A stretch of DNA of 64,000 bases, from positions 1-64,000 of the forward strand of contig MPNE01000009.1 of assembly GCA_002238865.1 (NCBI GenBank), given 5' to 3'. This DNA comes from Gemmatimonadetes bacterium bin94. Lineage in GTDB: Bacteria > Gemmatimonadota > Gemmatimonadetes > Longimicrobiales > Gaopeijiaceae. The translations under genes and the position numbers were made by a program. Under the pieces are notes generated by a model. That model ran no database searches. It saw only the letters and a program-made list of their open reading frames with translations, and was not told the DNA's origin. Below are positions 1-64,000 of this stretch, piece by piece (position 1 is the stretch's first letter; every line of letters begins with the position of its first letter).

Positions 1-260
1 CGTTTCACGCCCTCGGGCTCAAGGCTCTGCCACCGCTTCTTGGCCCAAGTGTCCAGGGCCGGTCATCGTTCGGTCAATCGGCTGGCCTGTCGCACGGCGG
101 GCCAGGCGGCTGCGTTGGTGGCTCGGGTGGCCGCAGCCACGCCAACCGGCTTGATCGTTGGGCGGTGAGGATGCCCGTTCTTCCACGGCTCAACCGCACG
201 GTTACGTCCGCCACCGTCCCCTGCGGTCCAGTGTATTCCGGCTCATATTTGTGTATCTAA
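1..260. other. Left edge, no confident gene
   Basis: No convincing gene. Frame 1 on the plus strand is open from the window edge to a TGA at 166-168 and would give a 55-residue Arg/Ala-rich tail. Its codon use is not clearly that of the neighbouring genes, so it may be the end of a gene cut by the window edge or simply noncoding. Positions 169-260 hold nothing recognisable. An in-frame TAA at 258-260 closes the frame upstream of the LRR protease. Confidence 0.4.
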
Positions 261-296
261 AGTGATACGCGAGCAGGGCATGGGCGACATAAATAC

Positions 297-2204
297 TTGT
301 TATCCAGCAACTTACGGATATCGTTTCTGGTCCCGCCCGAACTGGGCAACCTCCAGCACCTCGTGACATTGGAAATGGGGAGCAACCGACTGACTGGCAC
401 TATCCCGAGCGAGTTCGGCAAGCTCGGCAACCTCCGGGTACTGAGGCTCGACGACAATGCACTGACCGGCGCCATTCCGGCGGCCCTGGGGGGCTTGCGC
501 AGCATGGAGGGGATGTATTTGCACGCCAATGACCTGGATGGCGCCCTTCCCCCGGAGCTCGGCGGGATGACCCGGTTGGAACAACTCTGGTTGGGCAACA
601 ACGGGGGGTTGTCCGGGGTCCTGCCCGACACCCTCACCGCCCTCTCCCGACTCGAGACCTTCAAGGCGGGAGGCACCCGCCTCTGCGCGCCGGCCGATCC
701 GGACCTGTTGGCGTGGCTGGACGGGGTCCGGTTTCAGCGCGTGGCCCGTTGCACGGGCGGGGCGGCGGTCTATCTCACCCAGTCGGTTCAGTCGCGTGAG
801 TTTCCGGTGCCCCTCGTGGGCGGCCGGCCTGCGCTTCTGCGGGTGTTCGTCTCCTCGGCACAAGCCGGCGGGGAGCTCATCCCGCCGGTGCGCGCCACCT
901 TCTACCGCGGTGAACAGGTAGTGCACGTCGAGGAGATCCGGGGCGGATCCGCGCCGATTCCGACCGAGATCGACGAGGGGTCGCTCGACCGGTCCGCGAA
1001 CGCCGAGATCCCTGGTGACGTCGTCAAGCCCGGGTTGGAGTTGGTGGTCGAGGTCGACCCGGACAAGACGCTCGAATCCGGACTGGGGATGGCCAACAGA
1101 ATCCCGGAGACGGGCCGCATGGCTGTCGACGTGCGGCAGATGCCCGACTTTGACCTGGAGCTGATCCCGTTCCTGTACGAGGAGAGCCCCGATTCGTCGA
1201 TACTTGAGATCACGGCGGGCATGGCGCACGACCCGGAAACGCACGAAATGCTGTCGCATACGCGGAATCTGCTCCCGATCGGGCGCTTCGACATCACGTT
1301 GCACGATCCGGTGGTGACGTCGACCAACAACGGCTTCACGCTGCTCCGCGAGACCGCACTGATGCGCCGTATGGAGGGTGGGTCCGGCTACTGGCTGGCC
1401 ATGCTGGCTCCGGTCCCTGTCAGCGGCCTTCTGGGGGTCGCGAACGGGATTCCCTCCTGGTCGAGCTTCTCGGTACCGACTTCGCACACCGTTGCCCACG
1501 AGCTCGGACACAACATGGGACTCTATCACGCTCCGTGCGGCCGTGCGGGCGGGCCCGACCCCCTGTATCCCGACCGTACCGGACGGATCGGGTCGTGGGG
1601 GTACGACCGCGAGGACAACCGGCTGGTCTCTCCGTTCGCTCCGGATCTGATGTCCTATTGTCGCGGCGGCTGGATCGGCGACTACCACTTCTCGAATTCC
1701 CTGCGCCACCGCCTGGACGCGGAAACCGGGGCCGCGACTTCTGCGGCGGCGACGCGGACGGTCCTGGTGTGGGGCGGGTTGGATTCACACGGTGTGCCGT
1801 TCCTGGAACCGGCCTTCATGGCGGACGCGGAGCCGTCACCGCCGCCCCCGGGCCACGAGTTCCGGATTCGGGGCACAACGGCCGACGGCGGCGAAGCGTT
1901 TTCGTTCACCTTCGACATGCCCCATATCCCGGATGTCGACGACGAACGGTCATCCTTCGTCTTCAGCATTCCCGTCACCTGGACCGGGGCGCTGGCCAGC
2001 ATCTCGCTTGCGGGAAGGAACGAGTCGGTCACGCTCGATCAGAGCACCAACTCGCCCATGACCATCCTGCGCGACCCCGTCACCGGCCAGGTGAGGGCCA
2101 TTCTGCGCGAACCGCAAGCTGCACAGATGAGGGCCGTCGGCGAGCCGGGGCTTCTGGCGCTGTTCAGCCGGGGGATTCCGGAGGAGGTCGACCAGAGGCG
2201 CTGA
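297..2204 (+). CDS. LRR-containing metzincin-type metalloprotease, N-terminus probably lost
   Basis: The 635-residue frame opens with plant-type leucine-rich repeats (about residues 13-145, LTGxIPxxLGxLxxL spacing). They are followed by a cysteine-containing cap segment (LCAP) and a beta-rich stretch. The metalloprotease core has HELGHNMGLYH (His401, Glu402, His405, His411) and a DLMSYC Met-turn at Met452, as in metzincins. The product is probably a secreted zinc endopeptidase that uses the LRRs to bind a partner. The only available start is TTG at 297, the frame begins inside a repeat, there is no signal peptide, and TAA lies 36 nt upstream. The gene therefore looks truncated at its 5' end or frameshifted. 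The protease half is intact, and M66/M12-like assignment is approximate. Confidence 0.75.
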   Translation: MLSSNLRISFLVPPELGNLQHLVTLEMGSNRLTGTIPSEFGKLGNLRVLRLDDNALTGAIPAALGGLRSMEGMYLHANDLDGALPPELGGMTRLEQLWLGNNGGLSGVLPDTLTALSRLETFKAGGTRLCAPADPDLLAWLDGVRFQRVARCTGGAAVYLTQSVQSREFPVPLVGGRPALLRVFVSSAQAGGELIPPVRATFYRGEQVVHVEEIRGGSAPIPTEIDEGSLDRSANAEIPGDVVKPGLELVVEVDPDKTLESGLGMANRIPETGRMAVDVRQMPDFDLELIPFLYEESPDSSILEITAGMAHDPETHEMLSHTRNLLPIGRFDITLHDPVVTSTNNGFTLLRETALMRRMEGGSGYWLAMLAPVPVSGLLGVANGIPSWSSFSVPTSHTVAHELGHNMGLYHAPCGRAGGPDPLYPDRTGRIGSWGYDREDNRLVSPFAPDLMSYCRGGWIGDYHFSNSLRHRLDAETGAATSAAATRTVLVWGGLDSHGVPFLEPAFMADAEPSPPPPGHEFRIRGTTADGGEAFSFTFDMPHIPDVDDERSSFVFSIPVTWTGALASISLAGRNESVTLDQSTNSPMTILRDPVTGQVRAILREPQAAQMRAVGEPGLLALFSRGIPEEVDQRR

Positions 2205-2235
2205 CCAGAGGCGCCGACCCGGGATCGCCGGTCCG

Positions 2236-3096
2236 TCAGTGCCGTGCCCGCCGGGCCACCACCACGCCGGACAGGATGACGCCGGCGCCCAGTAGCTGCT
2301 GGGGCGTGGGGGTCTCGGCCAGCCACAGCCACGCCGATATGAGCGCGATCACGGGAACCAGATTCTGGTAGACCGATGTGCGGCTCTGGCCGAGGACCCG
2401 CACGCCACGGTACCACAGCAGGTACGCGATCCCGATCGCGAAGACCCCGGCGTACGCGATGCCCAGCCAGGCCCCCACGGAAACAGCGGCCCAGTCGGTG
2501 CGGACCAGATCGGGGATTCCCAGGACGACGATGAACGGCATTCCCGCCCACAGCGTCCAGGCCGTCATCTCGAGGACGCCCCGCCGCCTCGTCATGCGCT
2601 GGCTGAAGACCGTGTAGACGGCCCACGACACCGCGGCGCCCAGGACGAGAAGGTCCCCGAGCCGCATCCCGCCGAGCTCTCCTGAACCGCCGGTCACGAG
2701 GATCACCATGCCCGCCAGCGTGGCCATCGCGCCGACCACGATCCCGAGGCTGAAGCGCTCCCTGCCGAGGGACAGAGAGAGAACGAGGACCCAGACGGGG
2801 CTTGTGGAGAGCAGGAGCGCGGCGTTGCCCGTGAGCGTCGCGTCAAGCCCGAAGATGAAGAAGATCTGGAACGTCACATGACCGAAGACGCCGAGCACAA
2901 GGACCTTGCCCCAGTCCTTCCGGACGGGGATGAGCCGACGGCCCTGCACGCGCAGGAGAACCCACACCGCGAGGGCGGCACAAATGAAGCGCAGAGCGTT
3001 GAAGGCCAGGGGCTCGACCTCGCGAAGCACGGCCTTGACCACGGAAAAGTTGAGCCCCCAGATCGTCGCGGTGAGGAAGAGGCCGAGGTCGACCAT
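2236..3096 (-). CDS. EamA/DMT-family permease
   Basis: A 286-residue, almost wholly hydrophobic protein with about ten transmembrane helices in two EamA halves. The first begins right at the N-terminus (LFLTATIWGLNFSVVKAVL), the usual EamA opening, and the second repeats it (AAVSWAVYTVFSQRM). This is the drug/metabolite transporter superfamily, whose members export amino acids or metabolites across the inner membrane. Substrate cannot be read from the sequence. I took the ATG at 3096 because the frame upstream is Arg/Pro/Thr-rich noise overlapping the neighbouring gene. It lies 94 nt downstream of the serine hydrolase/VanX gene on the same strand and may be cotranscribed. Confidence 0.88.
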   Translation of the reverse strand: MVDLGLFLTATIWGLNFSVVKAVLREVEPLAFNALRFICAALAVWVLLRVQGRRLIPVRKDWGKVLVLGVFGHVTFQIFFIFGLDATLTGNAALLLSTSPVWVLVLSLSLGRERFSLGIVVGAMATLAGMVILVTGGSGELGGMRLGDLLVLGAAVSWAVYTVFSQRMTRRRGVLEMTAWTLWAGMPFIVVLGIPDLVRTDWAAVSVGAWLGIAYAGVFAIGIAYLLWYRGVRVLGQSRTSVYQNLVPVIALISAWLWLAETPTPQQLLGAGVILSGVVVARRARH

Positions 3097-3190
3097 CAGT
3101 TTGCGGCGCGCGAGCCTCCTTCTGCGCCCACTCCGCAAAGCAACGCCGCGGCCCCCCGGGGTGCTTCCGGGACCGCTCGTTCCCGGGGCG

Positions 3191-5635
3191 CTACCGTCCG
3201 AGTTCGCCAAAGGTCGCGTTCTGCAGGGCGTACGCGCGCCAGTCGTCGTGGTCGAAGTGCCACCACTCGGCCTCGTACACCGTGAACCCCTCCGCCTCCA
3301 TGGCACGGCGGAGCAGCTCGCGCAGCCACCGCTGCCGCGACGTTCCGCCCGGGTAGTTCGGGAACGAGCGCGGCGAGAACTCGTCGTAGGTGCCCATCAT
3401 GTCGGCTGGCTGTCCGGTGGCGAGTTCGAACAGGTTCAGGTCGATCGCCGAGCCCCGGTTGTGGCGGGACCCGCTCGCCGGATCGGCGACGAAGATCTTC
3501 TGCGACTCCGGGGTCGCATCGAAGAACATCCTGGTGACGTACCAGGGCCGGTAGCCGTCGTGAAGCAGGAGGCCGTAGCCGTGCTCGGCGAGTTGGCGGT
3601 GGGCGCGCGCGACGCCTTCGGCTGCGGGGCGCTGGAGGAAGACGCGCGGCTCGTCGTAGAAGACCGACGACATGAAGTTGTTGGTCGTGGCGTAGCGCAC
3701 GTCGAGGCGGATGCCGGGCTCCAGAGTCGTGACCTCGACCAGTTCGGAGTCGCGGAACGGTCCGGGCTCGTCGGGCGGCGACGCGGCCAGCGCCTCGGCG
3801 CGCAGCTCCTCGACCGGGCGCACGGGGTCGATGCGGAAGGTGCCGCCGGCCTCGGTGCCCACGTCCCGCCGCACGAAGTCGACCGAAGCCGCCTCGACCG
3901 AGGTGGCCCGTCCGGCGCCGTCCCGCGTGAAGACGAGGTGCTCGCCGTGATAGAGGCCCCAGTCGGGGAAGGCGTACACGTCCCGTGAAACCTCCTCCAG
4001 CGGGTACAGGAAGAACCACTCGATGAGCGCGTGGAGGCGGCCGCCGCGCTCCAGGATGTACAGGATGTTGTAGTCGGGGCCGTACTCGCCGATGAGGCCG
4101 CTCCAGTGGGGGGGTGGAGGGGCCGGGTGGGGGGAGAAGGGCTGGCGGAGGAGCGCGTCGCCGGGCTCGCCGTCGGGACCGAGGGGGAGCAGGGCGGTCG
4201 TGGCCTCCCAAAGGAAGCGGTCGCCGAACGCGAGGCGGTCGTCCACGATCAGCGTGTCGCCGCGGACGCGGAGTTCGGTGGTCTCGCCGCCCCGCGCGGG
4301 GGTCATGAACAGGCGGCCGTCCCGTGCGTCGAGTTCGAGCGCGTCGTCGCCGGCCCCGTAGCTGCCCTCGAGTTGCTGCGCGAGGGCGGGGTCGAGAGGG
4401 GCGGTGGGGCGGGTGGGGGCCGTGGGGAGGGGTTGGCCGGATCTTGCCGCCAGCATGAGTTCCAGGGCGGCGTCGGCCAAGCGGCTGGTCACCGTGTTGG
4501 TGCCGTCGACGGCCGAGACGACCACCACGCCGAGCCGCGAGCCGGGCAGGAACGCGAGCTGGGTGGAGAAGCCGTAGATCGCGCCGCCGTGGCCGAGCCA
4601 GCGTTCGCCGAAGCGTTCCTGCACATTGAAGCCGAGGCCGTACCCGTCGGTCGCGCCGGGACCAGCGAACTGCGGCTCCCACATGGCGTCCAGGGTCTCG
4701 GCGGAGAGAAGACGGGAATCCGCGTCGTCCAGTGCTCCGCGCCGGAACATGACCTCCATGAAGCGCGCGAGGTCCAGGACGGTCGAGTACATGCTGCCGG
4801 CGGGGGCCATTCCGAGATCGAAGCCGGGAGCGTCGAAATCGGGCCGGTCGAAGCCCCACATGTATGCGCGGGCAAGGTCGTCCGCGAGGTGCGGTTCCCG
4901 GGTGAAGGCGCTGGTCCGCATGCCGAGGGGGTCGATGACCGCGCGCTTCACGTAGTCGGCGAAGGGTTCGCCCCGCGTGACTTCGAGGACGTGCCCGACC
5001 ACCGCGATGCCCGCGTTCGAGTACTTGACGCGCGTCTCGGGCTCGTAGATGAGGGGGAGGCCGTTCAGGCTGGCAATCGTAGCCGCGAGGTCGGCGTCGC
5101 CGTCGTCGAAGTAATTGCCGACGGGGGGTTCCCGGATCAGCCCGGAACGATGTGACATGAGCTGGCGCAGGGTGATCGCAGTGCCCGAGCGATTGTCCGG
5201 CGCAAAGTCCGGGAGGTAGTCCCGCACGGGGGTGTCGATGTCGATCTCGCCGCGCTCGGCCAGCTGCATGATGGCGATGTCGGTGAACAGCTTCGACACC
5301 GAACCCACACGGTAGACGGTGGAGGCGGTGGCGGGGACGCCGGGGGACTGCTCGCCGAAGCCTGCCGCCCACGCGACGCCCTCGTCGTCGACCAGCGCTA
5401 TGGACATTGCCGCGAGACCCTTCTGGTCGCGCTCGCGTTCCATCATCGCTTCGAGAGCGCCCGCGACGTCCGCGTACGGTGGACGGAGCGCGACCCCCGC
5501 GGTGGGGTCCGGGGCGCAGGAGGCAAGGGCCAGCGAGAGCGCCAGGGTGGCGGCCGCCACGCAGTTCAGCGCGAGACGCGGGATGCGTGACCGCGCGGGC
5601 CTTCCCGGAGCGAGAGCGGCGATGGGAGCGTGCAT
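3191..5635 (-). CDS. Lipoprotein: class-C-type serine hydrolase fused to VanX-like D-Ala-D-Ala dipeptidase
   Basis: An 814-residue protein with two enzymes. The ATG at 5635 gives a lipoprotein signal with lipobox LASC (Cys40). Residues about 55-450 are a beta-lactamase/DD-peptidase-fold domain with SxxK at Ser112-Lys115 (GSVSK) and YSN at 205-207. A middle region of about 150 residues resembles the C-terminal domain often following such hydrolases. Residues about 640-814 are an M15D/VanX domain with SRHNRGSAID (ligands His725, Asp732) and EWWH (Glu790, His793). All catalytic residues expected of both families are present. A periplasmic role in trimming or scavenging D-Ala peptides from peptidoglycan is inferred. 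No vanR/S/H/A-type genes are nearby, so glycopeptide resistance is not supported. Confidence 0.88.
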   Translation of the reverse strand: MHAPIAALAPGRPARSRIPRLALNCVAAATLALSLALASCAPDPTAGVALRPPYADVAGALEAMMERERDQKGLAAMSIALVDDEGVAWAAGFGEQSPGVPATASTVYRVGSVSKLFTDIAIMQLAERGEIDIDTPVRDYLPDFAPDNRSGTAITLRQLMSHRSGLIREPPVGNYFDDGDADLAATIASLNGLPLIYEPETRVKYSNAGIAVVGHVLEVTRGEPFADYVKRAVIDPLGMRTSAFTREPHLADDLARAYMWGFDRPDFDAPGFDLGMAPAGSMYSTVLDLARFMEVMFRRGALDDADSRLLSAETLDAMWEPQFAGPGATDGYGLGFNVQERFGERWLGHGGAIYGFSTQLAFLPGSRLGVVVVSAVDGTNTVTSRLADAALELMLAARSGQPLPTAPTRPTAPLDPALAQQLEGSYGAGDDALELDARDGRLFMTPARGGETTELRVRGDTLIVDDRLAFGDRFLWEATTALLPLGPDGEPGDALLRQPFSPHPAPPPPHWSGLIGEYGPDYNILYILERGGRLHALIEWFFLYPLEEVSRDVYAFPDWGLYHGEHLVFTRDGAGRATSVEAASVDFVRRDVGTEAGGTFRIDPVRPVEELRAEALAASPPDEPGPFRDSELVEVTTLEPGIRLDVRYATTNNFMSSVFYDEPRVFLQRPAAEGVARAHRQLAEHGYGLLLHDGYRPWYVTRMFFDATPESQKIFVADPASGSRHNRGSAIDLNLFELATGQPADMMGTYDEFSPRSFPNYPGGTSRQRWLRELLRRAMEAEGFTVYEAEWWHFDHDDWRAYALQNATFGELGR

Positions 5636-5696
5636 CAGGACCTCGGGGTTGGAGCGGGAACGCAAGCTGCCGTCGCATCGCGCCGACGGTCCCCCA

Positions 5697-7301
5697 TCAG
5701 TGCCAGCGCCGGTCGCTCGACTCGGCTCGATAGAGAATGTAGTCCCGCAACCGGGATGCAAGGCCGTGGTCGATGTAGGGCACCCTCACGGCCCCGCAGG
5801 CGAGAGCGACCTCGAGCGTGGCAAGGCCCTTCCGGCGCTGCAGGGGCGAGCGCCTGACCGTGACGCTCTGGGCCTTCCGGAAGAGGAATGCATCGACCTT
5901 GCGGCCGACGAGGCCGCTCCGGCTGGCGAGTGCGTCGTCGTCGTACACGTATCCCTGCCGGCGCCAGCGCTGCCAGGCGAGGAGCCCGCTGAGCATCATC
6001 CACGCGAGCCACCACGAGCCGGTGGCGATGCCCCACGAGGGCGTGGGCCCGAGCAGCCTGAGGAGAAGCAGGGTCCCGGCGAGCCCGGGCACGATGCCGA
6101 TCCGTAGAGTGAGCGCCCGGATGTAGTGCGGCGAGACCCGCGTGAACGCCGGGCTGTGAGGCAGGAGCGTCAGATCCCTCCCCTCCCGGCCCAACATCCT
6201 GGTACGAAGTTCTTCCGCAAGCGGAGATTTCAGCAAGGGAACTTCGAGCACCTCGGCGAAGTTGAAGCCCGGTGTGTCGCCGCCCTGGCCGGGTAGAAGC
6301 GCGGCCGGGAGTGCCCTCAGCCGGTATCGCCGAAACCAGCGCAGCACAAGATTCTGGGATAGCGTGAGCTGCTGGATCTTCGCGGTCTCGACCACGACCT
6401 CCTTTTGCGTCAGCAACCCGGCGCGCGAGCGGAACGCCGTGCCCTCCCGCCGCACCGTATAGTTGTGGTAGCGAAGAAAAGCCGCGCCGACCACAAGGGA
6501 CGACACGACCATGAGGGCGGAGACGGCGAGCAGGGCGATGAAGATCGTCCGGGCAAGACCGTCTGCTCCCGCGAAGGCGGCTTCGGCCGATTCGAAAGCC
6601 GGCTGCAACGCCTCTTCGACGAATCCGAGGGCTTCCGAGATGGCCCCGAGAAACGCCGCGGCAACCAGGATGTTCCGGTTGGAGAGACCGATACGGACCA
6701 TGTCGCCGCTGGTGAGCTTCAGCAGCTCCTCTCCGGGGTGCCCGGCGAGTCCCGGGCGCCCGTCGCCCTCCTGTTCGACCGAGGGGTCGGCGGATGGCTC
6801 CCCAACCGTGGCGCCATCGTCTCCGAGTCCGCCCCCCCGGCCGATGGCGACCCTTGCTCCAAGCCATTCGGCACATTCGAGGCTGACCGACGGGAGCTGC
6901 CCCTCGGCCCCGGCCGACCCGGCGGTGTCCAGGCTGACGGTGACGAGGCCGAGCATGCGATCGATGACGGAACGCTCGACGTTGATCGCCTGGATCCGGT
7001 CGTAGGGCAGTTCGAGGGCGGTCTTCTTCAGGAAACCCTGACGGATGTGGATCCTGTCCTCCCCGAGCCTGAACCGGAAGAACCAGTATTGCACCACGCC
7101 GATTGCAAGGATGACCAGAACGCCGACGGGGATAGCCAGGAACAGGAAGCCTCTCCTCTCGGTCAGCACCGCGAGCGCACCAAAGGTGGCGGCGAGCTGA
7201 ACGAAGTTGCGCGCGAACGTCCTGACCGTCTTTCCGACGAAGTACACGATGGCGAACGGGGATGCTCGCTCCCACGCCCCGGAATCGTACGGGTTCAGCA
7301 A
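5697..7301 (-). CDS. Bacterial PH-domain membrane protein, YdbT-like
   Basis: A 534-residue membrane protein with the YdbT layout: paired N-terminal transmembrane segments, then three bPH2 (DUF304-type) domains separated by further paired helices. The bPH2 signature recurs as IRQGFLKKTALELPYDRIQAINVERSV near residues 110-140 (family wording, read in parts) and again after each helix pair (AGLLTQKEVVVETAKIQQL; SGLVGRKVDAFLFRKAQSV). Family members are of poorly known function and have been linked to envelope stress and antimicrobial-peptide tolerance in Bacillus. Its ATG lies inside the end of the smaller PH gene (7-nt overlap), so the two are translationally coupled, as ydbS-ydbT are. It is the last gene of an operon that begins with an RND pump. 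Confidence 0.85.
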   Translation of the reverse strand: MLNPYDSGAWERASPFAIVYFVGKTVRTFARNFVQLAATFGALAVLTERRGFLFLAIPVGVLVILAIGVVQYWFFRFRLGEDRIHIRQGFLKKTALELPYDRIQAINVERSVIDRMLGLVTVSLDTAGSAGAEGQLPSVSLECAEWLGARVAIGRGGGLGDDGATVGEPSADPSVEQEGDGRPGLAGHPGEELLKLTSGDMVRIGLSNRNILVAAAFLGAISEALGFVEEALQPAFESAEAAFAGADGLARTIFIALLAVSALMVVSSLVVGAAFLRYHNYTVRREGTAFRSRAGLLTQKEVVVETAKIQQLTLSQNLVLRWFRRYRLRALPAALLPGQGGDTPGFNFAEVLEVPLLKSPLAEELRTRMLGREGRDLTLLPHSPAFTRVSPHYIRALTLRIGIVPGLAGTLLLLRLLGPTPSWGIATGSWWLAWMMLSGLLAWQRWRRQGYVYDDDALASRSGLVGRKVDAFLFRKAQSVTVRRSPLQRRKGLATLEVALACGAVRVPYIDHGLASRLRDYILYRAESSDRRWH

Positions 7302-7870
7302 ATGTCGTCCGCCGCCTCACCCGTCTCGGCTTCGATTTGCGACGATACGAAGGCGCGCAACTGTTCCGCTGTGTCAGCGCCCAGCCCGCGAATCTTGTGA
7401 CCGCCCGCACCCGCGGGAAAGATGGACAGGTTGGCCAGTCCGAATCGGCGATCCAGGGGGCTGCTGTCGATCCTGGTGTGCTGGACCCGGTTGAAGGGCA
7501 CCGCCTTCACCGACTGCCAGAAGACGCCCGACTTGTACACGATGTCCTGCTCACGCGTGACATACCCCCAGCAGGGCACGGCGATGGCCGGCCACGCAAG
7601 CCAACTCATCGCCAGAACCGCGATCAGGGTCCACACAAGCGACGACAGCCACGTGGGAGGGCCCACGGCTCCCGCTCCCGTAGCGGAGAGCTGCGCAGCC
7701 CCCACGATGCCCACGAAGACGAGGACCCGAAAGAGCGCTCCTGCCTGCAATCGCCGCACGAAACGGGGATGGAGCGGCTGCCAGTCCAGCTCTTCCAGGC
7801 CGGGCAGGGACTCCAGCGGTACCTCCGGGTTTGTGAACAGCTCGGGAGGGGATGCGGGCGGCACGCTCAT
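7295..7870 (-). CDS. Bacterial PH-domain membrane protein, YdbS-like
   Basis: A 191-residue protein with a soluble N-terminus (about 45 residues), two adjacent transmembrane helices (about 47-105) and one C-terminal bPH2 domain (YVTREQDIVYKSGVFW, then VPFNRVQHTRIDSSPLDRRFGLANL). This is the classical YdbS arrangement. ATG 7870 is preferred over the in-frame GTG at 7876 because AGG lies about 8 nt upstream of it. The gene starts 13 nt after the DUF4198 gene and overlaps the YdbT-like gene, so both PH proteins probably form one membrane complex and are expressed with the RND pump. Confidence 0.86.
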   Translation of the reverse strand: MSVPPASPPELFTNPEVPLESLPGLEELDWQPLHPRFVRRLQAGALFRVLVFVGIVGAAQLSATGAGAVGPPTWLSSLVWTLIAVLAMSWLAWPAIAVPCWGYVTREQDIVYKSGVFWQSVKAVPFNRVQHTRIDSSPLDRRFGLANLSIFPAGAGGHKIRGLGADTAEQLRAFVSSQIEAETGEAADDIC

Positions 7871-7883
7871 CGACACCTGTCGC

Positions 7884-8756
7884 TCACCGCACCTCGAACG
7901 TCAGCGTCGCCCAGTTGGATTCGTAGTCGACGCCGGGCTCCGAGACCGTTTCCACCATGTGGATGGCGCGCACGTACCACCGTCCCGTTCCGCTCAGCGG
8001 TATCGTGGCCACGCCGTCGGCGTTTGTGCGGGCGGTGACCGCTTCCACATGTTCGCCCGCCTGATCGTGTCCGTGATGGTCGTCGTAGCTTGCGTACACA
8101 AGCTGGTTCCCAACGGGCTCGCCGGCCCGCAGGAACCGGACCTGCAACTCGTCGCCCACCGTGAGTTCGTAGGGGTTCCGGAGCGGGACGAATTCGGCGG
8201 GATAGCCGAGTTCGCCGGCCCATTCGCCGCTGCGCGCGTCCCCGACCTGCACGAGCGCCTTGACGTGCTTGCTGTAGCGTTCGACGGCCTCGTCGTTCGT
8301 CTTGCCGGCCTCCTCTCGCTGCCGGATGGCATCGACGATCCCGTCATGGACCAGGTACTCGTTGAATTCCTCGGCGGTGAGCGTGAACACCCGCGCCGCC
8401 GTCGAGGTGCCGATCACATAGGTGCCGGGGGCACCCGTCTCGAAGGTCAGCAGGGCGGTATCGACGCTGTCGGGATTCCAGTGGAACATTGCCGAGTCGG
8501 TCCAGGCGGACTCCGGCGGATGGGCCACCCCTTCGGGCCCGACGACACTGACGTCCAGCATGCGGTCGCGGGTGATCGCGTTCTCGCTGTTGTCGAAGTC
8601 ACCGTTGATCAGCGCGACCACCCCGGTCGAGTGCGGTTCCAGGAAGAAGCTGTCGAGCTTCAGGAACAGGGTGTGCGCGCTTGCCGCGGTGGCGATGGCG
8701 ACGGTGAGCACGACCAGCGTTGCAACTGTGACGAAAAGGCGTTGTCCGATCTTCAT
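7884..8756 (-). CDS. DUF4198-type exported protein
   Basis: A 290-residue protein with a clean Sec signal peptide (cleavage after ATAASA, residue about 27). The mature part opens with HTLFLKLDSFFLEPHS, which fits the DUF4198 family whose members begin with a His-containing AH-hydrophobic-W/L segment and often sit beside metal transporters. The mature protein is beta-rich, with a His-rich loop near residue 235 (DDHHGHDQAGEH) that could bind metal. Its ATG overlaps the stop of the RND pump (ATGA), so translation is coupled. A periplasmic accessory for metal handling by the pump is inferred. The substrate metal is unknown. Confidence 0.8.
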   Translation of the reverse strand: MKIGQRLFVTVATLVVLTVAIATAASAHTLFLKLDSFFLEPHSTGVVALINGDFDNSENAITRDRMLDVSVVGPEGVAHPPESAWTDSAMFHWNPDSVDTALLTFETGAPGTYVIGTSTAARVFTLTAEEFNEYLVHDGIVDAIRQREEAGKTNDEAVERYSKHVKALVQVGDARSGEWAGELGYPAEFVPLRNPYELTVGDELQVRFLRAGEPVGNQLVYASYDDHHGHDQAGEHVEAVTARTNADGVATIPLSGTGRWYVRAIHMVETVSEPGVDYESNWATLTFEVR

Positions 8757-11700
8757 CTGAATTCCTTCCCTCCGGGATCCTGTTCGGGAGATACAAGAGA
8801 GTTGCTGCCCCCCGGTTTGACCATAGCAGGTTCTGCCTCGAGCCGGCCGAAACGGAGGAAGAGAGCCGGCACCACGACCATGTTGAGCAAGGTCGAGGTG
8901 AGCAGTCCGCCAAGCACGACGACTGCGAGCGGTGCCTGGATTTCCTTGCCCGGCTCCCCGATCCCCAGCGCAAGGGGGATCAGCGCGAGCCCGGCGGTCA
9001 GGGCCGTCATCAGAATCGGACTCAGCCGCTCCATCGAGCCGCGTCGAATGGCCTCGTCGAGCGACAGCCCGGCGGCAGCCAGGTCGCGGTAGCGGCTCAC
9101 GAGCAGGATGCCGTTTCGCACCGCAATGCCAAAGAGGGTGATGAAGCCGACCAGTGTCGCGACGTTGACGGTGCTCCCGACGAAAAGGACGGCCAGTACG
9201 CCCCCTGCCAGCGCCAGGGGGAGATTCACCATGAGCAGAACGGCCGTGCGCACGCTGTGGAAGGTGCGGAACATGATGAGGAAGATCGCGGCGATCGAAA
9301 ACAGGGAGAGGATGGTGATCCTTCGCGTAGCCTCCTGGCCGCTCTGGAACTGTCCGCCGTACTGCACGAAGTACCCGGCCGGGAGGGCAACGTCGCTCTC
9401 GACACGCTCCTGGAGCTCGGCAACCGCCCCCCCGACATCCCGCTCCGCCACGTTGGCGCTGATCACGATCTTCCTCTGGACGTTCTCGCGGCTGATCGTG
9501 TTCGGCCCTCGCGCAGGCACGATGTCGGCGAGTTGCGAAAGGGGGATCGTCATGCCGGTGACGGCCGTCACCAGAGTTCCTCCGATGGCCTCCGGGTCGG
9601 CGCGGTGGGCGTCGTCGTAGCGCACGACGAGGTCGAAGCCACGCTGCCCCTCGCGAATGAGGGAGACCTCTTCACCCTGGAACGCCACGTCCACGGCCTG
9701 TGTGAGCGCGCCGGGTGTGACCCCGTAGCGGGCCATGGTGCGCCGATTCGCGCGTACCTGGAGCTGCGCGACATCGGCCTGCTGCTCGACCGCGATATCC
9801 ACGAGCCCGGCCACGTCCTGTGCGACCGTTTCGATCTCGCCCGCGATCTGGCGCAGCCGCTGCAGATCGGGCCCGAAGAGGTTGACCGCGATCGCGGCCC
9901 GCGTTCCGGAGAGCATGTGGTCTATCCGGTGCCCGATCGGCTGGCCCACGGTGACGTTGGTGCCCGGGAGCCCCTGCAACCCGGCCCTCAGCTCCGCCAT
10001 CACATCGCCGAGTTCATGGTCCGTCAGGTCCAGCTGCGCGTCGACTTCCGAGGCGTTGGCTCCCTGGGCGTGCTCGTCGAGTTCGGCCCGGCCGGTGCGC
10101 CTCGATGTCGAAACGACCGACGGATGAGCCAACAGCTGTCGTTCGACCCGTGCGCCGATTGCGTCGGACTCGACCAGTGAGGTGCCCGGCAGGCTCACGA
10201 CCGAGATCGTAAGCGAGCCTTCCTGGAATTCGGGGAGGAATGCGCGTCCCAGCCCCGGCACGAGGGCGAGGCTTCCCGCCAGCAGTAGGCCGGTGCCCAC
10301 CAGGACGAAACCGCAGTGTCGTAGCGCCCACTCCAGCACCCCGCGATACCCGTGCTCGAGGCTGCGTAGCAACCACTGCTTCCCGCCGCGGCCGACGGCG
10401 CGGTCGCCCGTCAGGAACGCATGGCACAGTGCGGGGGTCACGGTGACCGCGACCAGTAACGAGGCGAGGATGCTCACGACGTACGCCAGGCCGAGCGGCC
10501 GCAGCATGCGCCCCTCGACACCGGAAAGGAAGAACACCGGCACAAACACGATGGTGATGATGACCGTGGCGCTCACGATCGGGGCACGGATCTCGCGGGC
10601 GGCGTCCCGAATGACGGCCAGCGGGGCCCGGCGTCGGTGTTCGGCGCGTTGGCGGTTCTCGCGCAGCCTGCGGTGCGCGTTCTCGACGAAGATGATGGCG
10701 TCGTCGACCAGCGCACCGATGGCGATCGCCATGCCGCCCAGGGTCATCGTGTTGATCGTCCCGCCGAGCGCGCGCAGCGTGATGACGGCCAGAGCGAGCG
10801 AGAGCGGGATGGCGAGCACGGAGATCGCGGTCGTCCGCACATTCCACAGGAAGAGGAAAAGAATGGCGACGACCAGTATTGCGCCGTCGCGGAGCGCGGT
10901 GATCACGTTATCCACCGCGAGAGAGATGAAGTCCGCCTGCCGGAAGATGCTCCGTTCGAAGGCAACGCCCGCGGGGAGAGATGCTTCGATCCGGTCCAAT
11001 TCGGCGTCGATGCTGCGGGTGAGCTGCAGGGTGTTGGTGCCGGGCTGTTTCTGAATCGACAGGATGACCGCTGGCTCGGCGTTCACGGACGCCGTTCCGA
11101 ACCGGACCGCGGTGCCGATGCGCACTTCGGCGAGATCGTCGAGGAGAACCGGAACCCCGCCCCTGGTCGTCACGACCGTGAGGCCGATCTCCTCCGGGTT
11201 GCGGGCGCGTCCGAGGCCGCGGATGAGGATCTCACCGCCCCCTGAATGGTAGAGCCCGCCCGACACGTTCCGGTTGGATTCGGTGGCGGCCCTGAGCACC
11301 TCGTCGAGCCCCACCCCGTACGCCAGCAGCCGTTCGGGGTCGACGAGCACCTGGTACTGGCGCACGTGACCACCGATCGCGACTACCTGCGCCACACCCG
11401 GCACGGCCAGCAGCCGTGGGCGGACCACCCAGTCGGCGGCGGTACGCGCCTCCATGAGCCTGTCTTCCGGCGCACTCATCCCGACCAGCAGGATTTCGCC
11501 CATGATCGAGGTGACGGGGGCCAGTACGGGAGCGCTCACGTCCTCGGGCAACTGCCCGGCCACGACCTGCAGCCTCTCGCTCACCGTCTGCCGGGCCCGA
11601 AAGATGTCGGTGCCCCACTCGAAGTCGACCCATACGATGCTGATGCCCTGAGCCGAACTGGAGCGTACCCGGCGTACACCGGCCGCCCCGTTCACCGCGC

Positions 11701-11968
11701 TCTCGATCGGGAAGGTGACCAGGCTCTCGACTTCTTCCGGCGCGAGTCCGTGCGCGTCGGCCAGAACCGTTACCGTCGGGGCGGTCAGGTCGGGGAAGAC
11801 GTCGACGGGGAGTGTGGCGGCCACCCAGCTGCCGCCCGCCAGCAGCACGGCGGCGGCCGAGACCGTGAAGAAGCGGTGTTCCAGGGAGGCGCGGACCAGC
11901 AGGTCGAGGATTCCCGACCGCATTGGCCCCCGGCTTTGCCTCTCCTGCGCGGGCGCGTTCACCGCCAT
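8753..11968 (-). CDS. RND efflux pump, CzcA/CusA (heavy-metal) family
   Basis: A 1071-residue inner-membrane pump of the normal length for HME-RND transporters, with twelve TM helices and two large periplasmic loops. Visible family marks are the N-terminal FPDLTAPTVTVLADAHGL block, GTNTLQLTRSIDAELDRI, the TM4 proton-relay region GALVDDAIIFVEN (Asp422-Asp423), and the C-terminal TLFGIAVRNGILLVSRY segment. It lies 7 nt after the adaptor gene and overlaps the DUF4198 gene by 4 nt. The TM4 region reads LVDDA rather than the DGAVV of classical CzcA, so the cation is uncertain and a non-metal substrate is possible. No outer-membrane factor gene is nearby, so it presumably uses one encoded elsewhere. 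Confidence 0.92.
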   Translation of the reverse strand: MAVNAPAQERQSRGPMRSGILDLLVRASLEHRFFTVSAAAVLLAGGSWVAATLPVDVFPDLTAPTVTVLADAHGLAPEEVESLVTFPIESAVNGAAGVRRVRSSSAQGISIVWVDFEWGTDIFRARQTVSERLQVVAGQLPEDVSAPVLAPVTSIMGEILLVGMSAPEDRLMEARTAADWVVRPRLLAVPGVAQVVAIGGHVRQYQVLVDPERLLAYGVGLDEVLRAATESNRNVSGGLYHSGGGEILIRGLGRARNPEEIGLTVVTTRGGVPVLLDDLAEVRIGTAVRFGTASVNAEPAVILSIQKQPGTNTLQLTRSIDAELDRIEASLPAGVAFERSIFRQADFISLAVDNVITALRDGAILVVAILFLFLWNVRTTAISVLAIPLSLALAVITLRALGGTINTMTLGGMAIAIGALVDDAIIFVENAHRRLRENRQRAEHRRRAPLAVIRDAAREIRAPIVSATVIITIVFVPVFFLSGVEGRMLRPLGLAYVVSILASLLVAVTVTPALCHAFLTGDRAVGRGGKQWLLRSLEHGYRGVLEWALRHCGFVLVGTGLLLAGSLALVPGLGRAFLPEFQEGSLTISVVSLPGTSLVESDAIGARVERQLLAHPSVVSTSRRTGRAELDEHAQGANASEVDAQLDLTDHELGDVMAELRAGLQGLPGTNVTVGQPIGHRIDHMLSGTRAAIAVNLFGPDLQRLRQIAGEIETVAQDVAGLVDIAVEQQADVAQLQVRANRRTMARYGVTPGALTQAVDVAFQGEEVSLIREGQRGFDLVVRYDDAHRADPEAIGGTLVTAVTGMTIPLSQLADIVPARGPNTISRENVQRKIVISANVAERDVGGAVAELQERVESDVALPAGYFVQYGGQFQSGQEATRRITILSLFSIAAIFLIMFRTFHSVRTAVLLMVNLPLALAGGVLAVLFVGSTVNVATLVGFITLFGIAVRNGILLVSRYRDLAAAGLSLDEAIRRGSMERLSPILMTALTAGLALIPLALGIGEPGKEIQAPLAVVVLGGLLTSTLLNMVVVPALFLRFGRLEAEPAMVKPGGSNSLVSPEQDPGGKEFR

Positions 11969-11975
11969 GGGCTTG

Positions 11976-13529
11976 TCAGTGCGGATGACCGTGGTCGGAG
12001 ATCTCGGCGTCGCCGAGTGAAGCCAGCTTCACCTGGTAGGCACCGGTGGTGACGACCTGTTCGCCGGGCCCCACGCCGCCCGCGACGATGGTCCACGATC
12101 CGTCCGAGGGCCCGAGCTCGACAACCCGGCGTTGGAAGGCTTCGCCACCGACCTTCACGTACACCACCGCGAGTCCGTCCTCCTCCAGAATCGCCTCGAC
12201 CGGTACCGCCACACCCGCCACCGGTTCGCCGACGAGCAGGTGTCCGGTCGCCAGCATCCCCACCTTGAGGACACGGCTCGGGTTGCGGACCGCCAGGCGG
12301 ACGGGCAAGGTGCGGCTTTCCGGGTCGATGACGCTGCCGACGGAAACGACGCCCGCCGTGGAGTGCACCCGCGTGGTGCCCTCCACGGTGAACCAGGCGC
12401 CCTGCACCTGGCCCGCGGATGCGGAGAGACGGGCCGGAACGCGGGCCACGAACCAGAGTGCTTCCGGATTGACGACGGTGAAGGCGAGGGTGCCGGCGTC
12501 CACGTACTGCCCCGGGGCGACGTGGCGGCCGGAGATGACGCCGCCGATCGGGCTGCGCAGCTGGTACAGGTTCGGATCCGCGTCATCGCCATCGTCGCCG
12601 GGACGCACCCCCCCGATGGCTTCGAAGGCCGCGCGGGCAACCTCGAGGTCGTGCCTGGCGTGTTCCACGCGGCTCTCGGCGATGACGCCCGCGGCGAAGA
12701 GGCGTTCGGCCCGGGCGGATTCACGCTGGGCGGCTTCGACGTCGGCGCGCATGCGGGCGTACGAGTCGTCCAGGCTCGTGGGTGCGATCAGCGCGAGGGT
12801 TTCCCCCGCCTGGACGGCATCGCCGGGATTGAGTGGCGGGCCGCGCGCCACGATGACACCCGCAACCAGCGTCGAGACGTGAGCGAGTCCGCTGCCGGGA
12901 GCGACGATCTCGCCCGCGACCGGTATCGTCTGCGGGATCCGCCGCTCCTCGGCCAGCGCGACCTGGAAGGGCATCGACCACTGCTGCTCCTTCAACAGGG
13001 CGATCAGGTCGGGCGGCGGCTGCTCCACATCGTGAGGCAGCGCGTCCTCGCTCTCGAAGACCTGAAGCTGTCCGACCGGGATCGCGTGCTCGACTCCTCC
13101 CACGGAAAGCGTGAAGTCGGCGCGCCAGGTGCCGTTCGCCGTGAGGGTCGGGGTGGCGGTATAGACGCCAGGACGGCCGGGGTTGCCGATCCCGATCTCT
13201 TCACGGGCTCCGCCAGGCCCCCGGAGCAGGAGCGTCAGGCTCCCCTCGCGCACGGGCTGCCAGCCGTCGAGCCACGTAAGGTGGATCGCCCATGGGTCTG
13301 AGGGAACGTCACGGACATGCGGTGGGTACTCGACGAAGAGCTCGAGGGCGTCGGTCCAGTGGGTCACCACGCCGCCGCCCGCGTGCGAATGGTCGGCTTC
13401 GGCGGCGGCATCGGCCGGGGGCCGGTCGCAACCGAGGGACGCCAGCGCCGCGGCGGTGCCGGCCGCGTACACGCCGGCGGTGAGAATTCGCACTGTGACC
13501 AATCGCGCAACCTCCGTTTCGCCACCCAT
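11976..13529 (-). CDS. RND periplasmic adaptor (membrane fusion) lipoprotein
   Basis: A 517-residue adaptor. From ATG 13529 it has a signal peptide with a lipobox-like ASLGC (about residue 33) and an immediate His-containing DHSHAGGG segment. An extra N-terminal domain (about 45-190, beta-sandwich-like) precedes the usual parts: biotinyl/lipoyl half-motifs, a coiled-coil hairpin rich in Ala/Arg/Glu (about 285-340), beta-barrel and MP domain. The C-terminus is DHGHPH. His at both ends suggests metal contact. It is the first gene of the pump operon and is divergent from the amidase, with 115 bp between them for both promoters. Much longer in-frame upstream sequence exists but overlaps the amidase and lacks a signal peptide. 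Confidence 0.9.
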   Translation of the reverse strand: MGGETEVARLVTVRILTAGVYAAGTAAALASLGCDRPPADAAAEADHSHAGGGVVTHWTDALELFVEYPPHVRDVPSDPWAIHLTWLDGWQPVREGSLTLLLRGPGGAREEIGIGNPGRPGVYTATPTLTANGTWRADFTLSVGGVEHAIPVGQLQVFESEDALPHDVEQPPPDLIALLKEQQWSMPFQVALAEERRIPQTIPVAGEIVAPGSGLAHVSTLVAGVIVARGPPLNPGDAVQAGETLALIAPTSLDDSYARMRADVEAAQRESARAERLFAAGVIAESRVEHARHDLEVARAAFEAIGGVRPGDDGDDADPNLYQLRSPIGGVISGRHVAPGQYVDAGTLAFTVVNPEALWFVARVPARLSASAGQVQGAWFTVEGTTRVHSTAGVVSVGSVIDPESRTLPVRLAVRNPSRVLKVGMLATGHLLVGEPVAGVAVPVEAILEEDGLAVVYVKVGGEAFQRRVVELGPSDGSWTIVAGGVGPGEQVVTTGAYQVKLASLGDAEISDHGHPH

Positions 13530-13644
13530 TGTCGGTCCGTAGGCACGATAGTGGGGCTCAACCGCGCTGGAAACAACAGCGGCGGTTGGCGGGCTGGCGC
13601 AGACGGGGTACGATCCGAGGACAGGGAAAGGGGGTCGGCAGAAG

Positions 13645-15150
13645 ATGTCCACGACCCGGGACGAATACATCGGTTTTGACGCAACGGCCCTCGCGGGGCT
13701 CGTGCGGAGGGGCGAGGTCACTCCGCTCGAACTCATCGAAATCGCGATGGAGCGCATCGAACGCATCAACCCGGCAATCAACGCAGTCGTCCACCACATG
13801 GACGAGGAGGCCCGCGTCCGTGCCGAGAGCGTGGACGGGAACGCTGTGTTTGCCGGGGTGCCGTTCCTGGCCAAGGACCTCCAGACTCGCTACGCCGGAC
13901 ACCCGACATCCGGTGGCAGCAGGTTGGGCGCCGGCCGGGTGGAGGAGGACGACTCGGAATTGGCGCGGCGCGTGCGCGCGACGGGCGTGTCCATTCTGGG
14001 CAAGACCAACGTGCCCGAGTTCGGGCTACTGCCGTATACAGAACCCCGGCTATGGGGCCCCTGTCGCAATCCGTGGTCGCTCGACAGCACGCCGGGGGGT
14101 TCGAGCGGCGGCTCGGCGGCGGCGGTGGCTGCAGGCATGGTGCCGATCGCGGGGGGTGGGGACGGCGCGGGGTCGATCCGGATACCTGCGTCGTGCTGCG
14201 GTCTTTTCGGACTGAAGCCTACCCGGGGCCGGATCCCTGCCGGACCTCCGCACGGTGAGTCGTGGCGCGGGGCGGCCATCGAGCACGTGATCACCCGCTC
14301 GGTGCGCGACAGCGCGGCGATGCTCGATGCCACCCATGGCTCCACCCCCGGCGCGCCCTACGAGATCGCGCCGCCCGCGCGCCCCTTCACCCGGGAAGTG
14401 GACGCCGCTCCGGGCCGCCTCCGCATCGCGTGGACGACTGAACCGTTGCTCGGGTCGGCGGTGGACCCCGACTGCGTGGAGGCGGTGACGGGCGTCGTGG
14501 GCCTGCTGGAAGATCTGGGCCACGAGGTCACCGAGGACGCTCCCCGCGTCGACGGCCCGGCCTTCGCGCGCGCGTTCCTGCACATGATGGCGGGGGAAGT
14601 CGGCGCGGAACTCGACGATGCGGCGACGCTCCTCGGACGAAGACCGCGCCGGGAGGAACTGGAGCCCCTCACCTGGGCTCTCGGCCTGGTTTCCAGGGCG
14701 AATTCGGCTCGCGAGTTCGCCCGGTCCCTGCGCTCGCTGGAACGCGCCGGAGGGGCCGTGAGCCACTTCTTCACCGGCTGCGACATCCTGGTCACCCCCA
14801 CACTCGCCACGCCACCGCCGAAGATCGGTGCTCTGCCTCCTCGCCCGATCGAACACCTTCAACTCCGCATTCTGGGCCTGTTGGGGTCCGGCCGCCTGGT
14901 CAAGGCCACCCGGCTGATTGACCGCACCGCCGAAAGCGCCTTCGAATTCATCCCCTGGACGCCGGTCTTCAACGTCAGCGGCCAGCCGGCGATGTCGGTT
15001 CCCCTTCACTGGAACGGGGACGGTCTGCCCATCGGCGTGCACTTTGTCGCAAGGGTCGGGGACGAGGCCGCCCTGCTGCGTCTCGCGGGACAGCTGGAAC
15101 GCGCACGGCCCTGGTTCGACCGCCTGCCTGCGGTGGCCCGGCACCCGTAG
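13645..15150 (+). CDS. Amidase (amidase signature family)
   Basis: A 501-residue cytoplasmic enzyme of normal amidase-signature length. The Ser-cisSer-Lys triad is visible: Lys77 in PFLAKD, the Ser152/Ser153 pair in STPGGSSGGSAAAVAAG, and the nucleophile Ser176 in GDGAGSIRIPA. These enzymes hydrolyse a carboxamide or aryl amide to acid and ammonia. Closest reading is a GatA-like or 6-aminohexanoate/nylon-type general amidase. gatB and gatC are absent, so a role in tRNA amidation is unlikely. It is divergent from the RND operon and 77 nt upstream of the lipoprotein esterase. Substrate cannot be read. Confidence 0.9.
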   Translation: MSTTRDEYIGFDATALAGLVRRGEVTPLELIEIAMERIERINPAINAVVHHMDEEARVRAESVDGNAVFAGVPFLAKDLQTRYAGHPTSGGSRLGAGRVEEDDSELARRVRATGVSILGKTNVPEFGLLPYTEPRLWGPCRNPWSLDSTPGGSSGGSAAAVAAGMVPIAGGGDGAGSIRIPASCCGLFGLKPTRGRIPAGPPHGESWRGAAIEHVITRSVRDSAAMLDATHGSTPGAPYEIAPPARPFTREVDAAPGRLRIAWTTEPLLGSAVDPDCVEAVTGVVGLLEDLGHEVTEDAPRVDGPAFARAFLHMMAGEVGAELDDAATLLGRRPRREELEPLTWALGLVSRANSAREFARSLRSLERAGGAVSHFFTGCDILVTPTLATPPPKIGALPPRPIEHLQLRILGLLGSGRLVKATRLIDRTAESAFEFIPWTPVFNVSGQPAMSVPLHWNGDGLPIGVHFVARVGDEAALLRLAGQLERARPWFDRLPAVARHP

Positions 15151-15227
15151 TTGCCACCGCGCCCTTGCAACGCCCCCTGTCGCCGCCGCACTATCTCCGT
15201 CCACTCGCAGCCTACCCGGAGGGACCC

Positions 15228-16967
15228 ATGCGCGCACCGTACTCGCCCGCCCACGTCGCCGCGCTGGTCGCGGCATTGACCGCCTGCCAGCCCGCCTCCG
15301 AGGAAACCGCCTCCGAGGACGAATCCGCCGCCACGCTCCGCATCGAGGTCACCCACGACGCGTCGCTGCACGACGGCCCCCTGACCGGGCGCCTCTTCCT
15401 CGCCTTCGCGCCGTCGGACGACCCGGAGCCCCGCATCGCTGCGTACAACTCCGCCCGGCAGCGCAACGGGGAAGTGCCCTTTTTCAGCGCCGACGTGGAG
15501 GGAGCCGCCCCCGGCGAGGCGATGGTCGTCGACGCCGGCGCAGACGGCTACCCGTACCGCCGCCTGGGAGGTCTTCCGGCGGGCGACTACTGGATGCAGG
15601 CGATCCTGCATGTGTACACCGAGTACCAGCGCGCGGACGGACACACGGTCTGGGCGCCGCAGGACCAGTGGGAGGGCCAGCGCTGGGCCTTCTCGCCGGG
15701 CAACTACTTCAGCGAGGCGCGCCGTGTCAGGGTGGACCCCGCGAGCGACGACGTGATCGAATTCGAGCTCACCGGCGAACTCCCGCCGATCGAGGTGCCG
15801 TCCGACACGGAGTGGGTGAAGCGGATCAGGATCCAGAGCGACATCCTCACCGAGTGGTGGGGCCATCCCATGTACCTGGGCGCGGTCGTGCTCCTGCCGC
15901 GGGGCTTCGACGACAACCCCGACATGCGCTACCCTCTCCTGATCGAAGAGACCCACTTCACGCTGGATCCGGTCTTCGGCTTCACGACCGAACCGCCCTC
16001 CGGCGAGGCGCTCTTTTCGCAGATGAGGCGCGAGGCGGGAGGAATGCGCGAGTCCGGCTACGAATTCGCGCAGGCGTGGATGGGCGAGGACATGCCACGC
16101 ATGGTTGCGGTCATCCTGCAGCATCCGACGCCCTACTTCGACGACTCCTACGGGGTCAACTCGGCCAACAACGGCCCCTACGGCGACGCGATCCACGAAG
16201 AGCTGATTCCGTACATCGAGGAGAACTTCCGGCTGATCGGCGAGCCGTATGCGCGCGTGATGACGGGCGGATCGACCGGTGGCTGGATGTCGCTGGCCAA
16301 GATGCTCCACTACCCGGCCTACTACGGCGGGACGTGGACCTACTACCCGGATCCGATCGACTTCCGTCGCTATCAGCTGGTGAACATCTACGAGGACGAC
16401 AACGCGTTCATCGTTCCGAATTCCGTGCCGGGCGCGCCCGAGCGGATGTTCCAGCGGACCGTGGAGGGACAGCCGGTGGGCAGCAACCGGCAGATCAGCC
16501 AGCTGGAGGTGGCCCAGGGCTCGCGTGGACGGGGGGCGGGGCAGCTGGACGCCTGGCACGCGGTGTACGGTCCGACCGACGAGGACGGCTATCCGCGGCG
16601 GCTATGGGATCTGGACACGGGCGTCATCGATCGGGAGGTCGCGTACTACATGCGCGACAACGGGTACGACCTGCGCCACTACGCCGAGGAGAACTGGTCG
16701 CGGATCGGTCCCGATCTGGTGGGCAAGATCCGCATCTACAACCCCGAGATGGACCACTTCTACCTGCCGTACGCGGTCTACATGATGGAGGATTTCCTGG
16801 AGAGCACGACCGATCCGTACTACGGCGGCGAGTTCATCCACGGCGCCCCGATGAAGGGCCACGGCTGGTCTCCGTTCACGAACGCCGATCTTGTCCGCCA
16901 AATGGCGGCCCATGTGGCGGACAACGCGCCGGAGGGGGCGTCTACGGCGTGGATGGGGGGCCGTTAG
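15228..16967 (+). CDS. Putative esterase-type alpha/beta hydrolase lipoprotein
   Basis: A 579-residue lipoprotein. ATG 15228 has GGAGGG a few bases upstream and gives a signal with lipobox LTAC. Residues about 35-190 are an Ig-like beta domain. The rest has an esterase-D/feruloyl-esterase look: a beta-strand-rich opening (MYLGAVVLLPRGFDD), a nucleophile elbow TGGSTGGWMS with Ser near residue 348, and a His in GAPMKGHGWSPF that may complete the triad. The product is exported and membrane-anchored, presumably hydrolysing esters on an external polymer or lipid. It is the last gene before the ATPase remnant. Substrate is unknown, and 'hypothetical alpha/beta hydrolase' is the safe name. Confidence 0.78.
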   Translation: MRAPYSPAHVAALVAALTACQPASEETASEDESAATLRIEVTHDASLHDGPLTGRLFLAFAPSDDPEPRIAAYNSARQRNGEVPFFSADVEGAAPGEAMVVDAGADGYPYRRLGGLPAGDYWMQAILHVYTEYQRADGHTVWAPQDQWEGQRWAFSPGNYFSEARRVRVDPASDDVIEFELTGELPPIEVPSDTEWVKRIRIQSDILTEWWGHPMYLGAVVLLPRGFDDNPDMRYPLLIEETHFTLDPVFGFTTEPPSGEALFSQMRREAGGMRESGYEFAQAWMGEDMPRMVAVILQHPTPYFDDSYGVNSANNGPYGDAIHEELIPYIEENFRLIGEPYARVMTGGSTGGWMSLAKMLHYPAYYGGTWTYYPDPIDFRRYQLVNIYEDDNAFIVPNSVPGAPERMFQRTVEGQPVGSNRQISQLEVAQGSRGRGAGQLDAWHAVYGPTDEDGYPRRLWDLDTGVIDREVAYYMRDNGYDLRHYAEENWSRIGPDLVGKIRIYNPEMDHFYLPYAVYMMEDFLESTTDPYYGGEFIHGAPMKGHGWSPFTNADLVRQMAAHVADNAPEGASTAWMGGR

Positions 16968-17042
16968 GGGAGAGGGCGGAGGGGTCGGGCACGGCCGGGT
17001 TGGCCGTCCCGCTGCGGCTGGGATGGCCGCCCGGGGCGCCTG

Positions 17043-17737
17043 CCAGAGTTCCGCGAATCCTGCCGCGGTGACCCCGGATCCCATTGGCAGCCGGCCCTGC
17101 CCGACATGGATGATGAAGCCCGGACCGCACCGGTCACCGAGGTCCTGCCGGAAGGATCGGATGCCCCGGGTCATGGCCGGGCGCTGGAATGCCAGAGGTG
17201 AAGGTCGCGTTGCGGATTCGCCACAAGTTCCGGGTAGCTGCCTCGAAGGAACCGTTGCCACAGGTCCCGAGGTGACAGTGGCTGCCCGGATCCGGTCCCG
17301 CTTTTCTTTTCCCAGACCAATGGCGCGTCACCCTTGCCGGCGGTCTCGCGTCCGGACATCGGCAACAGGTGGAGGATGGCCGCGCGTCCAGGGAGCGATT
17401 CGGTGATCCTTCGATTGAGGAGCAGGTTCTGAGAGCCGGAGAGGAGAAACTGTCCGGCTCGGCCTCGGTCCTCGTCGATGAGTTCCTTGATGTAGGGGAG
17501 CAGTCCAGGCGCGAACTGTACCTCGTCGTAGATCACGGGTGGGGGAAAGCGTGCCAGGAACGACCTGGGGTCCTCTGCGGCGGAGGCGCGAATGTCGGTG
17601 GGTTCGAGAGAGACGTAGACGTAGCCGTCGGCGAACAGGTGTTTCAGCAGCGTCGTTTTCCCGGATTGCCTGGGGCCGGTGAGGACGACGGCCGGGAATT
17701 CCCTGCAAATTTGCAGTTGAAATGCAAATATGCATGC
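17043..17737 (-). pseudogene. AAA_14/DUF4143-type ATPase remnant with internal deletion
   Basis: On the minus strand the N-terminal half of an AAA_14 ATPase is clear. Walker A is LTGPRQSGKTTLL, then YVSLEPTDIRA, Walker B-like PPVIYDEVQFAP, sensor QFLLSGSQNLLL, AGRAAILHLLPMS and LWQRFLRGSYPEL. The frame then stops abruptly at 17171 after HLWHSSARP, where intact members continue into the DUF4143 domain. A piece resembling the family C-terminus (DLGDRCGPGFIIHVGQG, ending AELW) follows immediately in another frame at about 17156-17043. Roughly the middle third of the normal 380-400 residue protein is missing, so this is a decayed gene. The start is uncertain because no good start codon precedes FQLQICREFPAVVLTG. 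Confidence 0.8.
17703..17716. other. 14-bp perfect palindrome at the start of the ATPase remnant
   Basis: CTGCAAATTTGCAG is its own reverse complement. It is followed by a further ATGCAAAT copy and ATGCAT, forming a small AT-rich island in GC-rich DNA just where the ATPase frame begins. It could be an operator or a recombination remnant. No function is shown. Confidence 0.4.
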
Positions 17738-17784
17738 GACACGCTTGCCCCACGTAGGGCCGAGGACCGATGATGGCTGGGAGC

Positions 17785-18165
17785 CTATCCATCGCTCAAC
17801 CTGGTCGAATCCGGCAGCGGCCACGCATCGCCGCCTTCGGGCACCAGTCCCCGGCTCTCGATCAGATAGCGGAGAATCGCGTCGTACTCGTTGTCGGGCA
17901 AGCTGCCGGGTGCTTCGTGCGGCATGGCCACCCGCAGGTAGCGGTCGAGCTGTCCCACGGTGGAGTACGCGGCCAGGACGCCGGGCGTGACGGCGGCCCC
18001 GATCCCGTTAGGCACGTCATGGCAGTAGCTGCACCGCACCGTGTAGGCCCACTCGCCGTCGACGGCGGGGGCGGGCGGTTCGGAGTCGCCGCCGCACGCG
18101 GAGAGCGTACAAAGGGCGGCCACCCCTGCGAGCCGGGGAAGGGTCGGGCGAAACCGGCGGGTCAC
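17785..18165 (-). CDS. Class I-type cytochrome c lipoprotein, partner of the molybdoenzyme
   Basis: About 126 residues. GTG 18165 gives a short signal with lipobox LSAC, so the cytochrome is probably anchored in the periplasm. One haem site, CSYCH, lies near residue 47. A Met suitable as the distal ligand occurs in AMPHEAPGSLPDNEYDAILRYL-type sequence (the AMPH region near residue 85), typical of small c-type cytochromes. The gene starts about 15 nt after the sulfite-oxidase-like gene on the same strand, and a CTG overlapping that gene's stop is an alternative start. By analogy with SorA-SorB sulfite dehydrogenases it should accept electrons from the molybdenum enzyme and pass them to the respiratory chain. 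Confidence 0.82.
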   Translation of the reverse strand: MTRRFRPTLPRLAGVAALCTLSACGGDSEPPAPAVDGEWAYTVRCSYCHDVPNGIGAAVTPGVLAAYSTVGQLDRYLRVAMPHEAPGSLPDNEYDAILRYLIESRGLVPEGGDAWPLPDSTRLSDG

Positions 18166-18179
18166 GCGGCCGGATACCT

Positions 18180-19421
18180 TCAGGCCACGTCCACCGGGTG
18201 CGGCAGCGCGACGTTCAGCAGGTAGCCCTTCTCGTTGTACACCCCTTCGAGGGGTTGCGTGTCGCCGGCCGCGTCGGTCGCACGGGTGCGGAGCATGTGC
18301 GCTCCCGGCGTCGCCGTCCACGCCAGCTCGAAGCGGCTCCATGCGTGGGGCAGCGCGGCGGACGCCCCGATCAGCCTCGCCGGCGCCCACGGCCCGCCGT
18401 CCACGCTCCACTCCACCCCCGCCACCGGTCCCTGCGGCGAGTAGGCGTAGCCCCTCAACCGCTGCATCCCGGCGGCGAGCTGTGCGGGACGCGGCAGCGC
18501 GAGGGCGCTCTTCACGCGGCCGGTGGTGATCGCCGCCCCGTCGGCGGGCGCGTACCGGTCCGCGGGCCACTCATCCCCGACCAGCACGTACGATGTCGTG
18601 TTGCTCCTCACCCACACCTTCCCCGTAGCGACCTCGATCCGCCCCACCCACTTCACGCTGGACGATCCGACCCAGCCGGGCACGACCGCGCGCACCGGGA
18701 ATCCGTGGTCCGGCGGAAGGGGCGCGCCGTTCATGGTCATGGCCAGGATCGTGTCCGGGTGCATGGCCTTTGCGACCGGCATGGGGCGGGCCCACGCCGC
18801 GTCGTCGAGCCCGACGACGTTGACGTCCACCGCGTCGTCGCGGACCCCGGCGAGAGCGAGCACGTCGGCCAGGCGCGGGCCCCCCCACTCCGCGCAGCCG
18901 ATGGCCCCGGTGCCCCACTGGCTGCCGGACGCCGTGCGCCCCGTCACGGACTGGAAGAAGCCCCGCCAGTTGCCGGCGCATTCGATGTACGCGACCAGCG
19001 TCTGGCTGGGGAGCGCCCGCAGTTCGTCGAGGCTCAGCTCGACCTCCGATCGAGCCCCCGGTCCGCCCACCGACAGTACGTAGGTCGCGGGATCGACGGT
19101 GGGCGTGGGCGCGTGGTTGCGTACGAAGAACAGCTCGTTGGGTGTGATCAGGCCGCCCAGGTCCTCCAGGCGGGTTTCCAGGTTGGTGCCGTGCTGGATG
19201 AAGGGAGCGGGATCCTTGGTCCAGACGGACACGCCCGCGTCCGCGGCTGCACCGGCACCCGCGCCGCCACCCGCTGCGGCATCAGCCCCGGCAGCGCCCG
19301 CGCCTGACTCGGCCCCGCCGGCCCCCGACTCGCCGGCCCCTCCCGGCCCGCAGGCCGCCACGCCCATGCCTCCGGCGATCACCGCGAGGGCTTCTCTTCT
19401 GCTCAAGGCGTCCCGTTTCAT
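18180..19421 (-). CDS. Sulfite-oxidase-family molybdopterin enzyme, Tat-exported
   Basis: A 413-residue protein. The N-terminus MKRDALSRREALAVIAGG carries a twin-arginine signal followed by lipobox-like VAACG and a long Gly/Ala linker (to about 62). The Moco domain shows ELFFVRNHAPTP and the ligand cysteine in YIECAGNWRGFF (Cys148), and the C-terminal dimerisation domain is Ig-like (GYAYSPQGPVAGVEWSVDGG). It probably oxidises sulfite, or a related oxyanion or sulfoxide, in the periplasm. The following cytochrome gene supports a SorAB-like dehydrogenase rather than an oxygen-using oxidase. Start 19421 is the first Met matching the Tat motif. A remarkable triple repeat lies 38 nt upstream of the start. 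Confidence 0.88.
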   Translation of the reverse strand: MKRDALSRREALAVIAGGMGVAACGPGGAGESGAGGAESGAGAAGADAAAGGGAGAGAAADAGVSVWTKDPAPFIQHGTNLETRLEDLGGLITPNELFFVRNHAPTPTVDPATYVLSVGGPGARSEVELSLDELRALPSQTLVAYIECAGNWRGFFQSVTGRTASGSQWGTGAIGCAEWGGPRLADVLALAGVRDDAVDVNVVGLDDAAWARPMPVAKAMHPDTILAMTMNGAPLPPDHGFPVRAVVPGWVGSSSVKWVGRIEVATGKVWVRSNTTSYVLVGDEWPADRYAPADGAAITTGRVKSALALPRPAQLAAGMQRLRGYAYSPQGPVAGVEWSVDGGPWAPARLIGASAALPHAWSRFELAWTATPGAHMLRTRATDAAGDTQPLEGVYNEKGYLLNVALPHPVDVA

Positions 19422-19459
19422 GCCGCACAGATTAGGTGGCGGGAGGGAAGCCGGCAATG

Positions 19460-19492
19460 TGTACATAAAATATGTACATAAATTATGTACAT
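19460..19492. promoter_or_regulatory. Triple TGTACAT operator-like array, 13-bp period
   Basis: TGTACAT occurs at 19460, 19473 and 19486, exactly 13 bp apart. Together the copies form two overlapping dyads, GTACATA-N3-TATGTAC at 19461-19477 and 19474-19490, which share the central GTAC. The array is the most AT-rich stretch nearby and lies in the 193-bp divergent region, 38 bp from the molybdoenzyme start and about 120 bp from the IPT-like gene. It looks like a repressor or activator site. The regulator is not identified, though TACA/TGTA half-sites are known for BlaI/CopY-type repressors. Confidence 0.65.
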
Positions 19493-19614
19493 TTTCGCGA
19501 GCCTGCGGCGGATGTGGCACGGACGGGCGGGTTGGCGCGGTCCCGCACTCTGGCCCTGCAGCCCCCGCGTCCCCACTTTGCACTGCCACGCCACAATGCA
19601 GTCGGAGGTGCAAG

Positions 19615-20232
19615 ATGTCCGTCCGTTCTTCCCGCCTCTCCCGCCTGGCCGTCGTTCTCGCCGGCGTTTCCGCCATGTCGGCCGGCAGCCCCGAAGAGGT
19701 TTCTGCGCAGCGCCGCTTCGCCACGATCGATTCCCTGCGCCACATCCAGTCGGTTGAGCCCCGCACCGGTCCGGCCGGAACGGTGGTTGAGATCTACACC
19801 GAGAACCTGCCCCCGCAGGCAAGGATTCACGTCGGGGTCGGGGCCATGCGGGCCGGGTTTGAGGCCCTGACCGAGGCCAGTCAGGACATCTGGGGCGAGG
19901 TATCGGCGTCGGTGCGGGTCCCGTCCTACGCGAACTGGGAGCGGCCGCTGGTCTTCATCGTCTTCAACGGGGTGTTCAGTCCCATCGGGATTTCGGACCC
20001 CTTCCACGTGACGAACGAGGAAGGCATGGTGCAGCGCACCGGCCGCGTCACCGACGAGGGGCTCGAGTGCGTGACCCTGCGTGACAACGACCAGTACATG
20101 TACGCCCTCAGCGGCGATGTGGGCGGACTGCATCCCGGCGACGAGGTGGTCGTCGAGGGCGCGATCACCCTGGCGGGCCAGTGCGGAGGGGCGGACGCGA
20201 TCGAGGTGGTTCGCTGGAGAGAGAGCGGCTGA
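19615..20232 (+). CDS. Exported IPT/TIG-like beta-domain protein, unknown function
   Basis: A 205-residue exported protein. ATG 19615 is preceded by GGAGG, and the signal peptide ends near EEVSA/QRR (residue about 31). The mature part begins with a phrase typical of IPT/TIG immunoglobulin-like folds (IQSVEPRTGPAGTVVEIYTENLP), followed by a second small domain with a Cys pair (LECVTL, QCGGAD). IPT domains bind or space other domains. No enzyme motif is present. It is divergent from the molybdoenzyme operon and only 59 nt upstream of the serine hydrolase, probably in one transcript with it. Confidence 0.75.
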   Translation: MSVRSSRLSRLAVVLAGVSAMSAGSPEEVSAQRRFATIDSLRHIQSVEPRTGPAGTVVEIYTENLPPQARIHVGVGAMRAGFEALTEASQDIWGEVSASVRVPSYANWERPLVFIVFNGVFSPIGISDPFHVTNEEGMVQRTGRVTDEGLECVTLRDNDQYMYALSGDVGGLHPGDEVVVEGAITLAGQCGGADAIEVVRWRESG

Positions 20233-20291
20233 CTCCGCGCTGCAGCCGCGCCACGACGGCCAGTCGCCCCATTCACAAAAGTCTGGAAGGA

Positions 20292-22280
20292 ATGATGAAG
20301 ATGCGAAGCATTGCAACCCGTGCGACCCCGATCCTGCTCACCGTGCTCGCAACGGCCTGCGCGGCACCCGATTTGCCCCCGATGCAGTCGAACGGCCAGA
20401 TCCACGCCTTCGAACTGGACGCGGAGACGTTCTTTCTGGCCGAGGTGGACCAGATCTCCCACGACTTCACGGTCACCGTCACGAGCCCCGACGGCGAGGT
20501 GCTGCGCGAGGTGGACGGCCGCACGCGCGGAATCGAGACCATCCGGTTCGAGACCGAAGCGGCGGGCGCCTACGAGGTCGCGATTACCGCCAGGGACACG
20601 ACCGACGAGGTCGGCGAGTTCAGATTCAGCGTGCTGCGGTCGGAGCCCGTTGCCACCGATCCGGCCGCGCGGCTCGACCAGCTGATGAGTCCCTGGGACG
20701 GAGATGACCGCGCCGGCGCGATCGCCGCGGTGGTCGAGGGTGGCGAGGTGACACACGTGCACGCTGTCGGGATGGCGAACCTGTCGCACGGTATTCCGTG
20801 GCAGCGCGGCACGATCTCCAATATCGGGTCGGTCACCAAGCAGTTCACCGCGATGGGCGTGCTGACGCTCCAGGCGCAGGGCAAGATGTCACTCGACGAC
20901 GACATCCGGACGCACATCCCCGAACTTCGCGACTTCGGTACGCCGATCACGATCCGCAACCTGCTTAACCACACGGGCGGCTACCGCGAGGTCTACAACC
21001 TGCTGCCGATCGGGGGCCACCAGGGCGAGGACGCGTTCGCCCGGGAGCGCGCGATCTCCATCGTGCAGCGCCAGCCCGAGTTGCAGGCGCTCCCCAACAC
21101 CGAGTGGAACTACAACAATACGGGCTACATCCTCATCTCGCTCGCGATCGAGCGGGTGAGCGGAGAGTCGTTCGCGGACTACATGCGCGAGAACGTCTTC
21201 GAGCCGCTGGGCATGGTGGACACCCGCGTCAAGATGGTGCAGGGCGAACTCATTTCCGGCAGCGCCCAGGGCTACACGGCCGAGGCGGGCGGCGGATACC
21301 GGACGACACGGGATCTCGCGGCGTCGGCGGGCGCGGGAGGCGTGTACACGACCGTTGACGACCTGACGCGCTGGATGCTCAACTACCGCGACGCGACGGT
21401 CGGCGGGGCGGAAGCCATCGAGGCCATCACGACCACGGCTGTCCTGGAGTCGGGCGACTCAACGGGCTACGGGCTGGGGCTCGGCCTGGGCGAACAGCGC
21501 GGCCGCACCCTGTACTCGCACACGGGCGGCGACATCTCGCACCGGGCCTATCTGAGCTACTACCCGGAGCTGGAGAGCGGCGTGATCGTCATGAGCAACA
21601 ACGCGGCCTTCGATCTGACGCTGGGTGGGGAAATCGGCGAGATGTTCCTCGCGGAACACTTCGACGAAGAGGAGGAGGAGGACGAAGCGGAGACTGACGC
21701 CGACGAAGCCGCGGACGAGGATGCGGGCATGTCGGACGCGCGGAAGGAAGCGATCACCGGGGACTGGAGCCTCGAGGTCCAGGGCATTTCCCTGGCGATG
21801 TCGGTTGCCCTGGAGGACGGTGACGTGTTCGTCGATGTGCAGGGCCAGGGGCGGTCGGTGGCGCGGCCGACTTCTGACTCGACACTCGAACTCGCGTCCG
21901 TGAGCGCCGAGTTCACCTTCGATTTCGAGGCCGACGGTACCACGAGTACCGGGACGCTGGTCCAGTCCGGACTCGAGATATCGATGCGGAGGGTGGATCG
22001 GGCCGGACCGGGCGAGGAGTACCTTGGGGCGTACGTCGGGCGGTACTACTCCCAGGAGCTGGAGACCTTCTACGACGTAGCGGTCGAGGACGGCGGCCTG
22101 GTCCTGCACCACATCGAGATGGCTGAACCGCTGGCGATGCAGCACACGGACGGAGACGAGTTCTCGACGGCGGTGATCTACCTCAACACCATCGCGTTCG
22201 AGCGCTCCGTCGCCGGGAGCGTCACCGGGTTTACCGTGTCGAACGGCCGGACCAAGGGGGTGCGGTTCGGGAAGATGTGA
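20292..22280 (+). CDS. Serine hydrolase lipoprotein, beta-lactamase class C family
   Basis: A 662-residue protein. ATG 20292 follows GGAAGGA, and the lipobox is LATAC. A small beta-sandwich (about 30-115) precedes the penicillin-binding-fold domain: SxxK in NIGSVTKQFTA (about 180), the YNNTGY equivalent of YxN in WNYNNTGYILIS, and HTGGDISHRAYLSYYP near the C-terminal side of the active site. A very acidic linker (EEEEEDEAETDADEAADED) leads to a C-terminal lipocalin-like beta domain. The family includes D-aminopeptidases, esterases and class C beta-lactamases. A periplasmic peptidase or esterase role is likelier than antibiotic resistance. The gene is convergent with the sugar dehydrogenase. 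Confidence 0.88.
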   Translation: MMKMRSIATRATPILLTVLATACAAPDLPPMQSNGQIHAFELDAETFFLAEVDQISHDFTVTVTSPDGEVLREVDGRTRGIETIRFETEAAGAYEVAITARDTTDEVGEFRFSVLRSEPVATDPAARLDQLMSPWDGDDRAGAIAAVVEGGEVTHVHAVGMANLSHGIPWQRGTISNIGSVTKQFTAMGVLTLQAQGKMSLDDDIRTHIPELRDFGTPITIRNLLNHTGGYREVYNLLPIGGHQGEDAFARERAISIVQRQPELQALPNTEWNYNNTGYILISLAIERVSGESFADYMRENVFEPLGMVDTRVKMVQGELISGSAQGYTAEAGGGYRTTRDLAASAGAGGVYTTVDDLTRWMLNYRDATVGGAEAIEAITTTAVLESGDSTGYGLGLGLGEQRGRTLYSHTGGDISHRAYLSYYPELESGVIVMSNNAAFDLTLGGEIGEMFLAEHFDEEEEEDEAETDADEAADEDAGMSDARKEAITGDWSLEVQGISLAMSVALEDGDVFVDVQGQGRSVARPTSDSTLELASVSAEFTFDFEADGTTSTGTLVQSGLEISMRRVDRAGPGEEYLGAYVGRYYSQELETFYDVAVEDGGLVLHHIEMAEPLAMQHTDGDEFSTAVIYLNTIAFERSVAGSVTGFTVSNGRTKGVRFGKM

Positions 22281-22308
22281 GGGTCCAGCGCCCGGCCGGG
22301 CTCCCCGA

Positions 22309-23472
22309 TTACCCCACCGGCTCCAGCCTCACGATCGGGGTCTCGCCGTCGCCGCGGGCCTCGAGGGCGACGTAGATGAAGCCGTCCGGGCCCTGGCGGA
22401 CGTCGCGCACGCGGCCCATCCCGCTCAGGATCGTCTCGCTCGCGACGACCTCCCCGTCCTCGATGGTCAGCCGATCGATGCGCTGGCCCGCGAGTCCTCC
22501 GGCGAACAGGTTGCCCTGCCACCCTGGAAACTGGTCGCCGGTGTAGAAGGCCAGCCCGGACGCGCCGATCGACGGCACCCAGATGTGCTCCGGCTGCTCC
22601 ATGCCCTCCATGTGCGTCGCTTCGTGGATGGCGCTCCCGGACCGGTAGTTCACGCCGTAGCCGATTACCGGCCAGCCGTAGTTGGCGCCCGGGGTCGAGA
22701 CGTTCACTTCGTCCCCGCCCTGAGGGCCGTGCTCGGTGGACCACACGGCGCCGGTGCCGGGCTGGATCGCCAATCCCTGCGGATTGCGGTGGCCGTAGCT
22801 CCAGATCTCGGGCCGCGCCCCTGCCTGTCCCACGAACGGGTTGTCGTCGGGGATGCTGCCGTCGTCGTGCAGCCGCACGATCACGCCATGGTGGTTCGAG
22901 ATGTCCTGGGCCGGGTGGGCCGCGAGGTCGCCGCGCGGGGGCGCCTGCCGGTCGCCGACCGAGAGGAAGAGGTAGCCCTGGTCGTCGAAGGCGAGCTTGC
23001 ATCCGTAGTGGCCGTTGCCCTCGGAGACCGCCTCGAAGATCTCGTCGGTCATGGTGAAGCGGTCGTTCTCGAAGGTGCCGCGGATCACGGACGTCGTGCC
23101 GCCCGCCGAGTTGCCGGTGGCCTTGGAGTAGCTGATGTAGATCAGGCGGTTGGTCGCGAAGTCCGGGTGGGGGAGGACCTCCAGCAGTCCGCCCTGGCCC
23201 CGCGCCACGACTTCGGGGATGCCCTGGACCGGGTCGGGGAGGAGCACGCCGTCGCGGACGATGCGCAGCGTGCCGCCCCGCTCGGTGACCAGCATGTCGC
23301 CGTCGGGGAGGAATGCGATGGACCAGGGCACGACGAAGCCGTCGGCGACGGTGACGACGCGATAGTCGTGCAATGCCGTGCGCATCACGTCGGATTGGGC
23401 GCTGGCGGGGGACGCGGCCAGGAAGAGGCTGGCAGCCACTAGTAGGGCGAAGGTGGTGCGGGACGTTTTCAT
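22309..23472 (-). CDS. PQQ-dependent aldose sugar dehydrogenase (YliI/soluble GDH-like)
   Basis: A 387-residue periplasmic six-bladed propeller enzyme with a Sec signal ending ASPASA. The soluble quinoprotein glucose dehydrogenase marks are present: VPWSIAFLPDGDMLVTERGG, RGQGGLLEVLPHPDF, SVGDRQAPP, ISNHHGVIVRLHDDGSIPDDNPF and EIWSYGHRNPQGLA with the catalytic His region. WSTEHGPQGGDEVN provides likely Ca/PQQ contacts. It would oxidise aldoses to lactones using PQQ, delivering electrons to a carrier. No pqq biosynthesis gene is in this window. An 8-bp inverted repeat lies 19 nt upstream of the start codon. Confidence 0.92.
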   Translation of the reverse strand: MKTSRTTFALLVAASLFLAASPASAQSDVMRTALHDYRVVTVADGFVVPWSIAFLPDGDMLVTERGGTLRIVRDGVLLPDPVQGIPEVVARGQGGLLEVLPHPDFATNRLIYISYSKATGNSAGGTTSVIRGTFENDRFTMTDEIFEAVSEGNGHYGCKLAFDDQGYLFLSVGDRQAPPRGDLAAHPAQDISNHHGVIVRLHDDGSIPDDNPFVGQAGARPEIWSYGHRNPQGLAIQPGTGAVWSTEHGPQGGDEVNVSTPGANYGWPVIGYGVNYRSGSAIHEATHMEGMEQPEHIWVPSIGASGLAFYTGDQFPGWQGNLFAGGLAGQRIDRLTIEDGEVVASETILSGMGRVRDVRQGPDGFIYVALEARGDGETPIVRLEPVG

Positions 23473-23490
23473 AATGCCTCATCTGGGTTG

Positions 23491-23516
23491 GGTCCGGTCC
23501 GGGGTGGCACCGGACC
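23491..23516 (-). other. Hairpin in the 5' leader of the sugar dehydrogenase
   Basis: GGTCCGGT at 23491-23498 and ACCGGACC at 23509-23516 form an 8-bp perfect stem with a 10-nt loop, 19 nt upstream of the start codon at 23472. It could be an mRNA structure or a protein-binding site. No ligand class is recognised. Confidence 0.35.
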
Positions 23517-23665
23517 ATCTCGGATTGCAATCGCAGAAGAAAACGCTAGGCAACGCTCCGCTGTTGCGCTAGGGCTGAACTCTCCGCGGCGGGCAAAGCG
23601 AAGGACGCCGGCATGCTCGATCGGGCGTTGCCCCGGTGGGGGTGCAGTCTCTTCCGCCACCCGCA

Positions 23666-24079
23666 CTACGAACTCAGCAGCGTTACCAGCTCGCCCAGCT
23701 CCGCGTCCCACCCCTCCGTGTTCTGGCGATAATGCAAATCGGTGCGGAAGCCCGTCTCGCGAAGGCGCAGGGTTGTGCCGCCGCCCTCACGCGGGGTGAG
23801 GGTCCACTCGACACGGGTTGCGGGGGCATCCTCGAAAGCCACGCCGGGATCATGCACCCAGCTCCACACGAGTCGCCGGGGTCGATCGACTTCCTCGACC
23901 CGCATCGCGTAGCGACCGTGGTTTTTCCACGTCATGAATGCGTCGCCGCCCGGCCTCAGGTCGAACTCGGCTTCGTCCCCGAACCAGCGCGCCAGCTCCG
24001 CCGGGTCGGTGATCGCCCGCCACACCCTGTCCACGGTTACGTCGAGTTCCAGCACCTTCTCGATCGTCCGCTCGCTCAT
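23666..24079 (-). CDS. AHSA1/SRPBCC-domain protein
   Basis: A 137-residue single-domain START-like protein: KVLELDVTVDRVWRAITDPAELARWFGDEAEFDLRPGG at the N-terminus, a GGTTLRLRETGF strand and a final long helix, all usual for the AHSA1 (Aha1/CalC-like) family. These bind hydrophobic ligands in a cavity, with many proteins uncharacterised. A strong AGGAGCT site overlaps the end of the preceding beta-barrel gene, and the start is 12 nt after that stop, so the two are cotranscribed. Function is unknown. In other genomes the family is often paired with ArsR regulators, but none is seen here. Confidence 0.85.
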   Translation of the reverse strand: MSERTIEKVLELDVTVDRVWRAITDPAELARWFGDEAEFDLRPGGDAFMTWKNHGRYAMRVEEVDRPRRLVWSWVHDPGVAFEDAPATRVEWTLTPREGGGTTLRLRETGFRTDLHYRQNTEGWDAELGELVTLLSS

Positions 24080-24091
24080 CTTCCAGCTCCT

Positions 24092-24829
24092 TCAGGAAGT
24101 TTCGCGGGCTCGTGAGACCCGCACCATCCATTCCAGCGACCGGTTGCCGACTTCGACGTCGGTGCCCGAGTACGCCCCGGTCATCCCGTGCACCAGGCGG
24201 GCCTCTATTTCGGCCACCCAGGTGCCCCCGAGCCGAGCCCCGGCCCCAGCGGAAGCCGCAACGTTGAGGACCGAGTCGTATTCATCCGCCAGGACCTGCG
24301 CCAGCACCGGGTCCTCGCGGCTCCGGACCAGGTAGTCGAGACCGGGACCCGCGGCCGCGAAGATGTGCAACGGCCCAAGACTTCCGGCCACCTTGGCCTG
24401 CAGGAGGAACGTCAGGTAGTCGCTCCGCACCTCGCCGTCGAGCCCTTCGCCCCGATGGTCGCTGGACACGAAGCCGCCGCGCTGCGCGAATCCCCCTTCG
24501 GCCCGTACCCGGAGCGCGCCCGCCGGCGTCCGCGTGTCGATAAAGGCGCCCAGCATGAAGCCCGGGCGCGGGGATGTCTCGACGGGCGGGCTCCAATCCT
24601 GTTCGGATTCGGTGCGACCCGCGAAGACGCCGGTCAGGCGTCCCGCGTCCTGGCCGCGGGCCGGTTCAACGGCGGCCAGGAGCGCGACAGCCACGGCCGC
24701 CGCTGGAAGCGCCGCCATGAGGGCCAGCCCCCGCGGCCGGGCCCGTGCGGGGATGGAGTCCCTCCCGACGACACCCCGTCCCCCGTGCCGGCCTCTGCTT
24801 GACGCGCCCGCCGCCGTGACCGAATACAT
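24092..24829 (-). CDS. Putative outer-membrane beta-barrel protein
   Basis: A 245-residue protein from ATG 24829 (AGG about 7 nt upstream). The N-terminus is Arg-rich, followed by a hydrophobic segment and an ARGQ/DA signal cleavage near residue 60. This is unusually long, so a later start is possible. The mature part has alternating hydrophobic strands with Gly turns (GFMLGAFIDTRTPAGALRVRAEGGF; FAAAGPGLDYL; GAGARLGGTWVAEIEARL) and ends in a strand (SLEWMVRVSRA), as in OmpW/PorT-like eight-stranded barrels. The product is probably a small porin or adhesin. It is divergent from the S9 peptidase operon, with 61 bp between. Confidence 0.65.
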   Translation of the reverse strand: MYSVTAAGASSRGRHGGRGVVGRDSIPARARPRGLALMAALPAAAVAVALLAAVEPARGQDAGRLTGVFAGRTESEQDWSPPVETSPRPGFMLGAFIDTRTPAGALRVRAEGGFAQRGGFVSSDHRGEGLDGEVRSDYLTFLLQAKVAGSLGPLHIFAAAGPGLDYLVRSREDPVLAQVLADEYDSVLNVAASAGAGARLGGTWVAEIEARLVHGMTGAYSGTDVEVGNRSLEWMVRVSRARETS

Positions 24830-24890
24830 GAATACCTGCCGCTGAAGAGTTGCGCGGAAACCTGCATCAATCATACCGAAGAGGGGCCCC

Positions 24891-27308
24891 ATGTCACCCG
24901 GTCACGACAACGACGCAACACGCTTCCACGGTGCGCGACGGTGCGCGCGTTCGGCCTGGCCGTGCCTGCTCCTGCTGCTCTCGGGAGCGGTTGCGGTGCC
25001 GGGCGGGGCAATTGCCCAGGAGCAGGCGGCTTCCGGGGACATGGACGTGACCCGCTACCACCGGGCCGAGCGCCTCCTCGCGTGGAACATGAATCCCCTG
25101 ATCAGCGGGGGGGCCGTCGCGCCAGAGTGGATGTCCGGCGGCAGCCGCTTCTGGTATCGCAACCAGACCGCTTCCGGGGCCGAGTTCGTGGTCGTCGACC
25201 CGGATCGACGGTCGCGCGCGCTTCTCTTCGACCACGATCGCCTTGCGGCGGCAATGTCGCTTGCGGCCGACACCGCCTTCGACGGAAGCAAACTGCCGTT
25301 TCGCACCTTCGAGTTCGCGGATGGCGAGGGGTCCATCCGCTTCAACGCCAACCAGCGAGGGTTTACCTGTGACATTGGCGCCTACGCGTGCGAGACCGGC
25401 GACACCCTGGTCAACCGCACGCCCTTCGTGCGCTCTCCCGACGGCCGTCACGAGGCGTTCGTGCACGAACACAACCTGTGGATGCGTCCCGCCGAGGGGG
25501 GTGACTCGACCCAACTGACCATGGACGGCGAAGAGTACTGGGCGTATGGGACGACCGCGCCGCGTCCTTCGCTCATCATTGCATCGATCCCCACCCGTCC
25601 CGTCCTCCAGTGGTCTCCCGACTCGAGGCGGATCGCGGTCCAGCGGATGGACGAGCGCAACGTGGAGCACATGCCGATCTATTCGGCAACCACACAGCGG
25701 CCCAAGCTCTACACCTATCCGTACGGTCTTCCGGGAGACTCGGTCATCTCCACCTTCGACATCCATGTGATCGACGTGGAGAACCGGGAAAACCTGAAGC
25801 TCCGGACCGAACCGCAGCCCTACATGACCTTTACGGCTACCGGAGTGCGCGACTCCACCTGGGTGACGGTGAAGTGGAAGGAGGGTGGTCGGCGCCTGTA
25901 CTACATCCGGGGTTCGCGCGGCGGGAAGAGCGTCACCCTGTACGAAGCCGACCTCGAGACCGGCGAGGCCCGCACGATCATCGAGGAGACCCGCGCCACC
26001 CACGTCGAACTCAACCTCGATCTCATCGGGGGCTACCCCAACTGGGACGTCATCAACGACGGCGAGGACGTGCTCTGGTTCTCGGAACGGGACGGCTGGG
26101 GGCACCTCTACCGCTTTGACGGCAACGGCGAGATGAAGGGCCGCGTCACGGAGGGACCCTGGACCTTCGGGGACCTGCTGCACGTCGACGAGGACGCGGG
26201 ACGGGTCCATTTCACCGCACGCGGCATGGAGGAGGGGCGCATCCCGACCATGGCCGACCTGTACGCCGTCAACCTGGACGGCACCGGCCTCACCCGGCTC
26301 GCCGGCGACGACGGCGACCACACCGTGCGCGCCACCCCCGACGGCCGCCATTTCGTGGATTCGTACTCGAGCCCCGACACGCCCCCGGTGAGCGTCGTGC
26401 GCGACCGCGCGGGCCGGGTCGTGCTGGAACTCGAACGCGCCGACGTCTCGCGCATGGAGGAGGTCGGCTGGTCCGCGCCCGAGATCTTCGAGTACAAGGC
26501 GCGGGACGGGGTGACGACCATGTACGGGCTCATCTACAAGCCCTCCGACTTCGATCCCGACAAGGTCTACCCGGTGGTGGAGTACATCTATCCGGGTCCC
26601 TTCATCGGCAGCGTGGGGCGGTGGAACTTCGGCGGGGGCGTACTCGGAGGCGCGTTGCGCGGCGACCAGGACGCGCTGGCCGAGCTGGGGTTCATCGTCG
26701 TCCAGATGGACCACCTGGGCACGCCGTTCCGCTCCAAGGCCATCCAGGACAACTACTGGGGCAACATGGGCGACAACGGGATCCCCGACCATGTCGCCGC
26801 GGTCAAGCAGCTTGGCGCCCGCTACCCGTGGATCGACCTGGACCGCGTCGGCATCTATGGGCACTCCGGCGGCGGTTTCGCGTCCACCGACGCCATTCTC
26901 CGCTACCCGGACTTCTACAAGGTGGCGGTGTCCACCTCCGGCAATCACGACAACCGGAGCTACCACGCCGCCTACGCGGAGAAGTACCAGGGGCTGCTGG
27001 TGCGTGATACGGTTGCGGGCACGGACAACTACGCCAATCAGGTCAACGCCTCCCTGGCCGGCAATCTGAAGGGGAAACTCTTCCTCATGACCGGAGACAT
27101 GGACGACAACGTGCACCCCGCCATGACGCTGCAGGTGGCCAACGCCCTGATTGCCGCGAACAAGAGTTTCGACTTTCTGGTTCTCCCGAATCGCGGCCAC
27201 GGTCTCGACGAGCCCTATGTAATCCGCCGCCGCTGGGACTACTTCGTCGAGCACCTGCTGGGGATGAAGCCGCCGCCGGACTACCAGATTCAGCCACCAC
27301 CGGGTTGA
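24891..27308 (+). CDS. S9B dipeptidyl-peptidase IV-type exported peptidase (copy 1)
   Basis: An 805-residue protein with a signal peptide (cleavage near GAIAQE), a DPP-IV eight-bladed propeller (about 60-530) and a C-terminal alpha/beta hydrolase. The triad is Ser659 in GIYGHSGGGFAS, Asp738 in GDMDDNVHP and His770 in NRGHGLDEPY. It should release dipeptides, with Pro or Ala in position 2, from peptides in the periplasm or outside. A GAGGGG site precedes the ATG. It is the first gene of a tight five-gene run, with the DUF5107 gene starting 4 nt after its stop. A close paralogue lies at 58.1-60.4 kb. Confidence 0.93.
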   Translation: MSPGHDNDATRFHGARRCARSAWPCLLLLLSGAVAVPGGAIAQEQAASGDMDVTRYHRAERLLAWNMNPLISGGAVAPEWMSGGSRFWYRNQTASGAEFVVVDPDRRSRALLFDHDRLAAAMSLAADTAFDGSKLPFRTFEFADGEGSIRFNANQRGFTCDIGAYACETGDTLVNRTPFVRSPDGRHEAFVHEHNLWMRPAEGGDSTQLTMDGEEYWAYGTTAPRPSLIIASIPTRPVLQWSPDSRRIAVQRMDERNVEHMPIYSATTQRPKLYTYPYGLPGDSVISTFDIHVIDVENRENLKLRTEPQPYMTFTATGVRDSTWVTVKWKEGGRRLYYIRGSRGGKSVTLYEADLETGEARTIIEETRATHVELNLDLIGGYPNWDVINDGEDVLWFSERDGWGHLYRFDGNGEMKGRVTEGPWTFGDLLHVDEDAGRVHFTARGMEEGRIPTMADLYAVNLDGTGLTRLAGDDGDHTVRATPDGRHFVDSYSSPDTPPVSVVRDRAGRVVLELERADVSRMEEVGWSAPEIFEYKARDGVTTMYGLIYKPSDFDPDKVYPVVEYIYPGPFIGSVGRWNFGGGVLGGALRGDQDALAELGFIVVQMDHLGTPFRSKAIQDNYWGNMGDNGIPDHVAAVKQLGARYPWIDLDRVGIYGHSGGGFASTDAILRYPDFYKVAVSTSGNHDNRSYHAAYAEKYQGLLVRDTVAGTDNYANQVNASLAGNLKGKLFLMTGDMDDNVHPAMTLQVANALIAANKSFDFLVLPNRGHGLDEPYVIRRRWDYFVEHLLGMKPPPDYQIQPPPG

Positions 27309-27312
27309 GGAA

Positions 27313-30300
27313 ATGACTGTGACGACACGTCGGACACGATCCGGACCGGCCCACGCCGCGAAAGCGCGCCCCGCTCTCGCCCGTGCAAGCCTCACGGCAC
27401 TGAGCATCCTCGCCGCCGCTGCCCTGTCGGCCGTAACGCTTGCCGACGCCGCGGCCCAGGCCCGCGTCACCGAGGAAGTCCGCGTCCTCGACACCTATCC
27501 GTTCTCGGACCCCGACCCCGTGCCGATCCTGGCTAGCGACCGCAGGCTGTACCCCTATCACGCCTTCCGCGGGTACTCGGCGACCTCCGAGCCGCGCGAG
27601 TGGAAGGTGTTGAAGCTGGAGAACGACCTGATCGAGGTGTACGTGCTGCCGGAAGTGGGGGGGAAGGTGTGGGGCGGGGTGGTCAAGGAGACGGGACATG
27701 AATTCATCTACCGCAACGAGGTCATGAAATTCCGCGACATCTCGCTGCGGGGGCCGTGGACCTCGGGCGGGGTCGAGTTCAACTTCGGGGTGATCGGCCA
27801 CACCCCCGCCACCGCCACTCCGGTCGACTACACGGTGCGCGAAAACGCGGACGGGAGCGTGAGCGCCTTCGTCGGGGCGATGGACCTGCCCTCGCGCACG
27901 CACTGGCGCGTCGAGATTCGCCTCCCCCCCGACCGAGCCTACTTCGAGACGCGCGCCCTGTGGTACAATCCCACCCCCCTCGAGCAGCCCTACTACAACT
28001 GGATGACCGCGGCGGCGTTCGCCACGCAGGATCTGGAGCTGTTCGTCCCGGGGAACTCCTACCTGGAGCATTCGGGGCGCGAACGGCCCTGGCCGGTCGA
28101 CGAGTCGGGACGCTTTCTGCCGCTCTACCGCAACAACGCCTTCGGCGGGAACAAGTCGTATCACGTCGTCGGCGAGCTCAACGACTTCTTCGGCGGCTAC
28201 TACCACGACGACGGCTACGGGTGGGGGCACTGGTCCCGCTACGAGGACATGCCCGGGCAGAAGATGTGGCTCTGGTCGCTCGCCCGGGACGGGGGCATCT
28301 GGGAAGATCTCCTCACCGACACCGACGGTCAGTACGTCGAGTTCCAGGCCGGGCGGCTCTTCGTGCAATACTCGCCGGGCGACCACGTGAACCCGGTCAC
28401 GCAGGCCTCCTTCGATCCGCTGTCGGCGAGCGCCTGGACCGAGACCTGGTTCCCGCTGGAGGGAACCGGCGGACTCACCGACGCGTCCCGAGAAGGGGCG
28501 ATGCACGTGGAGCGGGACGGGGGCCGCGTGCGCGTGACCGTCAACGCCTTCGGCGACGTGACGGACACCCTGCACGTCTGGTCGGGAGATGACATGGCGG
28601 CGTTGGAGCCGGTCGACCTGACCGCGCTTCACCCCCTGGCGGTCGAGGTCGAGGTGGCGGAGGACAGAGCCTTCCGCGTCAGGCTCCCCGCGCTGGACCT
28701 CGACTATTCCTCGGATCCCGCCGAGCGGGCGCTGGCGCGCCCATTCGAGATGGACGCGGCGGCGTGGGAGAGCATCCCCGAGGCGGACCGGCTGGTTTTC
28801 CAGGCTCGGGAGCTGGCGAAGGGCCGCCGCTACAGCGAGGCGCGCGGCCTGTTCGAGGAGGCTGCCGAGTCGGAGCCGTGGAACCGCGGCGCACTGCTGG
28901 GGCTCGCCGATCTGGCGCTGCGCTCGGGCCGCTACGAGGAGGGGCTCGGGCACGCGCGCCGGGCCCTCCGGCTGGACACGTACGACGCCGCGGCGAACTT
29001 CATGGCCGGGAACCTCCAACGGGCCCTGGGGCGCGACACCGACGCCCGCGACGCATTCGGGTGGGCGGCCAGGGCGGTGGCGTTCCGCACCGCGTCGTAC
29101 ACCCGCCTCGCCGAGATCATGACGGAGGCGGGGGCGTGGGGGGAGGCGAAGCGGTACGCGCAACTCGCACGCGACTTCGACCGCAACAGTGTTCCCGCCT
29201 GGCGGCTGCTGGCGATCCATGGCCGTCGAACCGGGGATTCGGCGGGCGCCGAACGTGCCCGCGACGCGCTTCTGGAGATCGACCCCCTCCACCACTTCGT
29301 GCTGGCGGAACGCTACCTGTCCGAGCCGACGGCGACGGCCGGGGCCGGGCTCACCGGCGCGCTGCGCAGCGAGTATCCGGAGCAGTCGTTGCTGGAGCTC
29401 TCGGTGGCGTACGCGAATCTCGGTCTCGACGACGACGCCGTCGCCATACTGGATGTGGCGATCGACCAGCCTGGCGACCGGCCCCTCCTGCGTGCATGGC
29501 GGGCCTTTCTTGCGGAAGACCCCTCCGCCCTGGGAGACCCCGGTGACCTTGCCTTCGCGTTCCCCTTCCGCACCGAGACGCTTCCCGTCCTGCGCTGGGC
29601 CGCCGGAGAGAGCGACCATTGGGGGTGGGGGTATCTGCTCGGCCTCAACCTCTGGGCGCTCGACCGTGACGATGAGGCGGCCGCCGCGTTCGACGCGCTC
29701 GGGGCCCGGCCCGACTACGGCGCGGCCTATGCGGCGCGCGGATACCTTCTCGACGAGCTTCAGGGCCGCGACCCGGGACTGGACTTCCTCCGGGCGGTGG
29801 AGTTCGACCCCGAGAGCCGCATCCTGAGGATCGTGCTGATCCGCTACCTTCAACGCGAGGCGCGCTGGGCCGGGGCGTTGGAGGCTTCGGCCCGGGGCCG
29901 CGAGATGTACCCCGGTGACTTCAATCTGGACCTGCTGCATGTGCGGTCGCTCCTCAACCTGGGTGGCTTCCTCGACGCGATCGAGGTTCTGGCGGAGACG
30001 CACGTTCTGCCCTCGGAAAACGCCCGCGAGAGCCACCACCTGTATGAACTCGCCCATGTCGGCGCGGCGCTGGACGCGCTGGACGAGGACGACCATCAAG
30101 CCGCGCGCGGCTACCTCGAGGCCGCACTGCTGTGGCCCGAATCGCTCGGCCAGGGCCGCCCCTACGACCCGGACGAGCGCCTTGTCCGGTACCTGCTCGG
30201 TGTCGCGGCGGAGCGCGCGGGCGACTCGGAAGGCGCGCGCGGGGCGTTCGAGGCGGCGGCCGCGGGCGCGGCGGGGGTGGCGGACCGTCCCCTTGACCCC

Positions 30301-30477
30301 GGCGACCTTGCCATGATCATGGCCCTGCACGCGCTCGGCCGCGATCCCGGCGTGTCGGTTGCCGCGGCGACCGCCCGCCTCTTCCGCGACAACGCCGATG
30401 CCCTTGCCGACCTGGAGGGTCTCCTTCTTCGGCGCGCAGTGGCGCTGGCCGAGGGTCGCGCCGGAGGCAATCGATGA
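27313..30477 (+). CDS. Exported DUF5107 protein with C-terminal TPR region
   Basis: A 1054-residue protein with a signal peptide ending near ADAAAQ (about 50). Residues about 85-400 are DUF5107, a galactose-mutarotase-like beta-sandwich (VLPEVGGKVWGGVVKETGHEFIYRN; GGVEFNFGVIGHTP; TRTHWRVEIRLPP-type repeats). From about 490 to the end there are many TPR-like helical pairs (AKGRRYSEARGLFEEAAESEPWNRGALLGLADLALRSGRYEEG-type units). The first domain suggests binding or processing of a carbohydrate, and the TPRs provide protein contacts. It starts 4 nt after the S9 peptidase and its stop overlaps the next start (ATGA), so these proteins are made together. Confidence 0.88.
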   Translation: MTVTTRRTRSGPAHAAKARPALARASLTALSILAAAALSAVTLADAAAQARVTEEVRVLDTYPFSDPDPVPILASDRRLYPYHAFRGYSATSEPREWKVLKLENDLIEVYVLPEVGGKVWGGVVKETGHEFIYRNEVMKFRDISLRGPWTSGGVEFNFGVIGHTPATATPVDYTVRENADGSVSAFVGAMDLPSRTHWRVEIRLPPDRAYFETRALWYNPTPLEQPYYNWMTAAAFATQDLELFVPGNSYLEHSGRERPWPVDESGRFLPLYRNNAFGGNKSYHVVGELNDFFGGYYHDDGYGWGHWSRYEDMPGQKMWLWSLARDGGIWEDLLTDTDGQYVEFQAGRLFVQYSPGDHVNPVTQASFDPLSASAWTETWFPLEGTGGLTDASREGAMHVERDGGRVRVTVNAFGDVTDTLHVWSGDDMAALEPVDLTALHPLAVEVEVAEDRAFRVRLPALDLDYSSDPAERALARPFEMDAAAWESIPEADRLVFQARELAKGRRYSEARGLFEEAAESEPWNRGALLGLADLALRSGRYEEGLGHARRALRLDTYDAAANFMAGNLQRALGRDTDARDAFGWAARAVAFRTASYTRLAEIMTEAGAWGEAKRYAQLARDFDRNSVPAWRLLAIHGRRTGDSAGAERARDALLEIDPLHHFVLAERYLSEPTATAGAGLTGALRSEYPEQSLLELSVAYANLGLDDDAVAILDVAIDQPGDRPLLRAWRAFLAEDPSALGDPGDLAFAFPFRTETLPVLRWAAGESDHWGWGYLLGLNLWALDRDDEAAAAFDALGARPDYGAAYAARGYLLDELQGRDPGLDFLRAVEFDPESRILRIVLIRYLQREARWAGALEASARGREMYPGDFNLDLLHVRSLLNLGGFLDAIEVLAETHVLPSENARESHHLYELAHVGAALDALDEDDHQAARGYLEAALLWPESLGQGRPYDPDERLVRYLLGVAAERAGDSEGARGAFEAAAAGAAGVADRPLDPGDLAMIMALHALGRDPGVSVAAATARLFRDNADALADLEGLLLRRAVALAEGRAGGNR

Positions 30478-32927
30478 AGACCCTCGCCGCCGCCATGACG
30501 CTCGCCGGGGCGCTTGTTGTGGCCGCAGTCGCACCCGTATCCCTGGTGACTGCTCGCGCATCCCACCAGATCGCCCCGGAAGCCTATTTCGACCCTTCCG
30601 ACGTCCCATCGGCCCCCACCCTGGAAACCGTCGTCGAGCGCTACTGCACGCGCTGCCACAATCAGCGCCGCTTCCGCGGCAACCTGTCGCTGGAGGGATT
30701 CGACGTGACCCGCGCGGCGGACAACGCCGAGACCGCGGAACGCATGATCCGCAAACTCCGCGCGGGCATGATGCCCCCACCGGGTGAACGCCGCCCCTCC
30801 GGGGATACCCTCGCGGCCCTTGCCGGGCTCATGGAAGGGGTCATCGACGAGGCGGCCGCCTCTCGCCCATACCCGGGAACACGCCCCTTCCAGCGCCTTA
30901 ATCGGGCCGAGTACGCACGGGTGGTGTACGACCTGCTCGGCCTGACCGTGGACCCCGCGGAGTGGCTCCCGCAGGACCGCATCACCGCCGGCTTCGACAA
31001 CATCGCAGACGCCCAGACCCTGTCACCCACATTGATGGACGCCTACCTGAACGCGGCCAGCGACGTTGCACGGCGTGCCGTCGGGGACCGGGACGCGGCG
31101 ACCGCCGCGGTCACCTACACCAATCCTCCCACCGTCTCCCAGCACGAATGGGAGCGGGTTGAAGGCGCGCCGTTCGGGACCCGGGGTGGCATCAGCGTCC
31201 TCCACTCCTTCCCTGCCGACGGCGAATACACCTTCGAGATGACCTTCATGTCGGGGTGGGGCGAGCGCTTTCACGACATCGACATCTCGATCGCCGGGGA
31301 GCGCGTTGAGCTGCTCCGATACGGCGGGGACATCGACTTCCAGGGCCGCAAGGACTTCCCCATCCGCACCGAGCCGATCCTGATCCGCGCGGGCGAGCAC
31401 CGGGTCACGGCCGCCTTCGTGCGCAGGATGGACGGACCGTACGAGGACCTGATCCGTCCCAACGACTGGTCGCTCACCGGGACGGAGACCAGCTACGGCA
31501 CGACATCGCTCCCCCACCTCATGAGCCTCACCCTGGAGGGGCCGCACAACCCCACGGGCGTGTCGGACTTCGAGGCGCGGCGCCGGGTGTTTTCCTGCAG
31601 ACCCACCTCGGCGCGGGAGGAGGAGCCGTGCGCCCGCGAGATCATCGCCCGGCTCGCCACCGGCGCGTACGGCCGGGAGCTGGACGGCGACGAAATGGAC
31701 GATCTCGTCGACTTCTTCCGCCTGGGCGCCGAGGACGGCGGCTTCGAGGCCGGGATCAGGACCGCACTGGAGGCGATCCTCGTCAGTCCGCACTTCCTCT
31801 TCCGCATGGAGCGCGAGCCACGCGACGTCCGCCCGGGCGAGGTGTACGCGCTGGCCGGAGACGACCTCGCGGCCCGCCTGTCCTTTTTCCTGTGGGGAAC
31901 CAACCCCGACCGCGAGCTGGTGGACGCCGCCGGGGACGGCCGCCTTGCCGACCCCGATGCGCTCGAAGCGCAGGCCCGCCGGCTCCTCGCCGACCCCCGC
32001 GCCGAGGCCCTGGCCACGCGCTTCGCGTCGATGTGGCTGCGCCTGCAGGATGTCGAGAAGGTCAGCCCCGACGCCTTCCGCTTCCCCAACTACAGTCGCC
32101 AGCTCGCCGACGCGATGCGGCGCGAGACCGAGCTTTTCTTCCATGACCTGGTGCGTGAGGACCGCAGCCTGCTGGAGCTGTACGGCGCCGAGTACACCTT
32201 CCTGAACGAGCGGCTGGCGCTGCACTATGGAATCGATGGCGTGCAGGGCGGCGAATACCGCCGCGTGTCCTATCCGGATGACCGCAGGCGCGGCGTTCTG
32301 GGGCACGGCAGCATGCTGGTGCAGACGTCGCTCGGGAACCGCACCTCTCCCGTCCTCCGCGGCAAATGGGTCATGGAGGTGCTCCTGGGGACGCCACCGC
32401 CGCCGCCGCCGCCGGACATCCCCGACCTGGAGGAAACCGAGAGCGCCCGCGACGGCAGGGTCCTCACCACCCGTGAGCGACTGGAAGCACACCGGGCGAA
32501 CCCGACGTGCTCGTCGTGCCACAATCTCATCGACCCGATCGGACTTGCCCTGGACAACTTCGACGTGACGGGCCGGTGGCGGATCCGCGAGCAAGGCGCC
32601 GCGCTCGACACACGGGGCACCTTCTACGACGGCACCGGGATCGAGAAGCCGAGCGACCTGTCGCGGGCGCTCTTGAATCGCCCCATTCCGTTGGCGCGCA
32701 CATTTGCCGAGAACCTCATGGCGTACGCGCTGGGGCGCCCGGTGGACTACCGCGACCAGCCTGCGGTGCGCGCGATCACATCGGCGGCGGCAAGGAACGA
32801 CTACCGGCTTTCGTCGTTCATCATCGGCGTCGTGAAGAGCGACGCCTTCCGCATGAAGCAGGCCCGGGTGGTGGTGGAGGACGGGGCGGTGGGGGGCGAC
32901 GATGCGACGGACGACCGCAGGCGGTAG
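30474..32927 (+). CDS. DUF1592-family exported protein with two CxxCH haem-type sites
   Basis: An 817-residue protein with a signal peptide. The domain order matches the planctomycete-type DUF1587-1595-1592-1588-1585 proteins. A cytochrome-like motif CTRCH (Cys58, Cys61, His62) is followed by DUF1587 (RLNRAEYARVVYDLLGL, about 140-205), a carbohydrate-binding-like beta domain (about 230-330), DUF1595/1592 (FLFRMEREPRDV; LSFFLWGTNPDRELV), DUF1588 (RGVLGHGSMLVQTSLGNRTSPVLRG) and a second haem-type site CSSCH near residue 680 followed by NLIDPIGLALDNFDV. The function is experimentally unknown. An exported redox protein on polymer surfaces is inferred. It is coupled to the DUF5107 gene and followed 41 nt later by DUF1552, its usual genomic partner. 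Confidence 0.9.
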   Translation: MKTLAAAMTLAGALVVAAVAPVSLVTARASHQIAPEAYFDPSDVPSAPTLETVVERYCTRCHNQRRFRGNLSLEGFDVTRAADNAETAERMIRKLRAGMMPPPGERRPSGDTLAALAGLMEGVIDEAAASRPYPGTRPFQRLNRAEYARVVYDLLGLTVDPAEWLPQDRITAGFDNIADAQTLSPTLMDAYLNAASDVARRAVGDRDAATAAVTYTNPPTVSQHEWERVEGAPFGTRGGISVLHSFPADGEYTFEMTFMSGWGERFHDIDISIAGERVELLRYGGDIDFQGRKDFPIRTEPILIRAGEHRVTAAFVRRMDGPYEDLIRPNDWSLTGTETSYGTTSLPHLMSLTLEGPHNPTGVSDFEARRRVFSCRPTSAREEEPCAREIIARLATGAYGRELDGDEMDDLVDFFRLGAEDGGFEAGIRTALEAILVSPHFLFRMEREPRDVRPGEVYALAGDDLAARLSFFLWGTNPDRELVDAAGDGRLADPDALEAQARRLLADPRAEALATRFASMWLRLQDVEKVSPDAFRFPNYSRQLADAMRRETELFFHDLVREDRSLLELYGAEYTFLNERLALHYGIDGVQGGEYRRVSYPDDRRRGVLGHGSMLVQTSLGNRTSPVLRGKWVMEVLLGTPPPPPPPDIPDLEETESARDGRVLTTRERLEAHRANPTCSSCHNLIDPIGLALDNFDVTGRWRIREQGAALDTRGTFYDGTGIEKPSDLSRALLNRPIPLARTFAENLMAYALGRPVDYRDQPAVRAITSAAARNDYRLSSFIIGVVKSDAFRMKQARVVVEDGAVGGDDATDDRRR

Positions 32928-32968
32928 ATTCCGAAGGTGCGCTTTTCGCTGACGATATTGGAGTCGAC

Positions 32969-34369
32969 ATGCACTTCCTGACCGGCAAGGCATTGCCGCG
33001 CCGCACCTTTCTCAAGGGCGCGGGAGCGACGATAGCCCTTCCCCTCCTCGATTCCATGTTCGCGGCGGGCCGTCTGCGGGCCTCGCCGCTGGCCGACCGT
33101 CCCACTCGCCTCGTGTGCATCGAGGAGGTGCATGGCGTACCCGGCTGCAACGAATGGGGAGCGAAGCAGAACCTCTTTGCGCCGGCGACGGTGGGCAGGG
33201 ACTTCGAACTCGCCGACGCCAACGTGTTGAAAGCGCTCGAACCGTGGCGCGACTCCATGACGATCGTGAGCAACACCGACGTGCGCATGGCGGAGGCGTT
33301 CGAGGCTCAGGAGGTCGGCGGTGACCACTTCCGCTCCAGCGCCGTCTTCCTGACGCAGTCCCACCCCAGACAGACCCAGGGCTCGGACATCTTCTGCGGT
33401 ACGTCGCTGGACCAGCTTCATGCGCAACGCTTCGGGCAGGAGACCGCGCTGCCATCGCTGCAGCTGTGCATCGAGCGGACCGACAAGGGTGGGGGTTGCG
33501 ACTACAACTACTCGTGCTCCTACACCGACTCGATCAGCTGGGCGTCACCGACCGAGCCGCTGCCGATGATCCGCAGCCCGCGAACGGCCTTCGACATGCT
33601 CTTCGGAGCAGGTGGCACGGTGGAGGAGCGCGCCCGCCGCCGCCGCACCCACAGCAGCATCCTGGACTGGGTCGCGGCCGAGGTGGCCGACATGAAGCGC
33701 GAGCTGGGCGCGGTGGACCGGCGCCGGGTGGACCGCTACCTGGACAGCGTGCGCGAGATCGAGCGGCGCATCCAGCGCGTCGAGGCGCGCAACGCCAGCG
33801 GGGAGCAGCGGGAGTTGCCGGGCGCGCCCCCGGGGGTGCCGGATTCCTTCAGCGAACACATGCGCCTGATGTTCGACCTGAAGGTGCTGGCGTTCCAGAC
33901 CGACACGACCCGGGTGGTCGCGTTCAAGACCGGGCGCGACGCTTCCAACCGCAGCTTCCCGGAGAGCGGTTCCGACAGGGCCTTCCACCCCGCGTCGCAC
34001 CACGGCGGCCGCGAGAAGAACATCCTCGAGTTCAACCGGATCTGCCAGTACCGAACGGGCCAGATGGCCTACTTCCTCGAGCGCCTGGGTGAGACCATGG
34101 ATGGGGACTCCAGCCTTCTGGACCAGTCCATGATCATCTGGGGTTCGCCGATGGGCGACGGGAATCTCCACAACCACCGCCGCTGTCCCCTGGTGGTCCT
34201 GGGCGGCGCCAACGGCGTGCTGGCAGGCGGCCTCCACCTCAAGGCGGCGACAGGCACGCCGATGGCCAACGTCTTCACGTCATTGCTGCACAAGCTGGGC
34301 CACGACGACATGGAGCGGTTCGGTGACGCGACGGGCGAGTTCTCGCTCACCGACGCGGTCGCGCCGTGA
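32969..34369 (+). CDS. DUF1552-family Tat-exported protein
   Basis: A 466-residue protein. ATG 32969 gives LPRRTFLKGAGATIALPLLDSM, a textbook twin-arginine signal. The body has the DUF1552 segments CIEEVHGVPG, DNR/NTDVRMAEAF, SIDQ-like CGTSLDQLHAQ, RRLDSVREIERRI-type helix and HPASHHGGREKNILEFN. The His-rich SHHGG and late WGSPMGDGNLHNHRRCPLV motifs suggest metal binding, and the fold is related to the alkaline-phosphatase/sulfatase-like DUF1501 group. Tat export implies a cofactor or metal loaded in the cytoplasm. DUF1592 and DUF1552 neighbours are widespread but their joint activity is undetermined. Confidence 0.9.
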   Translation: MHFLTGKALPRRTFLKGAGATIALPLLDSMFAAGRLRASPLADRPTRLVCIEEVHGVPGCNEWGAKQNLFAPATVGRDFELADANVLKALEPWRDSMTIVSNTDVRMAEAFEAQEVGGDHFRSSAVFLTQSHPRQTQGSDIFCGTSLDQLHAQRFGQETALPSLQLCIERTDKGGGCDYNYSCSYTDSISWASPTEPLPMIRSPRTAFDMLFGAGGTVEERARRRRTHSSILDWVAAEVADMKRELGAVDRRRVDRYLDSVREIERRIQRVEARNASGEQRELPGAPPGVPDSFSEHMRLMFDLKVLAFQTDTTRVVAFKTGRDASNRSFPESGSDRAFHPASHHGGREKNILEFNRICQYRTGQMAYFLERLGETMDGDSSLLDQSMIIWGSPMGDGNLHNHRRCPLVVLGGANGVLAGGLHLKAATGTPMANVFTSLLHKLGHDDMERFGDATGEFSLTDAVAP

Positions 34370-36549
34370 GAAAGCCCGGGCGGCGGGGCCGTACGGTGGC
34401 TTCGCGGCTGTTGTTCGCGTCGGTTCTCCCGTGGCTGATCGTCACGCCGGGGGTGGCGCTGGGACAACACGGCTCCCGCGTCGCCGACGCGGCCCAGCGG
34501 GGCGACCTGGACGCCGTGCGCCAACTCCTGCGCGACGGAGCCGACGTGAATGCGGCCCAGGGAGACGGGATGACGGCGCTGCACTGGGCGGCGGAGCGGG
34601 GGGACGAGGGGCTCGCCGAAGCGTTGATCTACGCCGGCGCCAGGGTGGACGCGGGGACCCGGATCGGCCACTACACGCCGCTGCACCTGGCTGCCCGCGG
34701 GGCCCGCGTCCCGGTCGTGAGACTGCTCCTCGAGGCCGGCAGCGACCCGGCGGCACCGACCACGAACTCGGGCGCCTCCCCGCTGCACCTGGCCTCGGCT
34801 GCAAGCGACCCGCTCGTGGTTGCGGAACTCGTCGAGTGGGGTGCCGACGTGAATGCGCGGGAAGCGGCGTGGGGACAGACACCCCTCATTTTTGCGGCCG
34901 CAAACAACCGGGTCGCGGTCATTCGCGCTCTCCTGCAGGCCGGCGCCGATCCGTCGCTTGCCGCCCACTCGGTGGACGTGGAGGAACAGGCCAGGGCGGA
35001 TGGGGCGGCCGAACGCCGACTCGGCGAGTTCCTGGAGGCATTCAAGGAGAAGGAGGGCGGGGGACCGGACTGGCAGCCGACGCCCAGCCAGGTCCAGGCG
35101 GCGATCGAGGCGTCGCGCGAGATCCAGCGCAGGTGGCCCGACGTCCCCGATCCGGCGGACGACGGCGGGGAGAGCGAGGACGAAGCCCCCGATAGCGCGA
35201 CGGCCGCTGCCGACACCACCGCTGCCGCTACCGTCGAGGCGGACCCTGCGGAGGCAGCCGACACTGCCGCCGCCGGGCCCACGGCCATGGACACGGCTGC
35301 CGCCACCGACGCGGCCATGATGGACACGGCTGCCGCCACCGACGCGCCCACGGACACGGCCGACGCGGCCCCCCGGCCCATGTCCTACGCGCAGCAGGTG
35401 GGCTCCTGGGGCGGACTCACGCCGCTCCTGCATGCGGTCAGACAGGGGCACGCCGAGGCGGCCGCGACACTGCTCGACGGTGGAGCGGACATCGATCAGC
35501 CCTCGGGTGGCGACGAGACCACCCCGCTTCTCATGGCAGCCGTCAACGGCCAGTTCGACCTCGCACTGGAGCTGCTCGATCGAGGAGCCGACCCGAACCT
35601 GGTCAGCCGCGCGGGGACCACGCCCCTGTTCGCCGTGATCGAGCGACAGTGGGCTCCGAGGGCGTCCTACGCCCACCCCACCGAGCACGAGCAGCAGCAT
35701 GCCACCCACCTGGACGTCCTCGAAGCGCTGTTGAACGCCGGCGCGGACCCCAATGTGCGCCTGAACAGCCACCTCTGGTACATGGAGTACACCTTCGGCG
35801 TCCTCAGGGGCAGCGGCATCAACCTCCAGGGCGCCACGCCGTTCTGGAGGGCCGCCTATGCGCTCGACGTGGACGCCATGCGGATCCTCAAGGAGCACGG
35901 GGCCGATCCGCACATCCCGACGACGAAGCCCCCGCAGCGGCGCCGCCGTCCCCCCGCGCCCGCGCCGGCGGAGCAGGAGGAGGCCGGGAAGGAAGCGGAG
36001 CAGGAGGTGACCGAGGGGGAGGTAGCCGAAACGGCTGAGGCCGAAGAGGACGAGCCCGCCTTGACCAAGGGCAACGCGGAGGGCGAAAGCGCCGAAGAGG
36101 AGGCCGAGCAGGCCGCCGCGGACGAAGACGAGGACGAGGACTTCTCGGGCGTTGTGCCCGTGCCCGTCGGCGGTCCCCACATCTTTCCGATTCACGCCGC
36201 GTCAGGCGTGGGCTACGGACAGTCTTTCGCAGGCAACGCTCACCGCCATGTTCCGGACAACTGGCTGGCGGCGGTCAGATTCCTGGTCGAGGAGTGCGAG
36301 GCGGACGTAAACGCTCGGGACGCGAACGCCTACACGGCGCTTCATCATGCCGCCTCCCGGGGCGACAACGAAGTGGTGCTCTATCTGGTGGACCACGGTG
36401 CCGACGTGACCGTGCTGAGCCGGAAGGGCCAGACCACCGCCGACATGGCCAACGGCCCGATCCAGCGGCTTCAGCCCTTCCCGGCGACGGTTGCGCTGCT
36501 GGAGGAACTCGGGTCGAGCAACAACCACACGTGTCTGTCGTGCCAATAG
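34366..36549 (+). CDS. Exported ankyrin-repeat protein with acidic linker and C-terminal CxxC
   Basis: A 727-residue protein starting at GTG 34366, which overlaps the DUF1552 stop (GTGA). A signal peptide ends near GVALGQ. Ankyrin repeats fill about 40-205 (GMTALHWAAERGDEGLAEALIYAGARVD, HYTPLHLAARG, TPLIFAAANN), about 350-520 and about 610-710. Two low-complexity spacers separate them: a Thr/Ala/Asp stretch holding an almost exact tandem repeat, and a long Glu/Ala stretch. The protein ends HTCLSCQ, with a Cys pair possibly oxidised in the periplasm. It likely works as a scaffold for the exported proteins encoded upstream. Its coupling to DUF1552 supports a shared complex. Confidence 0.9.
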   Translation: MRKPGRRGRTVASRLLFASVLPWLIVTPGVALGQHGSRVADAAQRGDLDAVRQLLRDGADVNAAQGDGMTALHWAAERGDEGLAEALIYAGARVDAGTRIGHYTPLHLAARGARVPVVRLLLEAGSDPAAPTTNSGASPLHLASAASDPLVVAELVEWGADVNAREAAWGQTPLIFAAANNRVAVIRALLQAGADPSLAAHSVDVEEQARADGAAERRLGEFLEAFKEKEGGGPDWQPTPSQVQAAIEASREIQRRWPDVPDPADDGGESEDEAPDSATAAADTTAAATVEADPAEAADTAAAGPTAMDTAAATDAAMMDTAAATDAPTDTADAAPRPMSYAQQVGSWGGLTPLLHAVRQGHAEAAATLLDGGADIDQPSGGDETTPLLMAAVNGQFDLALELLDRGADPNLVSRAGTTPLFAVIERQWAPRASYAHPTEHEQQHATHLDVLEALLNAGADPNVRLNSHLWYMEYTFGVLRGSGINLQGATPFWRAAYALDVDAMRILKEHGADPHIPTTKPPQRRRRPPAPAPAEQEEAGKEAEQEVTEGEVAETAEAEEDEPALTKGNAEGESAEEEAEQAAADEDEDEDFSGVVPVPVGGPHIFPIHAASGVGYGQSFAGNAHRHVPDNWLAAVRFLVEECEADVNARDANAYTALHHAASRGDNEVVLYLVDHGADVTVLSRKGQTTADMANGPIQRLQPFPATVALLEELGSSNNHTCLSCQ
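35287..35346 (+). repeat. Tandem 27-bp repeat inside the ankyrin gene
   Basis: A 27-bp unit encoding MDTAAATDA occurs at 35287-35313 and again at 35320-35346, separated by six bases and so with a 33-bp period. The copies look identical, suggesting recent expansion by slippage within the flexible Thr/Ala/Asp linker. Length may vary between strains. Confidence 0.7.
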
Positions 36550-36585
36550 AACGGGTCAGCCGCGAAGGGCGGAACGGCTAGCGCC

Positions 36586-37188
36586 TCAGGAACCGATCCC
36601 CAGTGCCTCCGCCACCTCCTGGGCAACCCGCAGTTCGAGCACGCCCCTCGACTGGCAGTGGACCGGATTGCCGCTCACGCCGCGAGGCTCGCCCCAGGCA
36701 TCGACCAGGGTCAGCACCTCGGTGCCGTCCTCACCCTTGGACGTCAGCTTCGTCGTCACCAGAAGGGTGATCTCGAACAGGTTGGCGAGGGCCCCCGAAA
36801 GGTCGCTGCCGCAGTCCACGAAGGTGTTCATGCGGTCCCCGCCGACGCGCCTTGCGCTGTACCCGGGGTTGCCGATCTCCATTGTACGCGGATTGGAAGC
36901 TGTCACGGGGATGTCCAACTGAGCGTATACGCCCCCGAGAACACTCCACACGACCTCCGCTTCGGCCGCGACCACGCGGGCGCCGACGCCCGGTTCGTTA
37001 TAGATCTCCACCGGCGCGTAACCGCCGACCCGCATGACGGTCCGTGTCTGTTGCGGCGTCGGCTCCGACGCATCGTCCGTGCCGGAGGTGCCGGACGCGC
37101 ATCCGGCGGTGGCCGCCAGCGCGGCGACTGCCAGAGTCCGGAGGGGGTGCAGGCTGGAAGCACCGATGCAAAAGCGTGTCGATTTCAT
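36586..37188 (-). CDS. Lipoprotein of unknown family, tandem paralogue A
   Basis: A 200-residue lipoprotein with lipobox ATAGC after a basic N-terminus and a short Ser/Thr/Asp linker. The mature domain (about 55-200) is beta-rich with blocks VWSVLGGVYAQLDIPV, RTMEIGNPGY, RRVGGDRMNTF and two conserved cysteines (FVDCGSD, VHCQSRGVLELR) that could pair. I do not recognise the family. It is clearly homologous to the next gene upstream on the same strand, with the same block order and cysteines, so the pair arose by duplication. It is convergent with the ankyrin gene, with 36 bp between stops. Confidence 0.75.
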   Translation of the reverse strand: MKSTRFCIGASSLHPLRTLAVAALAATAGCASGTSGTDDASEPTPQQTRTVMRVGGYAPVEIYNEPGVGARVVAAEAEVVWSVLGGVYAQLDIPVTASNPRTMEIGNPGYSARRVGGDRMNTFVDCGSDLSGALANLFEITLLVTTKLTSKGEDGTEVLTLVDAWGEPRGVSGNPVHCQSRGVLELRVAQEVAEALGIGS

Positions 37189-37267
37189 GGCGATTCTCCG
37201 GTGTGACGGTCGATTCGGCTTCGGGACGAAATCAATGGTAAGGCGGTGGACAAGGGCTGTCCATCGG

Positions 37268-37870
37268 TCAGGAACCGAGTCCCAGGGCCTCTGCCACCAG
37301 CTGGGCTATACGCAGTTCGAGCACTCCCCGGGACGCGCAGTGGATCCTGTTCCCGCTCACCTCCCGGGGTCGCGCGGAAGCGTCGACTACGGATCGCACC
37401 TGGGTGCTGTCGGGCTCCCTGGCCGTGAGCACCGTGATCACCGAGAGGGTGACTTCGTACTGATCCGCGAGCCGGCCCGTCATGTTGTTGCCACAGTTGA
37501 AGAAGGTGCTCATCCGGTCGCCACCCACGCGCCGGGGCCGGTAACCCGTGTTTCCGATCTCCATCGTACGCGCGTTGGATGCTTCCACGGGGATGTCCAA
37601 TTGCCCGTAGACGCCGCCCAGTACACCCCACACCAACTCCGGCTTCGCGGGGATGGTCATGGTTCCCACTCCCGCCTCGTTGACGAGTTCCACCGGGATG
37701 TAGCCGTCGATGCTCACCAGCGTTCGACGCGCCACCGATGCTGGTATGGAGTCTTCCGAGGAGCCGGAAGCACACCCCCCGGCACCCGCTGAGACCAGGA
37801 TCGCCGCCACCACCAGGAGTCTGCGGCGGGGAAGGGTCGGCCAGCCGGGTGGAACGCGTCTCTCTCTCAC
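37268..37870 (-). CDS. Lipoprotein of unknown family, tandem paralogue B
   Basis: A 200-residue lipoprotein beginning at GTG 37870 with AGAGGA about 7 nt upstream, lipobox GAGGC. It repeats the layout of the neighbour: VWGVLGGVYGQLDIPV, RTMEIGNTGY, RRVGGDRMSTF, and cysteines in FFNCGNN and IHCASRGVLELR. It ends EALGLGS against EALGIGS in paralogue A. The N-terminal third and the region after the first Cys have diverged. Function is unknown. The gene lies 79 nt upstream of paralogue A and the two are probably cotranscribed. Confidence 0.75.
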   Translation of the reverse strand: MRERRVPPGWPTLPRRRLLVVAAILVSAGAGGCASGSSEDSIPASVARRTLVSIDGYIPVELVNEAGVGTMTIPAKPELVWGVLGGVYGQLDIPVEASNARTMEIGNTGYRPRRVGGDRMSTFFNCGNNMTGRLADQYEVTLSVITVLTAREPDSTQVRSVVDASARPREVSGNRIHCASRGVLELRIAQLVAEALGLGS

Positions 37871-37950
37871 GGCAGATCCTCTTGTTGTGGGCGTTCACGT
37901 CGGAGAACGGTCTTCCGTCCTTCTACACCGCGGTTCCCGTGCGAGTTCGC

Positions 37951-38682
37951 CTATCGCGATCCCGCCGGACGCGCCACCGCCTCGGATTCGAAGATGACCA
38001 GCCCCGCTCGCCCCAGCGCCGCCCGGGCACGCTCCATCCAGGACGATCTGCGCACCAGTACCAACTCAAGGTACGGGGGCGGCGGTACCCCGTCCACGAT
38101 CCTGATGAAGTGGACGTCGCCGAGTTCCGCCGGGTGGTCGATCTCGAAGCCGCGACCGGCCCAGGAGAAGCGAATCCGATCAGCCTGCCGGAAATCTGCG
38201 GCTCTCCAGCGCTGCTCGATGTAAACCTCGTCTTCCACCGCGTAGTGATCCGGTCCGACGCGGTCGCCGTGACGGTAGTAGGCCGGCTCGAAGTCCGACC
38301 CGCCAAAGCGGAGAAACGTCTGCTCCATGGCGTAGTCCACACCGACCAGATCGTCCTGGTCCGCGAGCGATTCAAGGTGGTGGCGCAGCTCGTGAGTCAG
38401 CGTTTCCCAGATCTGATCGCGCCAGTCGAACGCCGGATCGAAGTCGGCCAGCGCCCGGAACGATCCCCAGTGGAGAAGGACAAGCGACCGGACCGTGTCG
38501 GGTCCGTCCCAGCCCGAGGGATACGACTCGGTCACGCACTCCCCGAGGGTGTACACGCCCGGGAAGCGGGGGTGCGGGAGGGCGGCGCGGTGGACGGTGA
38601 GGCCGTCGACGCCTTCCCGGTACCGCTCCGGAATCGCTTCGAAGACGCGGGCGGCTTCCTGCTCGAAGGAGTCGAAATCCAT
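37951..38682 (-). CDS. Zincin-like HExxH protein
   Basis: A 243-residue cytoplasmic protein without a signal peptide. It contains HELRHHLESLADQDD, an HExxH site with a downstream acidic residue suited to be a third ligand. The opening FEQEAARVFEAIPERYREGVDGLTV resembles the small 'zinicin-like metallopeptidase' family (MTX-type), though this protein is about twice as long, with a C-terminal strand-rich extension (DRIRFSWAGRGFEIDH). Metalloprotease activity is inferred from the motif only. It stands alone, divergent from the MFS gene with 67 bp between. Confidence 0.7.
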   Translation of the reverse strand: MDFDSFEQEAARVFEAIPERYREGVDGLTVHRAALPHPRFPGVYTLGECVTESYPSGWDGPDTVRSLVLLHWGSFRALADFDPAFDWRDQIWETLTHELRHHLESLADQDDLVGVDYAMEQTFLRFGGSDFEPAYYRHGDRVGPDHYAVEDEVYIEQRWRAADFRQADRIRFSWAGRGFEIDHPAELGDVHFIRIVDGVPPPPYLELVLVRRSSWMERARAALGRAGLVIFESEAVARPAGSR

Positions 38683-38749
38683 AGCTTAGCTTACACCTTC
38701 TGATCCCGGCCGCCGTCCGCCGGGGCAGGAAACCCCTCGCCCGGGACGA

Positions 38750-39988
38750 ATGGAGGCCGGATTGAAATCACCACGGCCAGGTCGTAAGGCCGCCATGATT
38801 TTCATCCTGATCACGGTGTTCATCGATGTGCTCGGCATAGGCATCATCATCCCCATACTTCCCGAGTTGATCAAGGAGTTCGCCGGGGGCAGCACCACCG
38901 TGGCGGGACGCTGGTTCGGCGTTCTCGCCGCCACCTACGCCGTCACGCAGTTCTTCTTCGCACCGATTCTGGGGGCTCTCTCGGACCGCGTGGGTCGCAG
39001 ACCGGTGATCCTCATCTCCCTCTTTGGCCTGGGAGTGGACTACATCATCATGGGGTTCGCCCCCTCGCTCGGGTGGCTCTTCGCGGGCAGGCTGCTCGCC
39101 GGCGTCATGGGTGCGAGCATCACCACCGCGAATGCCTACATCGCCGACGTGTCCAAGCCCGAGAACCGGGCGAGGAACTTCGGCCTCATCGGCGTCGCCT
39201 TCGGCCTGGGGTTCATCTTCGGGCCCGCGCTGGGCGGGATCCTGGGCGGAATCGACCTGCGGCTCCCCTTCTTCGCCGCCGCGGGCCTCGCGCTGGTCAA
39301 CTGGCTCTACGGCTTCTTCGTCCTCCCCGAATCGCTCCCGCCGGAGAATCGGGACGAGTTCAGATGGGCGAAGGCGAATCCGGTCGGAAGCGTCGCGGTG
39401 CTGCGCTCCTATCCGCTCGTCGCGGGACTGGCCACCTCCTTCATCTTCATCATCCTGGCACAGCGGGGACTGGAGACCGTCTGGGTGCTCTACACCGGCC
39501 ACAAGTTCGGGTGGGATGCGCGGGCCAACGGCCTCTCGCTCGCGCTGGTGGGCATCATGGCCACCATTGTGCAGGGCGGCCTCGTCCAGCCGGTGATCAA
39601 GCGCTTCGGCGAACGGCGGGCGATCCTGGGCGGCCTCGTGATCGCCGTGATCACCTACCTGGGTTACGGGATGGCCACGGCGGGCTGGATGCTGCTCGCG
39701 TTCATCGTCTTCGGGTCGATCGGAGGTGTGGCCGGACCCGCGATCCAGGGCCTGGTGGCGGGCACCGTGGCTCCGCACGACCAGGGCAAGGTGCAGGGCG
39801 CGATCCAGTCGCTGATGAGCCTGACGGCCATCGTCGCGCCACTGCTCTTCACGGCGGGGCTGTTCAGCTACTTCACCTCGGAAGCGGCGCCCGTCGAGTT
39901 GCCGGGAGCGCCGTTCCTGCTCGGCGCGGTGATGTATGCGGCCGCGTTCCTCTTCCTGCGGCGGCTGTTCCGGAAGTTCCCGGGGTAG
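38750..39988 (+). CDS. MFS exporter, TetA/DHA1-like
   Basis: A 412-residue major-facilitator protein with twelve TM helices. Motif A after TM2 is complete ([14 protein letters not shown]), TM1 reads [18 protein letters not shown], a TM5 motif-C-like region is [17 protein letters not shown], and [20 protein letters not shown] sits before TM11. This opening is characteristic of the TetA/multidrug DHA1 group, which exchange drug or drug-metal complex for protons. The specific substrate is not proved. ATG 38750 is used. TTG at 38762, with GGAGG 5 nt upstream, is an attractive alternative start that would remove four residues. Confidence 0.88.
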
Positions 39989-40036
39989 GGGGAGGTTCGC
40001 CGTTCGTTCGCCAATGCTGCCGCCGGGACCGCAGGG

Positions 40037-42220
40037 TCAATGGACCCCCACCCCCAGCTGCCCCAGCAGGAACGCCAGCTCCATCGCCGAGTTCCGCACG
40101 CTGCGGCTGAACGTCCTTCCACCCGCGTGCCCCGTACGCGGATCGTAGTCGAGGATCACGGGCAGCCCGGACGCCGTCGCCGCCTGCAGCCGCGCAGCCA
40201 TCTTCCGCGCCTGCAGAGGTGGGACCCGCGTGTCCAGGTCGCCCTGGGTCAGCATCACCGCCGGGTAGCGCACGCCGTCGCGCACATTCTGATACGGCGA
40301 GAAGGTCCGCAGCACCTCGAACTCGTCCGCGACCGCCGCGTTCCCGTACTCCAGCAGCGCGGGCATGTTGTTGGCGTGGGTAAACTGGTTGAAGCGCACC
40401 ATGTCGAGGTCGGGGAGGCCGGCGAAGACTGCGCGGTAGAGGTCGGGCCGCCTGGTCAGGGCGCTGCCGACGAGCAGCCCGCCGTTGCTGACGCCCCGGA
40501 TCGCGAGGCGGTCCGGGTTGGTGTAGCCGTTGTCGATCAGCCACTCGGCGGCCGCGATGAAGTCGTCGAAGACGTTGGGCTTGTTTTCGAGCATGCCCGC
40601 CCGGTGCCACGTCTCGCCGAACTCGCCGCCGCCCCGGAGCGTCGCCAGCGCGTAGACGCCGCCCTGTTCCATCCACGCCGCCGCGCCCGCGTTGAACCGC
40701 GGCAGGTTGTTGGAGTTGAAGCCACCGTATCCGTAGAGCAGCGTCGGCGTATCCCCGTCCGGCTCGTATCCCCGCCGGTGCGCCAAATACATGGGCGCCT
40801 CGGTCCCGTCCGCGGAGGTGTACCAGATCTGGCCGACCTCGTAGTCCGCACCGTTGAAGGGCACCGCCGACGGCAGCCACGGCTCGGTCTCCATCGTCTC
40901 CAGATCGATCTTCAGGATATGGGAGGGTGTGACGAGGGACATGAGGGTGAGCAGTCCAGCCCCGTCGCCCCACGGGCGCAGCGTGGCCACATGGTGTTCG
41001 GGAAGGGGGATTTCCCCGGTCATCGTCCCGTCCATGTCGTAGCGCACGATCCGCGAGGCCACGTTGTGGAGGTGGTCGGCGTAGATCTGCCCGTCGATGA
41101 TCTGGTAGCCGGTAAGCAGGTCCTCGCGCTCGGGCAGCACCTCGCGCCAGTTCGCGGGATCGGGGTCCGGGTTGGCAGGGTCCACCGCGACCACGCGGTT
41201 CAGGGGCGCGTCGAGATTCGTGAGAAGGAAGAGCTCGCCGTCGACGAAGCGGGTGCGGAAGCGTGCGGGAGCACCGACGATGACCGGCACCGGCTCGCCG
41301 CCGGCCTGCACGTCCTGGATGTACACGTCCGTGCGCGCCCAGCCGTGCTGCACGGTGTACACCATGTAGCGGCCGCCGCCGCCCCGGGAGAAGCCGATGA
41401 ACTTCTCGGGACCGTGACCTTCGCCGAAAAGCTCGGTGTCGTACGCCAGGTCGGTGCCCAGTACGTGATGCCTGACCCGGCCCCCGGTCTCCCGCGACCG
41501 GCTGACGTAGTGGAACCCCGTTCCCTCGAGGTCGAAGGATGTGCCGCCGTAGAGGAAGTTGGGCAGCCGGTCGGGCAGGTCCTCGCCGGTCGTCAGGTCG
41601 CGGATCCGGATCATGACCTCGTCCTGCCCCCCGTCGCGGATCGCGTACATCATGAGGTTCCCGTCCGGCGAGAAGTCGCGAATGCTCACGCTCGTGGTGC
41701 CGTCGGGATGGATGTCGAGCGGGTCGATCACGACCTCGAAGTCGCCGCTCGGATCGATCGGGTCGTACTCGCGCTCCTCGGGCGCGGGTCGGCGGTAGAT
41801 CGCCGCCACCTCCCGGCCCGGCCTGCGGAACGTGAAGTACTCGAAGTCGCCCGCCCGGCGCGGGAACAGGGCTCCCTGCACATCCATCAGCTCGCGCAGC
41901 CGTTCGGCCAGCTGTTGCCGGAGCGGCGTGTCGCCCACGATCTGCTCCGCGTACGCGTTCTGCGCGGCGATCCAGGCCCGCGTCTCGGGGCTGTCCTGGT
42001 TCTCGAGCCACCGGTAGTCGTCCGCGATGGCGACACCGTGCAGCGTATCGACCACGGGGTCGCGCGCGGTGTCGGGCGGGGGCGGCCAGGGGGAGCCGCA
42101 GCCCAAAGCGAGGGTGAGCCCGACGGTGGCGAGGGCCGCCGCCGCGGGCCGGCGCGAGAAGCGGTGGGGCGGTGCGGGGAAGCGGAGGCGGACGGTCTGG
42201 CGACTGGGTGGGTACGGCAT
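40037..42220 (-). CDS. S9A prolyl oligopeptidase lipoprotein
   Basis: A 727-residue protein from ATG 42220 with lipobox LALGC in the signal. It has the prolyl-oligopeptidase start (YRWLENQDSPETRAWIAAQN), a seven-bladed propeller (about 110-465) and a catalytic domain: Ser578 in RGVSNGGLLVGS, Asp in TQGDLDTRVPP and His in DPRTGHAGGR. The family cleaves short Pro-containing peptides after proline. Here the enzyme is predicted to be exported and lipid-anchored, unlike the cytosolic animal enzyme. The gene is convergent with the MFS gene. The long frame upstream of 42220 is Arg-rich and overlaps the aminotransferase end, so it was excluded. Confidence 0.92.
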   Translation of the reverse strand: MPYPPSRQTVRLRFPAPPHRFSRRPAAAALATVGLTLALGCGSPWPPPPDTARDPVVDTLHGVAIADDYRWLENQDSPETRAWIAAQNAYAEQIVGDTPLRQQLAERLRELMDVQGALFPRRAGDFEYFTFRRPGREVAAIYRRPAPEEREYDPIDPSGDFEVVIDPLDIHPDGTTSVSIRDFSPDGNLMMYAIRDGGQDEVMIRIRDLTTGEDLPDRLPNFLYGGTSFDLEGTGFHYVSRSRETGGRVRHHVLGTDLAYDTELFGEGHGPEKFIGFSRGGGGRYMVYTVQHGWARTDVYIQDVQAGGEPVPVIVGAPARFRTRFVDGELFLLTNLDAPLNRVVAVDPANPDPDPANWREVLPEREDLLTGYQIIDGQIYADHLHNVASRIVRYDMDGTMTGEIPLPEHHVATLRPWGDGAGLLTLMSLVTPSHILKIDLETMETEPWLPSAVPFNGADYEVGQIWYTSADGTEAPMYLAHRRGYEPDGDTPTLLYGYGGFNSNNLPRFNAGAAAWMEQGGVYALATLRGGGEFGETWHRAGMLENKPNVFDDFIAAAEWLIDNGYTNPDRLAIRGVSNGGLLVGSALTRRPDLYRAVFAGLPDLDMVRFNQFTHANNMPALLEYGNAAVADEFEVLRTFSPYQNVRDGVRYPAVMLTQGDLDTRVPPLQARKMAARLQAATASGLPVILDYDPRTGHAGGRTFSRSVRNSAMELAFLLGQLGVGVH

Positions 42221-42333
42221 GATCGGCTCCGGCTGGTGGCGCCGCGCGGTTGCGGATCGCCTTGGGGCAAGGAGCCGAAGGTGACGCCCGGCGGTGCTGC
42301 GGCGCAAGGCGCGGGAGGGGCGCGGCCCCGACG

Positions 42334-43230
42334 TCAGATCGCCGTGCCCGTCCTTGCCGTCAGCTCCCCGTACAGGGAGCTCAGACGGGCCGTCATCGGC
42401 CCTGGGCCGCCATCCCCGATCGGGCGCCCGTCGATCTCCGTCACGCTGGCCAGCTCGCCCATCGTGCCTGTACAGAAAGCCTCGTCGGCCCGGTACGCTT
42501 CCGCAAGCGAAAGGTCCTTTGCCAACGCGGGGACGCCGTGCTCGGCGCACAGTTCGAGCACCGTCGCCCTCGTGATCCCCTCCGGGCACGCGACCGCGTG
42601 ACTGGTCATGACGGTGCCGCCGTCGACCAGGAAGATGTTGGTGGCGTTCGTCTCGGCGATGAAGCCGCGGCGGTCCAGCATGAGCGCGTCGTCGGCGCCC
42701 GCGGCGTTCGCCTCGATCTTGGCCAGGATCGACTGGAGGAGGTTGGCGTGGTGGATCTTCGGGTCGAGGGCGTCGGGGTCGAACCGCCTAAGCGAACTTG
42801 TGACCAGGCGCAGGCCGGAGCGGTCGTAGACGGGTGCCTTGTGCTCGGCCAGCACGATCAACGTGGGACCGGACCGGTTGAGGCGCGGGTCCATGCCGGA
42901 CGTGTACTTGACCCCGCGCGTGAGCGTCAGCCGGATGTGGACACCGTCGCGCATGTCGTTCGCGGCGAGGGTGCGCCGGATCTCGTGGACAATCTCGTCG
43001 TCCGACGGTATTTCGGTGAACGCGAGCGCCAGGGCGGACGAGCGGAGCCGGGCCAGGTGCTCGTCGAGCTTGAAGATCCCGCCGTCGTAGAGGCGGAGTC
43101 CCTCCCAGACCGCGTCGCCGCCCTGCACCACGGAGTCGAAGGGGCTGACCCCGGCCTCGTCGCGGTGGCGGAGCTTCCCGTTGACGTTGACGACGAGGTT
43201 CCGGTTGCGTTCGTCAAAGGATTGAAGCAT
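42334..43230 (-). CDS. ilvE: Class IV PLP aminotransferase, probably branched-chain (IlvE-like)
   Basis: A 298-residue fold-type IV aminotransferase. The PLP lysine is in DPKIHHANLLQSILAKIEA, and the phosphate and cofactor contacts are in RRGFIAETNATNIFLV and PEGITRATVLEL, with VWEGLRLYDGGIFKLDEHL at the N-terminus. It would transfer the amino group to branched-chain 2-oxo acids. D-amino-acid aminotransferase or aminodeoxychorismate lyase activity cannot be excluded by motif alone. ATG 43230 has an AGGG site upstream. It follows thrC after 74 nt that contain an AT-rich dyad and a promoter-like sequence, so it can be expressed both with the threonine genes and alone. Confidence 0.82.
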   Translation of the reverse strand: MLQSFDERNRNLVVNVNGKLRHRDEAGVSPFDSVVQGGDAVWEGLRLYDGGIFKLDEHLARLRSSALALAFTEIPSDDEIVHEIRRTLAANDMRDGVHIRLTLTRGVKYTSGMDPRLNRSGPTLIVLAEHKAPVYDRSGLRLVTSSLRRFDPDALDPKIHHANLLQSILAKIEANAAGADDALMLDRRGFIAETNATNIFLVDGGTVMTSHAVACPEGITRATVLELCAEHGVPALAKDLSLAEAYRADEAFCTGTMGELASVTEIDGRPIGDGGPGPMTARLSSLYGELTARTGTAI

Positions 43231-43268
43231 GGGAGACACCCTGGTTCGGCGAGCCTGTTTCGGTTGAG

Positions 43269-43310
43269 TATGTAAAGTGGAGTTTCCAGTTTGACAACTG
43301 CAGTTTACAT
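43269..43310 (-). promoter_or_regulatory. Promoter/operator-like island upstream of the aminotransferase
   Basis: On the minus strand TTGTCA (43297-43292), a 17-bp spacer and TACATA (43274-43269) form a sigma70-like promoter about 40 nt before the start codon. Outer arms ATGTAAA (43270-43276) and TTTACAT (43304-43310) and the inner dyads CAGTT-TGAC-AACTG (43287-43300) and AACTGCAGTT (43296-43305) overlap it. This nested symmetry suggests an operator. The right edge runs into the thrC stop codon. Confidence 0.55.
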
Positions 43311-44633
43311 CGAGGAGGGGATCGGGGCACCATCCAGCACCTCCCGCAGCGCCCCGAGCTCGGGCGCAATCGGGATTGAGCGGCGCGGCCGCCCCATCAC
43401 CCGGGCGATCCCCGGCGGGACGGGCAGCTCCCGGCCGATCAGGGGCTCGACGGTCTCGGCGAACTTGGCGGGGTGGGCGGTTGCCAGGACGACTCCCCGC
43501 GCGTCCGCTCCGCGCCGCCGCATCTCGCCCCGCAGGCCGAGCAGCCCCACGGCCGTGTGCGGGTCGATGGCGATCCCGCGCCGGTTCCACAGATCGCGGA
43601 TGCAGGCGCGAGTCTGGTGATCGGTCCAGGAGGAGGCTGTGAAGGGGACGCTGCCTGTTTCCCCGAAGAGGTGCAGGATCCGTCGGAAGTTGCTGGGGTC
43701 GCCGACGTCCATGGCGCTGGAGATGGTGGCGACGGAGGGTCTGGGGCGGTAGTCCCCCCGCGCCACGTACTCGGGGACGACGGAGTTGTCGTTGGTGGCG
43801 GCCACGAAGCGCGCGAGGGACATTCCGAGCGCGCGACGGGCGATCAGGCCGGCCGTGAGGTTGCCGAAGTTTCCCGAAGGGACCGAAAAGACCAGTTCGG
43901 GAACCGCCGCCGTTTGCGCCAGCTCCGCCCAGGCGTGCAGGTAGTAGAACGTTTGCGGAAGGAGGCGGCCGATGTTGATCGAGTTCGCCGATGTGAGGGC
44001 CAGCCGAGCGTTCAGGGCGGGGTCGGAGAATGCTTCGCGGACGAGCCGCTGACAGTCGTCGAAGGTGCCGCGGACCGCGACCGCGGTGACGTTGCCGCCC
44101 AGGGTGGCGAACTGGGCCTCCTGCCGGGGACTGACCTTGCCGAGCGGGTAGAGGACCACGACGCGCACGCCCGGCTGCAGGTGGAACGCGTGAGCCACCG
44201 CGCCCCCCGTGTCCCCCGAAGTCGCCGCGAGGATCGTGACGGGGGGCGCGTGGTCGTCGCGCAGGGCGGACATCATGCGGGCCATGAAGCGCGCGCCCAC
44301 GTCCTTGAAGGCGTGGGTGGGACCGTGGAAGAGCTCGAGCATGTGGATGCCTGGCTCGACCTCGCGCAGGGGGGTGGGGAAGTCCAGCGCGTCGTGGATC
44401 ACCGCGCGGAGGACATCGTCGGCGATTTCGCTGCCAAGAAGGTGCTGCGCGGCGACGAAAGCCCGCTCCGGGAAGGCGAGCCCCGCCAGCGCCCCGCGGG
44501 TGAAACGGTCGCGGGGTGGGCGGGGCAGGGAGGCCGGGACGAAGAGGCCGCCGTCGGGAGCCTGGCCCTGGAAGAGGGCTTCCCGGAAGGACCAGGAGCC
44601 ACCGGTGGATCCCCCACGGGTGCTGATCAGCAT
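43305..44633 (-). CDS. thrC: Threonine synthase
   Basis: A 442-residue PLP enzyme that converts O-phosphohomoserine to threonine and phosphate. It has the E. coli-type (class I) layout: YFDPRGLF-like opening STRGGSTGGSWSFREAL, PLP lysine in FHGPTHAFKDVGARFMAR, and phosphate loop ILAATSGDTGGAVAHAF. SIPSGNFGNL is read here as SVPSGNFGNLTAGL, and NSINIGRLLPQTFYY is also present. Length is normal. It starts 12 nt after thrB stops, so thrB and thrC are one transcript, with the hydroxylase ahead of them. The next gene down is the class IV aminotransferase, which joins threonine supply to isoleucine formation. Confidence 0.95.
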   Translation of the reverse strand: MLISTRGGSTGGSWSFREALFQGQAPDGGLFVPASLPRPPRDRFTRGALAGLAFPERAFVAAQHLLGSEIADDVLRAVIHDALDFPTPLREVEPGIHMLELFHGPTHAFKDVGARFMARMMSALRDDHAPPVTILAATSGDTGGAVAHAFHLQPGVRVVVLYPLGKVSPRQEAQFATLGGNVTAVAVRGTFDDCQRLVREAFSDPALNARLALTSANSINIGRLLPQTFYYLHAWAELAQTAAVPELVFSVPSGNFGNLTAGLIARRALGMSLARFVAATNDNSVVPEYVARGDYRPRPSVATISSAMDVGDPSNFRRILHLFGETGSVPFTASSWTDHQTRACIRDLWNRRGIAIDPHTAVGLLGLRGEMRRRGADARGVVLATAHPAKFAETVEPLIGRELPVPPGIARVMGRPRRSIPIAPELGALREVLDGAPIPSSM

Positions 44634-44645
44634 GCCCTGGTCACC

Positions 44646-45611
44646 CTATCGGGAGGTGATCTCCAGAATCCGCGCGCCCACCTCGTTTACCCTCGAAACC
44701 ACCGTGTCCGACGCCAGTCCGGCCTCCTCGCGGAACGCCTCCGCCATTGCGGCGGCGGCCTGCTCGGCGACCCCGCGCCCCCGGCACAGAGCGAAGATCG
44801 TAGGCCCCGATCCCGACAGCCCGGCTCCCACGGCTCCCGCTTCAAGGGCGCTCGCCCTCACCCTCTCGAAGCCCGGGACGAGTCTTGACCGCACCGGTTC
44901 GGCTACGGCGTCGCACAGGCACCGCGCGATCAGTTCCCAGTCCTCCGTGAACAGTCCGGCGACGAGTCCCGCCGCGTTTCCCCACTGCTGAATCCCGGCG
45001 GCGAGCGGGATGGTGTCGCCCAGGATCATCCTTGCCTCGAGCGTTTGCACTTCCGTGTGGGGATGGGTCACCGCGATGACCAGGTCCGCGGGTGTCGGCA
45101 ACGCCACCATCTCCGGGGGCTGCCCGGGCAGGACCAGCACGAATCCTCCGGCGAGCGAGGGCGCGGCGTTGTCGGCATGGTTGGCGCCGGAGCCCTTCCG
45201 CTCGCCGATCATGGCGCATTCGAGAAGCGCCGGGCGGTCCAGGCTGCCGCCCAGGAGCGCGTCGGCCGCAACCGCGCCGGCGACCGCGCTTGCCGCGCTC
45301 CCTCCCAGACCCGATGCCAGCGGGATCCCCTTCCGGACCTCGATCGCGACGCCCGCATCGGTCCCGAGCCGGTCCATCACGCCCTGGACGGCCAGCGCGG
45401 CGGCGTTGCGCGCGGGGTCCGTGGGGACGCGCCCTCCGTCGCCGGTCATCGACAGGGACACGATTCCGGTTCCCTTCGCGGCGCGGACAACGACCTCGTC
45501 CCCCGGACTCTCAAGTGCCAGGCCGAAGATGTCGAAGCCACTTCCCAGGTTGGAGACCGACGCCGGAGCGAAGACGCGGACCGCGCCGGGGAGGGCGTCT
45601 CGCCGGGTCAT
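44646..45611 (-). CDS. thrB: Homoserine kinase
   Basis: A 321-residue GHMP kinase that makes O-phosphohomoserine from homoserine and ATP. It opens AVRVFAPASVSNLGSGFDIFGLAL, the ATP loop is PLASGLGGSAASAVAGAVA, and the C-terminal GHMP motif is AGAVGAGLSGSGPTIFALC. Length fits ThrB. The ATG is 1 nt from the stop of the hydroxylase gene and thrC follows after 12 nt. The first pathway genes (thrA, asd, lysC) are not in the window, so the threonine route is split in this genome. Confidence 0.95.
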   Translation of the reverse strand: MTRRDALPGAVRVFAPASVSNLGSGFDIFGLALESPGDEVVVRAAKGTGIVSLSMTGDGGRVPTDPARNAAALAVQGVMDRLGTDAGVAIEVRKGIPLASGLGGSAASAVAGAVAADALLGGSLDRPALLECAMIGERKGSGANHADNAAPSLAGGFVLVLPGQPPEMVALPTPADLVIAVTHPHTEVQTLEARMILGDTIPLAAGIQQWGNAAGLVAGLFTEDWELIARCLCDAVAEPVRSRLVPGFERVRASALEAGAVGAGLSGSGPTIFALCRGRGVAEQAAAAMAEAFREEAGLASDTVVSRVNEVGARILEITSR

Positions 45612-45612
45612 G

Positions 45613-46485
45613 TCAGCGCCCCCCGCCGCGGGTCGAGTCGACTCGGTTGCCTCGCAGCCCTGCCCCCGGGCCGACCGGAGCGTCGTCGAGGCGCCGTCGA
45701 CCCTGCCGGCGGCGAAAAGGCATCGCGAGCATGCCCGGCAGGGTTGCCCAGTCGGACCGCTCCGTATCCTCCAGCCCCAACGTCAGCGCGCGGGGGTCCG
45801 CCACCAGCCGGAAGCTGCGGAAGATCCGATCCCAGACGGAGAACACGCTGGAGTAGTTGGAGTCCGTCTCGGGCTGGTAGTCCGAGTGGTGCACCCAGTG
45901 CATCCAGGGCGTGACGATCAGCCAGCGCAGCCACCGGTCGGCCGCCGCCGGGACGCCGACATTGCCGTGATGGAACAGGATGATCGGGAGCAGCACGGCC
46001 TCGTAGACCAGCACCTGTGCGATCGTCATTCCCAGCAGGGGCAGAACCGCCAGCCGCGCGCATGACGAGAGCACGATCTCGCCGGTGTGGAAGCGCAGGC
46101 CGGAGCTGGCGCTGAGTTCGCGGTCCGCGTGGTGCACCGCGTGAAAGCGCCACAGCAGCGGAACCCTGTGGTTGAGGCGGTGCCAGAGGTACTGCCACAG
46201 GTCGAAAAGAACGAACCCGAGCGCAAAGGCCCAAACGCCTCGGACGCCTAGCCAATGGAGGACGCCGAAGGAATTCGCGCGGGCCCATTCGGTTGCAAGC
46301 AGGGTGGCTCCGGCGAAGACGAAGGACACCAATGCCGCGTTGAGCACGCCGAGGGCCACATTGGATGCGTCATGGCGCCCGCGCTCGCGGCGGCCCTCGA
46401 ACATGGGAACAAGGCCTTCGAGGAGCCACATCACCCCCAGGGCGATGGCGGCTGCGATGGGCTTGGCCAGGGTCGACTCGTTCAT
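45613..46485 (-). CDS. Sterol desaturase/fatty acid hydroxylase-family membrane enzyme
   Basis: A 290-residue multi-pass membrane protein with the eight-histidine di-iron pattern: HRLNH (LWHRLNHRVPLLW), HAVHH (RFHAVHHADRE), then HWVHH (WMHWVHHSDYQPE) and neighbouring His residues. ERG3/FAH enzymes introduce hydroxyls or double bonds into lipid chains, sterols or carotenoids. The true substrate is unknown. The gene is first in a transcript with thrB and thrC, an unexpected pairing that may be simple hitch-hiking. It is divergent from the dipeptidase gene. Confidence 0.88.
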   Translation of the reverse strand: MNESTLAKPIAAAIALGVMWLLEGLVPMFEGRRERGRHDASNVALGVLNAALVSFVFAGATLLATEWARANSFGVLHWLGVRGVWAFALGFVLFDLWQYLWHRLNHRVPLLWRFHAVHHADRELSASSGLRFHTGEIVLSSCARLAVLPLLGMTIAQVLVYEAVLLPIILFHHGNVGVPAAADRWLRWLIVTPWMHWVHHSDYQPETDSNYSSVFSVWDRIFRSFRLVADPRALTLGLEDTERSDWATLPGMLAMPFRRRQGRRRLDDAPVGPGAGLRGNRVDSTRGGGR

Positions 46486-46621
46486 GGCGGTGCGGTGTTG
46501 GGCATGACGAACAAGTTAGCCGAGCCCGGCATTCCCCGCCCGTCCGCGGTTGTGGCTACGGGTCTCACGGACTCTATTGGGCGGGTTCACGGCCTCGAAC
46601 TTCCAAACCGGAGAGCGCCCC

Positions 46622-47839
46622 TTGGCACTGAAGCACAACTACTCGGGCTACACGTCCTACGAGTACGTGAAGAGCAACCGCGACTTCACGGAGTACGACC
46701 TGATCGAGGGCGAGTCGCTCTTCGATCCCTACCTCGTACCCCTGAACGCTGCCCAGGAGGCCCGCATGCTGGACCTCGCCGGGCGCATTCTGATGATCTC
46801 GCTGCACGAGCACCCTCACCTCTTCCCGGCAAAAGCCGACCAGATCCGCGCCTACGACTCCGAGGGGCGCGTGCACACAGCCTACGAGGCGCTGGCCGAC
46901 TCGTACTGGGACTGCGTCTTCGACAACTTCCTCGACGGCGCGGCCTGCATCACGTCGAAGAACGGGTGGAAGTGGGACGATGTGATCTACGACATGGGGA
47001 TGCGCTTCTGCGACCTCGCGCACCAGGACTTCATCATCAGGTGCGAGGGCGTGGACGACATCCACCGGGCGCATCGCGAGGGCAGGATGGCGCTGGTGGC
47101 GGCCCAGGAAGGCGCTGCCATGATCGAGAACGAACTCGACCGGATCGAGATCCTGTACGGGATCGGCCTGCGCGTCCTGGGGATCACCTACAGCGAGTCC
47201 AACGCGCTGGGGACGGGGCTCAAGGAGACGCGCGACGGCGGACTGACCTCGTTCGGGCACAAGGCGGTGACGCGGATGAACGATGTCGGCCTGGCGATCG
47301 ACTGCGCGCACGCGAGCGACCGGACGACGCTGGACACGGTCGAGGTGAGCCGCCATCCGATCTTCCTCACGCACACCGGGGCCCGCGGGCTGTGGAACAT
47401 CAAGCGCCTGGCACCCGACAACGTCATTCGCGCGGTGGCGGACAAGGGCGGCGTGATCGGGATCGAAGCCGCTCCGCACACCACGGTCTCGCCGCAGCAC
47501 CGGCGCCACGGCATCGAGTCCTTCATGGACCACTTCGAGTACGTGAAGGATCTGGTGGGCATCGATCACGTCGCTTTCGGCCCGGACACCCTGTACGGGG
47601 ACCACGTCGGGCTGCACAAGGTCTACTCCGCGGCGCTCTCCATCGACGAGACCCACGACGCCGGGGGCGGGGAGCAGCCCGAGCACATCCCGGTGGACTA
47701 CGTGCGCGGCATCGAGAACCCGACGGAGGGGTCGAAGAACATCCTGCGCTGGCTCGTGCGGGAGGGCTACGGCGACGAGGACATCGCGAAGGTGATGGGC
47801 GAGAACATCATGCGGGTGCTCAAGGAGGCGTGGCAGTGA
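46622..47839 (+). CDS. Peptidase M19-family membrane-type dipeptidase
   Basis: About 405 residues from TTG 46622, chosen because GGAG lies about 8 nt upstream. TTG 46550 gives 24 more residues but no signal peptide. The renal-dipeptidase TIM barrel is recognisable: ISLHEHPHLFP takes the place of the usual DGHND ligand segment, the bridging Glu lies in AAQEGAAMIENELDRI, and the later ligands are in DCAHASDRTTLD and FLTHTGARGLW. The product is a zinc dipeptidase that hydrolyses dipeptides, including D-residue ones. The C-terminus overlaps the small membrane protein (GTGA). With the symporter it forms a cleavage-and-uptake module. Confidence 0.86.
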   Translation: MALKHNYSGYTSYEYVKSNRDFTEYDLIEGESLFDPYLVPLNAAQEARMLDLAGRILMISLHEHPHLFPAKADQIRAYDSEGRVHTAYEALADSYWDCVFDNFLDGAACITSKNGWKWDDVIYDMGMRFCDLAHQDFIIRCEGVDDIHRAHREGRMALVAAQEGAAMIENELDRIEILYGIGLRVLGITYSESNALGTGLKETRDGGLTSFGHKAVTRMNDVGLAIDCAHASDRTTLDTVEVSRHPIFLTHTGARGLWNIKRLAPDNVIRAVADKGGVIGIEAAPHTTVSPQHRRHGIESFMDHFEYVKDLVGIDHVAFGPDTLYGDHVGLHKVYSAALSIDETHDAGGGEQPEHIPVDYVRGIENPTEGSKNILRWLVREGYGDEDIAKVMGENIMRVLKEAWQ

Positions 47840-48039
47840 GCGCGCACGAGGAGCCGAGCCGCGTGCCGATCGTCTCCATGATCCTGATGGCGATCTTCCT
47901 GGTCGGCGGCAGCATCGGCCTGCTGGCGGACTGGCCGGCCGGACCGGGCAATCTCGACTGGGGTGTCTGGGTCGTTCTTTTCGGCGGATACGCCTATGTG
48001 ATCGGGGCGGCCGTCTTTCATGCCCGCACCGGGCGCTGA
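47836..48039 (+). CDS. Small two-TM membrane protein between dipeptidase and symporter
   Basis: A 67-residue protein starting at GTG 47836 inside the dipeptidase stop (GTGA). After a short polar start (SAHEEPSRVP) come two hydrophobic segments (VSMILMAIFLVGGSIGLLA; WGVWVVLFGGYAYVIGAAV), ending HARTGR. Its stop at 48037 is one nt before the symporter ATG. It is reminiscent of the small companion (DUF997/YhdT type) found before PanF-like symporters, though no sequence family is claimed. The reading frame's coupling on both sides and its clean topology argue that it is real. Confidence 0.7.
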   Translation: MSAHEEPSRVPIVSMILMAIFLVGGSIGLLADWPAGPGNLDWGVWVVLFGGYAYVIGAAVFHARTGR

Positions 48040-48040
48040 T

Positions 48041-49507
48041 ATGTCTACAGCGGCCCTCTACACCGTAATTCTCGTCCTCTACTTCTCGGCTCTCATGGGG
48101 CTCGGGATCTGGTTCAACCGCCGCAACCGGTCCCGGCAGGAGTTTTTCCTCGCCCGGGGCGACCTCGGTCCGGCCACCCTGGGGTTCTCCTACTCGGCCA
48201 CGCAGATGAGCGGCAGCTCCTACATGGGCGCCGTCGGCACGGAGCGGGAATTGGGGTACAACTTCGCTCCGGCGGGGGTGTCCTCGGCGGCGGCGGCGTG
48301 GTTCACGTACATCCTGCTGGGCGAGAAGCTGCGCCGGGTCGCGTCGAGGATTCGCTGCACGACCATCGTGGACGTCTTCGAGGCCCGCTACCAGGGCAGG
48401 GCGGTGGCGATGACCGCGACCGGGCTCATGCTCGTGGCCTTCATCCCGCTGATCGCGGCCCAGCTCAAGGCCGCGGGCAACCTCTTCGAGGTGCTGCTCG
48501 GGATGCCGTACCTGCTGGGCCTGGTCGTCTTCGGCGGGATCGTGATCCTGTACACCGTGATCGGGGGGATGCACGCGGTCGCGTGGACCGACCTGATCCA
48601 GGGCTCGATCATGATCGTGGGCTTCGCGGTGCTCGCGCCCGTGGCCGTGAACGCGGCGGGCGGTTTCTCCGAGATGCACCTGCGCTACGCCGAGTTCAAC
48701 CCCGAGGGGATCTCGTTCCTGGGGGGGATGCCGGCGCTGTGGGTGGTGTCGTCGTTTCTGGTCTGGGGGTTTTTTCAGATTGGCGGGGCGCCGGCGGCGG
48801 TCACGCGATTCCTCATCCCCAAGGACCGGGGAACGTTACGGCGCGCGCTCGTGTTTTCGATCGCGTTTTCGTCGTTCATTTTCATCGGCTCGACGCTGAT
48901 CGCGATTGCTTCCGGCGTGTTGCTCCCCAACCTGGAGCAGTCGGATCTGGCGCTCCCCACGCTTGTTCAACTGCTCCTGCATCCCTTGTTCGGCGGGATC
49001 CTCGTGGCGGCCGTGCTGGGCGCGACCATGTCGACGATCGACTCGGTGCTTCTGCTGGCGAGCTCCCTGGTGGTGGAGAACCTGTATGTGCCGCTGTCCG
49101 GGCGCGAAGTGTCCCAGGAGAGGGGGGTCAGGCTGGCGCGGTGGACGACGCTGGGGATCGGGGCGGTCGCGATGGCGGTGGCCGTGGATCCGCCCGCGAC
49201 CATCCTCTTCATCGTGACGATGTCGTTCAGCCTGCTGGCGTCGGCGTTCACCTTCCCGCTTCTGCTCGGGATGTGGTGGCCGCGGGCGACCCGGGCGGGG
49301 GGCCTGGCGGCGATGATCGGCGGAGCGGCCTTCTGCGTGCTGTGGTACGTCCTCGGCTACCTGGAACACGGCACCTTCGACAACTGGATCGCCGGGCTCT
49401 GGCCTGCGCTGATCGGGCCGCTGGTGTCGCTGGTGTTGCTGGTGGCGGTGAGTCTGGTCACGGCGCCGCCGCCGCGGGAGGTGCACGAGGTGTTTTTTGC
49501 GGAGTGA
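48041..49507 (+). CDS. Sodium:solute symporter (SSS family)
   Basis: A 488-residue, thirteen-TM symporter of PanF/PutP type: RNRSRQEFFLARGDLGPATLGFSYSATQMSGSSYMG, GGMHAVAWTDLIQGSIM and AAVLGATMSTIDSVLLLASSLV, which carries the conserved SSS sodium-site serines (MSTIDS). It imports a small solute with sodium. Given its place after a dipeptidase, amino acids or dipeptides are the inferred cargo. ATG 48041 begins one base after the small protein's stop, while an earlier ATG at 48020 is possible. A perfect GC palindrome follows the stop. Confidence 0.93.
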   Translation: MSTAALYTVILVLYFSALMGLGIWFNRRNRSRQEFFLARGDLGPATLGFSYSATQMSGSSYMGAVGTERELGYNFAPAGVSSAAAAWFTYILLGEKLRRVASRIRCTTIVDVFEARYQGRAVAMTATGLMLVAFIPLIAAQLKAAGNLFEVLLGMPYLLGLVVFGGIVILYTVIGGMHAVAWTDLIQGSIMIVGFAVLAPVAVNAAGGFSEMHLRYAEFNPEGISFLGGMPALWVVSSFLVWGFFQIGGAPAAVTRFLIPKDRGTLRRALVFSIAFSSFIFIGSTLIAIASGVLLPNLEQSDLALPTLVQLLLHPLFGGILVAAVLGATMSTIDSVLLLASSLVVENLYVPLSGREVSQERGVRLARWTTLGIGAVAMAVAVDPPATILFIVTMSFSLLASAFTFPLLLGMWWPRATRAGGLAAMIGGAAFCVLWYVLGYLEHGTFDNWIAGLWPALIGPLVSLVLLVAVSLVTAPPPREVHEVFFAE

Positions 49508-49530
49508 GGGTAGCGGGTCCGCGTGAGCTC

Positions 49531-49544
49531 CCCGCACGTGCGGG
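49531..49544. other. 14-bp perfect palindrome after the symporter gene
   Basis: CCCGCACGTGCGGG reads the same on both strands and lies 23 nt after the symporter stop. There is no T-run after it, so it may be a factor-dependent terminator stem or a DNA-binding site in the 221-bp gap before the next gene. Confidence 0.35.
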
Positions 49545-49728
49545 TCTCCGGAACTGGCTCCACCGAGCACAGATCCGATCAAGGCCCGAGGGAAGCTGGC
49601 CCCAGCGGGCCTTCCCCCCTTGGCTCTCGTCCAACACCAGGCGATGTGCCTACCTTGTGGTGCTGGAGCCAGGAGAAGTGATTGCGTTGCTGATTCCGGG
49701 AATTGAGCGCCTGCAAGGAGGCACACGG

Positions 49729-52700
49729 ATGGTATCCCCAAGTCGTTTCCTTTGTTTCCTGGCGGTCCCCTCCCTGCTACTTGCCCTGGTGCCGGCCCTG
49801 ACCCACACGCCCGCCCACGCCCAGGAAGCGTGGACCGTGGAGGCCCACACGGGACCGGTCCGCCCGCTCGCCTTCGACGCCACCGAAGGCACCTGGATGA
49901 GCGTGGATGTCTCGCCCGATGGCCAGCAGGTCGTCTTCGACCTCCTCGGCACGATCTACGAGATGCCGGTCGTGGGCGGAGAAGCCGTCGCCCTGACCAC
50001 GGGACGCTCCTGGAACCTGTCTCCCCGTTACAGTCCCGACGGGGGCCGGATCGCGTTTTCGTCCGACCGTAGCGGGAGCCACCAGATCTGGGTGCTGGAA
50101 CGGGGGTCGGGCGAGGTGAAAGCGGTGTCCGACTGGCCGGGTGCGAACATCCACCGGCCCTCCTGGTCGAGCGACGGCGAGTGGATCTACGCCGGCGTGT
50201 CCGGAGACGGGATACGGAGCCAGCTGGTCGCGTTCAGCGTCGACGGCGACGAACGGGAATCGCTGGTCGCGGGAAACGGGCCGGTAAACGGAGCCCAGCC
50301 GATGCCGGGAGGTCGCCGCTTCCTCTTCGAACATCACAGTCAGGCAACGTATCCGTTCGGCTTCAATCCGTATGTGATTCCGACCGGGGGCGCCCGCATC
50401 GAGGCCTTCGACGAGGTGACGGGTACGTCGGAGATCGTCGTGGAGCGGCCCGGCGGCGCTTTCCAGCCGGCGCTGTCCCCGGACGGCGACTTCCTCGCCT
50501 ACGTGCACCGCGGACTGGAAGGTACGGTCCTGATGCTGCTCAACATGAACACCCGCGAGGAACGGGTCCTGCTGGACGGCCTCGATCGGGACCGGCAGGA
50601 CACGCGACAGGCGTACGGCCCCTACCCGAACCTGGACTGGTACCCCGACGGGAGCGGCGTCGTGCTGGGGTTCGAGGGCGGACTTGCTTCCGTGGACCTC
50701 GCCACCGGCACCATCTGGCGCATCCCCTTCAACGCGCCGGTGCGCCGTGACATGTCCGAGACCATCCGTTTCGCGACGGAGCTTCCCGAGGAGCGGGCGC
50801 GCACGCGCACGCATCGATGGGGGCTCCGCACATCCGGTGGCATCATCTCGGAAGCCCTCGGCGATCTGTGGCTTCACGACGGGAGCGGCGCGCGCAACCT
50901 CACGCGGTCCGAGGCGCACGAGACCAGCCCGGCCGTCGATCCGGTGTCCGGGGCAATCTACTTCGCATCCTGGACGGATGAAGCCCTGGGGTCGGTGCGG
51001 CGCATGGACCTTGCGGGCGGCGGGGACGGACAGACCGGGCCGGTCACGGACATCGCGTCCCAGTACGGGGCCGTGGCGGTGTCTCCGGACGGGACCGAAA
51101 TCGCGTTTGTGCGCGGGACGGGCGGTCTGCACCAGGGCAGGTGGCTGTCGAACCAGACCCGGTTCGAACTGGTGCTTCAGGGCCCGGACGGCGAACGACG
51201 CCTGACCGGTGTCGAGGGGCAGCCGCTGGAGTACGCCAACATCGCCGGAAAGATCCCGCCGGCGGTCGTCTTCGGGCCCGAGGGCCGGGCGATCCACTTC
51301 ACCGAGTTCGAGGACGGGGTGCTGGTTCTCAAGCGCATCGAGAAGGACGGATCCGGCGAACGCCTCCTCTACGTGTTCCCCCATGCGGTGGCCGCCGTGC
51401 CGTCCCCGGACCTGGAGTGGATCGCGCTGCGCGAGTATCACCGCAGCTTCATCACGCGGTTCGAGGCCGGGGACTCGCCGGCCACCGTGTCGCCGTACGA
51501 GGGGCAGGGCCGCTCCTACCGGGTCGATGCGGAAGACGGCGGCTACATGGTGTGGTCCGGTGACGGGGAGACCCTGGGATGGACCCGCGGCACCGGCTTC
51601 TACGAGAAGACGGTGGACGAGATCGTCGATGGCGCCGAGTCGGGGGCTTCCGGTGCCGGCGCGGCCGAGGGGGCGGGGGCGCGGGTCCCGGGCTCGACGG
51701 CGCGCCGCACCGAGCTCTCGATCGAGTACGACGTCGACCGCCCGGAGGGAATGATGGCGCTCACCGGTGCCCGCGTCGTCACCATGGACTCCTCCCGCAC
51801 CGTCCTCGAGAGCGCCACCGTGCTGATCGACGGGGCACGGATCGCGGCCATCGGGCCGGATGTCGAAATCCCCCCCGCGGCACGCGTCTACGATGTGCGC
51901 GGCACGACCATCATTCCCGGCCTGGTGGACGCCCACGCGCATCCCCACATCGACCACTCCGCGCTGCACGTGACCGAGCAGGCCCCCGGGTACCTGAGCG
52001 GACCCGTCGCATACGGCGTCACCACCATGGTCGAGGTCTACGGCAACGAGTACCGGGACGGGTGGATGACCGACATGATCCGTTCCGGCAAGATGACGGG
52101 GCCGCGGTTCCTCACCACGGGCTCGGTCATCTACGGGAGGAGGTACGGGGGCCGGCTGCGCATGTTCCGTCCCATCGAGACACTCGACGACGCCCGGGAA
52201 CAGCTTCGCTGGAACCGCGACCACGGTGCCATCGCCGTCAAGGACTACGCCCAGGCGACACGCAAGCGGCGGCATCTGGTGGCAACGGCGGCACGCGAGC
52301 TGGGGCTCAACGTCCTGTCCGAGTCGTCCGCCAACCCGCAGATGAATCTCACCCAGATCATGGACGGTGTGACCGGGATCGAGCACTCGATGGGACTCGC
52401 CCCCTTCCACGACGATGTGGTGCGCTTCTGGCAGGGCACCGACGCCGGGATGACCCCGACCCTGCTCGTGGTCTACAACGGCCCCATGGGCGAGGGATGG
52501 TTTCACCAGGCGAACAAGCTGTGGGAGGATCCGAAGCTCACCCGCTTCATCGACCCCATGTCGCTCATGCGCATAAGGAATACCACTCACCTGTGGCCCG
52601 ACGACATGTACGCCTGGGACATGGCCCGCGAGTTGCGGAAGCTCTACAACGCCGGCACCTCACTCCAGCTGGGGGCCCACGGGCAGATGATGGGACTCGG

Positions 52701-52992
52701 CACCCACTGGGAACTGGAGCTCTTCCAGGAAGGCGACTTCCGCCCGGCGGAGATTCTCGAGATCGCCACCATCCGGGGCGCCCAGCAGCACGGGCTCGAC
52801 GCCCGGATCGGCTCTCTCGAGGTCGGCAAGCTGGCCGATCTGGTCGTTCTCGACGCCAATCCTCTGCTCGACATCCGCAACGCGGCCCGGATCCGCTATG
52901 TGATGAAGGGCGGGGTGCTTCACAGCGGCGAGGACGCGGCCCGGGTGTGGCCGAATCCGCGTCCGGCGGGGCGGCAGTATTTCATGCGGTAG
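49729..52992 (+). CDS. TolB-like propeller fused to amidohydrolase (exported)
   Basis: A 1087-residue protein. ATG 49729 has AAGGAGG upstream and a signal peptide ending ALTHTPAHAQ. Residues about 45-640 hold PD40/TolB-type beta-propeller repeats (DVSPDGQQVVFD, RYSPDGGRIAFSSDRSG, SWSSDGEWIYAG). A linker leads to a metal-dependent amidohydrolase (about 680-1087): TIIPGLVDAHAHPH with His736 and His738, AVKDYAQATRKRRH with a candidate bridging Lys, GIEHSMGL, and SLEVGKLADLVVLDANPLLDI at the end. Such proteins probably hydrolyse cyclic amides or peptides in the periplasm. The usual TDAH metal aspartate appears as LGAHG, so the chemistry may differ. Confidence 0.88.
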   Translation: MVSPSRFLCFLAVPSLLLALVPALTHTPAHAQEAWTVEAHTGPVRPLAFDATEGTWMSVDVSPDGQQVVFDLLGTIYEMPVVGGEAVALTTGRSWNLSPRYSPDGGRIAFSSDRSGSHQIWVLERGSGEVKAVSDWPGANIHRPSWSSDGEWIYAGVSGDGIRSQLVAFSVDGDERESLVAGNGPVNGAQPMPGGRRFLFEHHSQATYPFGFNPYVIPTGGARIEAFDEVTGTSEIVVERPGGAFQPALSPDGDFLAYVHRGLEGTVLMLLNMNTREERVLLDGLDRDRQDTRQAYGPYPNLDWYPDGSGVVLGFEGGLASVDLATGTIWRIPFNAPVRRDMSETIRFATELPEERARTRTHRWGLRTSGGIISEALGDLWLHDGSGARNLTRSEAHETSPAVDPVSGAIYFASWTDEALGSVRRMDLAGGGDGQTGPVTDIASQYGAVAVSPDGTEIAFVRGTGGLHQGRWLSNQTRFELVLQGPDGERRLTGVEGQPLEYANIAGKIPPAVVFGPEGRAIHFTEFEDGVLVLKRIEKDGSGERLLYVFPHAVAAVPSPDLEWIALREYHRSFITRFEAGDSPATVSPYEGQGRSYRVDAEDGGYMVWSGDGETLGWTRGTGFYEKTVDEIVDGAESGASGAGAAEGAGARVPGSTARRTELSIEYDVDRPEGMMALTGARVVTMDSSRTVLESATVLIDGARIAAIGPDVEIPPAARVYDVRGTTIIPGLVDAHAHPHIDHSALHVTEQAPGYLSGPVAYGVTTMVEVYGNEYRDGWMTDMIRSGKMTGPRFLTTGSVIYGRRYGGRLRMFRPIETLDDAREQLRWNRDHGAIAVKDYAQATRKRRHLVATAARELGLNVLSESSANPQMNLTQIMDGVTGIEHSMGLAPFHDDVVRFWQGTDAGMTPTLLVVYNGPMGEGWFHQANKLWEDPKLTRFIDPMSLMRIRNTTHLWPDDMYAWDMARELRKLYNAGTSLQLGAHGQMMGLGTHWELELFQEGDFRPAEILEIATIRGAQQHGLDARIGSLEVGKLADLVVLDANPLLDIRNAARIRYVMKGGVLHSGEDAARVWPNPRPAGRQYFMR

Positions 52993-53015
52993 CCCACAAA
53001 GCTATCCTGTCAGCC

Positions 53016-55301
53016 ATGACCACCACCCCCCACCCACAACGGCACCTCGGGCTCCTCGGTGCGACCGGCATTGGAGTAGGCGCAATCGTGGGGGGCGGCA
53101 TCCTCGCCCTCGCCGGGGTGGCCTTCCAGACGACGGGTCCCAGCGCGATCCTCGCCTTCGCCCTCAACGGTGGAATCGCGTTTTTGACGGTGTTCTCCTA
53201 CGCCGAACTCGCAAGCCGGTTCCCGCAGTCGGGCGGGACCTACACCTACGCGCGCAAGATCCTCACGGTCGAGGCCGCCTTCGCGGTTGGCTGGGTGGTC
53301 TGGTTCGCCTCGGTGGTCGCGGCGGTGCTCTACGCTCTCGGCTTTGCCGTCTTCCTCGCGCCCTTCCTGCAGCAGATGGTGATCCTGGTGGCCGGGGAAG
53401 CGCCGGCCTTCCTGGGTGGCCGTGGCGCGCTGGTCACCTATGCGCTGGCCGCCCTGGGGTTCTACGTGTGGCGCCTGACCCGCTCGGCGTCCGGCGGCGG
53501 CCAATGGGAGACGATCGGGAAGGTCGTCGTTTTCGCGGTGATCGTTGTCGCCGGGTTCTTCGCGCTCTTCGCCGATCCCCCCGCGCCCGGCGAGCTGGCC
53601 GCTCGGTTCCGGCCCTTCTTCTCGGAGGGCTTTGCCGGCCTCGCGCAAGCCATGGGGTACACCTTCATCGCACTGCAGGGGTTCGACCTGATCGCGGCCG
53701 TGGGCGGCGAGGTTCGCGACGCCGAGCGCAACGTTCCCCGCGCGATGTTCCTGTCGCTCGGCACCGCGCTCGTCATCTACCTGCCGCTTCTTTTCCTCAT
53801 CGTCGCGGTGGGTGCCCCTGACGGATCCGTGGCCGGGATGGCGGCCGAAAATCCCGAGATCCTGATCGCCGTCGCCGCGCGCAACTTCATGGGCTCGGCC
53901 GGCTATTGGCTCGTTGTGGCGGCAGGGCTCCTGTCGATGCTCTCCGCGATGCAGGCGAACCTCCTGGCGGCGTCGCGCTTCGCCCGTACGATGGGGTCCG
54001 ACCGGACCCTGCCCCAGCGCTATTCGCGGCTCGCTCCCGGCACCGGTACGCCCACCGCGGCGATCCGCCTTTCCGGCGCCGTCGTGGCCTTTCTCATCAT
54101 TGCGGTTCCCAACGTCGCCGTCGCGGGCGCCGTCGCGAGCCTCATCTTCCTCGCCTGTTTCGCTCTGACCCACGGAATCGGCTACCTGGCCCGCAGGCGC
54201 ACGGGACGGCCCGCCGGCTTCCGCGCTCCCCTGTTCCCGTCGATCCCGGTCGTTGGCGGCACGGCCTGCGTCGCGATCGCCCTCTACCAGGCGGTCGCGG
54301 TGCCGCAGGCGGGCGTGCTGGCGGCCCTCTGGCTCAGCGTCGGCGCGATATTCTATGCGCTCCATCTCGCTCCGCGCGCCCGTGTGGTCGATGCGTCGTC
54401 CGAAGGGCTCGACCCTCAGATGATGCGGTTGCGGGGCCGCCGCCCCGTCGTGCTGACCCCCATCGCCAATCCGGCGAGCGCCGAGATGCTGGTGACCATG
54501 GCGAAGGCCCTCGCGCCTCCCGACGTCTCGCGGGTACAGCTCCTTTCCGTGGTGGGCCTGGCGGATGAGGATTCAAGGGACGGACTGTCACGGGGGGTTC
54601 GCGATGCCCAGGCGGTGCTCGGCGGGGCGCTCAGCACGGCCCTGAATGTGAATCTGAGACCGGAAGCGCTGATCACGCTGCACAAGGACCCGTGGCGTGA
54701 AATCGCCAGGGTCGCCGAGGCGTCCCGCTGCGAGAGTATCCTGCTGGGCGTCGGCCACCTCGACGATTCCCTGATGACGGGCCCGCTCGCCCGGCTCATC
54801 GGCAGGGTCGACTCCGATGTGGTGATCATGCGCGCGCCCCCGGACTGGAAACCCGAGCAGGCCCGCCGGATCCTGGTCCCGTCAAGGGGCGGGCGCGACC
54901 AGAGCCCCGTGCGTGCGCGTCTCCTCGGCAGCCTGGTCCGGACCGCGCACCGCGACATCGCGTACATGGGCGTCGTCTCCGCGGGGATGGGGGGAGGCGT
55001 GCACAAGAGGGCGATGCGCGACCTCGAACGGCTGGCCTGGGACGAGGTGGGAGAGGATGCCCACGCCGAACTGGTCGTAAGCGAGGATGTGGTGGCGCAG
55101 GTGTCGAAGCGCGTCGACGACGCCGACCTTCTCGTCCTGGGATTTCACCGTCGTGGACGCCGCCGCGCGGTCTTCAGCAGCCTCATGCTCAGGATCGCCC
55201 GGGCGACCACGTGTCCGCTGGTGATGATCAGCCACCGGCGGGGCGCGTCCGTGTTGCCGGACACGTCGCTGCTGACGAGGGCACCCATGCCGAAGAAGTA
55301 G
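53016..55301 (+). CDS. APC-family permease with two C-terminal universal stress protein domains
   Basis: A 761-residue protein. Residues about 1-460 are an APC transporter with twelve TMs (LLGATGIGVGAIVGGGILALAGVAF at TM1, PQSGGTYTYARKI after TM2, GFDLIAAVGGEVRDAERNVPRAM). The cytoplasmic tail has two USP-like alpha/beta domains (about 475-605 and 620-750), the second with a GFHRRGRRRAVFSSLMLRIARATTCPLVMI end that matches the USP nucleotide-loop pattern. APC-USP fusions occur in several phyla, and the tail may sense nucleotides or control transport. Substrate is an amino acid or polyamine, unspecified. It is 23 nt downstream of the amidohydrolase. Confidence 0.9.
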   Translation: MTTTPHPQRHLGLLGATGIGVGAIVGGGILALAGVAFQTTGPSAILAFALNGGIAFLTVFSYAELASRFPQSGGTYTYARKILTVEAAFAVGWVVWFASVVAAVLYALGFAVFLAPFLQQMVILVAGEAPAFLGGRGALVTYALAALGFYVWRLTRSASGGGQWETIGKVVVFAVIVVAGFFALFADPPAPGELAARFRPFFSEGFAGLAQAMGYTFIALQGFDLIAAVGGEVRDAERNVPRAMFLSLGTALVIYLPLLFLIVAVGAPDGSVAGMAAENPEILIAVAARNFMGSAGYWLVVAAGLLSMLSAMQANLLAASRFARTMGSDRTLPQRYSRLAPGTGTPTAAIRLSGAVVAFLIIAVPNVAVAGAVASLIFLACFALTHGIGYLARRRTGRPAGFRAPLFPSIPVVGGTACVAIALYQAVAVPQAGVLAALWLSVGAIFYALHLAPRARVVDASSEGLDPQMMRLRGRRPVVLTPIANPASAEMLVTMAKALAPPDVSRVQLLSVVGLADEDSRDGLSRGVRDAQAVLGGALSTALNVNLRPEALITLHKDPWREIARVAEASRCESILLGVGHLDDSLMTGPLARLIGRVDSDVVIMRAPPDWKPEQARRILVPSRGGRDQSPVRARLLGSLVRTAHRDIAYMGVVSAGMGGGVHKRAMRDLERLAWDEVGEDAHAELVVSEDVVAQVSKRVDDADLLVLGFHRRGRRRAVFSSLMLRIARATTCPLVMISHRRGASVLPDTSLLTRAPMPKK

Positions 55302-55360
55302 CCGTCCACGGGCCGCCCGGCCCCGGCCCGGTCGCCGCGTCACCGTCTCCCCGGCCCCGG

Positions 55361-57901
55361 CTACCGTCCCTCCGCCTCCCCAAGCAGCCCACGGTACACC
55401 GCTGCCGCCGAATCCACCCGCGACAGGAAGTGTTCACGCTCCGCGGCCGTGACCCACCGGTCCCGATCCACCACCCGAGCCCGGAACGCCTCCACGGACG
55501 CCAGCAGGAAACGGATGTCGTCGGCCGAGCGGTATTCCCGTCCCCCCGCGACAACCCACACCGGGCTGGTCTGGGCGAAGGCGTAGCCGTCGGCGACCAG
55601 GGGCGAAGCGGGTCCCAGCGCCCGCGCCGCGATCCATCCGCCGTCCTCCAGGCGCACCCGGCTCTCCACCGTGAATCGCTCACCCCGCCCTTCGGCGTCA
55701 TGCACCGCGACAACCGTCCCGTTGACGACGATTTCGACGTTGTCCAGGGGGCTGGATGAGGCCGCCTGAACCTCCACCAACCGCTCCCCCCCGCCCCCTT
55801 CCGGCACGCGGATCTCGCCGCCGGGCTCCACCCCGTCCACCGTGAGGAAGAGCAGGGGACCATTCGTCGCGAAGGTGCGCCGTTCCCGCACGGCCCCGAG
55901 CCACCGGTCCACCGAGAGAGCGCCGTCGAGACGGGCGTAGGTGCGGCTCGCACCGGGGCCGGGATCGCGCCACACGTCCGAGAAGTTGTCCGAGCCCCCG
56001 GTGGCGGCGATGCGGAACCCCGCGTTCAACAAGCGGTAGTACATCACCGCGTTGTCGAGCTCATCGTACCAGAAACAGATCACGTCGTAGAAGTAGCCCT
56101 CTCCCAGGGCGGCATCCACGGGGATCTCCGACGCGCTCACCTGCTCGGGCGTGGCGACCGGGCCGTTGAATGGGTGCATGAAGCCGCCCGTGCCGCCCTG
56201 CTCCCGCGCCGCCGCCAGGTAGTCCGCGTTCAGCACGTCGGCCGCGAACGGGGTGTTCCCCGCGCCCCCCACCAGCGGCGTGATGAACTCGTTGACCCCC
56301 GCGAGGCCCACGTGCCCGAACGAACCCCTGAACTCCTGCGCGTACTGGAGGATGTGCTCATCGGTGGACAGGGGATGGGGGCTCCCCGTCAGGTCGTCCC
56401 AGCGCCCCATGAGACGGGTCCCGTCCATGTGGATCAGCGCGATCGAGACACGCAGGTCCTCGCTGACGAGGTCGTTGAAGAAGTCCTCGTGAGTAAGGCC
56501 GAAGCGTCCCTGGTGCAGGTCGTGGACGTGCGTGTCGCCCGCAAACCAGCCGGCCTCCCGGGCGTCCAGGAGGCGTTCGAGTTCCAGCACGGCGTCGGCG
56601 CGGCCGCCGGGAGGAACGTCCACCGTGACCGTCACGGGCCGGTACTCCATTCCCTTGCGCGCGTGGACCGTCACAGCGCCCGCGGGCACCTCGACCTCGA
56701 ACGTGCCCGTCGTGCGGAAGTAGTGGGTCTCGGTGGGGGTGAGGACGCGGTGGAAGCCGTCGCGGGGAGCGTAGCCGCGCCCGTCGGCGGCGATCACCGA
56801 CACGCGGGCGGGAACATCCGCCCCCCCGGGCCCGGGGACCCGTCCACGGATCCAACCCGTCGGGGAAAGATGCTCGCGGTCACCCACGTCAAGCGTCCGC
56901 CACGAGGCCCGCGCACCCCCCGAGACCGCCATCACGTGCAGCTCGGCAGGACCCCGTTCATTCGACACGAAGGCGATCTCCGTGCCACTGGGGCTCACGC
57001 GCGGCGTGAGTTCATGGCTGATCCCGCCGGTGAGGCGAAGCGGGTTGCCCCCGTCGGCCGCGATCAGCACGAGGTCGTTCGATCCGGCATCGTCCGACAC
57101 GAAGACCAGGCCCCGGCCGTCCGGCAGCCAGTCGGGCCTGGCCCGGTAGGCGGTTTCCTCGTCGCGCACCAGGACCGCTGTCGCGCCGGATCCGCCCCCG
57201 CCCGCCGCCCGCGTCCAAATCGCCCCGCTCCCGGTCACGCCCGGGGACGGCGCCACATAGGCCAGGACCCCTTGCGCGGAGACCCTGGGCTGGTACTGGT
57301 TGCCTCGCCCCTCCACCACCGCTTCCCGCACCCCCGTGGCCACCTCGATCCGGTGAATGTCCATGCCCGTCCCCGCCGTCGCGAAGTAGACGAAGCGGCC
57401 GTCCGGTCCCCACGCGGGCTGCACATCCACCCCGCCGCCCTCCACCAGCACCGTCACGGCTCCCCCGTCCACCTCCAGCAGCGCGATGTCCAGGCCCTCA
57501 CCGGTCTCCACCGTCATCACGATGCGCGATCCGTCGGGGCTCCAACTCGGCTCGAAGTGGTACCAGGGCCCCCGGGTGAGCTGCTCGGCGGCGCCCCCGG
57601 CGGCCGGAATGCGCCAGATGTCGCCCGCCATCGCGAAGGCGATCCATCGTCCATCGGGTGACCATGCCGGGCTCATCGGCCCGGTACTCACGGGGGGGAG
57701 CATGTGCAGTTCACCACGGATGTTCCCCCGGAGGCTCGGATAGCGCAGCACGGAAGCGCGATTCTGCTCCCGGGGCGCCGGATCGGAAACCTCGGGGGCA
57801 TCCGGCACGGAGGGCCCGGCGCAGCCCGCGGTCAGCGCCAGAGCCGCCAGTCCATGACAGAGACCCCTGCCGCATCGGGTCGACGAGACGGTGACGTGCA
57901 T
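55361..57901 (-). CDS. TolB-like propeller fused to CehA/McbA-type PHP hydrolase, lipoprotein
   Basis: An 846-residue lipoprotein (lipobox LTAGC). A PD40 propeller covers about 45-330 (MSPAWSPDGRWIAFAM; PSWSPDGSRIVMTVETG). A beta-sandwich follows at about 335-440. The CehA/McbA PHP metallohydrolase starts at GWFAGDTHVHDLHQG (His near 458 and 460), continues with FFNDLVSEDLRVSIALIHMDG and GFMHPFNGP, and ends in a beta domain. PHP enzymes hydrolyse phosphoesters, or carbamates in CehA. It is convergent with the APC gene, 59 bp apart, and divergent from the second S9 peptidase. It shares the propeller-plus-metallohydrolase plan with the amidohydrolase at 49.7 kb without being its duplicate. Confidence 0.86.
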   Translation of the reverse strand: MHVTVSSTRCGRGLCHGLAALALTAGCAGPSVPDAPEVSDPAPREQNRASVLRYPSLRGNIRGELHMLPPVSTGPMSPAWSPDGRWIAFAMAGDIWRIPAAGGAAEQLTRGPWYHFEPSWSPDGSRIVMTVETGEGLDIALLEVDGGAVTVLVEGGGVDVQPAWGPDGRFVYFATAGTGMDIHRIEVATGVREAVVEGRGNQYQPRVSAQGVLAYVAPSPGVTGSGAIWTRAAGGGGSGATAVLVRDEETAYRARPDWLPDGRGLVFVSDDAGSNDLVLIAADGGNPLRLTGGISHELTPRVSPSGTEIAFVSNERGPAELHVMAVSGGARASWRTLDVGDREHLSPTGWIRGRVPGPGGADVPARVSVIAADGRGYAPRDGFHRVLTPTETHYFRTTGTFEVEVPAGAVTVHARKGMEYRPVTVTVDVPPGGRADAVLELERLLDAREAGWFAGDTHVHDLHQGRFGLTHEDFFNDLVSEDLRVSIALIHMDGTRLMGRWDDLTGSPHPLSTDEHILQYAQEFRGSFGHVGLAGVNEFITPLVGGAGNTPFAADVLNADYLAAAREQGGTGGFMHPFNGPVATPEQVSASEIPVDAALGEGYFYDVICFWYDELDNAVMYYRLLNAGFRIAATGGSDNFSDVWRDPGPGASRTYARLDGALSVDRWLGAVRERRTFATNGPLLFLTVDGVEPGGEIRVPEGGGGERLVEVQAASSSPLDNVEIVVNGTVVAVHDAEGRGERFTVESRVRLEDGGWIAARALGPASPLVADGYAFAQTSPVWVVAGGREYRSADDIRFLLASVEAFRARVVDRDRWVTAAEREHFLSRVDSAAAVYRGLLGEAEGR

Positions 57902-58053
57902 CGGAAATCTCCGTTCGGGTTGGATGCCGGAGTACGCCGGGCGATTCCGCCGGTTCCGGCAGCGGCGGCGAAGTGTCCCGCCGCCTCTGATTTGCCTGTC
58001 GGGCGAACTTGGCGCAAGATCAAGGCAAACCTCCCCAGACGGACTTCGGAGTC

Positions 58054-60444
58054 ATGAACATTCGCCCGGCCCACGCCCTCCCCCTCGCGGCTCCCGCCGT
58101 CGCCCTGGCCCTTCTTCTCGCCCCGGCCCCGGCCGCCTCCCAGGAGGTTGACTATCATCGGGCGGAGCTCCTGCTCGGGTGGCACACGTCCCCGCTGATC
58201 GCGGGCGGCCCCGTCGCCCCCAACTGGATCCACGACACGGACCGATTCTGGTACCGCAACAATACGGGCTCGGGACACGAATTCACCTTCGTCGACCCGG
58301 CGGCCAACGTGAAGCGGCCTCTCTTCGACCACTACCGCCTGGCCGCGGCTCTGTCGCTGGCCGCCGACACCAGCTACGTCCCCGAAAAGCTGCCCTTCGA
58401 CGACTTCGACTTCGTGGACGGCGACGAGGGCCGGATCGAATTCGCGAGCGGTGCGAAGCATTTCGAGTGCGACATCGGCGCGTACATGTGCCAGGCGGGG
58501 GACACCCTGCCCGACGACACGCCCTTCGTGGAATCCCCCGACGAGCGCTGGGAAGCGTTCGTTACCGACCACAACCTCTTCGTGCGGCCCGCGGGCGGTG
58601 GCGACACAATCCAGCTGACCACCGACGGCGAGGAGTTCAACGGCTACGGCCGCGCCTACCCGCGCCCCAACGACGTCAGGAACAAGGTCGTGCGCCGGCC
58701 CGACGTCCATTGGTCCCCCGACTCGCGCAAACTCCTCGTCCAGCGGATGGACCAGCGCGGCGTCGAACATCACCACTACGTCTCCTACACGCCTCAGCGA
58801 ACGGTGCACTACTCGCAGCCCTACGCGCTGCCGGGTGACTCGATCGTGCCTCTGCCCGCCTTCCACATCCTCGACATCGGCGCGACCCTCGCGGCCGATG
58901 GAGCGGACGGCGGAACCGACGGGAGCGGTGGCAACAGCGGCGATCGGCCGGCGACTCGCCCGGCCCCGACCAACGTCCGGGTGGTGCTCGAGCCGCGGCC
59001 GAACCGACTCCAACTGTCCGGATCCCAGGTCGACTCGCTCTGGTCCGCCGACTCGCGCTTCGCGTACGTGAACTGGGAGACCCGCGCATCGAAGACCAAC
59101 CACCTGGCCGAGGTGGACGCGGCCACGGGCGAGTTCCGGATCATCGCCGGCGACGCCTCGAGCACATGGGTGGAGTTCTCACAGCGCAATCCGACCTCCT
59201 GGTTCGTCTCCGAGAGCACCGACGACGCCTTCTGGTGGTCGGAGCGGGACGGCTGGGCGCACATCTGGCGCTTCTCGAAGGACGGGGCCGTCAAGAACCA
59301 GGTCACGTCCGGCCCCTGGGCCGTCGGCGCGATATGGCACGTGGACGAAGCCAACCGCCACATCTACTTCACCGCCTACGGCCGCGAAGAGGGGGTGCCG
59401 TACTACGGCCGCCTCTACCGGATCGGCTACGACGGCGGCGGCCTTGCGACGGTGGCGGGCGAAGTGGGCAACCACCAGGTCACGGTTTCTCCATCGGGAC
59501 GGTATTTCGTGGACACCTATTCCACCATCGGCGACCCTCCGGTTTCGCTGCTGCGCCGCCTGGCGGACGGCAACGTGATCCGCACCCTGGAGACCGTCGA
59601 CATCTCCAGGCTGGAAGCGGTGGGGTGGCGCGCTCCGGAGGTCTTCACGGTGAAAGCCCGGGACGGCGTCACCGACATCTACGGCCTGATCCATTTCCCC
59701 GGGAACCTCGACGAGTCCGGGCTCCATCCCGTGATCGACCACATCTACCCCGGTCCGCAGGTGGGGAGCGTCGGCTCGTGGACCTTCAAGTCGGGCGGCG
59801 AGGACTTCTCGCTGGCGAAGCTCGGCTTCGTCGTCATCCAGCTCGACCATCTGGGCACCCCGCACCGCTCCAAGGCGTTCCACGACGTCTACTACGGCGA
59901 CTTCAACGACAACGGCCTGCCCGACCACGTCACCGCGATCAAGCAGCTGGCCGCCCGCTACCCCTTCATGGACCTCGACCGGGTGGGTATCTACGGCCAC
60001 TCCGGCGGAGGCTTCGCGTCGACCGACGCCATGTTCAAGTACCCGGATTTCTTCCACGTGGCGGTCTCCGGGGCGGGGAACCACGACAATGCCAGCTACA
60101 ACATCTACTGGGCCGAGAAGTACCAGGGGCTCCTCGTGGCCGACTCGGCGAGCGGCACGACCAACTTCACCGACGAGGCCAACAAGACCCACGTCGCCAA
60201 TCTGAAGGGGAAGCTCCTCCTGATGCACGGCGACATGGACGACAACGTGCACCCGGCCATGACCGTGCAACTGATCGACGAGCTCACCAAGGCGAACAAG
60301 GACTACGACCTGGTGTGGGCCCCCGACCGGGCACACGGACTGAACGAGCCCTACTTCATCCGGAGACGGTGGGACTACTTCGTGCAACACCTGCTGGGCG
60401 CCCAGCCGCCCGTGGAGTACGAGATCACACGGCCTGTCAACTAA
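58054..60444 (+). CDS. S9B dipeptidyl-peptidase IV-type exported peptidase (copy 2)
   Basis: A 796-residue paralogue of the peptidase at 24.9 kb: signal peptide ending APAASQE, the same opening (DYHRAELLLGWHTSPLIAGG), a propeller of about 60-525, and a hydrolase domain with triad Ser650 (GIYGHSGGGFAS), Asp729 (GDMDDNVHP) and His761 (RAHGLNEPY). It has its own insertion, a Gly/Asp-rich loop near residues 275-310 (GADGGTDGSGGNSGDRP). ATG 58054 follows a GGAG site. It is alone in its transcript, with the BlaI-M56 pair following after 189 bp. Confidence 0.93.
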   Translation: MNIRPAHALPLAAPAVALALLLAPAPAASQEVDYHRAELLLGWHTSPLIAGGPVAPNWIHDTDRFWYRNNTGSGHEFTFVDPAANVKRPLFDHYRLAAALSLAADTSYVPEKLPFDDFDFVDGDEGRIEFASGAKHFECDIGAYMCQAGDTLPDDTPFVESPDERWEAFVTDHNLFVRPAGGGDTIQLTTDGEEFNGYGRAYPRPNDVRNKVVRRPDVHWSPDSRKLLVQRMDQRGVEHHHYVSYTPQRTVHYSQPYALPGDSIVPLPAFHILDIGATLAADGADGGTDGSGGNSGDRPATRPAPTNVRVVLEPRPNRLQLSGSQVDSLWSADSRFAYVNWETRASKTNHLAEVDAATGEFRIIAGDASSTWVEFSQRNPTSWFVSESTDDAFWWSERDGWAHIWRFSKDGAVKNQVTSGPWAVGAIWHVDEANRHIYFTAYGREEGVPYYGRLYRIGYDGGGLATVAGEVGNHQVTVSPSGRYFVDTYSTIGDPPVSLLRRLADGNVIRTLETVDISRLEAVGWRAPEVFTVKARDGVTDIYGLIHFPGNLDESGLHPVIDHIYPGPQVGSVGSWTFKSGGEDFSLAKLGFVVIQLDHLGTPHRSKAFHDVYYGDFNDNGLPDHVTAIKQLAARYPFMDLDRVGIYGHSGGGFASTDAMFKYPDFFHVAVSGAGNHDNASYNIYWAEKYQGLLVADSASGTTNFTDEANKTHVANLKGKLLLMHGDMDDNVHPAMTVQLIDELTKANKDYDLVWAPDRAHGLNEPYFIRRRWDYFVQHLLGAQPPVEYEITRPVN

Positions 60445-60448
60445 CGTC

Positions 60449-60535
60449 TACATTGTGTACTGCCGCCCCGCGACTCCAACGCCGCCCCGCGCTCCTAAGA
60501 TTTTAGTTGACATTCGGCGGACCGCTCATTAACGT
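60449..60535 (+). promoter_or_regulatory. Promoter and candidate BlaI-type operator ahead of the regulator pair
   Basis: TTGACA at 60507-60512, a 17-bp spacer and TAACGT at 60530-60535 match a sigma70-like promoter about 100 bp before the regulator start. TACA-TTG-TGTA at 60449-60459 resembles the TACA/TGTA half-sites of BlaI/CopY operators. An 11-bp GC-rich unit (GCCGCCCCGCG) also repeats at 60462 and 60481. Auto-regulation is inferred from family habit. Confidence 0.5.
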
Positions 60536-60633
60536 CCCCATGAGAACACGGGAGTCGGGATCGGGGGGCGCTGGCGGATGAAACCGGGAGCGCCTCCGGC
60601 CCGGAACATCTCCACGATCTGACGAGGGATACC

Positions 60634-61029
60634 TTGGGCCGCACGCTGACCGGACGGGAAATGGACATCATGGCCGTCCTCTGGGACCTGGAATCGGCCA
60701 CCGTCGCCGAGGTCAGGGGCCGTCTGGATGACGACCTGGCGTACAACACGGTCCTCACCATCCTCCGCATCCTGGAGGCCAAGGGGCTTGTCGGCCACGT
60801 GAAAGTCGGACGCGCTCACCGCTACCACCCATACCTGGGGCGGGAAGAGGCCGGGCGATCCGTGCTTGGTCGTCTCCGCGACAAGGTCTTTTCCGGATCC
60901 GCCGAACTCCTCATGACCCAACTCGTGTCGGAAGAACAGCTGTCTCCCGAGGCCGTGACAAGGCTGCGGGAGTTGCTGGACAAGCGCATGGCGGAGCTGG
61001 ACCGCTCCAAGAAGGAGGAAGAGGAATGA
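60634..61029 (+). CDS. BlaI/MecI/CopY-family repressor
   Basis: A 131-residue winged-helix repressor starting at TTG 60634. LTGREMDIMAVLWDLESATVAEVRGRLDDDLAYNTVLTILRILEAKGLVGH is the BlaI DNA-binding domain, with the recognition helix in AYNTVLTILRILEAKGL. The C-terminal dimerisation helices (EAVTRLRELLDKRMAELDRSKKEEEE) and a protease-sensitive middle part fit the family. The stop overlaps the M56 gene (ATGA), so the pair forms a BlaI-BlaR1-like module in which the membrane protease relieves repression. No beta-lactamase gene is adjacent, so the regulon is unknown. Confidence 0.92.
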   Translation: MGRTLTGREMDIMAVLWDLESATVAEVRGRLDDDLAYNTVLTILRILEAKGLVGHVKVGRAHRYHPYLGREEAGRSVLGRLRDKVFSGSAELLMTQLVSEEQLSPEAVTRLRELLDKRMAELDRSKKEEEE

Positions 61030-62633
61030 CTGCTGCATGGATGCTTTGGTCGATAGGAGCAGGTCTGCTGTTCCTCGTCGCGGGGCTGGCCGCCGAGCGG
61101 CTGCTGAACGGGGGCCGCCGGTGGGTGTGGGCCGCCGCCGGGGCCGGGACCGTCCTCCTCCCGGCGGTCAGGTTGCTCTCAAGCGGGGGTCGACCGGAGG
61201 CGCTGCCCGCCGGGCCGCCCATCGCGCTCGAACCGCTCGCGATCACGGTGTCGCGCGACTCCGCCCTGCACTCCCTCGACGAGACGCTGCTCTTCGGGTG
61301 GGTCGTACTCTCTTCGCTGTTGATGGTCGCGGCTCTGGTCGCGGCTGCACGGTTCGTTCGCCGCCGGAGATCCTGGGAAGCCGGGGAGCTGCTCCGGCGC
61401 GACGTGCTGTGGTCCCGCCGTTCCGGGCCGGCCGTCGTGGGACTGCTCAGATCGTCCATCGTGCTCCCCGAGTGGGTGCGGGGGGCCGGCGAGGCACGGC
61501 AGGAGCTGATCCTGACCCACGAGGAGGAGCACCTGAAGGCGCACGATGTCCAGCTCAGGTTCCTCGCCGCCGCATTGCTCGTGGCGTTCCCGTGGAACCC
61601 GGCGCTATGGTTCCAATACCGCCGGCTGGGTCTGGCCCTGGACATCGACTGCGACCGCCGTGTCATCAAGCGCTGGCCGCAACGGCTGCATCTGTACGGC
61701 GATCTGCTGCTCCGTGTGGGGGCCAGGGGCGGCAACATGCCGGGCATTGCAGTGGCGGCGCTCGCCGAGCAGCCCTCCCTCCTGGAGCGCCGTATCCGGG
61801 CGCTGCTGCGGAAGGCTCCCGAAATCCGGATGGCCCAGGCTGCCTTCCTGGTCTTCGGCGCCATCCTGGTCATCGGCATCGCCGTCATGAGCCCCGGAAT
61901 CACCAGCGACGGGGCCGACCTGTCGTCCGAGCCCGCGTTTACGCCGTTCACGGTTGCTCCCGACTACACCAACGCGAGCGAGGTCAGGCGAGCGCTGGAG
62001 AGCGAATACCCGCCGCTCCTCCGGGACGCGGGCATTGGCGGCACGGTTCTGGTCTGGTTCTTCATTGACGAGGCCGGCACGGTCCGGAATTCCTTCGTCA
62101 ACGAGAGCTCCGGCAGCGAAGCGCTGGACGAAGCGGCGCTCCGCGTGGCGCCCGTCTTCAAGTTCACGCCCGCCCTGAACCGGGACCGGGCGGTGCCCGT
62201 GTGGGTCTCGCTGCCCATCACCTTCACGTCGCAGGGGGGACGGGCGGCAGAGGGTGAAGGTGCCGAAACGGAGGCGGCGGAAGCGGCCGTGACGGAGGCG
62301 GGCGCCGGGCCGGATCCGTCCGCCGGACCCGTGGTCACCCCGTACACCGTGGCACCCGACTACACCAACCCGAGCGAGATCAGGCAAGCAATGGAGAGCG
62401 AATATCCGCCGCTCTTCCGAGACGCGGGCATTGGCGGCACGGTTCAAGTCTGGTTCTTCATCGACGAGAGTGGAGAGGTCCGGGAGGCCGCCGTGAAGGA
62501 GAGTTCCGGCAGCGAGGCGCTGGACGAAGCGGCGCTCCGCGTGGCGCCCGTCTTCAAGTTCACGCCCGCCATGAACCGGGACAGAGCGGTGCCGGTGTGG
62601 GTCTCGCTGCCCATCACCTTCACGACCCGGTAG
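61026..62633 (+). CDS. BlaR1-like M56 metallopeptidase with two TonB C-terminal domains
   Basis: A 535-residue membrane protein. Four TM helices flank the M56 zinc site HEEEH (His165, Glu166, His169) in ILTHEEEHLKAHD, with the third ligand region in DIDCDRRVIKRW. Instead of the penicillin-binding sensor of BlaR1, the periplasmic part carries two TonB_C-like domains (YPPLLRDAGIGGTVLVWFFIDEAG and EYPPLFRDAGIGGTVQVWFFIDES, read in pieces). They are separated by an Ala/Glu linker and are almost identical. It likely senses a signal and cleaves the repressor. The TonB domains may touch outer-membrane receptors. No ligand can be named. Confidence 0.9.
   Translation: MTAAWMLWSIGAGLLFLVAGLAAERLLNGGRRWVWAAAGAGTVLLPAVRLLSSGGRPEALPAGPPIALEPLAITVSRDSALHSLDETLLFGWVVLSSLLMVAALVAAARFVRRRRSWEAGELLRRDVLWSRRSGPAVVGLLRSSIVLPEWVRGAGEARQELILTHEEEHLKAHDVQLRFLAAALLVAFPWNPALWFQYRRLGLALDIDCDRRVIKRWPQRLHLYGDLLLRVGARGGNMPGIAVAALAEQPSLLERRIRALLRKAPEIRMAQAAFLVFGAILVIGIAVMSPGITSDGADLSSEPAFTPFTVAPDYTNASEVRRALESEYPPLLRDAGIGGTVLVWFFIDEAGTVRNSFVNESSGSEALDEAALRVAPVFKFTPALNRDRAVPVWVSLPITFTSQGGRAAEGEGAETEAAEAAVTEAGAGPDPSAGPVVTPYTVAPDYTNPSEIRQAMESEYPPLFRDAGIGGTVQVWFFIDESGEVREAAVKESSGSEALDEAALRVAPVFKFTPAMNRDRAVPVWVSLPITFTTR
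61939..62625 (+). repeat. Duplicated TonB-domain segment, 396-bp period
   Basis: The block from 61939 to about 62229 recurs from 62335 to about 62625. GACTACACC anchors lie at 61962 and 62358, exactly 396 bp apart, and long stretches (for example the SEALDEAALRVAPVFKFTPA region) match at the DNA level. An in-frame tandem duplication within one gene is the simplest reading. Confidence 0.85.
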
Positions 62634-62687
62634 CCGCGGACAGGGGAGCCTTCCCGCCAGCGCGTGCAGGGGGCCATACTTCCAGCC

Positions 62688-63701
62688 ATGGCCTCTTCAC
62701 ATGTCGGACTCCGTGCGCCCCTGACCTTCACGCCCCTGCTCAAGGACTACCTCTGGGGCGGTGACCGGCTGGTGCGGCTCCTGGGCAGGAATCTGCCGGA
62801 CGGAGCGATCGCCGAGAGCTGGGAGATTTCCGGTTATCCCGGTACCGCGTCGGTGGTGGACGGGGGTCCGCTCAAGGGTCGCGATCTGCCCGGCCTTGTT
62901 GCCGACTACGGAGTCGATCTTGTCGGTCGCCGCGGGCGGTGGGCAGTCGAGCGAGGAATGTTCCCCCTCCTGATCAAGCTCCTGGATGCCAGCCACGCGC
63001 TCTCCGTGCAGGTACACCCCGACGACGAATACGCCGCCGCGCACCACCCGGGCGAAGTGGGGAAGACGGAGATGTGGTACATCCTCCACGCCGAAGCAGG
63101 GGCGCGGATCATTCATGGCCTGAGCCCCGGGATCGACCGCGCGGCACTGCGCCGGGCCGTGTCGGAGGGGAGGCTCCAGGACTGCCTGAACCGGGTGGCC
63201 GTGCGTCCGGGAGATTCGGTGCTGGTTCCGGCCGGGACCGTGCACGGGATCCTCTCGGGGATCGTTCTGGTGGAAGTCCAGCAAAGCTCGGACCGAACGT
63301 ACCGGATCCACGATTGGGATCGGGTCGGACCCGATGGCGCGCCGCGCCCACTGCACCTCGACCGTGCACTGGACGTGATCGATTTCAAGAGCGTGCCCGC
63401 CCTCGTGGAGCCGCGGTTGGCCGCGGCTGGCGGCGGCTGGCGGCGCGAGGTCGTGGCCGAGTGTGACGACTTCGTGGTGGAGCGGGTGGGGGTGGAGGCG
63501 GGCGCCGTCTTCGAGGCCGACCTTGACGGGGAGACGTTCGAGGCCTGGGGTGTCCTGTCCGGGTCGGCATCCCTCCTCACCGCCCACGACCGCGCCATGC
63601 ACATGGAGGTGGCGCGGTTCGCGCTCCTGCCCGCGACGATGGGTCCGTTCGCGCTGCGGGCCGCGACGGATGTGGTCGCGCTTCGTGCCTACCTGCCGTG
63701 A
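62688..63701 (+). CDS. manA: Mannose-6-phosphate isomerase, class I
   Basis: A 337-residue cupin enzyme that interconverts mannose-6-phosphate and fructose-6-phosphate. LKDYLWGGDRL opens the protein. Zn ligands are in SVQVHPDDEYA (Gln and His), KTEMWYIL (Glu) and GTVHGIL (His), with VEVQQSSDRTYRIHDWDRVG typical of the short Bacillus-type PMI. Length agrees with that group. ATG 62688 is used, while GTG 62664 is also in frame. It supplies mannose for GDP-mannose and exopolysaccharide or glycolipid synthesis. It is 54 nt after the M56 gene and may be read through from it, and a GC-rich hairpin follows. Confidence 0.92.
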   Translation: MASSHVGLRAPLTFTPLLKDYLWGGDRLVRLLGRNLPDGAIAESWEISGYPGTASVVDGGPLKGRDLPGLVADYGVDLVGRRGRWAVERGMFPLLIKLLDASHALSVQVHPDDEYAAAHHPGEVGKTEMWYILHAEAGARIIHGLSPGIDRAALRRAVSEGRLQDCLNRVAVRPGDSVLVPAGTVHGILSGIVLVEVQQSSDRTYRIHDWDRVGPDGAPRPLHLDRALDVIDFKSVPALVEPRLAAAGGGWRREVVAECDDFVVERVGVEAGAVFEADLDGETFEAWGVLSGSASLLTAHDRAMHMEVARFALLPATMGPFALRAATDVVALRAYLP

Positions 63702-63704
63702 AAA

Positions 63705-63738
63705 CGGGCGGGCCGGCCCTGGAGGCCGGATCCGCCCG
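63705..63738 (+). terminator. GC-rich hairpin after manA
   Basis: CGGGCGG at 63705-63711 pairs with CCGCCCG at 63732-63738, and inner CCGG pairs lengthen the stem. It begins 4 nt after the manA stop and lies between convergent manA and tRNA-Lys. No U-tract follows, so it is a weak or factor-assisted terminator candidate. Confidence 0.5.
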
Positions 63739-63768
63739 CGAGCAGCCCGTGGCCATACGCCTTCACAG

Positions 63769-63841
63769 TGCCCCGCCAGGGACTCGAACCCCGAACCTGC
63801 CGATTAAGAGTCGGATGCTCTACCAGTTGAGCTAGCAGGGC
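63769..63841 (-). tRNA. tRNA-Lys (anticodon CTT)
   Basis: A 73-nt cloverleaf on the minus strand. Acceptor GCCCTGC pairs with GCGGGGC (one G-T), the D arm is GCTC/GAGC with AACTGGTA, the anticodon loop is CTCTTAA with CTT at 34-36, and the T arm is CGGGG-TTCGAGT-CCCTG. The 27-43 pair is mismatched. No CCA is encoded: the discriminator A is followed by CTG. It reads AAG codons, the common Lys codon in this GC-rich DNA. Confidence 0.95.
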
Positions 63842-63855
63842 GAATTGAGCCGCTA

Positions 63856-63884
63856 AAGATATACTCCGGCGCGTCCCGGGCCAA
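63856..63884 (-). promoter_or_regulatory. Putative tRNA-Lys promoter
   Basis: On the minus strand TTGGCC (63884-63879), a 17-bp spacer and TATCTT (63861-63856) precede the mature tRNA end by about 15 nt. The 14-bp palindrome CGCTTCCGGAAGCG (63885-63898) abuts the -35 element and may be an upstream terminator stem or a protein site. The remaining sequence to 64000 holds no gene I can support, only a small AGCGCC/GGCGCT hairpin at 63964-63981. Confidence 0.45.
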
Positions 63885-64000
63885 CGCTTCCGGAAGCGGG
63901 CCGCTCCCGACCGGGGTGCGAGCCGCGGGACCGGATGGGATGTCCCGGGACCACGGAGCCGTCAGCGCCACCGAGGGCGCTAACCGCACGCCGACATCTC

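Follow-up and report, generated by a model that had tools for sequence, protein, structure and literature searches.

An array of three TGTACA(T) half-sites upstream of a sulfite-oxidase-like gene of Gemmatimonadetes bacterium bin94 is real, non-random and part of a species-specific set. About ten such arrays lie astray in this genome, and there are hardly any in its close relatives. The repeated word and both spacings of these arrays are those of the toxin-antitoxin (TA) operators of the genus itself, which is why we read them as orphan operators. Judging from sequence, the chances are about even that the array is an orphan YefM/Phd-type operator, to which antitoxin complexes would bind and repress the sulfite-oxidase-like gene.

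The array and its genetic context

The window, i.e. the whole stretch of 64,000 nucleotides that was analysed, is the start of contig C14 in a genome of 4.42 Mb in 83 contigs. Below, G000 denotes this genome and C1 to C80 its contigs; other G numbers are compared genomes and L numbers are loci. The array (positions 19460 to 19492; TGTACATAAAATATGTACATAAATTATGTACAT) displays the three half-sites at an exact 13-bp period that had been reported in an earlier, sequence-only reading of this DNA. The two overlapping 17-bp dyads described there are both exact, with 0 mismatches: GTACATA-AAA-TATGTAC (19461 to 19477) and GTACATA-AAT-TATGTAC (19474 to 19490) have the central half-site in common. As far as the letters can tell, this geometry also supports the protein binding proposed at the time.

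The flanking genes are those that had been described. On the minus strand, the gene of a sulfite-oxidase-like molybdopterin enzyme (18180 to 19421; PF00174, Oxidored_molyb, E 7.5e-52; PF03404, Mo-co_dimer, E 5e-5), whose product has a leader of the twin-arginine type as judged by eye, is followed by a c-type cytochrome-like stretch (17785 to 18177, minus strand; PF13442, E 8.7e-6) that scores 26.4 bits, just under the Pfam cut-off of 27. On the plus strand, a gene for a DUF5818 protein, exported as judged by eye (19615 to 20232; PF19135, E 3.4e-7), precedes that of a serine hydrolase of the Beta-lactamase family (20292 to 22280; PF00144, E 6.5e-61). The array sits in the 193-bp divergent gap between the sulfite-oxidase-like and DUF5818 genes, 38 bp from the start codon of the former and 122 bp from that of the latter. 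No sigma-70-like promoter was found in 17500 to 22500, array included, and the terminator scan returned one site, at 21900, versus 1.6 expected. The array is not placed upstream of a TA operon of its own: none of the 13 matches to PF02604 (E up to 0.01) is on contig C14, in agreement with the earlier statement that the regulator is unlinked.

With a GC content of 0.47 in 19400 to 19499 versus about 0.65 to 0.86 around, the array forms a GC-poor island. The pattern GTACATA-N3-TATGTAC occurs twice in the 64 kb, even with up to 3 mismatches, for a shuffle expectation of 0.06, and five of the seven TGTACAT words found on both strands of the window (1.0 expected) belong to the array. A chance origin was rejected, as the shuffle expectations and the reversed-pattern controls described below are far below the counts.

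Arrays with the word and spacings of toxin-antitoxin operators

Over the whole genome, TGTACA-N0-25-TGTACA has 26 matches versus one for the reversed pattern, and thus the window array belongs to a family; a family of sites across the genome, as envisaged in the sequence-only reading, is supported. With spacers of N0-10, there are 24 pairs in this genome versus 0 for the reversed pattern, and 0 to 7 in each of 58 relatives (controls 0 to 3). When one mismatch was allowed in TGTACA-N7-TGTACA, 31 of 59 genomes had a match; this genome has 8 versus 2 for the control, and the counts outside it are near control. The AT-rich one-mismatch loci that we examined are mostly yefM operators or parts of arrays of a different, genus-wide word described below. 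A one-mismatch N7 site of G010 (L063) has no TA gene called nearby.

We kept 12 places, on contigs C1, C14 (the window array), C25, C26, C34, C37, C42, C45, C57, C72 and C80 (two). Ten of these arrays comprise 22 of the 26 exact pairs; C1 and C80b were added despite one or two inexact half-site ends. Four pairs were dropped for spacings outside the common classes (C13, N9; C72:15391, N15; C78, N0; C80:123938, N18); C12:16514, inside a predicted gene, and C25:101977, in which one GTAC core is lost, were left out too. The 24 spacings between the half-sites of the kept arrays are 14 bp (10), 13 bp (8) or 9 bp (6), a narrow list that partly reflects selection by spacing; before selection, 22 of the 26 pairs are still at 9, 13 or 14 bp. 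A layout of four half-sites in ~42 bp, spaced 13/14 - 9 - 13/14, recurs at C25, C26, C42, C72 and C80. The C37 array is spaced 9-14, and the window array alone is spaced 13-13, devoid of the 9-bp junction.

Two of the 12 places are linked to TA modules. At C1, the half-sites precede a pair of yefM-yoeB-like genes (PF02604, E 3.7e-22; toxin identified by eye), and the array of C25 ends 2 bp before the gene of a PhdYeFM antitoxin followed by that of a PIN toxin (phd-vapC). The C25 array is spaced 14-9-14, a layout identical to those of the unlinked C26 and C42 arrays, and of the six arrays that contain a 9-bp junction, five have no TA genes next to them. We analysed the 110 bp upstream of each of 86 genes for Phd/YefM-family antitoxins of the genus, selected among the matches listed. 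Among those matches, this genome included, GTAC pairs at 13 bp are present in 12 of 12 yefM-type regions and pairs at 14 bp in 7 of 7 phd-vapC regions of the C25 type; neither spacing is found in the 67 other Phd-family regions among the matches listed. The six congener operators of the C25 type are single 14-bp pairs, and no congener TA operator contains the 9-bp junction, both among the matches listed. In G028, which belongs to another genus of the same family, TGTACA-N7-TGTACA is found ~20 bp upstream of a yefM-like gene (L069). Upstream of 17 of the 67 other Phd-family antitoxins among the matches listed, we observed CTAG pairs at 12 to 13 bp, in the form of paired ACTAGT-like hexamers (L319-L334, L354, L372-L375). 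The Phd family thus seems to vary the hexamer and to keep the pair.

Like these operators, the window array has palindromic TGTACA cores in at least two copies, and its 13-13 spacing is that of the cognate yefM operators of the genus. This match of the word and of both spacings to TA operators was absent from the sequence-only reading.

The other ten places, that of the window included, are unlinked to TA modules. Nine occupy gaps between genes, in no case convergent ones, according to a simple gene caller. Neighbour genes come from that caller; ten of the proteins were run against Pfam and the others were named by eye. Pfam identified a beta-lactamase-family enzyme and an MBL-fold protein next to the C26 array, an amidohydrolase at C42 and a FAD-binding protein at C37. 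By eye, the neighbours are a STAS-like protein at C72, an M20-like peptidase, a beta-propeller protein and a nitrilase-like gene at C80, a hydrolase and an AraC-like stretch in pieces at C34, and a beta-propeller protein at C57; at C45, the array forms part of the coding sequence of a BNR-type gene. With neighbours so mixed, and TA modules among them, the sulfur or molybdenum regulon that had been envisaged was rejected.

The genus-wide element and other explanations

The main rival explanation, somewhat unlikely in our view, is that the array belongs to a repeat of tandem dyads scattered over intergenic regions, either REP/MITE-like or serving as a protein-binding element throughout the chromosome, and that it has no specific role at this promoter. 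An element of this kind is present in the genus. Its junction, TTNCATAATGNCA, has 142 matches in 22 of the 23 genus genomes (controls 0 to 1 each), with 2 to 13 copies in 21 genomes, one in G017 and none in G009; this genome has two. We examined 130 of the 142 junction loci (L278-L307, L376-L475). Their consensus is roughly TGTMAWSTNNASWTKACA, i.e. two tandem 18-bp dyads TGTMA-N8-TKACA separated by a 3-bp spacer and 21 bp apart (n=130). As 11 of the 13 central bases were imposed by the search, conservation is forced in the centre and free in the outer parts; in the 130 aligned arrays, conservation stops sharply at the edges of the element. The flanking genes are oriented ++ in 37 cases, -+ in 28, +- in 23 and -- in 23; eight copies are inside genes, and 11 have one neighbour missing. 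The element is thus mostly intergenic, without promoter preference. In 1.05 Mb of further sequence, made of overlapping loci with the window included, 20 arrays with at most 2 mismatches were found versus 0 for the control; some of these loci were chosen for related reasons, and we claim no density. The window itself harbours a weak copy with 2 mismatches (43271 to 43309).

In three genomes (L289, L381, L404), a tyrosine-recombinase-like gene, identified by eye, has a genus-word array ~80 to 200 bp from its 3' end; arrays flanking both sides of the gene, as considered for transposon or integrase ends, were not seen in these three. Upstream of one antitoxin gene of G013 (L342) there is a genus-word array where the orthologs share another sequence. 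We rejected genus-word arrays as Phd operators, as the 18-bp dyad occurs in 1 of the 86 Phd upstream regions among the matches listed. We know of no protein named as a binder of this element in the parts of the literature that were consulted.

The genus element and the TGTACA arrays are alike in layout and differ in word (TGTMA...TKACA versus TGTACA) and in unit length (21 bp versus 22 to 23 bp). A common origin is thus possible, and the differences themselves argue against the arrays being copies of the element, as does the exact agreement of their word and spacing with TA operators. Convergent gaps hold 0 of the 9 intergenic unlinked TGTACA arrays versus 23 of 111 genus-word arrays, numbers too small to separate the two.

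The comparison of orthologous loci bears on the same question. It covered the gaps or segments of the window, C42, C45 and C72, out of a set that also includes C26, C34, C37, C57 and C80. Part of the window locus was matched in all 22 congeners, and ten have both genes in one locus; in these ten, the gap between the sulfite-oxidase-like and DUF5818 genes is devoid of TGTACA pairs, and conservation in relatives, which the sequence-only reading had proposed to look for, did not emerge. Taken as a whole, that earlier interpretation is partly supported. In G013, the matches to the window locus are on different contigs; there, one of the three recombinase-like genes mentioned above lies, with its genus-word array, upstream of the sulfite-oxidase-like gene. 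An AT-rich genus-word array is present in 7 of 20 congener gaps at C42, with 3 mismatches in one case, and in one of the six aligned gaps at C72. Three of the four comparable loci (C42, C72 and, via G013, the window) therefore have a genus-word array near in some congener, which favours a dispersed repeat. At C42, however, the array of this genome and those of the congeners are ~45 bp apart in the gap. The C45 segment has neither a TGTACA pair nor a genus-word array in any of 16 congeners, relative to which the BNR-type gene is longer by a net 9 bp, in frame. This gain within a gene also speaks for a repeat; on the other side, there is no clear duplication at C45, the sole locus alignable through the array, and neither a target duplication nor an empty site was shown.

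Similar sequences in distant genomes are a further argument for dispersal. Among stretches of GTDB representatives, the four-half-site pattern was found in 38, all from Prevotella, Prevotellaceae, Paraprevotella or Tannerella MAGs, and also in one viral contig stretch. These Bacteroidales TGTACA-N7/8-TGTACA-N3 arrays are scattered in a few MAGs, with many copies and tandem runs in some genomes (L195-L232); their spacers look genome-specific. Crude gene calls for 39 groups placed 23 inside genes (mostly short doubtful ORFs), 5 in --, 5 in +-, 4 in ++ and 2 in other contexts. The arrays occupy gaps of every orientation, convergent included, and they look like dispersed repeats, which weakens any argument that such arrays are necessarily operators.

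According to another explanation, which we consider improbable, the array is the operator of a TGTACA-binding regulator other than an antitoxin, e.g. of the PadR kind or a factor acting at nfo. Most of the unlinked arrays of this genome precede genes, and TGTACA arrays also occur upstream of genes in other genomes. In G007 (L182) and G018 (L179), three to four TGTACA hexamers at an exact 12-bp period precede an nfo-like gene (endonuclease IV, by eye), and G021 (L476) has an identical array, with a right-hand gene similar to that of G007. In G014 (L478, 1152 to 1167), a PadR-like gene (by eye) is preceded by TGTACA-N4-TGTACA at a distance of ~35 bp. Some 12-bp TGTACA pairs of congeners are inside coding sequences, e.g. 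that of a phosphate-binding-like gene (by eye). The nfo-like and phosphate-binding-like cases show that the word also occurs outside TA modules. However, the nfo and PadR spacings are 12 and 10 bp rather than 13, 14 or 9 bp, and among the neighbours of the kept arrays, read by eye apart from the ten proteins run against Pfam, the TA modules were the only regulators noticed besides the AraC-like pieces of C34.

That the array is the operator scar of a lost TA module would fit its word and spacing and the contig devoid of PF02604 matches, but it is very improbable: it requires some ten independent losses, the ORFs that surround the gap showed, by eye, nothing resembling an antitoxin or a toxin, and the gap has no TGTACA pair in ten congeners.

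The proposed orphan operator and its known counterparts

If the array is an orphan YefM/Phd-type operator, each TGTACA hexamer would be the core of one antitoxin-dimer site, and the three hexamers could accommodate up to three dimers in line. The 13-bp steps would bring adjacent antitoxin or TA complexes into contact, so that they may bind cooperatively. A complex positioned ~40 to 70 bp upstream of the start codon would block the promoter of the sulfite-oxidase-like gene and perhaps also the divergent promoter, 122 bp off; the block would be lifted upon degradation of the antitoxin or a change in the toxin ratio. The unlinked yefM-yoeB-like module (G000:C1) is the first candidate for the binder because of the 13-bp spacing, the phd-vapC module (G000:C25) using 14 bp. 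We infer the identity of the binder, the cooperativity and the repression from these correspondences.

Several observations argue against an antitoxin operator. The arrays are spaced by 13 to 14 bp, whereas the E. coli sites are 12 bp apart; only the window array is 13-13, and the 9-bp junction is mostly in unlinked arrays. The failure to find a sigma-70-like promoter in 17500 to 22500 counts on this side as well. One array (C45) is intragenic, and that of the window is missing in 10 of 10 congeners. TGTACA pairs also occur outside TA modules, at nfo-like and PadR-like genes, at the one-mismatch site of G010, in coding sequence and in Bacteroidales.

A wider and rather doubtful proposal is that, in addition to the dispersed element of the genus, this species has acquired a second set of sites, built on the TGTACA word that its own YefM and Phd antitoxins use, by spread of that word to about ten places; three of the four comparable ones have the genus element nearby in a congener. 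TA complexes might then act as chromosome-wide binders wiring stress to unrelated genes. To our knowledge, the evidence that type II antitoxins control genes outside the operon that encodes them comes from few cases. Some ten unlinked arrays with the word and the two spacings of the TA operators would make this question testable in a single genome. We found no report of orphan TGTACA arrays in the parts of the literature searched, which is not a claim that they are absent from print.

The closest known systems are the YefM-YoeB and Axe-Txe operators. In the consulted part of the relevant report, YefM of E. coli and Axe of E. faecium recognise palindromes that come in pairs, the centres of their TGTACA cores being 12 bp apart (PMC7730913), and another, likewise consulted in part, describes cooperative binding of YefM-YoeB that is disturbed by altered spacing (PMC3920265). 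The window array resembles them by its tandem TGTACA-core palindromes at a fixed spacing, for which cooperative binding would be expected. It differs by its 13-13 bp spacing instead of 12 bp, also the case for the genus' own yefM sites at 13 bp, by three cores instead of two, and by adjoining a sulfite-oxidase-like gene rather than a TA gene. With phd-vapC operators of the C25 type it has TGTACA hexamers in common, but it is spaced 13-13 and does not have the 9-bp junction. Multi-copy, species-specific arrays of short tandem units of ~23 bp recall BrickBuilt and other REP/MITE repeats. We rejected the BrickBuilt MITE of P. gingivalis because its 23-nt unit is different; it also has terminal inverted repeats, and 'TGTAC' is absent from the main text of its description, as far as that was consulted. 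Finally, SavRS of S. aureus and MqsA are, in the consulted parts of their reports, precedents for antitoxin-type sites at the promoters of unrelated genes. Binding was demonstrated in those systems, whereas here it is deduced, for a set of about ten arrays.
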